NCBI GenBank assembly: GCA_021846565.1
Contig: JAJZWS010000014.1
Location: 1 to 56,211, forward strand
DNA length: 56,211 nt
Direction: 5' to 3'
Source of the DNA: Bacillota bacterium
GTDB taxonomy: Bacteria > Bacillota > Sulfobacillia > Sulfobacillales > JAIMBI01
A program made the position numbers and the translations under genes. The notes beneath the pieces are model-generated. The model saw nothing but the letters and a program-made list of their open reading frames with translations, was not told the origin of the DNA and ran no database searches. Below, one piece after another: positions 1 to 56,211 of this stretch; the stretch's first letter is position 1; the number at the start of each line of letters is the position of its first letter.

Positions 1-226
1 GGATCCCGTCCCGGATGACCTGGGTCTCCTCCGCGACAACCTCGTCGGTGGTGAGCACCACCACCTCCAAATCCGAGTAGCGTCGGGCGGCGCCATGCGC
101 GACGGACCCATACACCGCGACCGCCCGGCAGGCATCCCCCCAGCGGGTTCGCGCCTCATGCGCCACCTGCTCCGCCAAAGCGAGGCGGATGGTGTTCGGC
201 GCGCTGGCGGTCGGGTGATCCTCCAT
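1..226 (-). CDS. Nucleotidyltransferase-domain protein (partial, N-terminus only)
   Basis: The first 75 residues are visible; the rest lies beyond the left edge. They contain a nucleotidyltransferase signature: Gly40-Ser41 in VAVYGSVAHG, followed by Asp52 and Glu54 in YSDLEVVV. This matches the GS...DxD/E metal and nucleotide site of kanamycin nucleotidyltransferase-like and MNT-type enzymes. The ATG overlaps the stop of the upstream methyltransferase gene by one base (TAATG), so the two are probably translationally coupled. The substrate cannot be inferred from this fragment. An antibiotic-modifying role is only one option; a toxin-antitoxin MNT-type role is another. Confidence 0.7.
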   Translation of the reverse strand, partial: MEDHPTASAPNTIRLALAEQVAHEARTRWGDACRAVAVYGSVAHGAARRYSDLEVVVLTTDEVVAEETQVIRDGI

Positions 227-1353
227 TAGTCCAGGTTGAGGGACCGGCGCACCAGCCGCGTGCCGTCCACGAGGCTCGCGAGCTTGGCCGCCGCGACGGC
301 GCGCGGCAGGAACCAGAGCCCGCAGTCCGTGCTGGCGTGCAGGCGCTCGGGGGGCACCGCCGTGAGCGCGCCCTCCAGGCGGCTCGCCACCTCTTGGGGC
401 GATTCCACCGGCGAGGCGGGATCGCAGTTGATGGCCCCCAGCACGACCCCCTTGTCCCCCACCGCGGAAAGCACGTCCGGCTGATGGCCCGGCTGCGCGT
501 ACTCTAGCGAAATGGCGTCGATGTCGGTGGCCGCCAGCAATTCTAGGGCTCCGTAAAACTCGGGGTTGACGCGCTTGCCGGTCACCGCGTTCGCGTACCC
601 GTAGCACATATGGGCAAACGTCGTGACGCCGCGCTCGCGAAGGCCGCGCACGGTTTCGTTGATCACGTCCCGGGCCAAGTCGGGAAACTCGAGGTGGGCA
701 CTGCGAAATTCGGGCTCGTCCAGCTGCAGAAAGCGGCACCCCGCGTCCGCGAGCGCGTGCGCCTCCGCGTTTAAGGCCTGCGCCAGCGCCCGCCCCAAGG
801 CGGCCGCATCGTGGTAGTAGGCATCGGCGAGCCGGTTCATTGCCGTGACGGGGCCGGAGATAGCCATCTTGCCCCAACGGTGGCCTCCGAGCTCCCGCTG
901 CAGGAAGTCAAAGTCGGAAACCGCCAGGGGGCCGGGCCATGCGATGGGTCCCACCACCTGGGGCGACGGCAGCTCGGGAGACACTCCCGCGCCATTGCCC
1001 ACGGTCAGCTGCCGCCACGACTCGTCGCGGGGCTTCGTGCGCGGTCCACCCCACCGGTGCGGGACCCGGTGCACCTCGTCCACGCCGCGAAGGCGGGCAT
1101 AAAAGTATTGGTCGAACATCTGGCGCCGCTGCTCGCCGTCGGTCACCAGATCCACCCCGGCGCGGACCTGGTCCAAAATGGCCAGCCGCGTGGCATCGTC
1201 CTGCGCCTGCTGACGATACTCGGTCACCGGACGCCAAAATTGGTCCGGCGAGCCCAGCGCATCGGCCATCGTCGGGCTGCTGAGCCACGCCGGCCGCGAC
1301 CAGCTGCCCACCACATGCACGGCCAGCGGCCGCGGCCCCAACCTCGAGCCCAT
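226..1353 (-). CDS. MetE-like cobalamin-independent methyltransferase (catalytic domain only)
   Basis: A 375-residue protein of the MetE C-terminal (catalytic) domain family, which transfers methyl groups to thiols such as homocysteine. The four zinc ligands of the family can be placed: His248 and Cys250 in AHMCYG, Glu284 in SLEYAQPG and Cys344 in TDCGLW. The LQLDEPEF motif at 209-216 is also typical. Full MetE is about 750 residues; this single-domain form resembles the short archaeal and bacterial homologues whose methyl donor is often not folate. The start is set by a GAGGTGAC ribosome-binding site just upstream of the ATG; the frame stays open for 76 codons further upstream without a comparable site. 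Cytoplasmic. The exact substrate is inferred only. Confidence 0.85.
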   Translation of the reverse strand: MGSRLGPRPLAVHVVGSWSRPAWLSSPTMADALGSPDQFWRPVTEYRQQAQDDATRLAILDQVRAGVDLVTDGEQRRQMFDQYFYARLRGVDEVHRVPHRWGGPRTKPRDESWRQLTVGNGAGVSPELPSPQVVGPIAWPGPLAVSDFDFLQRELGGHRWGKMAISGPVTAMNRLADAYYHDAAALGRALAQALNAEAHALADAGCRFLQLDEPEFRSAHLEFPDLARDVINETVRGLRERGVTTFAHMCYGYANAVTGKRVNPEFYGALELLAATDIDAISLEYAQPGHQPDVLSAVGDKGVVLGAINCDPASPVESPQEVASRLEGALTAVPPERLHASTDCGLWFLPRAVAAAKLASLVDGTRLVRRSLNLD

Positions 1354-1475
1354 GTGAGTCACCTCGCTACTGGCTTTGAATCCCGCGTCCCCCGCATCGA
1401 CCCGGCTGGGGGGGCGAGCCCCCTGAGGATAGCAAATTCCGCGCCGTGGCGCCTCCCTGCCGTCGGTGGCCGCGG

Positions 1476-2780
1476 TCACCGCTGAAACCATGCGGGGTTC
1501 AGCACCGCCTCGCCCATGCGGCGAATGCTGGGGTGCAAAAGCCACGCGGCCGCCAGCATCCCGCCCGCCGTGAAAATCCAAAACGTCTCCCGCATGCCGA
1601 TGGCCACCGCGATGGAACCTGACAGCACCGCGCCCACCACCCCAGCCCCGCCGTTCAGCATCTGCAGGGCCCCTTCCACGCGGCCCAGCCAGTGGTCCGG
1701 CGTCACGGTCTGCTCCAGCACCACGGCTTCAATCTCAAACATCGTAAGAAAGAGGTCCCCCCCAAACTGCGCGATGAACAAAAATCCGAACGTGGCCAGG
1801 ACGGGACCCTGGGCCAACGGCACCAGAAAGTGCGTCGCCGCCCCCAGCGCGAAGGTGGTCACCAGCACCCCTCCGAGCCCCAGCCGCCGTCGCCAGCGCG
1901 CGACCCACAGGGAAGCGACCAGACTGCCCACGCCCCCCGCCGTGATCAGGAAACCGAGGTCGAGCGGCGTGAGATGGAGCGTGGTGAGGGCAAAAAGTTC
2001 GTAAAGGGCCGTGAAGCATCCCGAGAAGAAGCTTTCGGTGACTCGGTTGTAGGCCAGCCACTTGAGTTGCGGGTGCCTCCGCACAACCGCGAGCCCGGCC
2101 CCCAGACCGGCAGGCTCCGTCGACCTGGGTGCGGCCGGCACGGGCGGCGGCTCCGACCGCCGCACGGCGAGGAGCCCCACCGCTGACAGCACGCGCGCGA
2201 CCGCGTCAAACACAATCGCGGCGGGCCCCCCCACCGTCTGAATCAGCACCCCCATGAGGGCGGGTCCCGCCGCCTCGCCCACGGCGTCCGCGCCGCCCAT
2301 GAGCTGGTTGCCGGGTTCCAGCCGGTCGCGCCCCACCAAAAAGGGCAGGTATCCGCGGTCGGCCACCCGATAGGCGATTTGAAGCATCGCCACCAACACG
2401 GTGACGACTGCGATCTGGAGCAAGGTGAGACGGTGCAGCAGCGCCGCCAGGGGAATCGTGGCCAGCACGGCGGCGCGGATGAGTTCGCTGGCCACCATGA
2501 CGGGCCGGCGCCGCTGGCGGTCCGCGACGTGCCCCACCACTTGGGCGATGAGCAGCGCGGGCAGCATCGAGAGGGCCCCGAGCACGCCCAGCTGCTGTGC
2601 GGAGGCTCCGGTGGCCAGAATGGCCACGATGGGGAGCCCCTCGCGTGTGATCCGCGAACCCACTTCGCCCGCAACCCGCCCAGCGAGAAACCTGAGCACG
2701 TCGGGGTCGTGCCACAAACGACCGCGATCCCAAGCGCCCGATGTGTCCGGCCTTTCCGGTGTTAGGGGTGGTGTGGGCAT
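1476..2780 (-). CDS. MFS transporter, multidrug/macrolide-efflux-like
   Basis: A 434-residue integral membrane protein with about 12 hydrophobic segments and the MFS loop motif between helices 2 and 3 (GHVADRQRRRPVMV). The overall pattern is that of the MFS_3 group (enterobactin or macrolide efflux proteins), which export small molecules using the proton gradient. The ATG at 2780 is chosen because the protein-like N-terminus (MPTPPLTPERPD) begins there; the frame is open upstream but its sequence is low quality. The ribosome-binding site is weak (GGGCAG). It is divergent from the sigma-factor gene at 2880, so the 100-base gap carries promoters in both directions. The substrate is unknown. Confidence 0.85.
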   Translation of the reverse strand: MPTPPLTPERPDTSGAWDRGRLWHDPDVLRFLAGRVAGEVGSRITREGLPIVAILATGASAQQLGVLGALSMLPALLIAQVVGHVADRQRRRPVMVASELIRAAVLATIPLAALLHRLTLLQIAVVTVLVAMLQIAYRVADRGYLPFLVGRDRLEPGNQLMGGADAVGEAAGPALMGVLIQTVGGPAAIVFDAVARVLSAVGLLAVRRSEPPPVPAAPRSTEPAGLGAGLAVVRRHPQLKWLAYNRVTESFFSGCFTALYELFALTTLHLTPLDLGFLITAGGVGSLVASLWVARWRRRLGLGGVLVTTFALGAATHFLVPLAQGPVLATFGFLFIAQFGGDLFLTMFEIEAVVLEQTVTPDHWLGRVEGALQMLNGGAGVVGAVLSGSIAVAIGMRETFWIFTAGGMLAAAWLLHPSIRRMGEAVLNPAWFQR

Positions 2781-2832
2781 AACTGCCCGAGCATAGCAGA
2801 CGCGCGTCCATGCTGTCCCGGCGACACGAGCT

Positions 2833-2860
2833 TGTAACCATGGGCGAGCCGGCATCGTTG
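2833..2860 (+). promoter_or_regulatory. Candidate ECF-type promoter of the sigma gene
   Basis: TGTAAC at 2833-2838, a 17-base spacer, then CGTTG at 2856-2860. This resembles ECF promoters (for example TGTAAC-N17-CGAC for Bacillus SigX) and sits about 20 bases before the sigma-factor start, as expected for autoregulation. The same TGTAACC hexamer-plus-C precedes the second ECF gene at 8664. Inferred from sequence only. Confidence 0.4.
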
Positions 2861-2879
2861 TCATGAAGATTCTGCGAGA

Positions 2880-3545
2880 GTGCAAGTCGTGGCGGCCGCG
2901 ACAGGACAAGTGGTGGTGGACATCGGATTGGACGGACCCGACGGTCGGATAGGACACCCGGAGCCAGCGAGCCGCGACGACGACCTCGCCGCCTTGGTTC
3001 GGCGTGACCGGGCGGTGGTCCTGAGTGTGGCCCTGGGCTATTTAGGCAATCCCGACGAGGCGGAGGACGTGGCGCAGGAAGTGTTTGTGAAAGCCTACGG
3101 ACAGCTCGCGGCCGGCGTCCCCGTCGCGAACCTGACCCGGTCCTGGATGTTGACGGTAACCGCTCACAGCGCGATCGACCGGCGCCGGAGCGCCTGGTGG
3201 CGACATGTCACGGGACGCGAACCGTCGGCGACGCTGACCAGCCGCGACCCGTCGCTGGAAGACCAGGTCGTGGCTGCGGACGAACGGCGCTCCGTGCTGG
3301 CGGCCGTGCAACAGTTGCCTCCGCGTCTGCGCGACGTCGTGGCGCTGTACTACCTTGGGGACGCCAGTGTCGCGGAGGTGGCGAACCTGCTGCACATCAA
3401 GGAGGGTGCCGTGAAAGCACGCCTGTTTCGGGCGCGGGACCGCCTGCGCCCACTGCTTCTAGCCGCGGGGCTCGTGCCGGACCCTCCGGGCCCGAGGTCA
3501 CTGGGCCCCAGCACATCGAGCGAGGGAGGCGACCCCCGTGCCTGA
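2880..3545 (+). CDS. ECF-family RNA polymerase sigma factor (first module)
   Basis: A 221-residue sigma-70 family protein of ECF type. Region 2 is visible around NPDEAEDVAQEVFVKAYGQL. Region 4 is visible around PRLRDVVALYYLGDASVAEV followed by KARLFRARDRL, the helix-turn-helix that reads the -35 element. It directs RNA polymerase to a small regulon. The start is uncertain: GTG at 2880 is used, and an in-frame GTG at 2889 is an alternative; neither has a strong ribosome-binding site. The downstream membrane-protein gene overlaps its end by 8 bases, the usual arrangement for a sigma factor and its membrane-bound anti-sigma factor. Confidence 0.85.
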   Translation: MQVVAAATGQVVVDIGLDGPDGRIGHPEPASRDDDLAALVRRDRAVVLSVALGYLGNPDEAEDVAQEVFVKAYGQLAAGVPVANLTRSWMLTVTAHSAIDRRRSAWWRHVTGREPSATLTSRDPSLEDQVVAADERRSVLAAVQQLPPRLRDVVALYYLGDASVAEVANLLHIKEGAVKARLFRARDRLRPLLLAAGLVPDPPGPRSLGPSTSSEGGDPRA

Positions 3546-4350
3546 TCCATGGGATTCAGCGGATTCGGTCATTCGCCAGGCGCTCACGGACGAGGTGGCA
3601 GCGCTGCACTCCACCTGGTTCGGTGCCGAGGCCGACTGGGACTTCACCAGCGGGGTGCTGCGGCGCACCCAGCTCGCCCAACAGGGCCGCCGCCTCGTGT
3701 GGCGTTGGGCAGCCTCCCTGGGAGCTGTGGTGCTCGTGGGGGTTGGGCTCATGCACATCGGCGCGTCCCGGTCCGACGCGGGGACGACGGCCCTTGCGGC
3801 CACGCTGGCGCAGGATGCCGGCAGCATGTTGAACGAGACGATTGCGCCCACGAGTGTGCGCGTGAGCGAAACCGGAACCGGGGCAACCCTCGTCAACACC
3901 GGGCCCGGTCGCTGGCGTACGGTGCTCTTCCGCCAGCAAGGGGACGTCTGGGAGCCGGTCTCGCTCTCGACCGTGGTCGCCGGGATTTCGGTCACCTACC
4001 AGGTGGGCCTGGGGTCAACCAACGCAGGCGTTCTCCTGCCCAGTAGCGCCCAGGTGGCGTTGGAGCACCGACTGGCCCAGCTGCCCTACTCCCCCGCCGA
4101 CAGCCAGATGGGCGCCCTCTCGCGCCTGCCCATCAACTTGGGGGCTGCCGTTCCGCTCTACGCGACCACCCCCGCGAATCAGGCGAAGCTGTTGCTCCAG
4201 CTGGGTCCGGCCCGCATTCTGGCGTTGACCTATCCCGTGAAAACCGCCACGGGGCAAGAGGCGTACGTCCCCGTTGGGTGGTACTGGTTGACCGGCCCCC
4301 CGTCCATTATGCAGGGCAGCCCCTCGCCCGCCGGATCGTCCGGGGCCTGA
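3538..4350 (+). CDS. Single-pass membrane protein, candidate anti-sigma factor
   Basis: A 270-residue protein with a cytoplasmic N-terminus of about 55 residues, one transmembrane segment at about 55-76 (WRWAASLGAVVLVGVGLMHI) and a roughly 190-residue extracytoplasmic part. The GTG start is supported by GGGAGG seven bases upstream and overlaps the sigma gene by 8 bases. Position and topology fit an anti-sigma factor that holds the preceding ECF sigma at the membrane. I do not see the HxxxCxxC motif of zinc-binding anti-sigma factors, so that role is inferred from context, not from a recognised domain. Confidence 0.6.
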   Translation: MPDPWDSADSVIRQALTDEVAALHSTWFGAEADWDFTSGVLRRTQLAQQGRRLVWRWAASLGAVVLVGVGLMHIGASRSDAGTTALAATLAQDAGSMLNETIAPTSVRVSETGTGATLVNTGPGRWRTVLFRQQGDVWEPVSLSTVVAGISVTYQVGLGSTNAGVLLPSSAQVALEHRLAQLPYSPADSQMGALSRLPINLGAAVPLYATTPANQAKLLLQLGPARILALTYPVKTATGQEAYVPVGWYWLTGPPSIMQGSPSPAGSSGA

Positions 4351-4400
4351 GCCGCGACCGTGGTCTTGGCCGGGCCCGGCGTGGATAGGGTGTCGCATGA

Positions 4401-4718
4401 ATGCTCCGCCCACCAACGCTTCCGCACCGCCCATCGGCTGGGGGCGGCTTGGCCATCACGTTTGCCTTCATCGCCCCCGCCACATCGCTTGCGGACGCGT
4501 TGGTTGGCGCCGCCTTTCTTTTTCAGGACATAGCGCTACCCACCCTGCTGTGCCTCGCTGCGGCCGCCTACGTTCAGCTCGCCTCGCCGGGCCTGCCGAT
4601 GCTGGCCAGCGCGGCCGGGCGGTTGGCGCTGGGTCTAGCGCTCGCACCCCTGGGTCTCTTCACCTCGAGCGGTGGGGTGCTGGGCTTGTTAGCCATCGAA
4701 GGGCTGCCTGGGCCATGA
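4401..4718 (+). CDS. Small hydrophobic protein, unknown, possibly part of a degraded gene
   Basis: A 105-residue open frame with three hydrophobic stretches at about residues 15-42, 45-62 and 68-99. No family was recognised. No clear ribosome-binding site precedes the ATG. The reading frame resumes after the TGA and runs on to about 5039 with more hydrophobic sequence (around AMAWLPVGIGAALFNA), and a second frame at 4804 also looks protein-like. This suggests the remains of a longer membrane-protein gene rather than a finished small gene. It could equally be a chance reading frame in GC-rich DNA. Confidence 0.3.
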   Translation: MLRPPTLPHRPSAGGGLAITFAFIAPATSLADALVGAAFLFQDIALPTLLCLAAAAYVQLASPGLPMLASAAGRLALGLALAPLGLFTSSGGVLGLLAIEGLPGP

Positions 4719-5071
4719 CCTGGGCCACAGGCCCGCCTGTGCGTCACGGAGGAAGTGGTGGGCAACAGGCGCCCGCCGGCCCGGGCGATATTGGGGGGTC
4801 TCGTTGGTGACCGTCGCCATTCAGGTGGACGGCGCCGCGCTGGGAACCCTGGCGCCCCTGGGTTGGCGAGTCCGGAAGCGGTCGCGCTTACGGCGTTCCC
4901 CACCCACGCGCCGTGTGCGCGCCCGGCGATGGCGTGGCTGCCCGTCGGCATCGGGGCGGCGTTGTTCAACGCCGCCCCGATCCCCACGCTGTGCGTAGCA
5001 GGGCTGCTGCGTCCAGCCGGCGTGCGTCCAATTTTTTGATGCCTTACCGTGGGTGGAGGCCGGCCATCGGA
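4719..5071. other. Region without a convincing gene
   Basis: Contains fragments of hydrophobic coding potential in two plus-strand frames (4755-5039 and 4804-4998) but no complete gene with a start site. Best read as decayed or non-coding DNA downstream of the first sigma module. It ends at the stop codon of the convergent MFS gene. Confidence 0.4.
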
Positions 5072-6337
5072 TCAGCGACAGGCGCTTTGCGCCCGTGCTG
5101 CAGCGGGGCGTGCACCCGGGGGGGCCTCAGGCAGGCCCTGACCGGCGGTTTCCGGGGTCCAGCGTCGAGTCACCCATGCACCGGCCGCGGCCGCGCCGGC
5201 CATGAGCAACAACCCGAGCGCGAGCTGGTGATTGGCCAGCAAGATGCCAACCAGGAAGACGCCCAGCGCCCCGCCCAGGCGCCCGACCGCTTCGCACACA
5301 CCCTGCCCCGTTGTCCGTACGCCGGTGCCCAGCGACTCGGCGGCCAGCACCACCGTCGTTTTGTCCGGCCCAAACGCGCCCGCCGCCAAGGCCAGGGCCA
5401 CCAGCGAGAGAGACCAGTAGGCGGCCGGTGATCGGGTGACCAGTGCACCCAGGCCCAACAGCGCCAGCGCCCCGGCGCGCAGCCCGAATCCCCAGATCTG
5501 GAGCGGGCGGCGGCCCCAACGGTCGATGAGGCGAATCGTGAACCAAGCGGCCACCAGCGCAACCCCCTTGGTTTCCACCGACGCGAGGTCGCCTCCCCCA
5601 GATCCGAGGGCCACCATCAGGAGGGGCAGGAACACCCCGAGCCCCTGGCCGGTAATTTGGTGAAGAAACCAGGGCACTGCCGCGCGCACCAGCGCCGGGC
5701 GGTACGGCCGGGCCAGCTGACGGGAAATCTGCCGCACATTATCGGGGCGCCGCCGCGCCCATAGCGGAGACTCGGGAAGCCGCCACCGGAGCACGAGCGT
5801 GGGCAGAAGAAACAGGCCGCCCGCACCCAACACGAGGCGAATGTCCCCTACACTATGCACGGTGAGCCCGGACGCATACGCCAACAACTGTCCCAGGTCG
5901 CCGATCCACATTACCAGCACCATCAAGCCTCCACGGGACAGCCGGGGGGCCAGCTCCCCCACGTACGGCAGCATGACGGCGAAATCGGCGCCGAGTCCCA
6001 TGCCCAGCACAAACCGGGATGTCGCGAGCGCGGGATATGTTAGAAAGCCCGCCGACGCGGCCGTGGCCACCAGCATGACGGCAGCCGACACCACCATGAC
6101 CCTGCGCCGGCCGTACCGATCGCTCATGAGCCCCGCGGCCAAACTGCCCACCACCGTGCCCGCGATGGCCGCGGACGCCAAAAGGGCCTCGGCGACCGGG
6201 CCCAGCCCCCAAAGATGCTTGAGCGGCCCAATGAGTACCCCCATGACCGTCAGGGCATACGTGCCGTTGGCCATCATGAGGCCAGCCACCCACCAAATCC
6301 AGCGCGGGTTGCGGTCCGCTTCGGCCCGCTGTTCCAT
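5072..6337 (-). CDS. MFS transporter, sugar/organic-acid symporter-like
   Basis: A 421-residue membrane protein with about 12 hydrophobic segments. The signature loop between helices 2 and 3 reads GLMSDRYGRRRVMV, and the second-half equivalent reads IDRWGRRPLQ, the pattern of the sugar-porter / aromatic-acid:H+ symporter group. The ATG at 6337 is chosen because GGAGGG lies six bases before it; the in-frame ATG at 6343 touches that site and is too close. The frame extends 77 codons upstream but that part is not protein-like. The transported compound cannot be told from sequence. Divergent from the Fur-family gene at 6568. Confidence 0.85.
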   Translation of the reverse strand: MEQRAEADRNPRWIWWVAGLMMANGTYALTVMGVLIGPLKHLWGLGPVAEALLASAAIAGTVVGSLAAGLMSDRYGRRRVMVVSAAVMLVATAASAGFLTYPALATSRFVLGMGLGADFAVMLPYVGELAPRLSRGGLMVLVMWIGDLGQLLAYASGLTVHSVGDIRLVLGAGGLFLLPTLVLRWRLPESPLWARRRPDNVRQISRQLARPYRPALVRAAVPWFLHQITGQGLGVFLPLLMVALGSGGGDLASVETKGVALVAAWFTIRLIDRWGRRPLQIWGFGLRAGALALLGLGALVTRSPAAYWSLSLVALALAAGAFGPDKTTVVLAAESLGTGVRTTGQGVCEAVGRLGGALGVFLVGILLANHQLALGLLLMAGAAAAGAWVTRRWTPETAGQGLPEAPPGARPAAARAQSACR

Positions 6338-6567
6338 ACGCATCCCTCCGTCTGGCCCGGCTTGGTCCCCCGTCGACCATTGGTTAGTGCATTTCGCCAC
6401 GCCGACCCGAACTCCTTCGCCCAAATAGCGGCAGCCCACGCACTGCGGCACCGGTGGAGCGCCCCAGTGCCCGTGGTAAACTGGCACCACAGCACCGTGC
6501 AACTTATGGCCACGGCTCGGTGGACGCTCGGAGTGCCTGGGAACGAGGCGGAACGCGAGGGCGTGCA

Positions 6568-7059
6568 ATGGTTAGGAAGGAGCTCGCTTCGTTGCAACCC
6601 GCATCACCCATACCGACAAAACAGTTCTCTGCCGAAACGTGGCTCCGCACCAAAGGGCTCCGGGTCACCCCGCAGCGCCGCTTGGTGCTGGACCGGATGC
6701 TGCAACAGATGGGGCGGCACTGGAGTGCCGACGAGTTGCACGAGGCGTTGCGGAGCCAGCTGTCGGAGTTGGCGCGCGGCACCATCTACAACATCTTGGC
6801 CGAGTTGCGCCGGGTGGGGCTGGTCGAAGAACTGCGAGGGCACGACGGCAGCGCGTTGTATGGCGTGCACCTAGTACCCCATCACCACTTTTTCTGCGAA
6901 GGCTGTCGATGCTGGTTCGATGTAACGCCGGTGGGCCTCGGCTCGCTGGCCCTCTCAGCGGACGATCGGGGACGGTTTGACGTACGAACCGTGGCCGTCG
7001 TGTTTCACGGCCGATGCGCCGACTGCGCCCGCAGCGAGGCACCCAGCGGCCCGCCGTAG
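6568..7059 (+). CDS. Fur-family metalloregulator (Fur/PerR/Zur type)
   Basis: A 163-residue protein with an N-terminal winged helix (LRTKGLRVTPQRRLVLDRML, then RGTIYNILAELRRVGLVEEL) and a C-terminal metal-binding dimerisation domain. His105-107 precede Cys110 and Cys113 (CEGC); Cys150 and Cys153 (CADC) complete a structural zinc site. Such proteins repress iron, zinc or peroxide-stress genes when metal is bound. The ATG has GCGAGGGC upstream. The frame is open 38 codons further but without a better site. The length is slightly above the usual 140-150, owing to an N-terminal tail. I could not tell which metal it senses, and I saw no clear Fur box in the 230-base gap to the divergent MFS gene. 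Confidence 0.88.
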   Translation: MVRKELASLQPASPIPTKQFSAETWLRTKGLRVTPQRRLVLDRMLQQMGRHWSADELHEALRSQLSELARGTIYNILAELRRVGLVEELRGHDGSALYGVHLVPHHHFFCEGCRCWFDVTPVGLGSLALSADDRGRFDVRTVAVVFHGRCADCARSEAPSGPP

Positions 7060-7092
7060 CCACCCCGCGTCGGCGGCAGCCCCGGCCGTCTT

Positions 7093-7590
7093 TCACCGAT
7101 AGTTTGTAAACGCCAGCTCAATGCCAAAATCTTGGCCCTCCAGCCCCCGTATGACGGCCTGCAGGTCATCGCGGTTCTTGCCACTCACGCGGAGCGCGTC
7201 GCCTTGAATTTGGATGTCCACCTTTAGTTTTAGGGCACGGACTGCCTGCTGAATCTTCTTGGCCACATCGGTTTCGATCCCATTCTTGATCCGAATGGTC
7301 AGGCGAGCCCGATCCATGCCATGCCGCTCGGGTTCCTGCTTGTCCAGAAATCGCAGGGACACACCCCGGCGTGCGCAACGCTGTTCCAGTGTGGTCACCA
7401 GCGAATCCATCACCATGCCCGCCGGCGCATCCAGCACGATCTGCTGGTGCTTTCTGTCATAGGCCACCTCGACATCCTGTCCCCGAAAGTCATACCGGCT
7501 GGCCACCTCATGCCGCGTCTGGTCAATGGCGTTGGCGAGCTCGCCCCAGTCCGGCTCGGATACCACGTCAAACGAATTGTCCTTGGCCAT
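7093..7590 (-). CDS. yajQ: YajQ-family nucleotide/cyclic-di-GMP-binding protein
   Basis: A 165-residue protein that matches the YajQ (UPF0234) family over its whole length. The conserved start SFDVVSEPDWGELANAIDQT, the YDFRGQDVEV segment and the end SGKNRDDLQAVIRGLEGQDF are all present. YajQ proteins are small cytoplasmic nucleotide-binding proteins; some bind cyclic-di-GMP and act with transcription factors. The ATG is at 7590 with a GGGGGATGGTGAG-type site upstream. It is followed, 54 bases upstream on the same strand, by the CDF transporter gene; no functional link is evident. Confidence 0.92.
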   Translation of the reverse strand: MAKDNSFDVVSEPDWGELANAIDQTRHEVASRYDFRGQDVEVAYDRKHQQIVLDAPAGMVMDSLVTTLEQRCARRGVSLRFLDKQEPERHGMDRARLTIRIKNGIETDVAKKIQQAVRALKLKVDIQIQGDALRVSGKNRDDLQAVIRGLEGQDFGIELAFTNYR

Positions 7591-7644
7591 CTCACCATCC
7601 CCCTTTTCGTCTTCGCCACGTCGGTTGTCCGCACCGCGTCGCGC

Positions 7645-8583
7645 CTAGTCTAAATGTTCGTCAGACTGCCCCACGCGGTGCTCGTGGCGGCGCGGGTCGC
7701 TGTCCCCGGCGACTTCCAACTGCAACGTAGCGTGATGGATGCCAAATCCCTCCCGAAGCCGCTCGTCCAGTGTGCGGATGACCGCCTGCCCATCGCGCAG
7801 GGTCCGGGCGGTGCTCACCTCTACGTGGGCCGACAGCGCCCACTCACCTGGCGTGATCGCCCAGAGATGCACGTGGTGGATCGACTCCACTCCGGCCGTC
7901 GCGGCCATAGCCGCAGCCACCGCATCCAGGGACACATCCCGAGGTGCTGCCTCCATGAGGACGCGCCAGGCATCGCGCACGATGCCGATGCTGCTACCCG
8001 CCATGGCCACGGCGATGACGGCCGCCCCGATGGCATCGGCCCGTAGAAATCCCGTCCACCAAATCGCCACGCCGGCCACCACGACCGCCAGCGACGTGGC
8101 CGCGTCGCCCACCAGGTGCAGCCAGGCGCTTCTGAGGTTAAGGTCCTGGTGCCCGTGCGGTTCGTGGGGGCGAACCCGATGGCCCACGGCCAGATTCGCA
8201 CCCAGACCCACGGCCCCTCCCACCACCATGGTCCAGACCACCGGCCGGGCGGGATGGAGCCAAGACAGCCACGCCTCCGTCAGCAGGCCGAGAGACAACA
8301 CCACCAGCGCCAACGCGGACAAGAGACCAACCAGCACCCCGGCCCGGGGGTAGCCCCAGGTCATCACCGGGGAGGGCGGCCGGACCGCGATGCGCGCCGC
8401 CATGTAGGCCGACCCCATGAAGATCATGTCCGCCAGCGAGTGGCCCGCGTCGCTCCACAGCGTCAAGCTGCCGCCGAACCAGGCAAGCGCCACCTTCAGG
8501 GCAAACAGACCGACCGCGACGGCCACCGCGCTGGCCAGCGCGGCCGCCCGCGACGCGTGCTGGGAATGGGATCGCTCCACCAT
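7645..8583 (-). CDS. Cation diffusion facilitator (CDF) metal transporter
   Basis: A 312-residue membrane protein with about six transmembrane segments. The metal site of CDF proteins is visible twice: Asp45, His48 and Asp52 in SDAGHSLAD (helix 2), and His156 and Asp160 in LHLVGDAATS (helix 5). A His-rich loop (HRVRPHEPHGHQ, about 135-146) and a cytoplasmic C-terminal domain follow. It exports zinc, cobalt, cadmium or similar divalent ions in exchange for protons. The ATG at 8583 follows AAAGGGG; an upstream in-frame TTG at 8610 is less likely. It sits two genes from a Fur-family regulator, but on the opposite strand. Confidence 0.92.
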   Translation of the reverse strand: MVERSHSQHASRAAALASAVAVAVGLFALKVALAWFGGSLTLWSDAGHSLADMIFMGSAYMAARIAVRPPSPVMTWGYPRAGVLVGLLSALALVVLSLGLLTEAWLSWLHPARPVVWTMVVGGAVGLGANLAVGHRVRPHEPHGHQDLNLRSAWLHLVGDAATSLAVVVAGVAIWWTGFLRADAIGAAVIAVAMAGSSIGIVRDAWRVLMEAAPRDVSLDAVAAAMAATAGVESIHHVHLWAITPGEWALSAHVEVSTARTLRDGQAVIRTLDERLREGFGIHHATLQLEVAGDSDPRRHEHRVGQSDEHLD

Positions 8584-8663
8584 GCACGCCCCTTTCGTGC
8601 GCTGCCCCAAAAGTTATCCGAACCGAATCGGTCCCCAATGCAAGACAAACCCAGCGTCCATAG

Positions 8664-8690
8664 TGTAACCTCGAGTCAGCACTCGGAGTT
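8664..8690 (+). promoter_or_regulatory. Candidate ECF-type promoter of the second sigma gene
   Basis: TGTAACC at 8664-8670 repeats exactly the -35-like element of the first sigma module. The -10 match is poor: with 17 bases of spacer the sequence is AGTT, and CGGA is found at a spacing of 14. The sigma gene starts about 28 bases beyond. Weak on its own, suggestive because of the shared heptamer. Confidence 0.28.
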
Positions 8691-8717
8691 ATCGCTATTG
8701 TGGTGCACGGAGGGTAG

Positions 8718-9236
8718 GTGGCCAAGCTGGGCGGCGGCGTAGACCAAACCTACACAGATTTTGTGGCGCAAAACGGGGATCGGGCGTTGCGCCTGGCTTT
8801 TGTGACCCTGCATGACCGAACCGAGGCCGAGGATGTGGCTCAGGAAGCGTTTTACCGTCTGTGGCGGCACGCCTTGCGTGCGGGAGCGGACACCCTGTCG
8901 CCCGCGCTGCTGTATCAAACGGTGTTGAACTTGTGCCGAGACCGGATGCGCTACCACCACCGGCATCCGGAAGACAGCGTGGATCCTCAAGATTTGCGGG
9001 CCGGGGCGCCGGCGGGTCCGGATCGCGACCAGGCGCTTGCGGTGTATGAAGCCGTCGGCCACCTGAAGCCGGTCGAGCGACAGGTGATCCTGCTGTTTTA
9101 CTACCTGGACCAATCGTTGAAGGATACAGCCGAGACGCTGGGCCTGTCGGAGCAGATGGTGAAGACGCGCCTGTTTCGAGCGCGCCAGCATCTGCGCCCC
9201 TTCCTGGAGCCCATCGTGCGGGAGGAGGTGAGGTAG
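8718..9236 (+). CDS. ECF-family RNA polymerase sigma factor (second module)
   Basis: A 172-residue ECF sigma factor. Region 2 is seen at HDRTEAEDVAQEAFYRLWRH; region 4 at LKPVERQVILLFYYLDQSL followed by SEQMVKTRLFRARQHLR. The GTG start is placed by GGAGGGTAG immediately upstream. It ends with TAG, and the next gene follows in the same frame after that stop, with a strong AGGAGGTGA inside the last sigma codons. Paralogous in architecture to the module at 2880-4350 but clearly divergent in sequence, so the two probably serve different signals. Confidence 0.9.
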   Translation: MAKLGGGVDQTYTDFVAQNGDRALRLAFVTLHDRTEAEDVAQEAFYRLWRHALRAGADTLSPALLYQTVLNLCRDRMRYHHRHPEDSVDPQDLRAGAPAGPDRDQALAVYEAVGHLKPVERQVILLFYYLDQSLKDTAETLGLSEQMVKTRLFRARQHLRPFLEPIVREEVR

Positions 9237-9275
9237 CTGGACGACGAACGGAAACCCGGGGACCCGCTGGGTCTC

Positions 9276-10679
9276 ATGCTGGACGAGTCCCTCTCCGGTC
9301 TGCACCTGGAGTTCGATCCCCGGTGGACGCCCTCGGCTCATCGCCCGCGGCGCCGCACGATCCGCACGTGGCCGTTCGCCTGGAAGGCCAGCGCGGTCGC
9401 CTTGTTGCTGCTGGGTGTCGGAGCGGCCTCACGGCCGAACGTGGCCCGCCTCCTGATCCACTCGTCAACGCCAACTGCCAGCGCGAGCCATCTTCTGGTG
9501 AAAAGCCCGTGGCCAGGCTTGGCGCCGTCGGCCATTGTGCCCGCGTACGCCAGTGCCGCCAGCGCGAAAGCCAACGAAACAACATATTTGGGTCGGCTCA
9601 GGTGGCAGGGCATACTCACCGATGCAGTGGTATCGTTGAAAACCCCATCCGGCACGATGGCCGTCGGATTCCGCCACTCGGCCGCGGTGTGGGACACGCT
9701 CAACCACCAGATGCAAAACATATCGCCGGCGACCATGCTGGCGCCGGCGACCGGACGCTGGCAGGCGGGCAGCAACAGGCCGCTCACGTCGTTCACCGCC
9801 GCGGGGCCCTACGCGTACGTGACGTCCGGGCCGTTGTGGGCCGTGCTGGACGGCAAGGCCAGCCACTGGGCGACGGCGCCCGGCGTCAACGTGGTGCGCA
9901 GTCAGGTTGCTGCCCTGCCGTCAGATCCGACGCACAGCCTCCTGCTCACCGAGGATGCGGGGGGCACGCAGTATCTTTACGTGCGCAGCGGATTGCGAGC
10001 CAGTTGGACGCCGATCGCTCTTCCGGGGGTCCCTGTCCTTCAAACCGTCGCGGTGGCCAATGAATATTGGGTGCTGGCGGGTGGCGTTATTCGCGTGTGG
10101 ACCCCGGCCGGCACGTGGCGGACCCTCTACGCTCCGCCGAAACACTTTGTGGTGTCGACGTTTGCCGTGAGCCCTGACGGCTCCCGCATCGTCGTGCTGC
10201 TGGTACCCAGCTCAGGAGCGACCGGTGTGGGTCCGCTGCTCCTGTCCAATGATGGCGGTCACCACTGGACGCCTATGACGATGCCGTGGCCCAACGGGTC
10301 GAGTCCTACCAGCCTCGCGCTGGAACCGAATGGTGCGGTGGCGGCCTTCCTGCCGGGGCCACCGGGACTGGTAGAGCAGTACAGCCCCACCCGTGGCGTT
10401 TGGAGCATTCTGCCTACGCCAACCGCCAACAGTGCCGGCACCGGCGCGCTCGCGGCCAACGGCAATGGCAACCTCCTGTACAGCGGCCCGGCGGGACATC
10501 TGTACCGTTACATCCAGCAGGCCGGCGCATGGCAGGCGCTGCCCCCCATCCCCGGGGGCAGCGGCGGACAGCCCCCCACCCTGCTGATGGGTATTGGGGT
10601 CAACGAAGTGGTGGCCAGCAGCCCCCATGGCTGGTTTGTGTTCGTGCCCTCGGCCGCCCCCACGAAAGCGGGCGGCTAA
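9276..10679 (+). CDS. Membrane-anchored protein with BNR/propeller-like outer domain, candidate sigma partner
   Basis: A protein of at least 467 residues. A short Arg-rich N-terminus (PRRRTIRTW) is followed by one transmembrane segment at about 36-52 and about 410 extracytoplasmic residues with repeated beta-strand patterns. One Asp-box of BNR/sialidase repeats is clear (LSNDGGHHW), so a beta-propeller fold is likely. ATG 9276 has no ribosome-binding site. AGGAGGTGA at 9221-9231 is well spaced for CTG 9237 in the same frame, which would add 13 residues; the true start may therefore be CTG. Its place directly after an ECF sigma gene suggests a signal-sensing anti-sigma role, which is inference; no anti-sigma domain was recognised. 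Confidence 0.65.
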   Translation: MLDESLSGLHLEFDPRWTPSAHRPRRRTIRTWPFAWKASAVALLLLGVGAASRPNVARLLIHSSTPTASASHLLVKSPWPGLAPSAIVPAYASAASAKANETTYLGRLRWQGILTDAVVSLKTPSGTMAVGFRHSAAVWDTLNHQMQNISPATMLAPATGRWQAGSNRPLTSFTAAGPYAYVTSGPLWAVLDGKASHWATAPGVNVVRSQVAALPSDPTHSLLLTEDAGGTQYLYVRSGLRASWTPIALPGVPVLQTVAVANEYWVLAGGVIRVWTPAGTWRTLYAPPKHFVVSTFAVSPDGSRIVVLLVPSSGATGVGPLLLSNDGGHHWTPMTMPWPNGSSPTSLALEPNGAVAAFLPGPPGLVEQYSPTRGVWSILPTPTANSAGTGALAANGNGNLLYSGPAGHLYRYIQQAGAWQALPPIPGGSGGQPPTLLMGIGVNEVVASSPHGWFVFVPSAAPTKAGG

Positions 10680-10696
10680 CCATCGCCGACCAGGCA

Positions 10697-10734
10697 CCGC
10701 CCTAGCCGGCCTCGTCCGAGGCTGGCTAGGGCGG
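10697..10734. terminator. Bidirectional hairpin terminator candidate
   Basis: A long inverted repeat: CCGCCCTAGCC pairs with GGCTAGGGCGG, and inside it GCCTCG pairs with CGAGGC around a short loop. It lies between two convergent genes, ending at 10679 (plus) and 10745 (minus), where it can serve both. No long T-run follows, so it may be a non-classical terminator or a processing element. Confidence 0.65.
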
Positions 10735-10744
10735 AATCCGTCCA

Positions 10745-11884
10745 TCACACTCGCTCGATAATCGTAGCAATGCCCATTCCCCATCCGATGCACATGGTGA
10801 TGAGCGCATAGCGTCCCCGCCGTGCCTCCAGTTCGTGCAGGGCGGTCAGGACCAGTCGCGCCCCGGAGGCCCCCAATGGGTGTCCCAGCGCAATCGCTCC
10901 GCCGTTGGGGTTCACGCGAGACCAATCGGGGTGCATGTCAGCGCCCCAGGCCAGGACCACGCTGGCGAACGCCTCGTTGATTTCGACCACGTCCATGTCC
11001 TCGAGCGTGAGGCCCGTACGATCGAAAATCCGGCGGGTGGCGGGTATCGGGCCTGTGAGCATAATCACCGGGTCCACCCCCGAGAGCGCCATGGCCACCA
11101 CGCGCGCGCGCGGCGTGAGACGGTGCGTGGTCAGCCCCCGCTCTGACGCCAGCAGCAGGGCCGCCGCCCCGTCCGTCAGCTGGCTGGAGTTTCCGGCGGT
11201 GACCACGCCGTCAGCCTTGAATGCCGTTTTCAGGGTGGCCAGCTTCTCTAGGGACGTGTCTCGCCGCGGGCCCTCGTCGTGTTGCACCAAGGCCGTATCC
11301 CCGGGTTCGGCGGACGGGACGGGAACCACCTCGGCATCGAATCGGCCAGCGTCCTGCGCAGCCAGCGCCCGCCGATGGCTCTCCAGGCTGAACGCGTCCA
11401 GCGCGTCTCGGTCCAGGTGCCACCGCTCGGCGATCAGTTCCGCCGACAATCCCTGCGGGACGATGTTGTAGCGCTGGAGCAGCCGGGTGTTCAAGCCCGC
11501 GCCATCCGACATCATGGGTACGCGCGACATGGACTCCACCCCGGCGGCCACCATGAGGTCATACGTGCCCGCCATGATCCCCTGCGCACACTGATTAAAG
11601 GTTTCCAGACTCGACCCGCACATGCGGTTGACCGTGGCGCCGGGCACCGTATCTGGAAGCCCGGCCACCAGTGGGAGCAGGCGGCCGAGGTTCAGCCCCT
11701 GCTCGCCCACCTGGGTGCTGACCCCCAGGCGAACGTCGTCAAGAGCACTGGGGTCGATGCCGGTTCGCTCCACCACCGTGGTGAGCGGCACCGCGGCCAA
11801 ATCGTCGGGACGCAGGTGAGCCAGCGCACCACCGCGCCGGCCAAACGGCGTGCGGGCGCCGTCTACCAAATACGCTTCGCTCAT
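10745..11884 (-). CDS. Acetyl-CoA acyltransferase (thiolase)
   Basis: A 379-residue thiolase. The nucleophile Cys89 is in NRMCGSSLE, the catalytic His335 in ALGHPLGASGAR and the second Cys365 in MCIGWGMG, as in degradative 3-ketoacyl-CoA thiolases. It cleaves 3-ketoacyl-CoA to acetyl-CoA and a shortened acyl-CoA. It is the last gene of a three-gene minus-strand run (acyl-CoA dehydrogenase, SCP2 protein, thiolase); its ATG is one base from the stop of the SCP2 gene. That context supports a beta-oxidation role. A biosynthetic acetoacetyl-CoA thiolase activity cannot be excluded from sequence. Confidence 0.92.
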   Translation of the reverse strand: MSEAYLVDGARTPFGRRGGALAHLRPDDLAAVPLTTVVERTGIDPSALDDVRLGVSTQVGEQGLNLGRLLPLVAGLPDTVPGATVNRMCGSSLETFNQCAQGIMAGTYDLMVAAGVESMSRVPMMSDGAGLNTRLLQRYNIVPQGLSAELIAERWHLDRDALDAFSLESHRRALAAQDAGRFDAEVVPVPSAEPGDTALVQHDEGPRRDTSLEKLATLKTAFKADGVVTAGNSSQLTDGAAALLLASERGLTTHRLTPRARVVAMALSGVDPVIMLTGPIPATRRIFDRTGLTLEDMDVVEINEAFASVVLAWGADMHPDWSRVNPNGGAIALGHPLGASGARLVLTALHELEARRGRYALITMCIGWGMGIATIIERV

Positions 11885-11885
11885 G

Positions 11886-12221
11886 TCAGCTCAACAGCCC
11901 GGCGAGCTTCATGGCCAGGGCCATGGACCCGGCAATCGTGAGCCGTCCGGACATAAAGGCGGTCATAGGGTTCAGCCGACCCTCCGCCATGGCCGAAAAG
12001 TCCTGCGCCGTCATAGTGGCGGTGACCCCGGGATCGTCGGCCGTGCCCCGCTCCACCGCCGCGCCATCCTCAGTGATACGAACCACGTAGTCCCCGCCCC
12101 CGTCGCCCGTCAGGCACACCTGGTACACGCCCAGGGATCCGGCCAGCTGTTCCGCCGACTTTCCTGCCAGGCGCTCCCGCAGACCCACCATCAACCCACT
12201 CTCGTTCTCCGGTACCACCAC
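11886..12221 (-). CDS. SCP2 sterol-binding-domain protein
   Basis: A 111-residue stand-alone SCP2 domain, recognised from VCLTGDGGGDYVVRITEDGA followed by VTATMTAQDFSAMAEGRLNP and the hydrophobic C-terminal helix (MSGRLTIAGSMALAMKLAGL). SCP2 domains bind lipids such as fatty acyl-CoA in a hydrophobic tunnel. The GTG start has AAGGGAAG upstream; an internal ATG at 12191 is weaker. Sandwiched between acyl-CoA dehydrogenase and thiolase genes, it may carry or present acyl-CoA intermediates. Confidence 0.85.
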   Translation of the reverse strand: MVVPENESGLMVGLRERLAGKSAEQLAGSLGVYQVCLTGDGGGDYVVRITEDGAAVERGTADDPGVTATMTAQDFSAMAEGRLNPMTAFMSGRLTIAGSMALAMKLAGLLS

Positions 12222-12278
12222 GCCACTTCCCTTCGCATCAAGTTTTCCAGAGACACTCTACCCGTTCGCGGGACGTTC

Positions 12279-13418
12279 TTACATCAGACCCGTCATGACC
12301 CGGCGCTGAATCTCCGACGTCCCTTCGTAGATGCTCATGATCTTCGCGTCGCGAAACCATTTTTCCACCGGGTAGTCGCGCATGTAGCCGTATCCCCCCA
12401 TGAGCTGTACGGCTCGGGTGGCCGTCTCCATGGCCATGTCCCCGGCAAAAGCCTTGGCCATCGACCCTTCCAACTGGCAGCTTTGCTGGTGGTCCGCGAG
12501 CCAGGCCGCGCGGTACGCCAGGAGGCGCGCCGCCTCAATCTTCGTCAGGCTGTCGGCCAGCGGGAACGAAACCGCCTGGTTGGAATAAATGGGCCGGCCA
12601 AACTGTACACGCCCGCGGGTGTAGGCCAATGCATACTCGTACGCGGCGCGAGCCACCCCCACCGCCGCAATCGCCACCGATGGCCGGGAATGTTCCAGCA
12701 TCTTCATGGCACCCAGGAACGCCGCATTTTCCTCACCCAGCCGATTGGCCTCCGGCACCTCCACGTGATCAAAGTGGACTTCGGCGGTATGGCTGGCGCG
12801 CAGCCCCAGCTTCTTGAACTTCTTGCCCCCGGTCAGGCCCGGTGTGTGCCCGTCCACCACAAACGCAGAGACGCCGCCGTATCCCCCCGCCGGATCCGTA
12901 CGGGCAAACACGACGTAGACGTCGGCGATGCCCCCGTTGGTGATGAACGTCTTCGTGCCATTCAGCACGTAGCGGTCGCCGTGGCGCTCTGCCCGCGTGC
13001 TGAGCGCCACTACATCCGACCCTGCCTGCGGCTCGGTGAGGCACATGGCGCCGAGGCGCGGATTCTGGGGGTCGCAGAAAAGCGGCAGCCACTGGCGCCG
13101 CTGGGCCTCGCTCCCCAGCTCCATGATCGGGATGGACGCCAGCCCGACGCCCCCCATCGCGGTGGCAATCCCGGCACAGCCCCAGAAAAGTTCTTCGTGG
13201 ATGATGAGCAGGTCCAACAGGCGCTCAATGCCGCCCCCGCCGTACGCCTCGGGAATGAAATACGAAAGCAGGCCAACCTCCGACGCCTTGGCCATCACTT
13301 CCCAGGGCATTTCTTCGGATTCGTCGTACCGTGCCGCCACCGGGCGCATTTCGCGTTCCGCAAAACCATGCGCCCATTCGCGCAGTGCCCGTTGATCGGG
13401 CGTCAGCTCAAAGTCCAC
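12279..13418 (-). CDS. Acyl-CoA dehydrogenase
   Basis: A 379-residue FAD-dependent acyl-CoA dehydrogenase that introduces the C2-C3 double bond into acyl-CoA. The order of motifs fits the family: MCLTEPQAGSD (FAD/substrate site), YVLNGTKTFITNG, the QFGRPI segment, QLMGGYGYMRDYPVE and the C-terminal IYEGTSEIQRR, whose Glu is at the usual catalytic-base position. The start is a GTG (VDFELTPDQ), supported by AGGAGG six bases upstream; the frame is open to 13910 but that extension is not protein-like. First gene of the fatty-acid run ending at the thiolase. Chain-length preference cannot be told. Confidence 0.93.
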   Translation of the reverse strand: MDFELTPDQRALREWAHGFAEREMRPVAARYDESEEMPWEVMAKASEVGLLSYFIPEAYGGGGIERLLDLLIIHEELFWGCAGIATAMGGVGLASIPIMELGSEAQRRQWLPLFCDPQNPRLGAMCLTEPQAGSDVVALSTRAERHGDRYVLNGTKTFITNGGIADVYVVFARTDPAGGYGGVSAFVVDGHTPGLTGGKKFKKLGLRASHTAEVHFDHVEVPEANRLGEENAAFLGAMKMLEHSRPSVAIAAVGVARAAYEYALAYTRGRVQFGRPIYSNQAVSFPLADSLTKIEAARLLAYRAAWLADHQQSCQLEGSMAKAFAGDMAMETATRAVQLMGGYGYMRDYPVEKWFRDAKIMSIYEGTSEIQRRVMTGLM

Positions 13419-13512
13419 CGTCTGCCTCCTGCTTCGTTCGACCGGCCGCAGTATCTGTCTTCGGCAATAGTTTACCAAAGCAGTATTTGCCGAGGGAAGG
13501 TATTTCGTGTCT

Positions 13513-14175
13513 TTAGTGCCACCCGTACAGGCGCATCGCCTCGGCCACGCGCTGGACCGCGAGCCGGTATGCCGCGCACCGCAGGTCGACCTTCCCCTCG
13601 GCGGCCAGCCCACCCCTGGTCGAAGGCCGCCGTCATCACCTGCTGAAGGCGGGACGAGACTTCCTCGCGGGTCCAGTAGTATCCCCCCCAATTCTGCGCC
13701 CACTCGAGGTATGATGCGTAGACACCGCCTGGGTTCGCCAGAATGGCGAAGCAATGCGGGTCCCGCCGGCGAATGAACTGTCCTCCGCCGCGGGCGTGCT
13801 GGGTCCGTTGGCCGCTTCCACAATGGGGCGCGCGCACACTTCCGCCGGTCACTCCCGCCTTGGCCCCGCCCATGGGTGTCCTGATCTCGGCGCACTTGGC
13901 TGCCCTCCACATCGACAGGCCTTCACCTCGTTTTGGTCGACGCGGGGTTGAAACCCGATCCCGCCTTTGTATGGTCCGCGGACGTCGTCGTGGTGCGACC
14001 GCCAGGCGGGAAAGCTGCCGGTCGTGCCGTCGTCCCGGCGCACCCGGAAGTGCGCTCCGAGCACCCGGCGGGTTTCCTTCCGCATCTCAGATACGGCACC
14101 AGGCAGCGGCAAGGCGCGGCAGGTGTCCTGGAACGCCGCCGGTGTGTTGAGCCATGGATCCGTGCGGTCCTGCAT
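13513..14175 (-). pseudogene. Glutamate dehydrogenase remnant (internally deleted, frameshifted)
   Basis: Pieces of a Glu/Leu/Phe/Val dehydrogenase are spread over several frames in the right order. The ATG at 14175 has a GAGGAGGCG site and gives an N-terminus with DDGTTGSFPAWRSHHDDVRG and GPYKGGIGFQP. Another frame follows with PMGGAKAGV, then PIVEAANGPSTPAAE, then ILANPGGVYASYLEWAQN and YYWTREEV. A last frame gives AYRLAVQRVAEAMRLYGWH and the TAA. Total 663 bases against about 1,250 for an intact gene: most of the NAD-binding domain is missing. The intact enzyme would interconvert glutamate and 2-oxoglutarate. The combination of deletion and several frameshifts argues for true decay. Confidence 0.88.
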
Positions 14176-14263
14176 GGCTCGCCTCCTCGCAACATTCCGC
14201 AGCCGTCGGGCGACCGGGCCCGCGGCCAAGCGCCGGCAGCATTCCCTCAGCCGTCACCACTCG

Positions 14264-15259
14264 TCAGCGCACCAGCAGCGCCAGCAGCACCGATACCCCA
14301 TTTAACGTCGCGTGCGCCGCCGTAGACGACCACAGGGACCGGGTGCGAAAATACACTAGGGCCAGCAGCAGCCCGGCCACCGACAGAGGCAGCCACAGGG
14401 ACAGGTTCAAGTGGGCACCCCCAAAAATGGCGGCCGACAGCAGGGCGGCGGGCCAGAATCCCCAGCGGGCCGCCATACCTCCAAACAGCAGACCGCGAAA
14501 CAGCGCCTCCTCAGCCAACGGGGCCAGGACAACCACCGCCAGCGCCAGCGCAGCGATTCCCAACACCGGCGCATGCGCCGCATGGGGGTCGTACACAAAG
14601 GGGTTGTTGGGATGGACCGGTAGGCGGAACCACACGCTTTCGACCTGGATCAGGAGCGACGACAGTAGGATGATGGCGACGCCTACCGTCACGCCCTGCC
14701 CGATTTCCCGCCAGGAGGTGGACCGCCAGGCGTAGTTGGCCGCGACAAACCGCGTGAACTTCGGTGCGTGGGCCAGCACCAAAAGCACCGTAATGGCTTC
14801 CAGCGGCGGCGTGATGAGATACAGAACCAGCAGGGTGGTCAGGTGCGCCGTGCTGAGCGTCGGCGACGGCAGCGGCACCACCGCGGTGAACACCCCCGAC
14901 AGCAAAATCATCAGCCCCACGCCATAGAACCCGTCGGCCACCGTCACCCGATCGATGGCCGGGCGGGCCCCCAGCCCGGCGGCCAGCGCCGCGAGACCCC
15001 CCGTCAGGAGGGCGATCGGCACACGGGTGGGGGCCGACGGCGGGGCGGCCAGGACAAAAACGGCCGCCGCTGTGACGGCCCCCACCAGCCATGGCGTCCG
15101 GAGCTGATGCCCCGCCGCCACCAGCGCTCCCAGCGTCGCCACGGCGGCCGCTGTGGCTGCCAGCAGGCCAGCCGCGCTGCCGCGGCCTACCGCCGCCGCG
15201 GCGACGACCAGCACCACCCACCACCACTGGGCGCGTTGCCGCGGAGGGACCACCCCCAC
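14264..15259 (-). CDS. CPBP-family (CAAX-type) intramembrane protease
   Basis: About 331 residues with some eight hydrophobic segments and the C-terminal CPBP/Abi signature: Glu-Glu in LAEEALFRGLLFGG, His in FGGAHLNLSLW, and a final AAHATLNG. These are the metal-dependent or glutamic-type intramembrane proteases related to Rce1. The start is uncertain: GTG codons at 15262, 15259 and 15253 all lie just after AAGGAAGGGA; 15259 is used. Divergent from lexA. Substrate unknown; some relatives act in bacteriocin immunity or stress signalling. Confidence 0.82.
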   Translation of the reverse strand: MGVVPPRQRAQWWWVVLVVAAAAVGRGSAAGLLAATAAAVATLGALVAAGHQLRTPWLVGAVTAAAVFVLAAPPSAPTRVPIALLTGGLAALAAGLGARPAIDRVTVADGFYGVGLMILLSGVFTAVVPLPSPTLSTAHLTTLLVLYLITPPLEAITVLLVLAHAPKFTRFVAANYAWRSTSWREIGQGVTVGVAIILLSSLLIQVESVWFRLPVHPNNPFVYDPHAAHAPVLGIAALALAVVVLAPLAEEALFRGLLFGGMAARWGFWPAALLSAAIFGGAHLNLSLWLPLSVAGLLLALVYFRTRSLWSSTAAHATLNGVSVLLALLVR

Positions 15260-15339
15260 CACTCCCTTCCTTAGCTGCGTTACGTCCTTGACTCCTCGCC
15301 TGCGCGGCCGGCGCCGTGGGCCCTTCTCTGGAAAGTTGT

Positions 15340-15353
15340 CGCCTGTATGTTCC
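15340..15353. promoter_or_regulatory. Possible LexA operator (half-match)
   Basis: CGCCTGTATGTTCC lies upstream of lexA and of the divergent protease gene. The right half matches the Gram-positive SOS box (CGAAC-N4-GTTCG); the left half does not. LexA genes are normally autoregulated, so an operator is expected here. Weak. Confidence 0.25.
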
Positions 15354-15427
15354 AAAGGGCCTGCCGGTGCTATGATGCGTGAAAGATGCGCAGGCGCCTG
15401 GTGGGACGACCCCGGGCCAATCGAGCC

Positions 15428-16054
15428 ATGAGAGGAAGGGTCACCATTTCCACCAGACCATCCCGACGCGATGCCATTGTTCAGTATATCTCCCGCTACG
15501 TCGCTGAACACGGATTCCCGCCGTCGGTGCGGGAGATCGCGGTCGCCGTGTCCTTAAAGTCCACGTCCACGGTCGCGTACTATCTGCGCCGCCTCGAAGA
15601 AGAAGGACGCATCAGTCGGGTACACGAACGCTCCCGGGGCATCTCCCTGCCGCGGGAGGCGGAGTCAGATCCCGACCGCGTACCGCTCGTGGGCCGGGTG
15701 GCGGCCGGTCTGCCGCTGTTGGCCGACGAGCAGGTGGAGGACCTGGTCCCGATTCCCCACACCCCCAGCGCGTGGTTTGGGGGTCGCCCCGATTTTGCGC
15801 TTCGGGTGCGCGGGGACAGCATGGAGGGGGCGGGGATCCTGGACGGCGATTTGGCGTTCGTGCACCAGCAAGATGCCGCCGATGACGGTCAGATCGTCGT
15901 GGCGTTGCTGGGCGAGGAAGCGACCTTAAAGCGGTTCCAGCGTGCCCCGGACGCCATTCGTCTCTTAGCCGAAAACCCGCGGTATGCCCCCATCGTGGCG
16001 CGGGATGTGCGCATTCTGGGGGTGTTGGTGGGCATCGTGCGCGGCTACGCCTGA
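15428..16054 (+). CDS. lexA: LexA repressor
   Basis: A 208-residue LexA: the SOS repressor that cleaves itself when stimulated by RecA. The N-terminal winged helix (AIVQYISRYVAEHGFPPSVR and STSTVAYYLRRLEEEG) is followed by the S24 peptidase domain. The cleavage bond is Ala93-Gly94 in VGRVAAGLP, the nucleophile Ser131 in RGDSMEGAG and the general base Lys168 in EATLKRF. The start is not certain: ATG 15428 lacks a good ribosome-binding site, and GAGAGGAAGG just inside the frame would instead suit an unusual ATT at about 15443. An upstream ATG at 15386 is also in frame. Its stop overlaps the convergent ynbB-like gene by 10 bases. recA is in the same window at 36.9 kb. Confidence 0.93.
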   Translation: MRGRVTISTRPSRRDAIVQYISRYVAEHGFPPSVREIAVAVSLKSTSTVAYYLRRLEEEGRISRVHERSRGISLPREAESDPDRVPLVGRVAAGLPLLADEQVEDLVPIPHTPSAWFGGRPDFALRVRGDSMEGAGILDGDLAFVHQQDAADDGQIVVALLGEEATLKRFQRAPDAIRLLAENPRYAPIVARDVRILGVLVGIVRGYA

Positions 16055-17250
16055 GGGGGGACGGCGCCCAGTGCCCCGATGATGGCCCGCGCGGCCAGCA
16101 CGCAGTGTTGCCGCATGACGCCGCCCTGCAGGTAGAGAGTCCAGGGCGGCCTCATGGGCGCATCGGCCGACAGCTCCAACGATCCGCCGGGGACAAAGCC
16201 GCCCTGCGCCATCACGACCGGACTGGGATATCCCGGGATGGCCCACGGTTCCGGGATAACATGGCCGTCCACGGGCGACACGCCCTGCACCGCGCGCGCG
16301 GCCGCCAAGAGCGCCTCGGGGCCCCCGAGCGCCACGGCCAGGATGATGTCGTGGCGGGGCCACGTCTCCGCGGGCGGATCCACCCGATACCCGGCAGCCA
16401 TGAGCAGCTGGGCGGCGGCCGCGGTGCCGATGAGCGCCTCCCCCACCGCATGGGGCGCGTAGAACAGTCCCTGCCAAAACCCGCGTAGATAGGGGCCGCT
16501 GGGACCCAGGTCCGCACCGACGCCCGGCGCGTTCAGCTGGTCAGCCACCAGGTCGATGAGGCGGGCACGGCCTGCCACATAGCCCCCCGTGGCCGCGAGT
16601 CCCCCGCCCGGGTTTTTCAGGAGGCTTCCGGCCAGAAGGTCGGCTCCCCAGTGACCAGGCTCTGACACGTCGGTAAACTCCCCGTAGCAGTTGTCCACCA
16701 GCACCTCGGCCCCCGCTCGATGCGCCTCGACAATGAGCGCCTGCAGTGTGTCCCGCGACCAGGAAGGCCGGTGCTGGTAGCCGCGCGATCGCTGCAGATA
16801 CACCCAGTCAGGACTGTCGGCCAGTGCCGCCTGCCAAGAATCAGGCTCCACGCCCGTGTCGCTCACCGGCACGCAGGTGACGCGGGCCCCGTGCCGCACC
16901 ACGCTGCCGCGGTGAGCACCGGACGGATCCAGCAACGGAGCCAGCGTGTCATACACCGGTCCCACGATCACCACGTGTTGGCCCCGATCCACCACGGCTC
17001 TGACCATGGACGCGAGGGCGCTGGTCCCGGACGCCCACTGGGGCCGCACCAGCGCCGCTTCGGCGCCCATCAGGCGTGCGTAAACCTGTTCCAGCTTGTC
17101 GCGTCCCACATCTCCGTAGCCATACCCTTCGCTGCCCATGAGATCAGGGGCAGACAGGCGTACCGCACGAAAGGCGGCCAGCACCCGCTCCAGGTTCCGC
17201 TCGGCCAGGTGCTCGGCGGCCGCCGCCACCGTCGTCGTCAAGTCCCACAC
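16045..17250 (-). CDS. ynbB: PLP-dependent enzyme of the YnbB / aluminium-resistance / methionine gamma-lyase-like family
   Basis: A 401-residue fold-type I PLP enzyme. The cofactor lysine is Lys212 in AGSLLKNPGGG; Asp186 (VLVDNCYGEF) is placed to contact the pyridine nitrogen. The GSEGYGYGDVGRDKLEQVYA segment near the N-terminus is characteristic of the Firmicutes family named aluminium resistance protein or YnbB. The actual reaction is not established for most members; they resemble cystathionine lyases. GTG 17250 sits very close to AGGAGGGG; an in-frame TTG at 17241 has better spacing. In many Firmicutes this gene lies near spoVK/hflX and lexA, as here. Confidence 0.85.
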   Translation of the reverse strand: MWDLTTTVAAAAEHLAERNLERVLAAFRAVRLSAPDLMGSEGYGYGDVGRDKLEQVYARLMGAEAALVRPQWASGTSALASMVRAVVDRGQHVVIVGPVYDTLAPLLDPSGAHRGSVVRHGARVTCVPVSDTGVEPDSWQAALADSPDWVYLQRSRGYQHRPSWSRDTLQALIVEAHRAGAEVLVDNCYGEFTDVSEPGHWGADLLAGSLLKNPGGGLAATGGYVAGRARLIDLVADQLNAPGVGADLGPSGPYLRGFWQGLFYAPHAVGEALIGTAAAAQLLMAAGYRVDPPAETWPRHDIILAVALGGPEALLAAARAVQGVSPVDGHVIPEPWAIPGYPSPVVMAQGGFVPGGSLELSADAPMRPPWTLYLQGGVMRQHCVLAARAIIGALGAVPPQA

Positions 17251-17292
17251 CCCTCCTGCCGCTGGCCCGAGTATAGCAGGCTAGACCCAGGC

Positions 17293-17889
17293 TCAATCCA
17301 CCGGCAGGCTGGCCGCCATGGCACGCCGCAGGCCCGCGAATCCCTGCTGGGTAAGTGCAGACACCGGCACCACGGGAAGCCCGGCGGCCTGCCGGCGCAG
17401 GTGCTTCAAGCCTTCGCGGGCACCGGGGCGGTCCATTTGGTTGGCCACGACGGCATAAGGGGTATGGGTGGCCCGCCATTGCGCGATCGCCTGGTCCGCC
17501 TCTCCCCAGCAGTTCGGGCGTATCACGTCGACCACGTGAAGGACCAGGTCGGCTTCGGCCAGCTTGGCCAGTCCGTCCGCCATGGCGCGCCGTACAGACG
17601 GGTCGCGCGCTACCCCCGCGACCAAGCCCGGCGTGTCCCACAGCCGCACGCTGCGTGAGCCGCCCCTGCCCGTCAACGTGACGGCCACCCCCTGGACCGC
17701 TAGGACCGCATGCGGCCCGGGGGACACCAGCTGCCGGCGTGCCTCCCCCAGCGACCAGGGCCGCAGCGGCTCGGCCGCGCCGCTCGGCGACTGGAATCGG
17801 AGCCCACGCTCGCCGCAATATGCTGCGAAGTTCACGACCAGGAGGCTCTTGCCGACGTTGACGCCGCCCACGACGACGGCCGCCCGCAT
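17293..17889 (-). CDS. Small P-loop GTPase (TRAFAC/Era-like), function unknown
   Basis: A 198-residue GTPase with a complete set of G motifs: G1 GGVNVGKS at residues 8-15, G3 WDTPG, G4 NQMD and G5 VSAL. The protein starts almost directly at the P-loop and has no added RNA-binding or membrane domain. Its ATG overlaps the SpoVK stop codon (TGATG), so the two are translationally coupled. In related genomes the neighbouring gene is often HflX, a ribosome GTPase, but this protein lacks the HflX N-terminal domain. A role with SpoVK is suggested by coupling only. Confidence 0.78.
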   Translation of the reverse strand: MRAAVVVGGVNVGKSLLVVNFAAYCGERGLRFQSPSGAAEPLRPWSLGEARRQLVSPGPHAVLAVQGVAVTLTGRGGSRSVRLWDTPGLVAGVARDPSVRRAMADGLAKLAEADLVLHVVDVIRPNCWGEADQAIAQWRATHTPYAVVANQMDRPGAREGLKHLRRQAAGLPVVPVSALTQQGFAGLRRAMAASLPVD

Positions 17890-18860
17890 CACCGCACCTC
17901 GTCGAGGTCTGCCGCCACCAGCGTCATCAGGTCGTCCCGCGACAACTGCCCGGGGTGCTGGACCAGCCGCACGGCCTGCCGGCGAATAGCGCGCTCTATC
18001 AGGTTGCGCACCATGCGAGCATTGCCCGCGTTCTCGTGCCACCCGCTCGCGCGGCGGTCCAGCGCCTTGGCAAGCTGCTCCTCGGCCTCCGACGCCAGCC
18101 GGTACTGGTGCTCGGCCAGCATCAGGCGGGCAATCGCCGCGAGCTCATCGGGCCGGTACTCGGGAAAATCCACATGAATGGCGAAGCGCGAACGCAACCC
18201 CGGGTTCGCGTCCATGAACCCCGCCATCTCGCGGGGATAGCCGGCAAGGATCAGGAGGAATTCGCTCTTTTTGTCCTCCATCACTTTGACTAGCGTATCG
18301 ATCGCTTCCTTGCCAAAATCCTTGCCGCCACCACGCGCCAAGGCATACGCCTCGTCGATGAACAGCACGCCGCCCAGAGCTCGGCGAACCACCTCCCGCG
18401 TCTTCTGGGCCGTGTGCCCGATGTACTCGCCCACGAGGTCCGCACGCTCCACCTCCACCAGGTGCCCCTTTGGGAGCGCGCCCAGCTCCCTGAATAACTG
18501 CCCCAACAGTCGCGCCACCGTTGTTTTGCCCGTACCCGGCGCGCCCCGGAACACCATGTGCAGCGTGTGGGGTTCGACCGCTAGCTGCAGGGCCGCGCGC
18601 CGCTGCTGAATGTCCACAAACGCGCAGATTTCGCGTACCTGCCGCTTGACCTCCCGGAGTCCCACGAGGGCATCCAACTGGGCTAGGGCCCCTGGCGTCG
18701 GCGCCTCGGGGGCGCGGGCGGGCCCGGCGGGTCCCGGGCGGCGCTCCAGGCGATGGAGCTGCCGCACCGCTTCCAGTGTGCTCAGGTGGCCATCGGACAA
18801 CCAGCGCAGCACCTCCGCCGAGGTGCCCGGCGTGGACGGCCCGGGTTGTACGTCCGCCAT
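17889..18860 (-). CDS. spoVK: SpoVK-like AAA+ ATPase
   Basis: A 323-residue AAA+ protein of the SpoVK/CbbX group. Walker A is GAPGTGKT (106-113), Walker B LFIDEAYAL (166-174), with sensor and arginine-finger region at NPGLRSRF. The N-terminal 65 residues are Pro/Ala-rich and not conserved in appearance. In Bacillus, SpoVK is needed for spore maturation and is made in the mother cell; CbbX relatives remodel Rubisco, for which no context exists here. The ATG has GGGAGG upstream. It heads a run spoVK - GTPase - ynbB-like and is divergent from the sleB-like gene, which supports a sporulation role. Confidence 0.85.
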   Translation of the reverse strand: MADVQPGPSTPGTSAEVLRWLSDGHLSTLEAVRQLHRLERRPGPAGPARAPEAPTPGALAQLDALVGLREVKRQVREICAFVDIQQRRAALQLAVEPHTLHMVFRGAPGTGKTTVARLLGQLFRELGALPKGHLVEVERADLVGEYIGHTAQKTREVVRRALGGVLFIDEAYALARGGGKDFGKEAIDTLVKVMEDKKSEFLLILAGYPREMAGFMDANPGLRSRFAIHVDFPEYRPDELAAIARLMLAEHQYRLASEAEEQLAKALDRRASGWHENAGNARMVRNLIERAIRRQAVRLVQHPGQLSRDDLMTLVAADLDEVR

Positions 18861-19087
18861 CGGGTCCTCCCTTCGCCCAGCGCGCCGGGCACGACATCCG
18901 TGCATGATACGTACCCCGGCCACCGGCTAGATTCACCGCCGCCACCTTCCCGTGCCTCGTGGCCATGGGGTGATATTCCTTCATAGGGCTTACGAGCCTT
19001 TACAAGTGATAGTTGGCACACGACCACGCCTGTCCGCATACGATCCTGCCAGGCTCAAGGCCAAACGAAGAATGCGGAGGTGGCAGA
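18861..19087. promoter_or_regulatory. Divergent intergenic region between spoVK and sleB-like genes
   Basis: 227 bases that must hold both promoters. On the minus strand GAATCT and GTATCATG-like boxes occur near 18900-18930, reminiscent of but not convincing as sporulation-sigma promoters. No operator or riboswitch was recognised. Confidence 0.35.
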
Positions 19088-19954
19088 GTGTCAAAAGATC
19101 GGCGGCGTGCCCGGGCCGACCAGAGCCGGCGCGCGCGTGCGGTCCGCGTCATATCGCTGGGGGCGGTCGTATGGACGGCCTCCATGGTAGCTGGGGTGAT
19201 GGGGCTCGGTGTGGTCGACGCCGCGAGTCCGCCGTCTGCGCCCGCCGTGCCCGGAGCACCCACTGCCGCGCTCGGGACATGGGTGGCCCAGGCCACCCAT
19301 GTCCGGTTGACTTGGGGCGACACGCTGTGGCAGCTGGCCAATACGTACGGGGTGAGCGTGGCAGCACTGCAGGCCGCCAACCACCTCGGGTCGTCCACCA
19401 CCATCTACGCCGGGTCGATGCTGGTGATTCCCGGACGGTTTCTCGTGACCGAGGCGACCACGCTCCCGGCGCTGGCCACGGCGCTGGGGGTGCCGGCCGC
19501 GGCGCTGGAAGCATTGAACGTCAACCGCCCAGTGACGGTGGGCGCCACCGTATGGGTGCCCCCCGTCGGGGCGGCGACGGCTGCGGCCGCGACCGTCGTG
19601 TCCAATCAAAGTCTCACCGACCTGGCCCACCTGGTGCAGGCGGAAGCCGGAAACCAGCCGTTCCTGGGGATGGTCGCAGTGGCGGCCGTCGTCTTGAACC
19701 GGGTGGCCAGCCCGGGATTTCCGAAATCCATCGCCGCCGTCATCTTTGCCTCGGGGCAATTTGAGTCGGTGCAGAACGGCACGTACTGGCAGGCCCCCAG
19801 CGCGCAAGCCTACCAGGCGGCGGAGGCGGCGCTGGGCGGCGAGGACCCCACCCACGGGGCTCTGTACTTTTTCAATCCGGCGCTCACCCAAAACAGTTGG
19901 ATCGAGGGGCTGCCGGTCGTGGCGCGCATCGGACAGCAGGTGTTCAGCCGGTAG
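19088..19954 (+). CDS. LysM - SleB-type cell-wall hydrolase (spore cortex lytic enzyme family)
   Basis: A 288-residue exported protein. An Arg-rich start (DRRRARADQSRRARAVR) and hydrophobic segment form a signal sequence or anchor. Two LysM-like repeats follow: LTWGDTLWQLANTYGVSVAA with LVIPG, then TTLPALATALGVPAAALEAL with WVPP. The C-terminal ~110 residues are a Hydrolase_2/SleB domain: VQAEAGNQPFLGMVAVAAVV, then FPKSIAAVIFASGQFESVQ and ALYFFNP. Such enzymes cut peptidoglycan, often spore cortex during germination. The start GTG 19088 has GGAGGTGGC upstream. It lies between miaA and spoVK, where many Firmicutes carry hfq. Confidence 0.88.
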   Translation: MSKDRRRARADQSRRARAVRVISLGAVVWTASMVAGVMGLGVVDAASPPSAPAVPGAPTAALGTWVAQATHVRLTWGDTLWQLANTYGVSVAALQAANHLGSSTTIYAGSMLVIPGRFLVTEATTLPALATALGVPAAALEALNVNRPVTVGATVWVPPVGAATAAAATVVSNQSLTDLAHLVQAEAGNQPFLGMVAVAAVVLNRVASPGFPKSIAAVIFASGQFESVQNGTYWQAPSAQAYQAAEAALGGEDPTHGALYFFNPALTQNSWIEGLPVVARIGQQVFSR

Positions 19955-20346
19955 CGGATTGTAATTGACGCAGCCGGGGCGCACCGACAACCTGGGTGGG
20001 GCTGCGGGTGGTCCACCCTCCAAAAGGCGGGAGCTGCGTGCTACCGACGTGAACGCTCAACGGCGGGTTCCTGTCCCAAGCAGAGGAAGCCCTGACCCTC
20101 GACCCATGAGCGCCAAACTTCAGACGTCGAGCGACAGCGCCTTTAGGCCGAGAAGCCTGGCGTCGGGCCACATCCCTCGACATGTAATCGACTGGCCGGA
20201 TCCACCAAAAGCGCGGACCGGGCGTCATGTGCTCCGCGGCCCCTTCCCCGGCGAAACGCCCGGCACCATGCGCCGCGCTATCGCACCGCCGGGGCCGCCC
20301 CCACTGGGTGTTCACCGTCTGCCGGGTCGGGGGGTCAGTGACGGTC
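19955..20346. other. Gene-free interval between sleB-like gene and miaA
   Basis: About 390 bases between convergent genes. No open frame resembles a protein; in particular Hfq, often adjacent to miaA, is not found in any frame. No strong terminator hairpin with a T-run was seen. Confidence 0.5.
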
Positions 20347-21279
20347 CTACCCCTGAAGCCAGGCGGTGGTCCACGACACCACTTGGGCCAGCGCGTCCTC
20401 TTCGGGGGACTCGTCGAGGTTGACCCACTGGATGTCTGGCTCGCGCGCGAGCCAGGTCATTTGCCGCTTGGCGTACTGGCGCGTGTGCAGCGCGATGAGC
20501 GGCAGCAGGCGCGCCGAGGGGAGACGCCCGCGGGCCCAAAGGACCCCCTCGCGGTACCCGAGTCCCAAGAACGCTGGCGCATGCCACCCCACCCCCTGGG
20601 CATGCAGCGCCAGCAGTTCGTCCAAGAGCCCAGCCCCGAGCTGACCTCGGGCTCGGTCCTCAATCCGCCGCCACAAGACGGGGCGGCTCCGCCGCAAGCC
20701 AACGCGCAGCACCCGGTAGGGAGCGCGCCCCGGCTGCCGAGGCAAGGGGCGGCCCGTGGTGCGGTACACCTCCAGCGCCCGCACCACCCGTCGGCGATCC
20801 CCGGGCGCAATGGCGGCCGCCGACACCGGATCCACGAGTTTGAGCTGGCGCAAGAGTGGCTCGGGGCCCTCGTGATCCCACCAGGCCTCCAGCCGGTGAC
20901 GGACCGACGCGTCCACCGCCGGCGCCAGCGGGAAGTTGCCCAACAGGGCCCGGACCCAGAACCCGGTCCCGCCCACCACCAGTGGCACCCGCCCCCGCTG
21001 ACCAATGGCGTGAATGGCGTCGGTGGCGTCGCGCTGGAATCGGGCCACCGTGTACTGCTCCTCGGGGTCCGCCACGTCAATCACGTGGTGGGGCACGCGG
21101 AGGCGTTCGGCGGGCGTGGGTTTAGCCGTGCCGATGTCTGCGCCCCGATACACCGTCGTTGAGTCGGCCGCGATGATTTCCGCCCCCACCCGCTCGGCCC
21201 AGCGCAGGGCCAGCGACGACTTGCCCACGGCGGTCGGACCCAGCAGGACCAGCAGCGGCGGCTTCTCAGCGTCGGCCAA
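20347..21279 (-). CDS. miaA: tRNA dimethylallyltransferase MiaA
   Basis: A 310-residue MiaA, which adds the dimethylallyl group to A37 of tRNAs reading UNN codons. The P-loop GPTAVGKSSLALRWAE, the ADSTTVYRGADIGTAKPT segment (normally DSMQVYRGLDIGTAKP), the PHHVIDVADPEEQYTVARF motif, VVGGTGFWVRALL and the C-terminal RQYAKRQMTWL are all present. The start is a TTG at 21279 preceded at ten bases by GGAGGTG, inside the last codons of mutL; the genes overlap by 14 bases. The substitution MQ to TT in the DSxxVYRG motif is unusual. Confidence 0.92.
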   Translation of the reverse strand: MADAEKPPLLVLLGPTAVGKSSLALRWAERVGAEIIAADSTTVYRGADIGTAKPTPAERLRVPHHVIDVADPEEQYTVARFQRDATDAIHAIGQRGRVPLVVGGTGFWVRALLGNFPLAPAVDASVRHRLEAWWDHEGPEPLLRQLKLVDPVSAAAIAPGDRRRVVRALEVYRTTGRPLPRQPGRAPYRVLRVGLRRSRPVLWRRIEDRARGQLGAGLLDELLALHAQGVGWHAPAFLGLGYREGVLWARGRLPSARLLPLIALHTRQYAKRQMTWLAREPDIQWVNLDESPEEDALAQVVSWTTAWLQG

Positions 21280-22993
21280 AGCGCCGATCCACCTCCTCCA
21301 GCGACAGCACCAGCAGCGTGGGGCGCCCATGCGGACAGCTCCGGGGCGACGGACTGGCCGCCATCTCGGCGATGAGCGCTTCCATCTCCCCCCGAGAGAG
21401 GGGACGGTTGGCCTTGACCGCAGCTTTGCACGCAGCGGTCGCGAGCCGGTGATCCAAGGCCCATGACACCGGATGCTCCCCGTAGGCCCCCCCCGCCAGC
21501 AGGGAGTCGAACAACACCGCCACCAGCTTCAGATCCGCCACCTCGGCCAGCGCGGCCGGCACGGCGCGGAGCGCCGCGCTCGAACCGCCGAGTGGTTCCA
21601 CGTCGAAACCCGCCGCCCTGATGGCAGGCCCGTGCGTCTCGAGCAACGCCGCTTCCGCGCGGGACAGGTTCAGCATCAGCGGCATCAGGAGCGGTTGGAC
21701 CGACACCGGTTGGCCCGCCAAGGCTTTGAGGCGGTCGTAGTACACCCGCTCGTGGGCGGCGTGCTGATCAATCAGGTACAGGCCGGCCGCGCCCTGGCAC
21801 AGCAGGTAGCGCGCCTGCCACTGCGCGAGCGGCGCCAGCTCGGCAATCTCGCGATGCAGGAGCGGCCGACCGTCGGCAGCCGCCGGGGTGGGCCAGGCCA
21901 AGGTTGTCTGCTCGGCGGCCCGAGCCCCCGCGGCGGCGGGGGCTGACCCGGCGGGCCCCTCGGCCGTCCCCGCGTCGAGAGGGAACACCCGCTCACGCCG
22001 CAGCGCGTCCTGGACGGCTTGCTGGACCACACCGGCCACGGCCCGATCCCGCTCCAGCCGCACTTCGGCCTTAGCTGGATGGGCATTGGGATCCACTTCC
22101 GGCCCCGGGACGACAATGTGGAGCCAGCAGCTCGGGTACCGCCGATCCGGCAACAGGCTGCCATACCCGTGCTCCACCGCCGCCCGCAGGGAAAAGTTGC
22201 GGACGACTCGGCCGTTCACCACCAGCACCTGCTGGCGGCGGTTGCCCCGCGCCAACACGGGCGGAAGAATGAAGCCGCGCACCGAGACGTCGCCGCCCAA
22301 CGCCTGGCGGTCCACGGCAATCAGCTGGGCGGCCGCATCCGGGCCCAGCCACGCCAGCAGCACTTGCTGGAGCGTCCCCTGCGGGGGGGTGATGAGCGCG
22401 GGCTCGTCCCCCGCGTGCTCGGCCAGCGTCCAGCCCACACTGGGGTGCGCCACCGCCTGTCCCGCCACCACCTGCCAGATCGCAGCCCATTCGGCGGCGG
22501 GCGCCGGCAGGGCCTTTCGTCGGGCGGGCACATCGCGGAACAGGTCGCGACACTCGACGCGCGTCCCGGGTTGTCGCGCCACGGGGCCCGCGGCCACCTG
22601 CCGGCCGTGGTCCACGACCACCTGATAGCCGGTGTCGGATCCATCCCGAGCCCGACTCGCGAGCGTCAGCCGGGACACTGCCCCAATGGCCGCCAATGCC
22701 TCCCCCCGAAAACCCAGGGTCTCCAGGTGGTCCAAGTCGGCCAGGCGCGTGAGTTTGGACGTGGCATGGCGCTCCACCGCCAGCCGGACATCGCCGGCGT
22801 CCATCCCCGCCCCATCATCTTCCACAATAAGATGTCGCCGATCCGTGTCCGGCACCAGCACCCGCACCGTGCGAGCGCCGGCATCAATGGCGTTGTCGGT
22901 GAGTTCCTTCACGACCGAAGCCGGCCGCTCCACCACTTCGCCGGCGGCAATCTGGTCCGCCACCGTCGGGTCCAGCCGCCGTATGCGCGTCAC
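21266..22993 (-). CDS. mutL: DNA mismatch repair protein MutL
   Basis: A 575-residue MutL. The GHKL ATPase domain shows VVKELTDNAIDAGA (Glu30, Asn34), DDGAGM and TLGFRGEAL. The C-terminal domain has the endonuclease motif starting DQHAAHE (409-415), although the final Glu of the consensus DQHA(x)2E(x)4E is Asp420. ACKAAVKANR, CPHGRP and the terminal FGRR complete the metal site. After MutS finds a mismatch, MutL nicks the daughter strand. The GTG start overlaps the mutS stop by four bases (GTGA). A Pro/Ala-rich linker at about 340-375 joins the domains. Confidence 0.95.
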   Translation of the reverse strand: MTRIRRLDPTVADQIAAGEVVERPASVVKELTDNAIDAGARTVRVLVPDTDRRHLIVEDDGAGMDAGDVRLAVERHATSKLTRLADLDHLETLGFRGEALAAIGAVSRLTLASRARDGSDTGYQVVVDHGRQVAAGPVARQPGTRVECRDLFRDVPARRKALPAPAAEWAAIWQVVAGQAVAHPSVGWTLAEHAGDEPALITPPQGTLQQVLLAWLGPDAAAQLIAVDRQALGGDVSVRGFILPPVLARGNRRQQVLVVNGRVVRNFSLRAAVEHGYGSLLPDRRYPSCWLHIVVPGPEVDPNAHPAKAEVRLERDRAVAGVVQQAVQDALRRERVFPLDAGTAEGPAGSAPAAAGARAAEQTTLAWPTPAAADGRPLLHREIAELAPLAQWQARYLLCQGAAGLYLIDQHAAHERVYYDRLKALAGQPVSVQPLLMPLMLNLSRAEAALLETHGPAIRAAGFDVEPLGGSSAALRAVPAALAEVADLKLVAVLFDSLLAGGAYGEHPVSWALDHRLATAACKAAVKANRPLSRGEMEALIAEMAASPSPRSCPHGRPTLLVLSLEEVDRRFGRR

Positions 22994-25497
22994 GTTCGCT
23001 CACCCGCGCGCCGCCGTTGCCACTCTGCCAGCAACTGGAGCGCCTCCAAGGGCGTGAGGGTCTCCACCCGGACACGGTCCAACTCGGCCAGCCACCCCTC
23101 CAGCTCGGGATTGGGGGAAAACCAGTCCACCTGCTCCACGGCCGCGGCCGGGGCCGGCCGGCCAGTACGCTCCCACTGGCGCAGCAGCCGCTCCGCGCGG
23201 CGCAGCAGGGACCGCGGCAGCCCCGCCAGCGCCGCCACCGCCACCCCGAACGATTGCGACGCGGCGCCCGGGTGCACCTCGTGGAGCCACACCAGTTGGC
23301 CCTCCCGCTGGACGGCGTCCACGGCGAGGTTGACCACGCGGGGGCCTCCCAGCTGCGTCAGTTCGTGATAGTGCGTCGCCAACAGCACCCAGGGCGCGGC
23401 CGCCGGGTCGTCGCCCACCAGGTGCTCCATAACCGCCCAGGCGATGGCCATCCCGTCAAACGTCGCCGTGCCCCGGCCCAGCTCATCTAGAATCACCAAC
23501 GTGTCCGGCCCCGCCTGATGCAGGATCTGTGCCGTCTCCTCCATTTCGACCAAGAAGGTGCTGCGGCCGTGCGTAAGGTCGTCCTCCGCGCCGATGCGCG
23601 GCTGGACCCCGTCAAACAGGGGCGCGGTCCACTCCGCGGCCGCGACAAAGCTCCCGATCTGCGCCAGCCAAGCGTTTTGCGCCACGGCACGCATGAACGT
23701 GGACTTGCCCGCCATGTTGGGCCCGGTAATGATGGCCGCCTTCGCCGGCGGCGACAACTCCAGGTCGCTCGGCACATAGCTGGAGACCTGATCGGCCACC
23801 ACCGGATGTCGCACGCCCACAACATGAACGGCCCTTCCTACCGCCGGGCGGACCAGCTGATGGCGCTCGGCCAGTTCCGCCAGCGCCGTCAGGCTGTCCA
23901 GGCGGGCTATCCACCGCGCCCACGTCTGCAGCAGCGGCAGGTGGGACCGCACGGTCTCGAGCACCTGTCGTGCCCGGGCTTCTTCGGCGGCCATCCAGTC
24001 GCCCGTAGCCGACTGAATGGCCGCCGCCAGATCCTCGAGCGCCGGCAGCGTAAAGCGCTCGGCACTGGCCAGGCTTTGACGGCGGCGCCAGCTGGCCGGC
24101 ACGCGGTCAGCCTTGTCCGCCGGGACTTCCACGAAGTAGCCTAAAGCCCGGTGCATCCGAATTTTGAGCGCCTTGAGCCCCGTCTCCTCCTGCAGCGCCT
24201 TCTCTAGGGCCAGCAATGCCGTCCGCCGGTCGTGGGCCAGGTCGCGGAGCCCGTCCAGCACCACATCCCCCCCCGGCCGGATGAGGCCCCCTTCGGCCCA
24301 GGCGGTCCCCGCCTGGGGCTCCATCGACTGCAGCGCGGTTAGGACCGGGCTCAACGCATCGGCGGGACTGGCTGGCGGCGCAGGCGGCACCGCCGCCACG
24401 TCCGGCGGCAGCGCCGCCAAGACTGTGAGTCCCTCCCCGAGCCGCACGAGGTCCCGTGGTGTGGCCAGCTCCAGCGCCACTCGGGCTAAACGGCGCTCCA
24501 GGTCGCCCACCCGGGTGAGGGCGGACCGCACGGCGCGCCGCAGAGCCGACGCTTCGAGCCAGGTCGCCACCGCGTCCTGCCGCCGCACCAGGCGGGATGC
24601 ATCGGCCAGCGGCCGCCGCACCCAATCGCGCAGAAGGCGCTGGCCCATCGGGGTAACCGCCAGGTTCACCCAAGACGCGAGGCTCGCGGCATCGGCGCTG
24701 GTGCCGTCGATGCCCAACTGCAGGAGGGCGCGCGACTCCACACGCATCAAGCCATGGGGGCGGCCCGCCTGAACGGTGGCCAGATGAGGCAGCGTGCGCC
24801 CTTCGGCCGCCTCGGCATACTGGACGACCGCCCAAAGCGCATCGGCGGCCAGCGGCTCTCCGTCCAACCCCCACCGGGCCAGGCTTTGAACCCCCCACCG
24901 GTCCGCCAGGTGCCGGGCCGCTCGCGCGCCCACAAAGCGTCGGGCCTCGACGCGCGCCGAAAACTCGGCCGGCAGCTCCCGATTGGCCAGCGCTTCCGCC
25001 GGGCACGCACGCTGCCACTCCTCGGCCAGCACGGTCAGGTGGTCCCGACCGCGGTACTCCCATGCGGAGAGACGCCCGTCGCTGAGCCAGGCCAAGGCTA
25101 GGCCAAAGCCATCCGCGGTGAGCCGCACGGCCGCCAGCGGCCCGGGGGCGCGGCCGTCCTCCGGTAGGTAGTTTCCCGGGCCCACACGCCGAACAATGCC
25201 GCGGGACACGAGCCCGCGGGTCCCAGCCGGATCCTCCAGCTGCTCCGCCACCGCCACTCGAAACCCGGCCGCGACAGCCCGCCCCAGGTAATCGTCCACC
25301 GCGTGGTGGGGCACGCCGCACATAGGAATTCTCTGGTCGCGGCTCGTCAGCTGGACCCCCAGGATTGGGGCGGCTGCCTCGGCGTCCTCACAAAACAGCT
25401 CGTAAAAGTCGCCTAGGCGAAAAAAGAGCCAGTCGGTGTCCTGGGCTTCGGCCTTGAGGCGCCGCCACTGCGCCATCACCGGGGTGTCAACGGGCAT
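22990..25497 (-). CDS. mutS: DNA mismatch repair protein MutS
   Basis: An 835-residue MutS. The mismatch-reading Phe-x-Glu is Phe31-Tyr-Glu33 in FRLGDFYELF. The ATPase domain carries GPNMAGKST (Walker A), VILDELGRGTATFDGMAIAW (Walker B and signature) and ATHYHEL. The ATG at 25497 has GGGGAGGG upstream; it overlaps the end of the Ppx/GppA-like gene by 11 bases. With mutL and miaA it forms one tightly packed transcription unit of four genes. Confidence 0.96.
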   Translation of the reverse strand: MPVDTPVMAQWRRLKAEAQDTDWLFFRLGDFYELFCEDAEAAAPILGVQLTSRDQRIPMCGVPHHAVDDYLGRAVAAGFRVAVAEQLEDPAGTRGLVSRGIVRRVGPGNYLPEDGRAPGPLAAVRLTADGFGLALAWLSDGRLSAWEYRGRDHLTVLAEEWQRACPAEALANRELPAEFSARVEARRFVGARAARHLADRWGVQSLARWGLDGEPLAADALWAVVQYAEAAEGRTLPHLATVQAGRPHGLMRVESRALLQLGIDGTSADAASLASWVNLAVTPMGQRLLRDWVRRPLADASRLVRRQDAVATWLEASALRRAVRSALTRVGDLERRLARVALELATPRDLVRLGEGLTVLAALPPDVAAVPPAPPASPADALSPVLTALQSMEPQAGTAWAEGGLIRPGGDVVLDGLRDLAHDRRTALLALEKALQEETGLKALKIRMHRALGYFVEVPADKADRVPASWRRRQSLASAERFTLPALEDLAAAIQSATGDWMAAEEARARQVLETVRSHLPLLQTWARWIARLDSLTALAELAERHQLVRPAVGRAVHVVGVRHPVVADQVSSYVPSDLELSPPAKAAIITGPNMAGKSTFMRAVAQNAWLAQIGSFVAAAEWTAPLFDGVQPRIGAEDDLTHGRSTFLVEMEETAQILHQAGPDTLVILDELGRGTATFDGMAIAWAVMEHLVGDDPAAAPWVLLATHYHELTQLGGPRVVNLAVDAVQREGQLVWLHEVHPGAASQSFGVAVAALAGLPRSLLRRAERLLRQWERTGRPAPAAAVEQVDWFSPNPELEGWLAELDRVRVETLTPLEALQLLAEWQRRRAGERT

Positions 25498-26254
25498 GAG
25501 GCACCCTCCCCAGCCGCGCCGCCAGCCACAAGCCTTGGAGCAGGCCGGCGTCCGACACCTCGACGTCATCCGCCCCCAGTAGTGTCAAGGTGCACAACAG
25601 CGAGCGCGCGCCGCCCGCCAACAGCGGCAGGCGCGCCGGCGCTACGTGATGCGCCGCGCCCATGCGTACAAGACCCTCGGGCGCCGTCACCCACGCTGTC
25701 AATTGGGCCCGCGACAGCATGGCCTCCTGGTGTGCGATGCTGGCCAGGGCCCGCGCCGTTCCCCCCACGGCCACCAGGTGGTGCACACGCGCCGTGAGCC
25801 CGGGGGGGACTGCCCAGCTATCGGTCGTCGGCGGGGCAGCTGCGCCGTACGGCCAGGACACGGCATCGGTCCCGTCGCTCACCTCCGTGCTGCCGCCGCC
25901 CACGTCGATAACCGTCGCCGCCTGCTGCAAGCCCGCCTGCACGCCCCACCACGTGCACCGCGCCTCTTCGCGGCCCGACAGCTGCCAGACCGGCCAACGC
26001 TGAGTCTCCAGCCAGCCCGTGAGTTCCGGCCGTCGGCGCCCCACCTCCCCCACGCCCACCAGCGTCGCCGGCCCCACTTCGGAAGCCAACTGCTGCAGGA
26101 TGGGGGCGAGGCGTTCCTGCGGGTCGGGCGCGTCCATCAGGCCCAGGACCCATAGATGCTGGAACAGAGGCTCCGCCATCCGGTCCGCCACAAGGACCGC
26201 CACGCTGGTGGATCCAATCTTAACGGCCGCGGTGCGGCGCGGTGAATTCGCCAT
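25487..26254 (-). CDS. Ppx/GppA phosphatase-family protein, atypical
   Basis: About 255 residues with the ASKHA fold of exopolyphosphatase / pppGpp phosphatase. LSGREEARCTWWGV carries the usual catalytic Glu region, VIDVGGGSTEVS is phosphate motif 2, and VAVGGTARALA and VSDAGLLQGL follow. The first phosphate motif, normally DIGTNS, reads KIGSTS here, with Lys12 in place of the Asp. Length is below the usual 300 or more. Polyphosphate or (p)ppGpp hydrolysis is therefore uncertain. First gene of the mutS-mutL-miaA unit. TATAAT at 26270-26265 places the RNA start only a few bases before ATG 26254, so the message may be leaderless; ATG 26266 would lie inside that -10 box. Confidence 0.7.
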   Translation of the reverse strand: MANSPRRTAAVKIGSTSVAVLVADRMAEPLFQHLWVLGLMDAPDPQERLAPILQQLASEVGPATLVGVGEVGRRRPELTGWLETQRWPVWQLSGREEARCTWWGVQAGLQQAATVIDVGGGSTEVSDGTDAVSWPYGAAAPPTTDSWAVPPGLTARVHHLVAVGGTARALASIAHQEAMLSRAQLTAWVTAPEGLVRMGAAHHVAPARLPLLAGGARSLLCTLTLLGADDVEVSDAGLLQGLWLAARLGRVPHAR

Positions 26255-26264
26255 CTCGCCACGC

Positions 26265-26270
26265 ATTATA
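26265..26270 (-). promoter_or_regulatory. Consensus -10 box (TATAAT) for the mutSL operon
   Basis: A perfect TATAAT on the minus strand. The -35 region at 17 bases (GCAATT) is poor. Transcription would start near 26258, directly before the first gene. On the plus strand, TACAAT at 26285-26290 could be the -10 of the divergent peptide/nitrilase operon. Confidence 0.45.
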
Positions 26271-26346
26271 GCCGACCCCAGTGATACAATTGCTCCATTC
26301 GACGAGAGTCAGAGGCGGTCAGCCAAGCTTCGGGAGGTGCGCCACC

Positions 26347-26409
26347 ATGGGCGAGATCTGTCAAGACCACGCCATGCACCTCGCGCCTGAGCGGCACGGG
26401 TCGTCGTGA
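26347..26409 (+). CDS. 20-residue leader peptide upstream of pseudo-nitrilase
   Basis: A short frame, too small for usual gene calling, with a strong ribosome-binding site (GGGAGGTG, seven bases before the ATG). It starts MGEICQDHAM and ends APERHGSS; Cys5, His8, His11 and His17 could bind metal. Its TGA overlaps the GTG of the next gene (GTGA), so translation of the two is coupled. That arrangement, plus the ribosome-binding site, is the evidence; no homologue is known to me. It may be a regulatory leader or a true small protein. Confidence 0.55.
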   Translation: MGEICQDHAMHLAPERHGSS

Positions 26410-27074
26410 CCCGGCTGGATACCCTGTCCTACTGGCGTGGCGACCACCTGCCCGGCACCTGGGGACCGGCGAGCGACCTCATCGTGCTTGACCTGGCGCA
26501 TATGCCCGCCCGCCCTCAGATGGCGCGCTGGGCGGATGGGTCCCAGGTTCCTACGCTCGTGGCCGCGCGTCAGCCCGATGGCGGCAGCCGGCGCGCAGAC
26601 CTGTACGACGGCCGGGGGCGCCTGGTGGCCTCCCAGAGCCAGACACACCGCGCGCCGGGGGATGAGGAGCCGTCTTGGGTGGCCGACACGGTCCAGGTCT
26701 TTGACCTAGCCGGACATTGCCTGGGCATCCTGCTGGGAGACGATGTCCTGGTTCCCGAGGTGAGCCGCACCCTCACCCTGATGGGCGCCGAGTTGCTCAT
26801 TGCCGTGGCGGCGCCCCGCCTGCCGAATTATCTGGGCATCTGGCGGGAGTCCCAGCAGAACCAGGTGATCGGGTTCGGCGGGGGTGCGCCCCCGACCCTC
26901 ACGGTACCCTGCGAGGCGGACCCCGGCGAGAATGGATTTTTAGCCATGGAATCTTTGGGGGACTGGGTGCGTGCCACATTGCCCTGGGGTTCACTGGCCC
27001 CGGTGCGCGAAGCCTTCCTGTTGCACCAGCTGAATCCTCGTGCGTATCTGGACCGGCGGTGGTGGTCGCCGTGA
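26406..27074 (+). CDS. Nitrilase-fold pseudoenzyme (triad lost)
   Basis: A 222-residue protein aligning by eye with the carbon-nitrogen hydrolase fold, but with all three catalytic residues changed. The Glu strand reads ASDLIVLDLAHM (normally ...LIVFPE), giving Asp29-Leu30. The Lys strand reads GRLVASQSQTHRA with Gln79 where RKTHL has Lys. The Cys strand reads GILLGDDVLVPEVSRTLTL with Gly111 where ICYD has Cys. The following LMGAELLIAVAAP and IWRESQQNQV match the family. It is shorter than usual. The start GTG overlaps the leader peptide and its stop overlaps the active nitrilase (GTGA), suggesting a partner or regulator of the latter. A non-enzymatic role is inference. Confidence 0.72.
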   Translation: MTRLDTLSYWRGDHLPGTWGPASDLIVLDLAHMPARPQMARWADGSQVPTLVAARQPDGGSRRADLYDGRGRLVASQSQTHRAPGDEEPSWVADTVQVFDLAGHCLGILLGDDVLVPEVSRTLTLMGAELLIAVAAPRLPNYLGIWRESQQNQVIGFGGGAPPTLTVPCEADPGENGFLAMESLGDWVRATLPWGSLAPVREAFLLHQLNPRAYLDRRWWSP

Positions 27075-28165
27075 GATGGGAACTGTCCGTCGGACGAACC
27101 TACCTGGCTTGGCGTGTAGCCAGGGAACGGCGCCGCGTCCAGGTTCTGCAGCGACGCGGGGGGCCGGTCGCCTGGCGCCGCGATGCCTTGGTGGTGGCGG
27201 CCGTCCAATGGGATATGCGCCCCATCGCCAGTGTGGCCGATTGGACGGCGCGGCTGGTGCTGCAGTGCGACCAGGCTACGCGGGCTGGGGCGGCCCTCCT
27301 CGTGTTTCCCGAATATATCGGGTTGTCGTTGATGGGCCTGTTGTCGGAACACCGGGCCCTCCGGAACGCTTCCCCCCAGCAGCTGACGCCAGCAGAAGTG
27401 GGGGCCCGCCTGAAAGCCTGGGCCCCCACTGTCGTGCCCCTTTACCGGACCGTGTTCTCGCGCCTGGCGGCGGCCTACGGCGTCACGGTGGTCGCGGGCT
27501 CGACGCTGGTGGAGCACGGCGATCGCATGGAAAACCTCGCGCACGTATTTGGCCCGGACGGGCGCCTCCTGGCGACGCAACCCAAGCTGCACCTCCTGGC
27601 GACGGAAGCGTCCTGGGGAGTGGTGCCGGGCACGCGCCTCGCGCCGATCTCGGGTCCGATCCCCGTCCAGCCTGTGGTATGCTACGATGCCAGCTTCTTT
27701 GAAACCTATCGGATGGCCCGCACACATGGCGCCGAACTGATAGCGGTCCCGATAGCGGATCCGGACCCCGATTACGGTGAGGCCAAGGCGCGGCGCGGGG
27801 CATGGGCGCGCACCCAGGAATCCGGACTAGTGTCGGTCGTAGGGGCCGGCACGGGAGAGCTTTACGGTACGCTCTTCACGGGCAAGGCGGCGGTGTATGC
27901 CCCCATGGCCGAAACCGCCGCGGGCGATGGCGTACTGGCGGAAAGCCCCCACCCCGATGGAGAAGGGGTGGTCGTCGCGACAGTCAACTTGGACCGCCTG
28001 CAGGAGTACCGCCAGCACCTGCCCGCCCCGCGGGCCGACCGCGTGGCGGCCTGGCTGGCTCCCCGGTACGAGGCGCTTGCGCCCTGGGTCGGGCCCGATA
28101 CGGTGGGCGAGCGTGAGGCGCTCCGGCAGGTGGCCGCGGTCGGACCCTCCCTGCGGGATCCCTAG
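27071..28165 (+). CDS. Carbon-nitrogen hydrolase (nitrilase superfamily)
   Basis: A 364-residue nitrilase-superfamily enzyme with an intact triad: Glu81 in LLVFPEYIG, Lys172 in ATQPKLHLL and Cys204 in VVCYDASFFE. The family hydrolyses nitriles or amides, or transfers acyl groups through a thioester; the exact substrate is unknown. About 40 residues precede the domain, which begins at LVVAAVQWD. GTG 27071 is used because it overlaps the previous stop by four bases; GTG 27059 is an alternative. Directly coupled to the triad-less paralogue and followed by a DedA gene 31 bases on. Confidence 0.88.
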   Translation: MRWELSVGRTYLAWRVARERRRVQVLQRRGGPVAWRRDALVVAAVQWDMRPIASVADWTARLVLQCDQATRAGAALLVFPEYIGLSLMGLLSEHRALRNASPQQLTPAEVGARLKAWAPTVVPLYRTVFSRLAAAYGVTVVAGSTLVEHGDRMENLAHVFGPDGRLLATQPKLHLLATEASWGVVPGTRLAPISGPIPVQPVVCYDASFFETYRMARTHGAELIAVPIADPDPDYGEAKARRGAWARTQESGLVSVVGAGTGELYGTLFTGKAAVYAPMAETAAGDGVLAESPHPDGEGVVVATVNLDRLQEYRQHLPAPRADRVAAWLAPRYEALAPWVGPDTVGEREALRQVAAVGPSLRDP

Positions 28166-28196
28166 ACCCATACCGAAGCCACGAAAGGTAGATGTC

Positions 28197-28775
28197 ATGC
28201 ACACGTTGACCGTATTGGCCGAAGGGTTTCTGGCTCTGGGCCTCTGGGGCGTTTTTGTTGGCATGGCGCTCGAGAGCGCCGCGATTCCCATTCCCAGCGA
28301 GGTGCTGTTGCCGTTTGCCGGCTACCTCGTGGCCGTGGGCCGCGCTACCTGGTGGGAGGCGGGCCTGGTAGCCATTTTGGGCGGCACCATTGGGGCGGTC
28401 GTGTCGTACGGCGTGGCGTACTGGGTCGGGAAAACCTGGGGCAGCCGCTCTCACGGCCTTGACCGGGCGCAGCGGTGGTTTGACCACTACGGAGAGGCGG
28501 CCGTGTTTTTCGGCCGTCTGGTGCCCGGCGTCCGTACCTATATTTCGCTGCCGGCCGGCCTGGCGCGCATGCGGTTTGCCCGGTTTCTCGGCTACAGCGT
28601 ACTGGGGGCGCTGCCGTGGACGGTCGTGTTCATCTACCTGGGCGTCAAGTTTGGGGCCAACTGGCACAATGCGCTGCACGATCAGGTGTGGGTGTACGTC
28701 GTCGGGGTCATCGTGGTAGTGGCGTGGGTCGTGTGGTTCTTGAACCGACGCCGGGGACGCGGCGAGATTGCCTGA
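28197..28775 (+). CDS. DedA-family membrane protein
   Basis: A 192-residue integral membrane protein. The DedA/SNARE-associated signature is clear: ESAAIPIPSEVLLPFAGYL near the N-terminus, and FFGRLVPGVRTYISLPAGLARM in the middle, with the re-entrant loops and Arg residues of the family. Hydrophobic helices follow at WTVVFIYLGVKFG and VYVVGVIVVVAWVVWFL. DedA proteins are half-transporters implicated in lipid carrier (undecaprenyl phosphate) and phosphatidylethanolamine flipping. ATG 28197 follows GAAAGGTAG. It belongs to the peptide-nitrilase operon by spacing. Confidence 0.9.
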   Translation: MHTLTVLAEGFLALGLWGVFVGMALESAAIPIPSEVLLPFAGYLVAVGRATWWEAGLVAILGGTIGAVVSYGVAYWVGKTWGSRSHGLDRAQRWFDHYGEAAVFFGRLVPGVRTYISLPAGLARMRFARFLGYSVLGALPWTVVFIYLGVKFGANWHNALHDQVWVYVVGVIVVVAWVVWFLNRRRGRGEIA

Positions 28776-28814
28776 GTGCCCCGGATGGCCGAACCTCGGC
28801 CGAGGGAGGTGGAC

Positions 28815-30359
28815 ATGGACCTGACGCGAGAGGACATGTCCCGCGAATTGGATCAGCTGGTAACGCTCCTCATCGAGAGCCACCCCGATCCCTATCGGGC
28901 GGTGGGCGGACCGGTGTCCTTCCATCGGGCGGCCGCGGCCATCCGGGCGGGGTTGCCGGAATCCTGCGCACCGCGAGAATGGCTCGCCCGCCTCCGACCG
29001 TTTGTCGCTCTGCTGCAGGACGGCCACACGACGATCGAGGGGGAGGAACCCGCATCCGATGCTGGCGAGTGCCTGCCGTTGGCCTTTGGCGTACTGCCCG
29101 AGGGCCTGTACGTTACCGGCGTGGGTCCGGATGTCGACTCGGCCTGGCTGGGCGCGCGGCTGGAGGCCGTGGCCCGCTGGTCCGCGGCCGAACTGTACCA
29201 GCGCACACGCACCCTGCTGGGCTGCGACAACCACCTCGATGTCTGGCGGCGCTTGGCCTTGGCGACACGGCAACCCACACTGTGGCAGGCCATCACCGAT
29301 GCGGCGCCGGGGGCACCCGCCCCGCTGACCCTGACCCTCACCGATGGCACGCGCGCGACCGGGCTGCTAGCGTGGACGCGTCACCCGCGGTCGACGCTCC
29401 GGCAGGCACCCGGCATCGGCGGGCGGCCGAAGCGGGGACCTACGCACGTGGGGTGGCACCTCGTCGGCGACGGCCGCGTGGCGTGCCTCACCATGGGCTC
29501 CCTGATGCACTATCGGGAGGCGGGCGAGGTTTGGTGGGCCACGGGCTACCACGAACCGCTGTGGCAGCGCGCACGTGCCTTGGGCTCGGGTGGTCCGCTC
29601 ACCCCGGAGGCCCTCATGGCGGTCGTGTCGGACATGCCCTCGGCCACCGCAGTCCTGCACGAGCTGTGGACCGCCATGCAGGCGTCTCGCACGGAGTCTC
29701 TCGTGGTCGACCTCACGGCGGCACCCGGCGGCAACTCGGTGTTGAGCGGTCTGCTGGCATTCGCCGCGTACGGGCTCGACGCTTTGGTCCGGTCCGACGG
29801 CGGGTATCAGATTCCGCGCTATTCGCCGCTGTACCGAGCAAACTACGGAAGCGTGCCGACGGCGGTGCCGGGGAGCGGGGGCTATGACTTTGGGCAGGAA
29901 GCGGCTTGGCGCACGGCGCAGGACGACCCCGCACGGCGGGCGGCCCTCGGTCATGCGGACTGGAGTGCACTCCTCCAGCAGGTTCCCACTTTCGCGAGTG
30001 CGGTGGACACGTGGCCGACGTGGCACCCACGGGTGGTGGTCGTGACATCGGCCTTCACGTACAGCGCTGGATTCGACCTGGCCCTGCGGCTGCGCCAGTT
30101 GGGCGCGCAGCACGTGGGGGTGGCCAGCGCTCAAGCGCCCAACTGCTTCATCGATGTACTGCGCTACCGGCTGGACCGGTCGGGGTTTACCGGTACCATC
30201 TCGTTCAAAGAGAGCTGGGCCATCCCCGACGCCGGCTGGGGATCGCGCACGCTGGAGCCGGATGTCTCGCTCACCTACGACGACGTCGTGCGATTTGGCG
30301 GGGACGCGGCGGCGGAGCTTCGGCTGGCGCTTGAGCTGGTACAAACCGGCGCCCTCTGA
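28815..30359 (+). CDS. S41-type (tail-specific protease-like) peptidase-family protein
   Basis: A 514-residue protein without a clear signal sequence. LLQDGHTTIEGEE near residue 80 is the conserved DGHT motif of the S41 family. Near residue 410, VVVVTSAFTYSAGFDLAL matches the strand and helix holding the nucleophilic Ser (TYSAG). The Lys of C-terminal processing proteases is not evident, as in tricorn-type or other non-CTP S41 proteins, and no PDZ domain is obvious. The ATG has GGGAGGTGG upstream; 39 bases separate it from dedA. It ends three bases before the convergent glycosidase gene. Peptidase activity is inferred. Confidence 0.72.
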   Translation: MDLTREDMSRELDQLVTLLIESHPDPYRAVGGPVSFHRAAAAIRAGLPESCAPREWLARLRPFVALLQDGHTTIEGEEPASDAGECLPLAFGVLPEGLYVTGVGPDVDSAWLGARLEAVARWSAAELYQRTRTLLGCDNHLDVWRRLALATRQPTLWQAITDAAPGAPAPLTLTLTDGTRATGLLAWTRHPRSTLRQAPGIGGRPKRGPTHVGWHLVGDGRVACLTMGSLMHYREAGEVWWATGYHEPLWQRARALGSGGPLTPEALMAVVSDMPSATAVLHELWTAMQASRTESLVVDLTAAPGGNSVLSGLLAFAAYGLDALVRSDGGYQIPRYSPLYRANYGSVPTAVPGSGGYDFGQEAAWRTAQDDPARRAALGHADWSALLQQVPTFASAVDTWPTWHPRVVVVTSAFTYSAGFDLALRLRQLGAQHVGVASAQAPNCFIDVLRYRLDRSGFTGTISFKESWAIPDAGWGSRTLEPDVSLTYDDVVRFGGDAAAELRLALELVQTGAL

Positions 30360-30362
30360 GCG

Positions 30363-31415
30363 TTAGGGCAGCCCGAGGCTGGACCAAAAGCGTGGGTCCT
30401 CGTCCCCGAGCCGCCACAGCGCGATGCCCGCCAGATGCCGCGACCGCGCCAGCACGAGCCGCGCCTTCGCCGACCGGTCGCCCATGTACCACACCACATG
30501 AGTTGCCCCGGCGGCCGTGTAGTGAAAGGTGTTCTGCGACTCAGCGGCATTGTAAGTAGGTTGAATGCTGAGGGATTTCGCCAGCGCTTCGGCCTGGACG
30601 TCCGAGACGGTGTGCGCGCTGGTGCCCACCCAGTTGTACCCGTACATCCCGACGGCCAGCACGATTTTGGACCCCGGGATCTGCTTTAAGGCGGCGTCGA
30701 CATTGGCCACCACCCAGCTGTACGGGGCCACCGGGCCCGGCGGCCCTCCGCTGTAGTGGTGGTCGTACGCCATCACCACCAGGTAGTTGGCATGCGTGGC
30801 CAGGCCAGGGTAGTCGTAGGCCCCACTGATGGAGGTCGCAACCCCCACCAGAGGGAAGACCGACACCGCAATGACCGGTCGGGGTCCGAGGTCGTGCCGC
30901 AGCAGCGCCACAAAGTCGGTCAGCCCCGTCCGGGCGCTGGCCGGCAGCAGCTCAAAGTCGATGTTCACGCCGCTCAGGTGGTCGCGCTTCACGAGGGCAG
31001 CCAGCGCCGCCACCCCCCGCGTGCGCGCCGCGGACGCCGTCAGCATTCCGCTGCCGATATTGGTCACCAATGGCACCAGCAGCACGTGGTGCGTCAGTGC
31101 AAACGACGCCACGGAGGCGTTGTACCCGATGTTGCGCACCGTGCCGGTGCTGGTCATGGAGAACCATCGCGGGGTGACCGTGGTGATGGCCCGCGCGTGG
31201 CTTTCAAAGGATGCACGGGAACCGGGGCGGGCGCTGCCGGGACTCGTGTTCTGATAGAAGCCCACAATCTGAAAGCCCCCGCCCAGCGACATGGGGGCCG
31301 CCGGGCCGCGGGCCATGCTCGCGAGCCACCACACCAGCAGCAGGGCGGCCACCACCGCCGCGCCCCAGAGCGTGGCCGGATAGCGACGGTACCACCGCAT
31401 CAACGTCTCGTTCAT
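30363..31415 (-). CDS. Membrane-anchored GH18-type glycoside hydrolase
   Basis: A 350-residue protein with a signal anchor at about 13-35 (LWGAAVVAALLLVWWLASM) and a GH18-like TIM barrel. The catalytic strand reads LSGVNIDFELLP with Asp153 and Glu155, as in the family DxxDxE motif. YLVVMAYDHHYSGG and IVLAVGMYGYNWVG are further barrel strands typical of YaaH/YkvQ-type spore and cell-wall glycosidases. It probably acts on peptidoglycan or chitin-like glycans outside the membrane. ATG 31415 has TAAGGAC next to it. No LysM domain is present, unlike YaaH. Confidence 0.83.
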   Translation of the reverse strand: MNETLMRWYRRYPATLWGAAVVAALLLVWWLASMARGPAAPMSLGGGFQIVGFYQNTSPGSARPGSRASFESHARAITTVTPRWFSMTSTGTVRNIGYNASVASFALTHHVLLVPLVTNIGSGMLTASAARTRGVAALAALVKRDHLSGVNIDFELLPASARTGLTDFVALLRHDLGPRPVIAVSVFPLVGVATSISGAYDYPGLATHANYLVVMAYDHHYSGGPPGPVAPYSWVVANVDAALKQIPGSKIVLAVGMYGYNWVGTSAHTVSDVQAEALAKSLSIQPTYNAAESQNTFHYTAAGATHVVWYMGDRSAKARLVLARSRHLAGIALWRLGDEDPRFWSSLGLP

Positions 31416-31778
31416 GTCCTTAGTATGGGCAGGGGGGGCGCATACGCATGCGGGCGGGCGGCAGGCTACACGCAGGCGGGGATGCCTTGCCAAGCCAAAC
31501 ACCCAGGTCCGGCCCGTCCCGTGGGAGCCACGCCCTGGTGGGATGAGACATGAAAGCCAGCCCATTTCCGTCATACGGCTCGGCGTACGCACTCGGACCC
31601 GATCCCCGGGATCCCGTTAGCGTCTATCCGTGGTCGCGCACGACGACGGCTGGGACCTGTGTGAGTGGGGAGCGAGCGACAGTCGACTCCCCGTTCCAGG
31701 CACGGGCCTCATGGCTCCTCCACCAACCCGCATCGCGCGGGTCCCTGGGGGTTGGCGTACCCAGGATGGCGTAAAACG
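31416..31778. other. Interval without a confirmed gene
   Basis: 363 bases between the glycosidase start and the lipoprotein stop. On the minus strand a second frame (31624-31941) overlaps the lipoprotein end and reads like protein around VGERWPIMTFYAILGT; a single frameshift would extend the lipoprotein by about 50 residues. Otherwise nothing was recognised. Confidence 0.35.
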
Positions 31779-32219
31779 TCATGATCGGCCAACGCTCGCC
31801 AACCACGGCGACAAGTTGCTGATCGGCAGCCGGGCGTGTCCGCCCACCGCCTCGAGGCGCACATGCAGCGTGGGGATCTGATGGGTGTCCAGGGGGCCGA
31901 AGGTAACCGTACAACTCAACCCGGTACAGTGGGTCTGCCAATGCAACTTGGACAGGGCGGCAAACGGGGCCACGTTCACGACCAGCGCTTTCAGCATCCC
32001 CCGGTCTCCTGTCAAGGTCTTCTCGCTCTGCGCGCCTTCGGTCGTGAGCCGCGCCGCCGAAGCCATTTGTCCGTGAAGAAACGTGGCCAAAAACGAGTTC
32101 ATCGTGGTGGCTGCGGGCGGGGAGACGGACGGGCTCCCGCCGCAGCCGGCCGCGGCCATCAGCAACATGAGTCCCGCCATCGCACGCATCCCGGCACCGC
32201 CTATACGCCTCGCCACCAT
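31779..32219 (-). CDS. Small lipoprotein, unknown function
   Basis: A 146-residue protein with a lipoprotein signal: MRAMAGLMLLMAAAGCGGSPS, lipobox AAGC, so Cys26 (from ATG 32219) would carry the lipid. The mature part has an NTF2-like or DUF4878-like feel (MNSFLATFLHGQMASAARLT), but this is a weak impression. ATG 32219 or the internal ATG at 32189 could be the start. A secreted-protein gene ends 31 bases upstream on the same strand. The C-terminus may continue in another frame. Confidence 0.65.
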   Translation of the reverse strand: MVARRIGGAGMRAMAGLMLLMAAAGCGGSPSVSPPAATTMNSFLATFLHGQMASAARLTTEGAQSEKTLTGDRGMLKALVVNVAPFAALSKLHWQTHCTGLSCTVTFGPLDTHQIPTLHVRLEAVGGHARLPISNLSPWLASVGRS

Positions 32220-32250
32220 TAGTACACCGGTCTCCCTTCCCTCCGAGCCT

Positions 32251-32757
32251 CTACGGACGAATGAGGCCCACCGCCACGTGTGTCAAGGCCGGTTGCGGGG
32301 CATTGATGCCGAGCACATCGTACCCGTTTCCGCTCAGTCGAAAGAAGACATCGCTCATCTGGGCGCCACTGGATGCTGTCCACTGGGATAGGCTGCCCGG
32401 CACCCCCGCGATAACCCCGGCCGTTTCGTTGGGGCTCGCTATGGTCGTCGGGCCGGGGTTCTCCGCAATCTGGATCGTCCAGGCGTTGTTCGCCCCGGTG
32501 TAAGTGACGGTGAGTTGTCCGTGGACCGGGTCGCGCAAAAGTGCTGGTGCGTTCGTTCCCGGGGGCAACCAGGTCGGTTGCCGTATCAGGGAAGGCGCCT
32601 CCACGCGGGCTTGATGCCAGGTCACCACCTGGAGACTCGGGGTCGGGGAGGTCACGGTCGGGCGGGGCCGGTTTAACGAAGCCGCGTCCGCGCGCCAAGG
32701 CTGCCAGGGCGCGGCCACCGTCACCAACGCGCCGGCGCCAACCATGCTGATGGCCAT
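32251..32757 (-). CDS. Secreted protein of unknown function (DUF4367-like)
   Basis: A 168-residue protein with an N-terminal signal sequence (MAISMVGAGALVTVAAPWQPW, cleavage probably after DAA). The mature part has a pattern found in DUF4367-type domains: QPTWLPPGTNAPAL, then QLTVTYTGANNAWTIQIAE. Such domains occur next to sigma factors and in outer-surface lipoproteins. Not certain. With the lipoprotein it forms a two-gene unit of exported proteins. Confidence 0.6.
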   Translation of the reverse strand: MAISMVGAGALVTVAAPWQPWRADAASLNRPRPTVTSPTPSLQVVTWHQARVEAPSLIRQPTWLPPGTNAPALLRDPVHGQLTVTYTGANNAWTIQIAENPGPTTIASPNETAGVIAGVPGSLSQWTASSGAQMSDVFFRLSGNGYDVLGINAPQPALTHVAVGLIRP

Positions 32758-33559
32758 GAATGGATACGCATGTCGGCATCTCCTCTCCTTCGCCTTATGA
32801 GTGGTACATTGTGAAGAGTGTGCGGCCTACTTCCTGGCCGTTACAAGAACCCGAAACTGCCATCCACTCGTATTGGTCCGCGGTGATGTCGGTCGTCCCA
32901 AACGCCATCGTCCAGCCTGGGGAAATGATCTTGTTGGTTTACCGAATGCCATCACAAGCAAACGCATCGGAAAGTTCTGTGACTCCGCCGCTTTTGTCCT
33001 GGTACACAAAACTCCGCTTTAGACGCCACGTTCACATAGTTGTTCCACGTACACTGTAACTGATCGAAACATTGGTCTAAACATAGGTAGAAACATGGGA
33101 GGCCTCTCTTCGTCGACTTTCTACTTTCCTAAAGTCTGAAACGTGCTCCGTAGTGGCCCATGTCACGGCCCGGCATCAACTCCTTGCGAAAACTTTTTTA
33201 CGTGCCGACTGCCCTTCGCCCCGGACAAGGCCGACTTCTAGATATCCCGGGACCACCACAGGGTGGCGTATCGAGACTCGCTGGAATCCGGAACGCGTCA
33301 ATGGCCCCAGCAGCCGGGAAACTGGCACAGACTGTCGCCCCGGCCAGTCCCGGGACCTCCGGTCCGGGGACCACGATCCCGCACGCGATCAAGGGGCAGC
33401 GACAACACGTCTTCCGCACACAGCCTAAGGGAGCTGTGGCAATCCAGGCGGCGTCATAGGCGCCGCAGGCCCGCCGCATGGGGCTGGCGGCCACGATCGA
33501 CCAGATGCTCACGTACGATGCGAGGTGATGCCAGCTCTCGCCGGGCGAACGGATACGTC
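32758..33559. other. Gene-poor, locally AT-richer stretch
   Basis: About 800 bases with no confident gene. From about 32,780 to 33,160 the base composition is visibly less GC-rich than the rest of the window. An open frame at 32760-33059 (99 residues, plus strand) has no recognisable family and no good ribosome-binding site. Three 12-base direct repeats lie at 33066-33101. Together with the IS110 remnant just to the right this looks like foreign or decaying DNA. Confidence 0.45.
33066..33101. repeat. Three tandem 12-base repeats (AAACAT core)
   Basis: AAACAT occurs at 33067-33072, 33079-33084 and 33091-33096, exactly 12 bases apart. The units read GAAACATTGGTC, TAAACATAGGTA and GAAACATGGGAG. 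The regular spacing close to one helical turn is iteron-like. No adjacent gene explains it. Confidence 0.6.
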
Positions 33560-33830
33560 CACTACACAGCGTACACCAGATGGCTCCGCGTGATGTTGGC
33601 GCCTGCCAGCGCTGCTGGACGCGGTTCACATCGGGGCTGCGGGCCTGGATGAGGCTCTGGCGATACCAGACCAGCTCCCGCAGCTCGGGCGGCGGGCGAG
33701 CGCAGAGGTCGCTGCTCTTCAGCACCCCACGCACAGGAGCGATGCGATCCCCGGGCTATCTTGCAAGGCCGTCTTCCGCCCCGGATCAACTGCGGGTTCC
33801 CTACCAGCACCGCCCGGACGGCGCACGGCT
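33560..33830 (-). mobile_element. IS110-family transposase remnant
   Basis: Short pieces of an IS110-type transposase lie in order in three frames. Reading the minus strand: AVLVGNPQLIRG, then GRKTALQDSPGIASLL (family pattern GRKTDxxDAxWIAxLL), then PPELRELVWYRQSLIQARS followed by PDVNRVQQ, then ALAGANIT (family pattern LEGANIK). The start of the DEDD domain and the C-terminal transposase_20 domain are not seen. Several frameshifts make it inactive. No flanking repeats were identified; IS110 elements usually lack them. Confidence 0.75.
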
Positions 33831-34003
33831 CCCGCATCTTCTGGCAAGACCGCGACCAGCGCGCCGCGGCCTTCCCCAGCCACTATCTCCCTGCACTGCA
33901 GGTCATCCGGCGGCGTTGGACCTCCCCGAAACCACTTTCACGGCGGCGCCGCTCCGCGCCACGGCGAAGGGTGCGGCCGCGGTCCCCTGGCAGCCGGTCC
34001 CCG

Positions 34004-34987
34004 TTACGGCGTCGCGGCCTGACGCCATCGGTCCCGCAACAGCGTGAGAAAGTTGCCACCTGCAATCCGCTGCACCGTCTCGTCCGCAAGCCCGCGGCCC
34101 GCCAGGTCGTCCAAAAGCTCGGGCCAGCGGGTCACGTCCTCAAGCCCCGCCACCGGGGTCGGCACGCCATCAAAATCGCTGCCAATGCCCAGGTGGCGGT
34201 CGTTGCCCACCACGGCCAGATGGTGAAGACAGTGATCCACCACCCGCTCGCGGTCCGCACGGCCCCCCAAGAAAGCGGGCACAAAAGTGATGCCCTGCAC
34301 ACCGCCGGCGCGCGCCAGCGCCCGCATCTGTGCGTCGCTCAGGTTTCTCGCATGTGGCGCCAGCGCCCGGCAGTTCGAATGCGACGCGATGGGCGCCTCG
34401 TCGGATGCACCCAGCACATCCCAGAACCCCTGGGCCGCCAGGTGCGACACGTCCACCACCATGTGCAGACGGTTCATCTCGGCAATCATCGTACGCCCCG
34501 CGCGGGAGAGGCCGCCACCGCCCGGGTCCTCGCCGGCCCCATCCGCCAGCGCGTTGCGCTGGTTCCAGGTGAGGGACAGGAGGCGCACCCCCAAAAGCCA
34601 CAGGACGCGCAGGATGGCGGGGTCGGTCCCCAGGGCCTCCGCGCCTTCGACCGACAGCACCGCTCCGACCCTCGGCGGGCCGCTCTCCAGCGCGGCAAAA
34701 CTTTCAAGACCGGTCACCGGCACCACGCGGGGGTCGGTGGCCACGCGCATGTGAAACGCATCCACATACTCCAGCAGGCGCGCCAGTGCACGCTCGGGTT
34801 TGTAGGCGGACTCCACCCAGCACGAAAAGAATTGCAGGGTGACCCCGGCCGTCAGGAGCCGGGGAATGTCGGCCTGGCCGCTGGGCGGATCGTCGGTCAC
34901 GGACAGCGAGCGCGCGCCGTCGAGAATAGCGCCCAGGCTGTCTGCATGGGTGTCCACCACCGGAAACTCCGCACCGTGCCACCGCAT
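34004..34987 (-). CDS. Membrane dipeptidase (peptidase M19 family)
   Basis: A 327-residue metallopeptidase. The zinc ligands can be assigned: His14 and Asp16 in VVDTHADSL, the bridging Glu in VLSVEGAEAL, and His in VVDVSHLA and in IASHSNCRAL; IGSDFDGVP holds the substrate-side Asp. M19 enzymes hydrolyse dipeptides, often L-D or D-containing, such as those from peptidoglycan. ATG 34987 follows GAGGTGC. The frame upstream overlaps ymdB and is not coding. It directly follows ymdB on the same strand. Confidence 0.9.
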   Translation of the reverse strand: MRWHGAEFPVVDTHADSLGAILDGARSLSVTDDPPSGQADIPRLLTAGVTLQFFSCWVESAYKPERALARLLEYVDAFHMRVATDPRVVPVTGLESFAALESGPPRVGAVLSVEGAEALGTDPAILRVLWLLGVRLLSLTWNQRNALADGAGEDPGGGGLSRAGRTMIAEMNRLHMVVDVSHLAAQGFWDVLGASDEAPIASHSNCRALAPHARNLSDAQMRALARAGGVQGITFVPAFLGGRADRERVVDHCLHHLAVVGNDRHLGIGSDFDGVPTPVAGLEDVTRWPELLDDLAGRGLADETVQRIAGGNFLTLLRDRWRQAATP

Positions 34988-35007
34988 CTTGCACCTCGTC
35001 TCTGCTG

Positions 35008-35793
35008 CTACTGGGACAGCGGTTCCCGCTCGAACAGTCGCTCCAGCGCTATCGTGCGACCCGCCTCGATGGTGGCAATCAGGCCGCACAGCTGGGCAGG
35101 CCCCGTGGCGGTCTCAAAGCGCACCGGCCGCTGGGTCAAGAACTTTTGCAAGACAAGCTCCGTGCGCACCCCGATCACCGACCGATACGGGCCACACATG
35201 CCGAGGTCGCTTAGGTAGCCCGTGCCCTGGGGCAGGATCCACTCGTCGGCGGTTTGCACGTGGGTGTGCGTGCCGACCACCAGCGACACCCGGCCGTCCA
35301 GGTACCAGCCCAGCGCCACTTTCTCCGACGTGGTTTCGGCATGGACGTCCACCAGTATGGCCTCGGCGGCGGGCAGCGCGTCCAAGGCGGCATCGAGGGC
35401 TCGAAACGGGTCATCGTAGGATTGAGGCAGGAACGCACGGCCCGACACGTTGATAATGCCCACGCGGGTGCCATCACGGGCCTCAACGACCACGGCACCG
35501 CGTCCCGGGGTGCCCGGGGGATAGTTCAGCGGCCGCAGCAGGACGGGCAGGTCCTCGATAAACGTGAGCACGTTGTCTTTGTCAAAGACGTGGTTGCCGG
35601 ACGTCAGCACGTCTATGCCCGCCGACAACAGCTCATCGGCCACCTCATGCGTGAGGCCGTTGCCCCCCGCCGCATTTTCGGCGTTGACGACAACCAAGTC
35701 CAGGTTCCGCTCCCGTCTGAGGCGGGGCACCGCGGCACGCACCAGGCGTCGCCCCGGCTTGCCCACCACGTCGCCCAGCATCAGGACGCGCAC
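35008..35793 (-). CDS. ymdB: YmdB-family metallophosphoesterase (2',3'-cyclic nucleotide phosphodiesterase family)
   Basis: A 261-residue protein with the complete YmdB pattern: VRVLMLGDVVGKPGRR at the start, VVNAENAAGGNG, LTSGNHVFD, VDVHAETTSEKVALGWYLDG, VVGTHTHVQTADE and MCGPYRSVIG. These include the dimetal ligands (Asp8, Asn, His residues). YmdB hydrolyses cyclic nucleotides and affects RNA turnover and biofilm gene expression in Bacillus. The start is a GTG with AGGAAGGG about ten bases before. In most Firmicutes it follows rny (RNase Y); here an unknown protein gene lies in that slot. Confidence 0.92.
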   Translation of the reverse strand: MRVLMLGDVVGKPGRRLVRAAVPRLRRERNLDLVVVNAENAAGGNGLTHEVADELLSAGIDVLTSGNHVFDKDNVLTFIEDLPVLLRPLNYPPGTPGRGAVVVEARDGTRVGIINVSGRAFLPQSYDDPFRALDAALDALPAAEAILVDVHAETTSEKVALGWYLDGRVSLVVGTHTHVQTADEWILPQGTGYLSDLGMCGPYRSVIGVRTELVLQKFLTQRPVRFETATGPAQLCGLIATIEAGRTIALERLFEREPLSQ

Positions 35794-35854
35794 GGCTCGC
35801 CGCCCTTCCTGCCTACACGGGCCCGTCCACCAACAACCGGCGGGCGTCTTCGCC

Positions 35855-36397
35855 TCACGTGTTGAACACCAGCACCCGTCCCTCTTCGCGGAGCGCAAAC
35901 AGGCGGCGGCCCGGCTCCTGACCCAGAGAGTCCAAGGCCGCCTGGATGGTCTCTTCCTGGTCTAAGAGGTCGTCTTCGCTGAAGTCGTTGGGGTCCATCA
36001 AGAGATCCACGCCGCACTGGTCCCGCAACAGGTCAATCACCATGCCCACTTCGTCGGGCGTGAGGCTCTCGATATCGCGGGCCAACCGCAAGATCGTCAG
36101 CGGCTCCACGTACTCGGTCGTAAACTCCGCCACCCCGTCGCCCGCCAGCGGAAATCTCAGCAGGTGGTGATAGGTCAGCAGCACTTCCATCAGGGCATCC
36201 GCCAAGGCTGCCGCCCGGTCGTGCGGCAAGCGGCCGCGGAGACAAAAGGACAGCGTCACCCGGCCGCCGTCGCCTCCTTCGGGCTGAAAGTCCAAGCTGG
36301 ACAATTCGGGATACCGAACCAGGCTCGCAATCAGGGCCCCCACCCCGCGGGCCACCATGCGCCCTCCGATTCCGCTCGGTGCCGAGTGTTCCGCCAT
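35855..36397 (-). CDS. Protein of unknown function between recX and ymdB
   Basis: A 180-residue soluble, acidic protein that I do not recognise. A hydrophobic start (ARGVGALIASLVRYPELSSL) precedes a beta-rich section (RVTLSFCLRGRL), a helical section (DRAAALADALMEVLLTYHHL) and a very acidic stretch (DPNDFSEDDLLDQEETIQAAL) near the end. ATG 36397 has GGGGAAGGGGG upstream. The codirectional setting with recA, recX and ymdB suggests a housekeeping role. No transmembrane helix or KH/HD domain of RNase Y is present. Confidence 0.65.
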   Translation of the reverse strand: MAEHSAPSGIGGRMVARGVGALIASLVRYPELSSLDFQPEGGDGGRVTLSFCLRGRLPHDRAAALADALMEVLLTYHHLLRFPLAGDGVAEFTTEYVEPLTILRLARDIESLTPDEVGMVIDLLRDQCGVDLLMDPNDFSEDDLLDQEETIQAALDSLGQEPGRRLFALREEGRVLVFNT

Positions 36398-36444
36398 CGC
36401 CGCGCCCCCTTCCCCAAGATGCCGCCCCGTGTGCGCGGCCCGCA

Positions 36445-36891
36445 TCAACCGCCGTCCGGGTTCTCCTGGCCCAGGCGGTCCAGCACGCGGGCAATGATGG
36501 CAACCGGATACCCCTGGCGAGCCAATCGTCGGGCCAGCCGTGCCCGCTGCCCCTCGCCTGGCCCCATCCGTTCCGCCTCGCGCCACGCTTGCTCCCACCA
36601 GGCGTCGGGATCGACGGCGGACACCGTGTCGCGGATCAATCCCTCGTCCACGCCACGCTGACGCAGGCGATGGGCCAACCGCAACGGGCCTTCGCGCCGT
36701 CTCTGCGCCCGGTCCCGCTCGGAGTGGGCCACCGCCTGGTCGCTCTGCCATCCCTGACGCTGCAGGGCGTCGAGAGTGGACTCGGGCTCCCCCACGCCGG
36801 CCCGCTGCAGACGCACCAAAAGCTCCCGCCGGGTCAGCGCTCGCAACCCAAGCCAGCGCAGGGCCAGCCGGCGGGCGTCGGCTTCCCCCAC
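36445..36891 (-). CDS. recX: Regulatory protein RecX
   Basis: A 148-residue RecX. The tandem three-helix repeats are visible: ALRWLGLRALTRRELLVRLQ, then LDALQRQGWQSDQAVAHSER, then LAHRLRQRGVDEGLIRDTVS and RLARRLARQGYPVAIIARVL. RecX modulates RecA filaments. The GTG start at 36891 lies 12 bases after the recA stop; the frame upstream overlaps recA in another frame and is not used. Position directly after recA supports the call. Confidence 0.85.
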   Translation of the reverse strand: MGEADARRLALRWLGLRALTRRELLVRLQRAGVGEPESTLDALQRQGWQSDQAVAHSERDRAQRRREGPLRLAHRLRQRGVDEGLIRDTVSAVDPDAWWEQAWREAERMGPGEGQRARLARRLARQGYPVAIIARVLDRLGQENPDGG

Positions 36892-36902
36892 GGGGACCGC
36901 AC

Positions 36903-37937
36903 CTACGCGTCGGTCTCGTCCTCCGGTAGATCCGTCGATTCGACCACCCCCAGCTTCAAAGCCCCCCGCACGCGCCCCTCGATCTCGTCGGCCAAGTCGG
37001 GATTCTGCTTCAGGTAGTCGCGAGAGTTCTCTCGGCCCTGGCCCAGCCTGAGGTCGCCGTATGCGTACCATGCCCCGCTCTTCTGCACCAGGCCCATCTC
37101 GGTGGCCAGGTCCAGGAGGTTCCCCGCGCGGGAGATGCCCTCCCCGTACAGAATATCAAACTCCGCCTGTTTGAACGGTGGAGCCACCTTGTTCTTCACC
37201 ACCTTGACCCGCGTGCGACTGCCAATGACGTCGTTCCCCTGCTTTAACGTCTCTGCCCGGCGCACTTCGAGCCGGACGGAGGCGTAGAACTTGAGCGCCC
37301 GGCCCCCCGGCGTGGTTTCCGGATTGCCAAACATGACCCCGACCTTTTCGCGAATCTGGTTGATGAAAATCGTAATGGTCCGGGACTTGGAGATGGCACC
37401 CGTGAGCTTCCGGAGGGCTTGACTCATCAGCCGGGCCTGTAAGCCCACATGGGCGTCGCCCATCTCGCCTTCGATTTCGGCACGCGGCACCAGTGCCGCC
37501 ACGGAGTCCACGACAATCACGTCGATGGCCCCCGAGCGCACCAGCGCTTCGGCAATCTCCAGCGCCTGCTCGCCCGTGTCGGGCTGGGAAATCAGCAACT
37601 GGTCCAGGTCCACGCCCACCTTGGCCGCGTAGGCGGGATCCAGCGCGTGCTCCGCGTCAATGAACGCCGCGACGCCCCCGCGCCGCTGCGCCTCCGCCAC
37701 CACGTGCAGCGCAACCGTCGTCTTGCCGGACGACTCCTGCCCGTAAATCTCGACCACTCGCCCGCGGGGCAAACCCCCCACGCCCAGCGCTACGTCGAGC
37801 GCCAGTGCTCCCGTGGGAATCACATCCACCGCCATGCGCGCGGACGCCTGCCCCATGCGCATGATGGAGCCCTTGCCAAACTGCTTCTCGATCTGAGCCA
37901 GGGCCAAGTCCAGTGCCTTGTCCCGTTCCATCGCCAT
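36903..37937 (-). CDS. recA: Recombinase RecA
   Basis: A 344-residue RecA. Walker A is GQESSGKTT (about 66-74); Walker B lies at [15 protein letters not shown]; the L1/L2 DNA-binding loops are at [14 protein letters not shown] and [22 protein letters not shown]. The acidic C-terminus ([11 protein letters not shown]) is typical. It drives homologous recombination and LexA self-cleavage. ATG 37937 has GGGGGAGGACT upstream. Flanked by recX and by a DEAD-box helicase gene that separates it from cinA. Confidence 0.97.
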
Positions 37938-37967
37938 CGTTCAGTCCTCCCCCGGCATCGCTGGCCG

Positions 37968-39599
37968 CTATATTCGCGGTCTGGGGGCAGACTCCTCTCG
38001 GGGTCGGGCCGGTTCGATGCTCACAGGGCGCCCTTTAATCGACAAACGCTGCGCCGCCGCCATAATTTTGTGGGCCGCATCGTCCGGCACCTCGACAAAC
38101 GTGAATCGGTCGTAAATGTCGATGAGCCCGATCATGCTGCCGCGGATGTTGGTCGACTCCGCGACCCCGCGCACGACGTCCGCTGGCGTCAGCCGATCCA
38201 CGTGGCCCAGATTCAAGAACAGGCGGACCATTCCGGGCTCCGCCCCCGTGTCGCCATAGCTGCTGGCAGCAGCAGGCTCGCGCCCCTTGTCGTTCAAGAG
38301 CCGCAGGGCCGCAGCCGCAATGTCCACCGAGTCGTAGTCCTCCGCGAGCGCCAACGCTATCTCGCGGTACTCCGGCACCACGCCGCGCTCCACTTCCTCG
38401 GCCAGCCGGCCCCGCAGCGCCTCCCGCTGCTTGGCGGCGACGTCGCGGACCGACGGCACCGGCCGGCGCGGAATGCGTAGGCGCAGTGTCCGCTCCAACA
38501 AGCGGATCTGACGCACATCGCGTGGATGCACCAGCGAGATGGCAGTGCCCGCCCGCCCGGCGCGGCCGGTCCGACCTATGCGGTGGACATAACTTTCCGG
38601 GTCCTGCGGCAGGTCGTAGTTGACCACGTGGGACACCCCTTCGATGTCGAGGCCCCGGGCCGCGACATCCGTGGCCACCAGAATCTCGCTCACGCCATCG
38701 CGAAACCGCTTCATCACGCGGGTCCGCTGCGACTGATTCAAGTCGCCGTGAATGGCTTCGGCGGAGTAGCCGCGGGCCTGCAGCGCCTCCGTGAGCTCGT
38801 CCACCCGCTGTTTGGTGCGGCAAAAGACGATGGTGCGGTCCGCCGCCTCAATATCAAGAATGCGGCTCAATGCCTCAACCTTTTCGTGCTCGCGCGCTTC
38901 GTAGTACGTTTGTTCCGTTAGCGGTACGGTGAGCCGCTCCGGATTGACCGCCACGCGCTCCGGAGACTTCAAGTAGCGCTGGGCCAAGCGGACAATGGGG
39001 TCCGGCACGGTGGCGGAAAACAACAACGTCTGCCGCTCCGTCGGCACCTGATTCAAAATAAACTCCACATCCTCGATGAAGCCCATGTCCAGCATCTCGT
39101 CTGCCTCATCCAGGACCACCTGGTGCACGTGATCCAGCTTCAGCGTGCCGCGCTTGATGTGGTCAATGACGCGTCCCGGCGTGCCGATCACCACTTGGGC
39201 TCCATGTTCCAGCGCCCGAATCTGCCGGTCATACGACTGTCCCCCGTAAATGGGGACCACCCGAAGCGCGTTGTGGCGCCCAATGCGCGTGATTTCCTCT
39301 GACACCTGAATCGCCAGCTCGCGCGTGGGGCACAGCACCAGCGCCTGCACGTGCCGTCCCCGATGATCGAGGCGCTCCACGATAGGAATACCAAACGCCG
39401 CGGTTTTCCCGGTGCCGGTTTGGGCTTGCCCAATCAGGTCCCGTCCCTCCATCGCCACCGGCACCGCCCGGGCCTGAATCGGGGTGGGTTCCTCGAATCC
39501 CATATCCGCCAACGACCGCAAAACGGCATGGGAAATGCCCATGTCGCGAAACGGGTTGCTGGGGGTGGTTGTCTTGTCGTCCAGTTCTTCCTGTCCCAT
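37968..39599 (-). CDS. DEAD-box RNA helicase (DeaD/CshA/DbpA-like)
   Basis: A 543-residue helicase with all motifs in order: Q motif (GFEEPTPIQ), AQTGTGKT, PTRELA, GTPGR, DEAD (VVLDEADEMLD), SAT, and in domain 2 IVFCRTKQ, VATDVAARGLD and HRIGRTGRAGR. The last ~75 residues (GMVRLFLNLGHVDRLTPADV, then GRPVSIEPA) form a DbpA-type RNA-binding domain. It unwinds RNA duplexes, as in ribosome assembly or cold adaptation. ATG 39599 is preferred because CGGAGAC lies six bases before it; a GTG at 39614 is also in frame. Confidence 0.94.
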   Translation of the reverse strand: MGQEELDDKTTTPSNPFRDMGISHAVLRSLADMGFEEPTPIQARAVPVAMEGRDLIGQAQTGTGKTAAFGIPIVERLDHRGRHVQALVLCPTRELAIQVSEEITRIGRHNALRVVPIYGGQSYDRQIRALEHGAQVVIGTPGRVIDHIKRGTLKLDHVHQVVLDEADEMLDMGFIEDVEFILNQVPTERQTLLFSATVPDPIVRLAQRYLKSPERVAVNPERLTVPLTEQTYYEAREHEKVEALSRILDIEAADRTIVFCRTKQRVDELTEALQARGYSAEAIHGDLNQSQRTRVMKRFRDGVSEILVATDVAARGLDIEGVSHVVNYDLPQDPESYVHRIGRTGRAGRAGTAISLVHPRDVRQIRLLERTLRLRIPRRPVPSVRDVAAKQREALRGRLAEEVERGVVPEYREIALALAEDYDSVDIAAAALRLLNDKGREPAAASSYGDTGAEPGMVRLFLNLGHVDRLTPADVVRGVAESTNIRGSMIGLIDIYDRFTFVEVPDDAAHKIMAAAQRLSIKGRPVSIEPARPREESAPRPRI

Positions 39600-39669
39600 C
39601 TTGTCTCCGTTCACTCGCCACGGGATGTGTTGTGCATCCGTGACACTAAAGTCGCCCCTAGTGTCGCCA

Positions 39670-40923
39670 CTAAGGTTCGTCGGCTCCGGGCGGCAGTCGC
39701 CCGGCCAACGCCAGTGCCAGCAGATGCCGCGCCGTTTCGGCGCAAGCCCCCCGCACCCACTCGCGGTCTGACCGCGAGCGGCGCTCTCGCACCACGCTTG
39801 TCCCCGGTCCTGTCAGTGCCACGTAGTATGTCCCGACCGGATGATCCCGGTCACCACCCTCTGGGCCCGCATAGCCGGTGGTTCCCAAACCCCACGTGGC
39901 CCCGGACCGGTGTCGGACAGCCTCAGCCAATGCCAACGCCACGCGACAACTGACCGCGCCCTCGGTCGACAACAACGCCGGGGGCACGCCCGCACGCACC
40001 TTCGCGGCTTCAGTATACACGACCTGTCCCTCCAGGACCACGCGGGACGCGCCCGGCACTGCCGTAAGCTGGGCGGACAGCATCCCTCCCGTCAGTGACT
40101 CCGCCACCGCCACGGTGTCGCCTCGCCGCGCCAGCTCCCGGACCAGCGCCACCGCGTCGGCCGCCGGCTCTTGGCCAAACAGCGGCACCCCCGCGCGCCG
40201 CTCGGCCTCCGCCAGCAGCTCCGGGATGCGGGCGGCCTCCGGCGACCCGTCTTCACATTCCACGCGCCACTCCACCACGCCGGGACGAACGTACAAGCCG
40301 GTGCGCGGCCCGTCGGCCCCCGTCAACAGGCTTCCGAGCCGAAAGGCCAGCTCCGACTCGGCCAGGTCGTACACGCGCCAACTGTGGCGAACGATGCGCC
40401 GGGCGGTGGCCCGCTCGATTCGTGCCGTCAGGGCCGCCGCCACCGAACGGCATTCGGCCGGCGGGCCGGGCAAGATCGCCACGGCGCCGGTCGGCCCCAC
40501 GACCAGCTGCCCCGGTGCGGTGCCCACGTGGTTCACCAGCAACTCGGCCCCCGCGAGACGGAGTGCCTGGGCGTCAATCGAGCGGGTGCGCGATGGGCCG
40601 TGCCCACCGTGCCGCTGCTCCAGCGCGGCGGCCCACTCGGGGTCGACGGCCATCCCGAGGCCCAAGCCCCGGGCTACACCCGCCCGCGTCCGGTCGTCGG
40701 GCGTGGGGCCCAATCCGCCCACCATCACCACCAGTGGGACGGATTGCAACCCCCATCGCACCGCATTCGCAATGGCCGCTTCGTCGTCGGCCACCACCAG
40801 CTGCCACATCACACGGCTCCCGGCCTGGAGCAGCGCCTGCGCCAGCCATGCCCCGTTGGTGTTGATGGTCTCTCCCGTGAGCACCTCGTCGCCGACCGCC
40901 ACAATCCCCGCCCGTTCCCACAT
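39670..40923 (-). CDS. cinA: CinA-like protein (COG1058 domain plus PncC-type amidase domain)
   Basis: A 417-residue two-domain protein. The N-terminal MoaB/MogA-like domain shows IVAVGDEVLTGETINTNGAW and VMVGGLGPTPDD. The C-terminal nicotinamide-nucleotide amidase domain shows TVAVAESLTGGMLSAQL, LEGQVVYTEAAK and LGTTGYAGPEGG. It is proposed to recycle pyridine nucleotides (ADP-ribose pyrophosphatase and NMN deamidase activities) and is often linked to recA and competence. ATG 40923 has GGAGGGACG upstream. Here a helicase gene stands between cinA and recA. Confidence 0.92.
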   Translation of the reverse strand: MWERAGIVAVGDEVLTGETINTNGAWLAQALLQAGSRVMWQLVVADDEAAIANAVRWGLQSVPLVVMVGGLGPTPDDRTRAGVARGLGLGMAVDPEWAAALEQRHGGHGPSRTRSIDAQALRLAGAELLVNHVGTAPGQLVVGPTGAVAILPGPPAECRSVAAALTARIERATARRIVRHSWRVYDLAESELAFRLGSLLTGADGPRTGLYVRPGVVEWRVECEDGSPEAARIPELLAEAERRAGVPLFGQEPAADAVALVRELARRGDTVAVAESLTGGMLSAQLTAVPGASRVVLEGQVVYTEAAKVRAGVPPALLSTEGAVSCRVALALAEAVRHRSGATWGLGTTGYAGPEGGDRDHPVGTYYVALTGPGTSVVRERRSRSDREWVRGACAETARHLLALALAGRLPPGADEP

Positions 40924-40966
40924 GATCGTCCCTCCGCGAACCATTGTACCGGTACCTGGGCGTGGG

Positions 40967-42960
40967 TCAGCCCACCGCCGGCGCCGCCATCCCACTGCGG
41001 AGCGTCGCACCATCCCCGGTTTCCTCCGCCAAGAGGGTGTCCGCCAGCCGGGAGAGCTCGCCCTCTTGCTGTTCCAGCAACGCGCGCACGCGCGCGGTGG
41101 CCCGGCCTAACGTCGCCTGCATGGCGCCAAACATTTGATCTTTGGTCAGCGCCCGCGCCTCCACGCCGCCCAGCTCCGTGAGCCCGGCCAACAACATGCG
41201 TCGGGCAATAGCCGACGCCTGCGCAAAATCGTTGGCGGCCCCGGTGGGCCGCTCGCCCAACCGCAGGACCTCGGCCTCCGACCCGGCGAGGCACACCACG
41301 ATCTGTCCTTCCAGTTCGGTCCCCGTTTTCAGGAGCGGGTCGTCGTCCGGTGACTGCCGGACGTAGCCCAGCGCACACCCCCCGTGGGGCGATGGTAACC
41401 TGGGACACCGAGCCCGGGCGCACCAGCTCGGCCACCAACGCGTGTCCCCCTTCGTGGGCGGCCACGCACCGGCGCTCGGCGATCCGCACGACTCGGTCCA
41501 TCCGCTCCCCCATCAGCACCTTGTCTACGGCCTCGTGGAAGTGGTGCCAGCCGACAGCGCGTATACCGCGTCGCGGAACGCTAGGATGGCCGCCTCATTG
41601 CAGAGGCTTTCCAGGTGGGCACCGGAGAACCCGAACGTGTCCTGCGCCAACAGGTCCAGGTCGACGTCGGCGGCCAAGGGGTTGTTGGCCGCGTGCAGCG
41701 CCACAATCTGACGACGAGCGGTGCGGTTCGGCACATCCATCCGTACCTGACGGTCCAGACGCCCGGGACGCGTGAGCGCGGGATCAACAGATCTGCGCGA
41801 TTGCTGGCGGCCATGACCAGCATTCGGACGTCGTCGTGCGGAGTAAGGCCGTCCATTTCCACCAGTAGTTGGTTCAGCGTCTGGTCGTACTCCAGGTGGC
41901 TGGTGTGCCGACCACGGCGCCCGGCCATCACCTCGATTTCACGGATGAACACCACCGCACGGCCCCGGCCACCCTGTCGGGCGGCCGCGCGTGCCTCGTG
42001 AAACAGCTGGCGCGCGCGCTGTGTCCCACACCCGCGTACATTTCGACAAACTCAGGCCCGCCGGCACCGAAAAAGCCGGCATCGGAAGAATTGGCAGCGG
42101 CTTTCGCCAGCAAGGTCTTGCCGGTGCCGGGCGGGCCAGTGAACAAGATGCCCTTGAGCGGGCGCACGCCGAGCTGCTCGGCGACCTCGGGGCGTATAAG
42201 AAAGTGCAGCGCCTCCACCAGCTCCTGCTTGGCATGCTCCTGGCTGCCCACGTCCTCAAACCGCACGGCGGGCACTGAGCCGCGTGCCGAGGCGACCGGC
42301 GCTCCCACCCGCGTGCGCGGCGCCACTTGGCCCAGCGCGCCGCTCCACTTGAGCACGCCCGCCAACGCCAGAATGAGCAGGACGGGCCAAATGTCCACGC
42401 CCACAAGCGCCAGGCCGCCCGCCAGCCCCGCCTGCATGCGGCCCTCGCGCCTACACACTGGCCGCGCCTCCCTTCGGCAGGGCAACCACTCGGATGAGCC
42501 CCTGGCCGTGGCCATCCGACAGCGACAGATAAAGGACAGCGACAGATAAAGATGGGCGCTGCCCATCGACAGGGCCAGCTGGAGGTGCGCCGTGCGCGCG
42601 TCCGCCGTGAGCGCCCGCTACATGGCGACATACTGGCCGGTGGCCACTACAAACTGCAGATTGGCCCACAGCGCGCGCTCGGACGCGCTGGCGTTGTCGG
42701 TGACGGCGATGGCCACCGGGCGGTCGCCTCGACGGCGGGGTACACCCGCGCCACGTCGGCGCCCGGCTTGCGCGCAATCGTGAGACCCGTCTGGGCGCCG
42801 GAGGCCAGCTTCTCGTCCCGGCAAGCCCCGGGATGCCCACTGCGGCCTTCACGAGCGGGGCCTGCACCGCCACACGCTGGTACCACCCGACACCCAACAG
42901 CAGCGCGGTCACCATGATGGCCGCCCCCGCCGCCGCCGCGCCCACGTGGGTCAGCGACAT
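40967..42960 (-). pseudogene. ftsH-like AAA+ membrane protease gene, broken by several frameshifts
   Basis: Pieces of an FtsH-type protease run in the right order across all three frames. An N-terminal membrane segment lies at 42960-42830. A second one (GVDIWPVLLILALAGVLKW) begins near ATG 42437, followed by FTGPPGTGKTLLAKAAA and GPEFVEMYAGVG. The frame shifts near 42025, giving VVFIREIEVMAGRRG, where the Walker B Asp is Arg. It shifts again near 41785 (PNRTARRQIVALHA), near 41555 (HEGGHALVAEL zinc site) and near 41385 (the M41 C-terminal helices). A 17-base tandem duplication and a stop also break the N-terminal part. The product cannot be made intact. Confidence 0.88.
42518..42551. repeat. 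Perfect 17-base tandem duplication inside the ftsH-like pseudogene
   Basis: GACAGCGACAGATAAAG occurs at 42518-42534 and again at 42535-42551 with no gap. The added 17 bases shift the reading frame: without them the minus-strand sequence reads on from HLYLSLSDGHGQGLIRVVAL. Confidence 0.9.
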
Positions 42961-43072
42961 GCGCACGAAAGCCCTGCGCCAATTTATTTGGTCAAATCGG
43001 CAGGAGCATAGGATGGAGCTGGGCTTCCAGGGGTCGAAACCTTGCACCAGCGCTGGGTCGCTTGACCAAGGC

Positions 43073-44323
43073 TTAGCCGCCGATCCGCGACGGCGCGGGC
43101 GCCGCCGCCACGCCGCCGCTGGCCGCGCGCGCGGCCCGAGCGAGCCAAAACACCGCCAGCCCCGCCGCCGCCACCGCAAACGCGGCCAGCACCACCAGCG
43201 TGACCGGCAGCGTCCAGAGGTTGACCACCCAGCCCGTCAGGAGCGCCGCCACGGCTGCCGTCGAGCCAATGCCCATCCCGCGGGCCGCGAAGACGCGCCC
43301 CCGCATCTCGCGGGGCACGGTCGTCTGGAGCCACGCCCGGATGGGCAGTTGGTACACCGCGTTGCAGAACCCGCCCACCAGGTACAGGCCAATCGTCACA
43401 AACAAATCGCGCGACCAAGCCACCCCGGCGGTTTCGAGGCCGAATCCCAGCAGGCCCAACGCAATGAACACGCTGTACCGGCGGTGGTCGTCGCCGAGCC
43501 GCCCCATGAGACTGGACCCGACCCACATGCCCGCGGCAATGCCGGCCAACAGCCAGCCCAAGTCCCCCTCGGGCCGTCCCAACAGATGCTGGATAACGGC
43601 GGCGGACGCCACGTTGACGCCCGCCACCCCAATGACCCCCACCATGGACAGCACCAGCAGGCGTCCGACCACCGGCGTCTGCAGATGAAAGGCCACGCCG
43701 TCGCGGAGATCAGACCAAAAGCTGGTGGCCCGAGCCCGTCCGGCCGCGACCTGGGCCGGCAGGGCCAGAGTGGCCAGGGTGGCGCCGGCCACCACAAAGG
43801 CCGTAGCATCGATGAGGAACGGCGACGCGCTGCCCGCCCGGGCCACGATCACCCCCACCAGCAGGTACACGGGAATATCCACAATCGATTGTCCCACCGA
43901 GAGTGCACTGCCCGCCGCCATCACTTGTCCCTCGCCCACCGTGTCGGGGGTCATGGCCCGGACGCCGGGTTTGTACACCAGCCCCACGGTCTCCACGAGG
44001 AAGACGGCGCCGTAGGCCCACCACAGTTGGTTCACGACGGGCACGGACAGGACCAGCAACGCCCGAATGATGTCCCCGGACACCATCGTGCGCTTGCGGT
44101 CCCAACGGTCGGCCACCCCGCCCACGGCCCACCCCAGCAGCACCGCAGGAATCATGCCGGCAAAGATGATGCCGCCGTACGCAGCCAAGTCCCCGTGGGC
44201 GACGCTCATGGCAAACACCGCCAGGCCCACTTCGACGAAGTTGGCGCCCGCCTTCGACACCACCTGAGACACCCAGAGCTTTACGAAGTTTTTGGACCGA
44301 TACACCGACGGAGCCTTGGCCAT
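43073..44323 (-). CDS. MFS transporter, efflux-type
   Basis: A 416-residue membrane protein with about 12 hydrophobic segments. The loop after helix 2 reads GGVADRWDRKRTMVSGDIIRAL, typical of the MFS_3 / macrolide-efflux group; the equivalent second-half loop is GRLGDDHRRYSVF. It probably exports a small molecule. ATG 44323 has GGGAGATGCGGC upstream. It shares family with the transporter at 1476-2780. The 260-base gap to the divergent deacetylase gene contains a small hairpin (GGCAC/GTGCC, 44367-44383) of unknown meaning. Confidence 0.87.
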   Translation of the reverse strand: MAKAPSVYRSKNFVKLWVSQVVSKAGANFVEVGLAVFAMSVAHGDLAAYGGIIFAGMIPAVLLGWAVGGVADRWDRKRTMVSGDIIRALLVLSVPVVNQLWWAYGAVFLVETVGLVYKPGVRAMTPDTVGEGQVMAAGSALSVGQSIVDIPVYLLVGVIVARAGSASPFLIDATAFVVAGATLATLALPAQVAAGRARATSFWSDLRDGVAFHLQTPVVGRLLVLSMVGVIGVAGVNVASAAVIQHLLGRPEGDLGWLLAGIAAGMWVGSSLMGRLGDDHRRYSVFIALGLLGFGLETAGVAWSRDLFVTIGLYLVGGFCNAVYQLPIRAWLQTTVPREMRGRVFAARGMGIGSTAAVAALLTGWVVNLWTLPVTLVVLAAFAVAAAGLAVFWLARAARAASGGVAAAPAPSRIGG

Positions 44324-44584
44324 GCCGCATCTCCCTTCTCCCCATTAATTTAGACATGAAGCATCTGGCACCCTCTCCGTGCCACCGCCGAGCCGGGTGG
44401 CTCCGGTGAACTTGCGGCAGTCTTCGCCGCGTTGGTCGACTTTTCCTGCCTCCCAGCGCTTGCGCGCCGGCCAACCCGGCCCGTTTTTGTGTCTAGTCGG
44501 CCAGCGCCGTGCATACCGATGCCTGCAAGCAAGCCTGGGACCTAGGCGCTTAAGGAGTGCAAGGGTGTGCAAGGGAGGCTGAGG

Positions 44585-45343
44585 ATGCGGATTGTAGCCC
44601 TGTCGCGCCGCGATGCCGCGCGCTTAGCCCTGCTCGTGGTCACCTTGGCGCTTTTGGGGTGGCTCATCGGCTGGCTGGTCAGTCCCGGCGTGGTGCGAGG
44701 CGCCACGCCCGCTTCGCTGGACCGGTATACCCTGCGCGGCGTGGCCACCACCCAGCGCGCCTTGGCGCTCACCTTTGACATTTCGTGGGGTACGGTCATG
44801 CCGGCCAAGGTGCTGGCGATTCTGGTCCAGGACCACGTGCCGGCCACGTTCTTTCTCTCGGGCCCCTGGGCCGAGACCAATCCCGGCTACGTGCACCAGC
44901 TGGTGGTGGATGGGTTTCAGGTCGAGAGCCACGGGTGGGCCCACGTCAACTACTCCAGCCTGGGCTACCCCGGCGTGGTGGCAAACATTCGGCACGCCAA
45001 CCAGGTGCTCACCAGCCTCACGGGTCATCCCGTCACGTACGTGCGCCCCCCGAATGGCGACTTCAACGCGACGGCGCTGGCCGCCGCCCATTCACTCGGC
45101 TACACGGTGGTCACATGGGGGACCGACTCGCTCGACTGGATGAACCCCGGCGTGTCCGTCATCATTCATCGCGTCGTCAGCCGGGCCCACCCCGGCGACA
45201 TCGTGCTGCTGCACGCCTCCGACACCTGCAAGCAAACCAATCTGGCGCTGCCGGCCATCATTCGCGCCCTCCGCCAGCAAGGCTATCGACTGGTGACACT
45301 GGCGGCCCTTCTCAAAATGGGCACCCCCGAGTACCGCGGCTGA
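44585..45343 (+). CDS. Polysaccharide deacetylase, PdaB-like
   Basis: A 252-residue exported protein. A membrane anchor lies at about 12-32. The NodB domain follows with LTFDISWG (Asp65), the pattern found in sporulation deacetylases of the PdaB/YlxY type, in place of TFDDGP. The metal ligands His116 and His120 are in ESHGWAHVN; RPPNGDFN and a C-terminal DIVLLHASD complete the active site. PdaB-type enzymes modify peptidoglycan during sporulation. ATG 44585 has GGGAGGCTGAGG upstream. It ends four bases from the convergent dapB-like gene. Confidence 0.88.
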   Translation: MRIVALSRRDAARLALLVVTLALLGWLIGWLVSPGVVRGATPASLDRYTLRGVATTQRALALTFDISWGTVMPAKVLAILVQDHVPATFFLSGPWAETNPGYVHQLVVDGFQVESHGWAHVNYSSLGYPGVVANIRHANQVLTSLTGHPVTYVRPPNGDFNATALAAAHSLGYTVVTWGTDSLDWMNPGVSVIIHRVVSRAHPGDIVLLHASDTCKQTNLALPAIIRALRQQGYRLVTLAALLKMGTPEYRG

Positions 45344-45347
45344 CGCC

Positions 45348-46181
45348 TCACGGCCACACTTGCTCCAGTCCGCGCACCAGTCCCCGAAGGGATGTCACCC
45401 GCCGGATGGCGTGCAGCGTGCCGGTCAGGTACGGGGCGGGACTCTGGCCCGCGTCATAACGAATGGTCAGTCGCTCGTCTCCCGCACCCGCCAGGAGGGC
45501 TGTGGACAGCACATAGCCCGGCACACGCACGGAGTGCACCTGAACCCCGGCGATGGTGGCTCCCCGCGCCTGGGGATGTCCGACCACCGCCGAGACGGGG
45601 ACGGCCGCGGCCTGCGAGTGGACGGCCCCCAATGCCGCCGCCCACTCGCAGGCGGTCCCACTGGGCGCATCGGGTTTGGCCGCCGCCGCATAGTCCACTA
45701 CTTCCCACCCCGGCATCTCGGCCGCGGCAATCAGGGCGAGCCGCTTGGCCAAGGTGGCCACCAAGCTGAAGTTGCCGGCGACCACCACGCCCAGTCCCCG
45801 CTCGCGGGCGTGCGCATCCAGCCGCGGGTCGTCGGCCGGGTCCAACCCGGACGAGCCCACCACCACGTGCACGCCCCGGTCCAGCGCCGCCAGGACATGG
45901 CCCTGCACACTCGTCGCACTGGTAAACTCCACCAGCACATCCGCCATCGCCAGCGCCTCGGGGACTGTGGGGACCACCGTGACCCCCACCGGCGAGCCTC
46001 CCAGTGCGGTGCCCACGTCCTGGCCGGCGTGCCGGCGGGCCACCGCGCCCACCAACGTCAAATCGGGGGCAGCCAGGATGGCCGGCACCAAAGCCGACCC
46101 CACCCAGCCGGTGGCTCCCGCCACCACCACATTGATGAGGGAGGGACCGGGCGCCTCGGGAACCGTACTCTGCCGTTGCAT
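45348..46181 (-). CDS. DapB-like dihydrodipicolinate reductase family protein, His-His motif missing
   Basis: A 277-residue protein with a Rossmann start (VVVAGATGWVGSA), the VEFTSATSVQGHVLAAL segment, VVVAGNFSLVATLAKRL and KPDAPSGTA near the end of the second domain, all typical of DapB. The catalytic motif, normally E-x-HH-xx-K-xDxPSGT, reads DYAAAAKPDAPSG: Lys169 is kept but both His positions (about 165-166) are Ala. DapB would reduce the dihydrodipicolinate precursor on the lysine/DAP pathway. Without the His pair that reaction is uncertain; a sister subfamily is likely. ATG 46181 has GGAGGGGGC upstream. Confidence 0.8.
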   Translation of the reverse strand: MQRQSTVPEAPGPSLINVVVAGATGWVGSALVPAILAAPDLTLVGAVARRHAGQDVGTALGGSPVGVTVVPTVPEALAMADVLVEFTSATSVQGHVLAALDRGVHVVVGSSGLDPADDPRLDAHARERGLGVVVAGNFSLVATLAKRLALIAAAEMPGWEVVDYAAAAKPDAPSGTACEWAAALGAVHSQAAAVPVSAVVGHPQARGATIAGVQVHSVRVPGYVLSTALLAGAGDERLTIRYDAGQSPAPYLTGTLHAIRRVTSLRGLVRGLEQVWP

Positions 46182-46281
46182 GGCCGCCCCCTCCTGACGG
46201 GCGATCGGCAGCAGCATGCTGACGATCCGACCGTCGCCTTAGCATACGACGGCCGGCACGCCCTCACGATACCTCTGGGCG

Positions 46282-47418
46282 CTAGCGACCAAACACCGGC
46301 CACGGCCACGGCAGCGGACGGGCAGGCCACCGGCGCTCCACACTGGCCGCCGCCACCAGTATCCGGGATCCCACCGGCGTGCCGTTGACCACGACTGTGA
46401 CCCGCCCCACCACCGCCCCGCGCCGCACGGGCGCCGCCAGGGGAGCCGCCGAGGTTGTCACGAAGCGCGCAGCGTCAACGGCGCCGTGGGGCACTAGGGT
46501 CGACAGGGGCGATCGCGGAATCACAGCCACGGCGCCCCGAGCCCCCCCGGTGACCGCGACGTGGGCCACTGGCCGGCCGGGCGTGAGCCAGGTGACCCGA
46601 TGCCAGGCCGCAAAGCCCCATCGCAGGAGACGAGCGGCCGCCTGCCAACGATGGGGGGCGTGCAACACCACGGCGATGAGCTGGGTGCCGTGCCGGGTGG
46701 CCGACGCCACGAGGCACGGCCCGGCCGCATCGGTGGTGCCGGTCTTCACACCGTCCACCGCGGGAAACGTTTCCAACAGGCGATTGCTGTTGTGCAGTAC
46801 GCGTCGGGCGCCCCGGCGCAATTCCGTCACGCGATCCTCGGGGGTGCTCACCAGATGCTGGAACACCGGCAGCCCGAGAGCGGCCCGGGCGATGAGCGCC
46901 AAGTCGTAGGCCGAACTGTAGTGGCCCCGCTCCGTAAGCCCATGGGGATTGACAAAATGCGTCTGATACGCCCCCAGCGCGCGGGCCGCGCGATTCATCT
47001 CGGCCACAAAGGCGGGCACGGAACCACTTTCCGCCTCCGCCAGCGCCACGGCCGCGTCATTGCCCGAGGGCAACAGGAGTCCGCGCAAGAGGTCCATGAG
47101 GGTATAGCGGTCGTTCGCCGCCAGGTGCATCCGGGACCCGGGCGTGCCCGCGGCGCGGCGGCTCACCGCCACCGTGCGCTCGAGCCCGCCCGCCCGAATG
47201 ACCAGGTATGCCGTCATGATCTTGGTCGTGCTGGCTGGATCCATCTGGCGATAGGCGTGTTGGGCCCACAACACCTGGCCAGTGGTCGCGTCCACCAGCA
47301 CGCCCGCCCCCACGCCGATCCGTGGAGGCGGTAACGCCGGGGTGGGTCCAGGGGCCGCAGACCCGCCCAGAGTCAACAGAACCGCTGCCGCGAGAGCCGT
47401 ACAGGTTTTCACCGCCAT
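46282..47418 (-). CDS. D-alanyl-D-alanine carboxypeptidase (DacF/DacB type, peptidase S11)
   Basis: A 378-residue exported serine peptidase. After a signal sequence (LAAAVLLTLGGSAAPG), the three motifs of penicillin-binding proteins appear: Ser63-TTK66, Ser118-Gly-Asn120 and Lys225-Thr-Gly227. A C-terminal beta-rich domain follows, as in PBP5 relatives. It trims the terminal D-Ala from peptidoglycan side chains; DacF and DacB act in spore cortex formation. ATG 47418 or GTG 47421 may start it; the ribosome-binding site is weak. Confidence 0.92.
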   Translation of the reverse strand: MAVKTCTALAAAVLLTLGGSAAPGPTPALPPPRIGVGAGVLVDATTGQVLWAQHAYRQMDPASTTKIMTAYLVIRAGGLERTVAVSRRAAGTPGSRMHLAANDRYTLMDLLRGLLLPSGNDAAVALAEAESGSVPAFVAEMNRAARALGAYQTHFVNPHGLTERGHYSSAYDLALIARAALGLPVFQHLVSTPEDRVTELRRGARRVLHNSNRLLETFPAVDGVKTGTTDAAGPCLVASATRHGTQLIAVVLHAPHRWQAAARLLRWGFAAWHRVTWLTPGRPVAHVAVTGGARGAVAVIPRSPLSTLVPHGAVDAARFVTTSAAPLAAPVRRGAVVGRVTVVVNGTPVGSRILVAAASVERRWPARPLPWPWPVFGR

Positions 47419-47469
47419 CACCCGGGTTAGGGTACCCGCTTGTGCAGCGATCGTTTCGCGTCCGTCGCC

Positions 47470-48093
47470 TTACCCGGTCACCAGCGCACGACCGGCGCTC
47501 ACCCACGCAGCTACCCTGACCAGACGGCGCGTCTGCGCCTGCACCGCCTCCACCACCGCGCCAGGGAGTTCCCCGTCGGTCAGGCCCACGGTGCTGGTGC
47601 CATAGGGATTGCCGCCCGCCGCATACACGGCCGGGTCCGTGTAGCCTGGAGCCACCACCACGGCGCCCCAGTGGTACATGGTGGTGTACAACGCTAAGAT
47701 CGTCGCTTCCTGCCCGCCATGCGGGTTGCCGGCGGTCGCCATGGCCGACACCGCCTTGTTGGCCAGCTTGCCCTGACCCCACAGTGGGCCAGCAGTATCC
47801 AGAAACTGCTTCATCTGCGCGGCCACGTTGCCAAAACGCGTCGGCACACTGAAAAGATACGCGTCAGCCCACTCCAAATCCGCGAGGGTGGCATCCGGCA
47901 CGTGCCGGGTGGCTTCGCGGAACGCCTGCCAGCTGGGGTTCTTGGCGATCGCGTCGGGCGGCGCCAGCTCCGGCACCTGGCGGAGCCGCACCTCCGCGCC
48001 CGCGTCTCGGGCCGCCTCCGTGGCCGCGACCGCCATCTTGTGGTTCGTCCCCGTGGCACTGTAGTAGATAACCGCCAACTTCACATCTGCCAT
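47470..48093 (-). CDS. wrbA: WrbA-type NAD(P)H:quinone oxidoreductase
   Basis: A 207-residue flavodoxin-fold protein of the WrbA group. The FMN phosphate loop reads VIYYSATGTNHKMA; FSVPTRFGNVAAQMKQFLD and SAMATAGNPHGGQEATILAL are conserved FMN and quinone-site segments. It reduces quinones by two electrons and protects against oxidative stress. ATG 48093 has GGAGGAGTTGATAGC upstream. A perfect palindrome overlaps its presumed promoter (48116-48132), pointing to control by a dimeric repressor. Confidence 0.92.
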   Translation of the reverse strand: MADVKLAVIYYSATGTNHKMAVAATEAARDAGAEVRLRQVPELAPPDAIAKNPSWQAFREATRHVPDATLADLEWADAYLFSVPTRFGNVAAQMKQFLDTAGPLWGQGKLANKAVSAMATAGNPHGGQEATILALYTTMYHWGAVVVAPGYTDPAVYAAGGNPYGTSTVGLTDGELPGAVVEAVQAQTRRLVRVAAWVSAGRALVTG

Positions 48094-48115
48094 GCTATCA
48101 ACTCCTCCGGGGCAC

Positions 48116-48132
48116 ACTATACCAGGTATAGT
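48116..48132. promoter_or_regulatory. Palindromic operator candidate at the wrbA promoter
   Basis: ACTATACCAGGTATAGT is a perfect inverted repeat of eight bases around one central base. Its left arm read on the minus strand supplies TATAGT, a -10-like box about 23 bases before the wrbA ATG, so binding would block transcription. A second dyad, ATACGA-GTT-TCGTAT, lies 18 bases further upstream at 48151-48165. Confidence 0.5.
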
Positions 48133-48150
48133 CGCTTGCGGTGTGTCTCT

Positions 48151-48165
48151 ATACGAGTTTCGTAT
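48151..48165. promoter_or_regulatory. Second dyad upstream of wrbA
   Basis: ATACGA at 48151-48156 and TCGTAT at 48160-48165 are separated by GTT. Different in sequence from the first palindrome, so probably a second factor or chance. Confidence 0.3.
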
Positions 48166-48197
48166 GCATGCGGCGGCCGACCGGCTCGGCGTGTGAG

Positions 48198-49112
48198 CTA
48201 CGAGCCGGTGGTCACCAACAGGTTGGTGGCGTTGGTGCCGAGAGCCGGGATGGTCTCGCCGTTGGCTACAACCGTAGTGCCGCCGGGATGTCCCAGCCGC
48301 ACCTCGACCGAGCTCGTGCCTGTCAGCGTCAGGGATTGGCCCGGCTGATAGACGTGGCCATACGGGTTGGACGTGGTGCCATTCACCCACACCTCCACCC
48401 AGCATGGATTGGCAAACGACAGACTCAAAGTCACCGGCGCCTGATGCGCGTGGTATGTGGTCAAGCTCGCCGTTTGGCTCACCAGCACGACGCCGCTGGG
48501 GGCGGTCGTGCTCGACCCGCCAGAGCCGCTCGAGGACTTGGAGTGCGTTGGCGGTGGGCTGGTGTGCTTCTTGTGCGTGCTTGGCTTGGTCGACGCCGTG
48601 GCGTGGTGATGGGGCGCCGCCGCCGTAGGCGGTGTGCCGCGGTTGAGCACCACCAGCACGATCCCCACCAGCACAACGCTCAGAAGCATGGCCACCACCC
48701 ACCATCCTCCCGCCCGCGGTGCGGCGCCACCGCGGGCCGCTGCTGGAGCGGCGTCCGCCTTGGGGCGGCGCGGGGGCCGCTCGTCGGGCGGTGGCACCGC
48801 GACCTGCCGCGGGCGGCGCGTCGCCCGGGCAGGAGTAGGCGGCCGTGCCGGAACCTCGGGGAGCGGCTCGTCGCGGGACGCACCCCGCCAGCGCTCCACC
48901 AGGTCTGTGGCATCCAGTCCCAGATGCCTCGCGTAGGCACGAAGAAACCCCAGCGCGTACACATCCGCCGGCAGGCGCTCCCGATTGTCTTCCTCAAGGG
49001 CTTGCAGATACCAGGCGCGAATCTTCGTGGACTCGGCCACTTCGTCGAGCGACAACTCGAGGGACTCCCGCTGCCGCTTCAGCTGCTGCCCCACGCTGTC
49101 AGCCGGGGCCAT
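48198..49112 (-). CDS. RodZ-like HTH membrane protein
   Basis: A 304-residue protein with RodZ architecture. An N-terminal helix-turn-helix (VGQQLKRQRESLELSLDEVA, then ESTKIRAWYLQALEEDN and ALGFLRAYARHLGLD) is followed by a Pro/Arg-rich linker, a transmembrane helix at about 136-157 and an outer DUF4115-like beta domain. A His/Ser/Thr-rich segment (HHHATASTKPSTHKKH) joins the last two. RodZ links the MreB cytoskeleton to the membrane. ATG 49112 has GGGAGGTGGG upstream. Confidence 0.85.
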   Translation of the reverse strand: MAPADSVGQQLKRQRESLELSLDEVAESTKIRAWYLQALEEDNRERLPADVYALGFLRAYARHLGLDATDLVERWRGASRDEPLPEVPARPPTPARATRRPRQVAVPPPDERPPRRPKADAAPAAARGGAAPRAGGWWVVAMLLSVVLVGIVLVVLNRGTPPTAAAPHHHATASTKPSTHKKHTSPPPTHSKSSSGSGGSSTTAPSGVVLVSQTASLTTYHAHQAPVTLSLSFANPCWVEVWVNGTTSNPYGHVYQPGQSLTLTGTSSVEVRLGHPGGTTVVANGETIPALGTNATNLLVTTGS

Positions 49113-49145
49113 GCACCCACCTCCCTTCGATCACTCCGTCATCCC

Positions 49146-50441
49146 TCAGGGCCATACCCGATTCAACGTGCGCGGAAAGGGAATCGTTTCACGCACATGC
49201 TCCAGCCCGCCAATCCACGCCACCAGCCGCTCCAGCCCCAAGCCAAAGCCCGAATGGGGGACGCTGCCGTACCGGCGAAGGTCTAGGTACCAGGAATACG
49301 CGTCCGGGTCCAGACCATGCTCCACGAGACGTGCCGTCAACAGCTCCACGTCATGGATGCGCTGACTGCCGCCCACGATTTCCCCGTAGCCCTCGGGCGC
49401 CAGCAGGTCTGCCGCCAGCGCCACCTCGGGCCTGGCGGGATCCGGCTGCATGTAAAACGCCTTCTGGCGCGCGGGAAACCGGTGCACGAATACCGGGCGG
49501 TCAAACATGCCGGCCAGTGCCGTTTCTTCGGGCGAGCCAAAGTCGTCGCCCCACGCGACCGCAAAGCCGGCGGCGGCCAGCCGCTCCACGGCCTCATCGT
49601 AGGCAATACGGGGAAAAGGCACCTCCACCCGCTCCAGGGCTGTGGTGTCGCGGCCCAAGGCCACCAGCTCGGCACGTCGATGGGCTAAGACGTCCGCCAC
49701 CACATATGCCACCAGGCGTTCCTGCCAGGCGAGGTTCTCCTCAAATTCGCAAAAGGCCATCTCGGGCTCCACCATCCAAAATTCCGTCAAGTGCCGGCGT
49801 GTCTTGGACTTTTCCGCGCGAAACGTAGGGCCAAACGAATACACCCTCCCCAGTGCCATAGCCGTCGCTTCCATGTACAACTGACCGCTCTGACTGAGAA
49901 AGGCGGGCTCTCCGAAGTAGTCCACGCCAAATAGCGTGCTGGTGCCCTCCGCCGCGGCGGGGGTGAGGATGGGTGGGTCGGTCAGCACGAAGCCGTGGTC
50001 GTCCAAAAACGCGCGCAACGCATGCACAATGCGCGCACGCAGGCGCAAAGCCGCCGTCTGACGGGAGCTGCGCACCCATAGGTGGCGGTGGTCCATCAGG
50101 AAATCCACGCCATGCTCCTTAGGGGCAATGGGATAGCCGTCCGACGACCCCACCACCGTCACCTCAGTGGCCGCCAGCTCCACCCCCCCAGGGGAACGGG
50201 GGTCCCCCCGCACCAAGCCCGCCACGACGACCGACGTCTCCTGCGTCAGGCTCGCCATCTGCGCCAGCAAGGAATCTGGGGCGTCGGGGGCACGGGCCAC
50301 CACTTGTAGATCGCCCGACCCGTCGCGGAGCGCAAGAAACCGTACCTTGCCCGACGAGCGGACGTGCGTGACCCACCCCGCCACCCGCACCTGGGCCCCA
50401 ATATGCTGTGGCAGCTGGGCGATGGGCCGGGTCCCGCTCAT
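49146..50441 (-). CDS. asnS: Asparaginyl-tRNA synthetase
   Basis: A 431-residue class IIb synthetase. The N-terminal OB fold ([20 protein letters not shown]) binds the anticodon. Motif 2 reads [20 protein letters not shown] and motif 3 [27 protein letters not shown] and [13 protein letters not shown] fit AsnRS rather than AspRS. It charges tRNA-Asn. The ATG overlaps the preceding acyl-CoA dehydrogenase stop by four bases (ATGA), an unexpected pairing of functions. Confidence 0.9.
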
Positions 50442-51607
50442 GATGGCACCACCGGCGGCAGATTGCGGTAAATCACAATGCGCTGGACCTGGTTGGTGCC
50501 CTCGTAAATCTGCGTGATTTTGGCATCCCGCATCATGCGCTCCACGGGATAGTCGCGAATGTAGCCGTAGCCGCCAAACAGCTGCACGGCGTCGGTCGTC
50601 ACCTGCATCGCCGTGTCCGACGCCATGAGCTTCGCCATCGCCGACAGCCGAGTCACCTCGGCGCTGGACTCGATGGCAAAGCCCGCCGCCTCCACTACGT
50701 CGCAGGCGGTGTACAGCAATTGCCGGCTCGCCTCGATGCGGGTGGCCATGTCGGCCAGCATCCACTGCAATCCCTGGAACTCTGTGAGCGCGCGGCCAAA
50801 CTGGCGTCGTTCCGCCAGGTGGGTTTGCGCCGCGTCAAACGCGCCCTGCGCCAGCCCGAGCGCCTGAGCCGCGATGCCCAGCCGGGAGCGGTCCAGGGTT
50901 CGCATGGCAATCTTGAACCCCTCCCCCACCCGGCCCAACAGTTGGTCCGGCTCCAAGCGCACGTGGTCAAACTGCAGTTGGGCCGTTTCGGAGCCGTGAA
51001 TCCCCAGCTTGTCTTCGACGTGGCCGACGTGAAACCCCGGCGCCTCGGCGGGCACGACAAACGCCGACATCCCCTGGGCCTGCCCGTCTGCTTCCGTCGC
51101 GGCAAAGACCACCAAGGTTTTGGCGACGCTACCGTGGGTGATGAAGATTTTCGTGCCCGTAAGCCGCCAGCCTGCGCCGTCCGCGACAGCGCGGGTGCGC
51201 GCCGCCCCGGCATCGGAGCCCGCCTCGGGTTCAGTCAACGCGAACGCCGCCAGCTGCGCGCCTTCGGCCACCGGCGTCAGGAACCGGCGCTGCTGTTCGG
51301 GGGTGCCCGCCAGCATGATGGGAAGCGCCCCCAGGTGCTGGACGGCAATCAGCAGGCTCGCGGTGCCAGAAACACGCGCCACCTCTTCAATGGCCAGTGC
51401 TGTTGTGAGCATGTCCGCGCCGCCGCCGCCGCACGCCTCCGGCATCCCCAGCCCCAACAGGCCGTTCTCGCGAAACAACGCAACCAGGTCCCACGGAAAC
51501 TGGTCCTCCCGATCGATGGCGGCGGCCCGCGGCGCGACCCGCTCCTGGCTCAAGCGACGCACCGTCGCCTGGAACAACTGCTGCTCTTCCGTCAACCCTC
51601 TCGCCAT
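50438..51607 (-). CDS. Acyl-CoA dehydrogenase (second copy)
   Basis: A 389-residue acyl-CoA dehydrogenase. [68 protein letters not shown] and the C-terminal [11 protein letters not shown] are the family motifs; the Glu in IYEGT is at the catalytic-base position. It differs clearly from the copy at 12.3-13.4 kb, so another chain length or a branched-chain substrate is plausible. ATG 51607 has GGAGGAGACGC upstream. Divergent from the LON-domain gene at 51786. Confidence 0.93.
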
Positions 51608-51785
51608 GCGTCTCCTCCGTTCGCTCTCGGGCTCTCCGCACCGGGATCGTCTCCTGACATGGTGCCGGAGGCGGGCCGACTTGGCAATGTCCTTCCCGCC
51701 GAGGGGCCATACTCCCGCGAAGCGCGACGCGATACAATAGCATTGAAGGCCCCACCGGGCCCACCCCGTGGTGAGGAGGGAACCC

Positions 51786-52406
51786 ATGGCATCCAACCGC
51801 GACACGATGGCTCTGCCGTTGCTGCCGGCGGCGGCCATCGTCTATCCGGGGATGAAAGTATCGCTGCATGTGCGCGAGGAGCGCTTTCGCCGGGTGGTGG
51901 CCGAGTGTCTGCACCACGATGTGCCGCTGGGTGTCGTGTGGAAGCGCGAGGAGGTGCCCCCGGGCGACCCGTTGGTCCTCGCGTCGGTGGGCACCGTGGC
52001 CCGCGTCCTCAAAACCCAGCGTCTGCTGGATGGCCGGTTGTCCGTCACCCTGGCGGGGGTGGCCCGGTTTCAGCTGATCAACTGGCGCCAGGGTACACGG
52101 CTGGTGGCGGGCCAGGTGCGCCTCTTGCCGGACTTGGATGAGCGGCCCGGGCGCCCCCTGTCCGACGAGGCCTATGCGCTGGCCTCCGAGTGTGAAGCCC
52201 TGGCTCTCGAGCCGGGCGAGGCGCCTTACCTGCCTCAGGATCCCGAGGCGCTGTCGTACTGGATCGCCCACCGGCTGCCGCTGCCCGTAGCCGACCAGCA
52301 GACCCTCCTGGAACAGCCCAGTCTGTCCGAACGCCTCAGTTACGAAGTGACCTTGCTCCGGCGCATGATTGACGACGCCCGGCTTCCGCCCCGGCGATCC
52401 CCTTGA
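51786..52406 (+). CDS. Stand-alone LON substrate-binding (N-terminal) domain protein
   Basis: A 206-residue protein resembling only the N-terminal domain of Lon: LPLLPAAAIVYPGMKVSLHV, then RFRRVVAECLHHDVPLGVVW, then VGTVARVLKTQRLLDGRLSV and LAGVARFQLINW. No AAA+ or protease domain follows. Such COG2802 proteins are common and their role is not settled; substrate recognition for a protease is one idea. ATG 51786 has GAGGAGGG upstream. Confidence 0.88.
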   Translation: MASNRDTMALPLLPAAAIVYPGMKVSLHVREERFRRVVAECLHHDVPLGVVWKREEVPPGDPLVLASVGTVARVLKTQRLLDGRLSVTLAGVARFQLINWRQGTRLVAGQVRLLPDLDERPGRPLSDEAYALASECEALALEPGEAPYLPQDPEALSYWIAHRLPLPVADQQTLLEQPSLSERLSYEVTLLRRMIDDARLPPRRSP

Positions 52407-52458
52407 ATGGCGGGATTCGCTCCCCAGCACTCCAGCAGTTGAGCCCAACAGGGTGACC

Positions 52459-52719
52459 ATGGCTGATGCGCAGGATCCGCAGGTGGACGCAGTGGACCGC
52501 GATTGGCTTCAGCTAATTATTGATAATGCCGGGATTCCGACCCACGTGCTGGCCGCCCAACTGGAACTCGACGACCACGACGTGGATCGCCGCATCGCCC
52601 GTCTTGAGGCCATCGGCATTATCAAGACGTATCGTGCGGTGGTGGATCCCTATCTCTATTCCCTGTATTTCATTGAGCACGGCCCGCTCGGGACCGACCT
52701 CGGCCGCCAGCACGCCTGA
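52459..52719 (+). CDS. Short AsnC/Lrp-type HTH protein
   Basis: An 86-residue protein with a winged helix-turn-helix like that at the start of Lrp/AsnC regulators: LQLIIDNAGIPTHVLAAQLE, then RRIARLEAIGIIKTYRAVVDP. The effector-binding RAM domain is absent, and the protein ends soon after the wing. AGGGTGACC precedes the ATG. It lies 89 bases upstream of the FAD oxidase gene and could regulate it. It is either a natural stand-alone HTH or a truncated Lrp. Confidence 0.6.
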   Translation: MADAQDPQVDAVDRDWLQLIIDNAGIPTHVLAAQLELDDHDVDRRIARLEAIGIIKTYRAVVDPYLYSLYFIEHGPLGTDLGRQHA

Positions 52720-52807
52720 CACGCACCCCGTCACCATGCTCGTCAGGTCGACGGGGGTACACTACAGAGCAGGTGGGGTCACGACAAGCACAACGGGGAG
52801 GACAGGT

Positions 52808-54046
52808 GTGTCGGTATACTGGCAGGCCGGAATCCGGTGGACACCCCCCCGTCCGGACGCGCTGCCGGCCACGTTTGACGTGGCCGTCTTGGGCGCCGGC
52901 CTGACCGGCCTGGCGGCCGCGTTGGCCATGGGCAACCAGGGCCTCTCCGTGCTGGTGGTGGATCGCGGACGCGTGGGCGACGGAGCCAGTGGGCGCAACG
53001 GCGGCCAGGTGCTGACCGGACTCAACCCCTCGTACCGAGAACTGCGCCGCACCGGGGGCGCCTCGGCCCGCAGCTGGTGGGCTGAGGGCGCCGCCGCCGT
53101 CGCCGATGTGGCCGCGCTGGTGGATCGCCACCATATCGCATGCGACTGGCACCCCGGCGGGCATCTCGCGGTGGCCGCGAGCCCGCGCCGGTGGCGCCGC
53201 CTGTTGGCCGATGCCGCCCTGTTGCAGGCCGATGGCTTTCCTCTCGACGTACTGGACGCCGGCGCGGTAGCGGATCGGCTCGGCTGGCCCGGATATGTCG
53301 GCGCGCTATTTGACCCGGCCTCCGCTACCGTCAATCCCTACCGATTGACCGTGGGCGTAGCTCAAGCGGCCCTGGACGCGGGTGCGGTGATTGTCGAAGA
53401 GACGGCCTCCCGGATTGAGGCGGCCCGGTCTGGAACGTTCTTGGTCCGGGCGGGCGACGCCGCCGTCACCGTGGGCCGGGTGCTCGTGGCCACCAATGCC
53501 TTCCTGCCACGGTCTGTGCCCGGGTTCGCCGGCCACGTGCGCCGTGTGGACAGCCCAATGCTGGCAACTGCTCCCCTTCCGGGGGCCTTCGTGCCCCGCC
53601 TGCTGGCGGGGCGGCCAGCGGTGTTTGAGGAGTCGCGGCGAACGGCCCACTTCCAACTGACGCCGGACGGCCGCCTGGTATTCGGGAGCCGCCTGCCGGC
53701 CGGCACCCCCTCCTCGCCGGCCACCCTCGGCGCCGTGCTGCGACGACTGCTCCCCGGCCTGGAGGGAATCCCCGTGGACCATTTCTGGCACGGGCCCCTG
53801 GCCATTACCGCCACGGGACTGCCCATCCTGGGCGAAACGCCGCGCGGCGTGCGCTGGGTGGGGGGCTACAGCGGGCACGGGGTGGCGCTGGCCGTCCGTC
53901 TGGGCACGGCAGCGGGCCGTTGGATGTCCAACGACCGCCGCCCGGCGTGGCCGGAACCATTCCCGGTCGGTCAGCCTACTCCGCCGGCGACCGAGGGGCG
54001 CCGATGTCGTCCGCCGGCCCCCCAAACCGGTGAAACCACGCTGTGA
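52808..54046 (+). CDS. FAD-dependent amine/amino-acid oxidase (DAO family, PuuB-like)
   Basis: A 412-residue flavoprotein of the D-amino-acid-oxidase fold. The dinucleotide motif VAVLGAGLTGLAAA lies at 25-38. GASGRNGGQVLTG, typical of gamma-glutamylputrescine oxidase (PuuB) relatives, follows. LFDPASATVNPYRLTVGVAQ, VLVATNAFLP and the C-terminal GGYSGHGVALAVRLG are family motifs. It oxidises an amine or amino acid with O2 or an acceptor; the substrate is inferred only at family level. The GTG start has GGGGAGGACAGGT upstream. Its end overlaps the convergent S9 pseudogene by about 70 bases. Confidence 0.88.
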   Translation: MSVYWQAGIRWTPPRPDALPATFDVAVLGAGLTGLAAALAMGNQGLSVLVVDRGRVGDGASGRNGGQVLTGLNPSYRELRRTGGASARSWWAEGAAAVADVAALVDRHHIACDWHPGGHLAVAASPRRWRRLLADAALLQADGFPLDVLDAGAVADRLGWPGYVGALFDPASATVNPYRLTVGVAQAALDAGAVIVEETASRIEAARSGTFLVRAGDAAVTVGRVLVATNAFLPRSVPGFAGHVRRVDSPMLATAPLPGAFVPRLLAGRPAVFEESRRTAHFQLTPDGRLVFGSRLPAGTPSSPATLGAVLRRLLPGLEGIPVDHFWHGPLAITATGLPILGETPRGVRWVGGYSGHGVALAVRLGTAAGRWMSNDRRPAWPEPFPVGQPTPPATEGRRCRPPAPQTGETTL

Positions 54047-56138
54047 TGCGGGCCATGCGGTCGCGCACCCGGGACGGACGGGACTGCCAGGCGTGATGCT
54101 CAGCGGGGTAAACCAGCAGCTCCGCCGCCACGCCCCGCCGGATGGCCGTGGCGTACAGCGCCTCGGCGTGCGCCACCGGACAGCGCCAGTCCTGCTCCCC
54201 CGCCGTGATGAGTAGCGGGGTCGTTAACCCGTCGGCCGCCGACAGCGGCGAGGAACGGCGGTAGCCCTCGAGATTTTGCCACGGCATGCCCCACCCGTCC
54301 TGCCAGTGCCGGTCGGTGTCTCCGTGGCCAAACATGCTGGTGTAGTCCCGCATGCCGTGTTCGCTGGCGGCCGCGGCGAACCGTGCCGAGTGGCCCACGG
54401 CCCAGTTGCTCATCACGCCGCCGTACGGAAAGCCCCTAAATGAACAGCCGCGCCGGATCGGCGATGCCCTGGGCCACCAGGTGGTCGACCCCAGCCATCA
54501 GGTCGGCGCGTTCCCGCGGGCCCCAGTCGCCGCGAATGACCCCCTGCCATTCCGCGCCGTAGGCGATGGACCCCCGGTAGGTGACCAAGAGGATGGCATA
54601 CCCCAACCCGGCCCGGTACTGGTGGTCGAACCGGAAGGTCAGGACATCGGCCGCCTCGGGCCCGCGATGGGGCACCGCGATAAGAGGCAGGGCGCCGGTG
54701 GCACCCTGCGGCGTGACGAGCACGCCCTCCACTTCATCATAGTCGGGATTGGCACAATGCACCCAGCGATGATGGGGCACCTCCCGGTCCCGGAATGCCT
54801 CCCGGTTGAACGCCGTGAGGGCGGTCAACGTTCCCCCCACGTCCCCATCCACCCGGTACAGCTCCCCCGCGGTGTCGGGCCGGTTCAGAACCACCACGGT
54901 GGTGCCGCCGCGGTGGGCCAGCGCCTCCACGCTTCCCACGCGGTCGCGCGGAGCGACCGACTGAAAGCCGCCGGCGACCGCGTCCACCCGCACCAGGCAG
55001 GCGGGCCCATGATCCGCCATGAGAACCAGCAGGTGGCCGTCGCCCACCCAATGCGGCTCCGATTGCATCAGACCCGGGTGCGCCTTCCGTCAGCACCTGC
55101 CGAAGCGTCTTCCGGTCGGATCGGGGCCCCATCCTTCCGTTGGCTACCGGATCCCGCCCGGGAGCCAGGGGCGGCACCCCATCGACCGCCGTGAAGCCGA
55201 CGCCCAGTTGCGCAAGGTTCGCCACCGGGGTGGCATCCGCCGTCGCCACGCATTAAATGCGACGGTGTGTAGCCGGTGTTTGGGTCGAGGGGGCTGACCA
55301 GCGCCGCCCAGCGGCCGTCTGGCGAAAAGGACGCCGAGGCGGCCGACACGTCGCCGGCCGTCACACGGCGTGCCGTGCCGCCCTCGACCGCCAGCATCCA
55401 AAGATCCACACAATGGTTCAGGTCGGCGTGGCCCGTTCGGTTGGAGCGAAACAGCACCCAGCGTCCGTCGGGCGCCCAGCGCGGGTCCTGCTCCGACGCC
55501 GCCCCATCGGTGAGCTGCAGAACCGCTCCGTGGTCACGTCGATACGAAACAGGTGTATCGGCACGTCATCGAGATACCCGTCGCCGTCCCGTTTGCTGTT
55601 GGGCCGAGTGATCACCCAGGGACCCGGGTGGCGCGGCTTTCGAAGGGAGTTGAGATACGCCACCTGGGCGGGAGACGGACAGCGCGCCGCGAGCGCCAGA
55701 AAGCGTCCGTCGGGCGACCAGGCAAAACCCTCCACCCCTTCGGGTTGATTCGTGAGGGGCTCGGGCTCTCCCCCACCTACTAGATCAAACACCCACACCT
55801 GGGGTTTGGGCGGGCCGGCCCCGGGCCCCGCCGCCTCGGCCGGCGGACTCGGCCATGCGGCCACCCGCGCGCGGCGCGATGAACGCCAGCCGCCGGCCAT
55901 CGGGTGACCACTGGGGGCTTTTTACACCCTCCGCCCCTTGCGTGAGCCGGTGCGGCAGCGACGAGCCATCGGTCGGCACCACGTACAGGGCGGCCACCCG
56001 GTCGTCCTCCTGATCTCGAAACGCATCCACCACGACCGCCACGCGCGTGCCATCCGGCGACACCGCCGGCTCACTGAGGGTGCGCACCTGCGCAAACTCA
56101 CTAAGGGCCCACCGCCGGGCCGTCCCTATCTCCTCCAC
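53976..56138 (-). pseudogene. S9-family (acylaminoacyl/prolyl oligopeptidase-like) peptidase, frameshifted
   Basis: Order of pieces from the GTG at 56138 (AAAGGGGGG upstream): propeller repeats SPDGTRVAVVV and SPDGRRLAFIAP in one frame, then WVFDLVGGGEPEPLTNQPEG and SPDGRFLALAA in a second, then LFRSNRTGHADLN and SPDGRWAALVSP in a third. Later WVGDGHLLVLMADHG through YAILLVTYRGSIAYGAEW runs to a stop, and VMSNWAVGHS begins the last part. The nucleophile elbow, normally GxSYGG, can be read only as GFPYGG after a frameshift. The Asp (ITAGEQDWRCPV) and His (PAEHHAW) regions remain. At least four frameshifts; not functional as sequenced. Confidence 0.85.
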
Positions 56139-56211
56139 GTTGTCCCCCCTTTCCTCGGGTCCTTCGCCGTCGGAGGTGCGATTCCTCTGGAACGAAGGCC
56201 CGCGCGGATGA

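Follow-up and report, generated by a model that had tools for sequence, protein, structure and literature searches.

A triad-less nitrilase homologue encoded together with a triad-bearing nitrilase in many lineages of Bacillota: a probable two-subunit enzyme

Introduction

Enzymes of the nitrilase superfamily are described as dimers of like subunits whose dimer surface affects activity (PMC4700190, PMC4981594), and every known functional member has an underlying dimer (PMC4700190). This dimer (A) surface is formed by helices alpha5 and alpha6; mutations at the surface lead to loss of activity, and a role of the surface in holding the catalytic cysteine in place has also been suggested (PMC4981594). 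The nearest described arrangement to the one analyzed here is that of the heteromeric NIT4 nitrilases (NIT4A/NIT4B) of grasses (PMC5154151, PMC6214922), in which a working enzyme is made of two different nitrilase-superfamily subunits and the choice of partner affects activity or specificity. The grass proteins are true nitrilases of plants, which form helical filaments and go back to a duplication within grasses. A literature search covering few subscription journals found no published bacterial nitrilase with an inactive or triad-less partner, only these plant heteromers.

A further point of comparison is NitFhit (PDB 1ems), in which a nitrilase-superfamily enzyme and a second protein form one polypeptide in some lineages but are separate proteins in others. 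Fhit, however, is an unrelated nucleotide hydrolase rather than an inactive nitrilase. The Nit/omega-amidase-type and archaeal amidases are, to our knowledge, homo-oligomers with the triad in every subunit.

Here we describe a pair of adjacent genes, termed A and B, that is known from genes and models and resembles the NIT4 case in that two different nitrilase-superfamily proteins are predicted to form a working enzyme. The pair differs from NIT4 in being bacterial, in being encoded by an overlapping operon or as a fusion, in occurring in many Bacillota lineages, and in that one of the predicted subunits lacks the whole triad; a profile search of the PDB revealed no specific sequence tie of A-B to NIT4 beyond the superfamily. 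The pair and its natural fusions suggest a two-subunit enzyme of a kind not described before, with a dead copy that would serve as a permanent partner.

Organization of the Locus

The window, i.e., the whole stretch of DNA analyzed (56,211 nucleotides), is one contig of a 3.4-Mb genome, the closest public relatives of which are Bacillota metagenome-assembled genomes (MAGs) and the order of which also takes in Sulfobacillus. The pair lies in a set of five codirectional frames, with ppx, mutS, mutL, and miaA upstream and a GH18 gene downstream, all on the opposite strand. The features of the set are as follows:

26348..26409, + strand: leader ORF, 20 aa, with ribosome-binding site GGGAGGTG; GTGA overlap between its stop and the start of A
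26406..27074, + strand: gene A, triad-less nitrilase-fold protein, 222 aa, recognized by homology, fold model, and dN/dS
26754..26780, + strand: helix of A with P117-E118..R121, after the lost Cys position; invariant in the A family and equivalent to alpha5 of the dimer (A) surface (PMC4981594)
26838..26864, + strand: helix of A carrying W146-..-Q150-..-Q153 (WRESQQNQ), without variation across the A family; counterpart of alpha6 in the dimer (A) surface (PMC4981594)
27071..28165, + strand: gene B, nitrilase-superfamily hydrolase, 364 aa, with triad E81-K172-C204 and second Glu E179; its GTG start overlaps the stop of A
28197..28775, + strand: dedA, DedA/VTT-domain membrane protein, 192 aa, with a VTT match; 31 bases after B
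28815..30359, + strand: S41-like gene, 514 aa, Pfam match of 23.3 bits against a cut-off of 24; 39 bases after dedA; accessory

By homology and dN/dS, A, B, DedA, and the S41-like protein are products of real genes. The original prediction, made from the window alone, described five codirectional frames joined by two GTGA overlaps and by gaps of 31 and 39 bases, all of which are real; its start coordinate of 26347 was one base too early. Its description of A as a triad-less nitrilase homologue was likewise correct: A has none of the three residues, and B has all of them.

Gene B Encodes a Putative Amidase

Over its full length, B matches the CN_hydrolase family of Pfam (PF00795) with 55.5 bits, above the cut-off of 23.2 bits. 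To compare the two proteins across lineages, we used a joint alignment of 109 A-B pairs from many Bacillota lineages, about nine of which are second copies of a genome taken from another collection, leaving about 100 distinct pairs. In this alignment, the residues equivalent to Glu81, Lys172, and Cys204 of the window protein are present in 107, 109, and 106 of the 109 B sequences, respectively, and the second glutamate (Glu179) in all 109. The closest PDB profile matches of B are Nit/omega-amidase-like and archaeal amidases, with NIT4 matches ranking lower; these amidases, among them mouse Nit2 (2w1v), a Pyrococcus nitrilase (3ivz), and a Pyrococcus amidase (6ypa), provide the best profile and fold matches of both B and A, and have the triad as in B. 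We propose that B is a small-molecule C-N hydrolase of the amidase-like kind. An identity as apolipoprotein N-acyltransferase (Lnt) was rejected, with a TIGR00546 score of 15.7 bits against a cut-off of 132.9 bits.

B differs from the Nit/omega-amidase-type and archaeal amidases in its obligate partner gene and in about 40 additional residues at its N-terminus. The N-terminal stretch (27071-27190 in the window; also inspected in L097, L111, and L128) is very basic and amphipathic, like DGWKERLFRRYLFWACRPARVRK, and is retained in the linker of the L128 fusion (see below). The stretch might provide a contact with a membrane or within an oligomer. In three lineages (L157, L158, and L161), the catalytic cysteine of B is replaced by Gly, Ser, and Thr, respectively, with an additional change of Glu to Asp in L161; the adjacency of A and B is retained in all three, where the pair may persist without catalysis.

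Gene A Has Lost the Triad and Is Under Purifying Selection

A scores 22.5 bits against the same Pfam family, just under the cut-off of 23.2 bits. An AlphaFold model of the window A alone (pLDDT 89, pTM 0.86) folds as a shortened nitrilase, and its best Foldseek match is mouse nitrilase-2 (2w1v; E 8.9e-12, probability 1.00). None of the triad residues Glu, Lys, and Cys is found in any of the 109 A sequences of the joint alignment (0/109 each). At the lost sites A has a conserved pattern of its own, with Q-TH where B has its Lys and VGxDAxxPE where B has its Cys. Within the genus, dN/dS is 0.10-0.12 for A and 0.13 for B, so that purifying selection on A is as strong as on B. This similarity, together with the residue pattern and the old pairing with B, argues that A is not a decaying pseudogene.

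The alignment and the AlphaFold model place the invariant residues P117, E118, and R121, and W146, Q150, and Q153, in two helices behind the lost cysteine. The length of A is about 170-222 aa in Sulfobacillales compared with ~290 aa outside the order, and divergence inside the order is fast. The A proteins of this order retain the dimer-surface helices but have an eroded N-terminal half and Q-TH motif.

These observations bear on an alternative role for A, that of a regulator or ligand sensor which binds B transiently, its altered pocket (Q-TH, VGxDAxxPE) sensing a metabolite and switching B. Pseudoenzymes are often allosteric, and the conserved pattern at the former triad sites exceeds what a pure scaffold would need. 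The erosion of the N-terminal half and of Q-TH in Sulfobacillales, with the dimer-surface helices kept, argues against this role, and the fusions and strict 1:1 coupling described below better suit a permanent subunit. We therefore regard a sensor function of this type as unlikely.

The A-B Pair Is Widespread and Appears to Be Ancient

At the first 32 loci collected (the window and 31 relatives), A lies immediately upstream of B in 32/32, with a 4-base stop/start overlap in 25. We then surveyed 154 genomes of the class, calling B at E <= 1e-60 and A at E <= 1e-30. B was found in 69 genomes and A in 70; all 69 genomes with B also have A, so that no B without A occurs among the 154, and a single A stands without B. 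A is directly upstream of B on the same strand in 66 of the 69 genomes, and in the remaining three the genes are on different contigs. Among the 80 best loci from a scan of 84,980 named species, A adjoins B at 78 (two as fusions); at the remaining two, a contig end interrupts the locus. The taxa bearing the pair include Sulfobacillus thermotolerans Kr1, S. harzensis, a Thermaerobacter-labelled MAG, Syntrophomonadaceae and Halanaerobiales MAGs, Thermosediminibacter litoriperuensis, Thermovorax subterraneus, and Acididesulfobacillus acetoxydans.

In a phylogenetic tree, A and B form two separate clades (support 0.98 and 0.92) apart from the other nitrilases of the genome. Taken together, the survey, the joint alignment, and the tree indicate that the pair is ancient and that A has been dead since before many Bacillota lineages diverged.

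The extent of the overlap between A and B varies by lineage, being 4, 1, 8, or 14 bases (L042, L044; L064, L065; L086, L096, L097, L111, L154). In many Clostridia, the two genes are in the same frame with one stop codon between them, i.e., one step from fusion.

Natural Fusions and a Model of One of Them

In five genomes from two families, A and B form one uninterrupted ORF, with linkers of different lengths:

L148, L149, and L150: single-ORF A-B fusions of one genus
L128 (= L151): single-ORF A-B fusion of a Symbiobacterium-labelled MAG
L131 (= L152): single-ORF A-B fusion

The L150 fusion (616 aa) was modelled with AlphaFold using an alignment of 14 paired rows, which consisted of natural fusions and of same-frame A-B pairs read through the single stop. 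The model is confident (pLDDT 87, pTM 0.89) in spite of a disordered linker at residues 274-294, and its two halves are packed together; for units that move freely, one would expect a far lower pTM. Because AlphaFold has learned nitrilase homodimers, we take the packed model as a sign of compatibility rather than as proof. The full-length fusions could have another interface than the pair of Sulfobacillales, in which A is short and diverges fast.

A Proposed Two-Subunit Enzyme

On this evidence, we consider it probable that A and B together make up a single enzyme, with B as the catalytic subunit and A as an obligate non-catalytic one that pairs with it across the dimer surface. B would act through the Glu-Lys-Cys thioester mechanism, and A would pair with it via alpha5/alpha6, standing in for one of the two B chains that an ordinary homodimer would have. 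Replacement of one B by A is the simplest reading, because the dimer-surface helices contain the residues that are invariant in A and the known members of the superfamily are built on dimers. As the dimer surface of known nitrilases is suggested to have a part in positioning the catalytic cysteine, A would be expected to stabilize or shape the active site of B, while its own altered pocket may serve in binding or regulation. Translational coupling, mostly through 4-base stop/start overlaps, or fusion would hold A and B at 1:1. We infer from the genes and the fusion model that A and B associate as separate chains, that this interface is used, and that the association affects activity. The earlier suggestion of an inactive and an active nitrilase-fold protein forming a probable heteromer is thus strongly supported by adjacency, triad loss, selection on A, the fusions, and the packed fusion model.

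If the proposal is true, the natural pair offers a direct test of what the second subunit contributes, and the natural fusions are ready single-chain versions of the enzyme. The 'nitrilase' genes of pair-bearing genomes would then best be annotated and expressed as pairs, and in substrate screens B may show no activity by itself.

Genomic Context of the Pair

The pair is present in 22 Sulfobacillales genomes. All 22 have dedA behind B, and in 15 of them A is preceded by a gene for a D-Ala-D-Ala carboxypeptidase (Peptidase_S11, 161 bits), which mostly overlaps A or ends a few bases from it. In the genus of the window, the carboxypeptidase gene is gone from the operon, with the 20-aa ORF in its place, and each genome has four other S11 genes. 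Upstream of the pair, two Sulfobacillus genomes have a gene for a small HTH-type regulator instead of the carboxypeptidase gene (L043:5047-5565 and L045:5918-6436, B-oriented coordinates). The DedA protein matches VTT with 86.1 bits, over the cut-off, and has this domain in common with the DedA/UptA undecaprenyl-phosphate transporters; UptA is its best NCBIfam match, scoring 121.5 bits against a cut-off of 250. Selection on dedA is reflected in a dN/dS of 0.02-0.09.

The neighbours are different elsewhere. At the 78 loci outside Sulfobacillales, neither dedA nor the D-Ala-D-Ala carboxypeptidase gene is found beside the pair (0/78); a GH125-like gene is present at 35 and a GPH-type sugar transporter gene at 30, with at least one of the two at 47. 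The GH125-like neighbour matches Glyco_hydro_125 with 81 bits. Three examples are given here in B-oriented coordinates:

L111, 5069-7003, - strand: GH125-like gene
L127, 3349-5181, + strand: GH125-like gene
L088, 6963-9071, + strand: GH125-like gene

The GH125-like protein, of ~600-700 aa, is longer than the solved alpha-mannosidases, with the match mainly C-terminal, and its gene often stands beside the pair together with that of the GPH-type transporter. No GH125 gene was found in the window genome, and the wider context has therefore not simply moved elsewhere in it.

According to the original prediction, the five genes could constitute an envelope-associated pathway. In one form of this reading, a precursor of the cell wall or a lipid-linked compound would be the substrate of the pair, DedA would recycle the lipid carrier, and the S41-like protein would be a peptidase. 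The constant dedA and frequent carboxypeptidase gene of Sulfobacillales, and UptA as the best NCBIfam match of DedA, fit such a pathway as a local context within the order. In other Bacillota, the absence of both genes beside the pair and the 47 loci with a GH125-like or sugar transporter gene speak against it, and the S41-like gene does not occur at this position in the congener G001 or outside the genus; a single five-gene pathway is thus quite improbable. A general envelope role as the common function of the pair was likewise rejected, given the different neighbours outside Sulfobacillales. What extends far beyond one strain is A-B-DedA, with dedA in 22/22 Sulfobacillales, whereas the five genes do not hold together as a unit, the S41-like gene (in 3/4 congeners) and the 20-aa ORF being confined to part of one genus.

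Since the gene neighbours differ between lineages, no single pathway can be named for the pair; the common activity would be an amidase-type reaction that different lineages have put to different settings. The same contrast bears on whether A and B are neighbours through inheritance only, an old tandem duplication having left A with an unrelated binding job and co-transcription keeping the genes adjacent. A and B are indeed homologous, sister-like clades, and tandem duplicates often stay adjacent; but the pair stays intact while the surrounding genes change entirely between lineages, no B occurs without A in the class, and fusions exist, all of which makes mere inheritance highly unlikely. For the two-subunit enzyme proposed above, we see an about even chance that it represents a whole class of heteromeric enzymes of the nitrilase superfamily, widespread in bacteria, in which a dedicated, anciently inactivated subunit controls or completes the active one. 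Such a class would be reused across pathways, in an envelope operon in Sulfobacillales and in glycoside uptake and cleavage elsewhere, with a few lineages keeping the pair though both partners lack the catalytic cysteine.

Accessory Genes

The frame of the leader ORF is intact in 3/4 congeners and absent from the fourth. Its dN/dS of about 0.8, calculated over 20 codons only, gives no visible amino-acid constraint, and a functional leader peptide was rejected. The leader is probably a translational-coupling ORF; coupling of A to it is plausible because the leader has a strong ribosome-binding site and A has no obvious one near its start.

The S41-like gene was rejected as a core member on the basis of its distribution, being found at this place in 3/4 congeners of the window genome; a 40% identical copy is present elsewhere in G008. 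The match of its product to the Peptidase S41 domain is partial and misses the cut-off (23.3 of 24 bits), and no convincing PDB match was obtained. The protein has a conserved TYSAG serine in common with that of G008, with no partner lysine assignable. The dN/dS of the gene is 0.23-0.39. Its dS to G002 is 0.135, compared with 0.33-0.43 for the neighbouring genes, which hints at a recent exchange of the S41-like gene between the window and G002 lineages.
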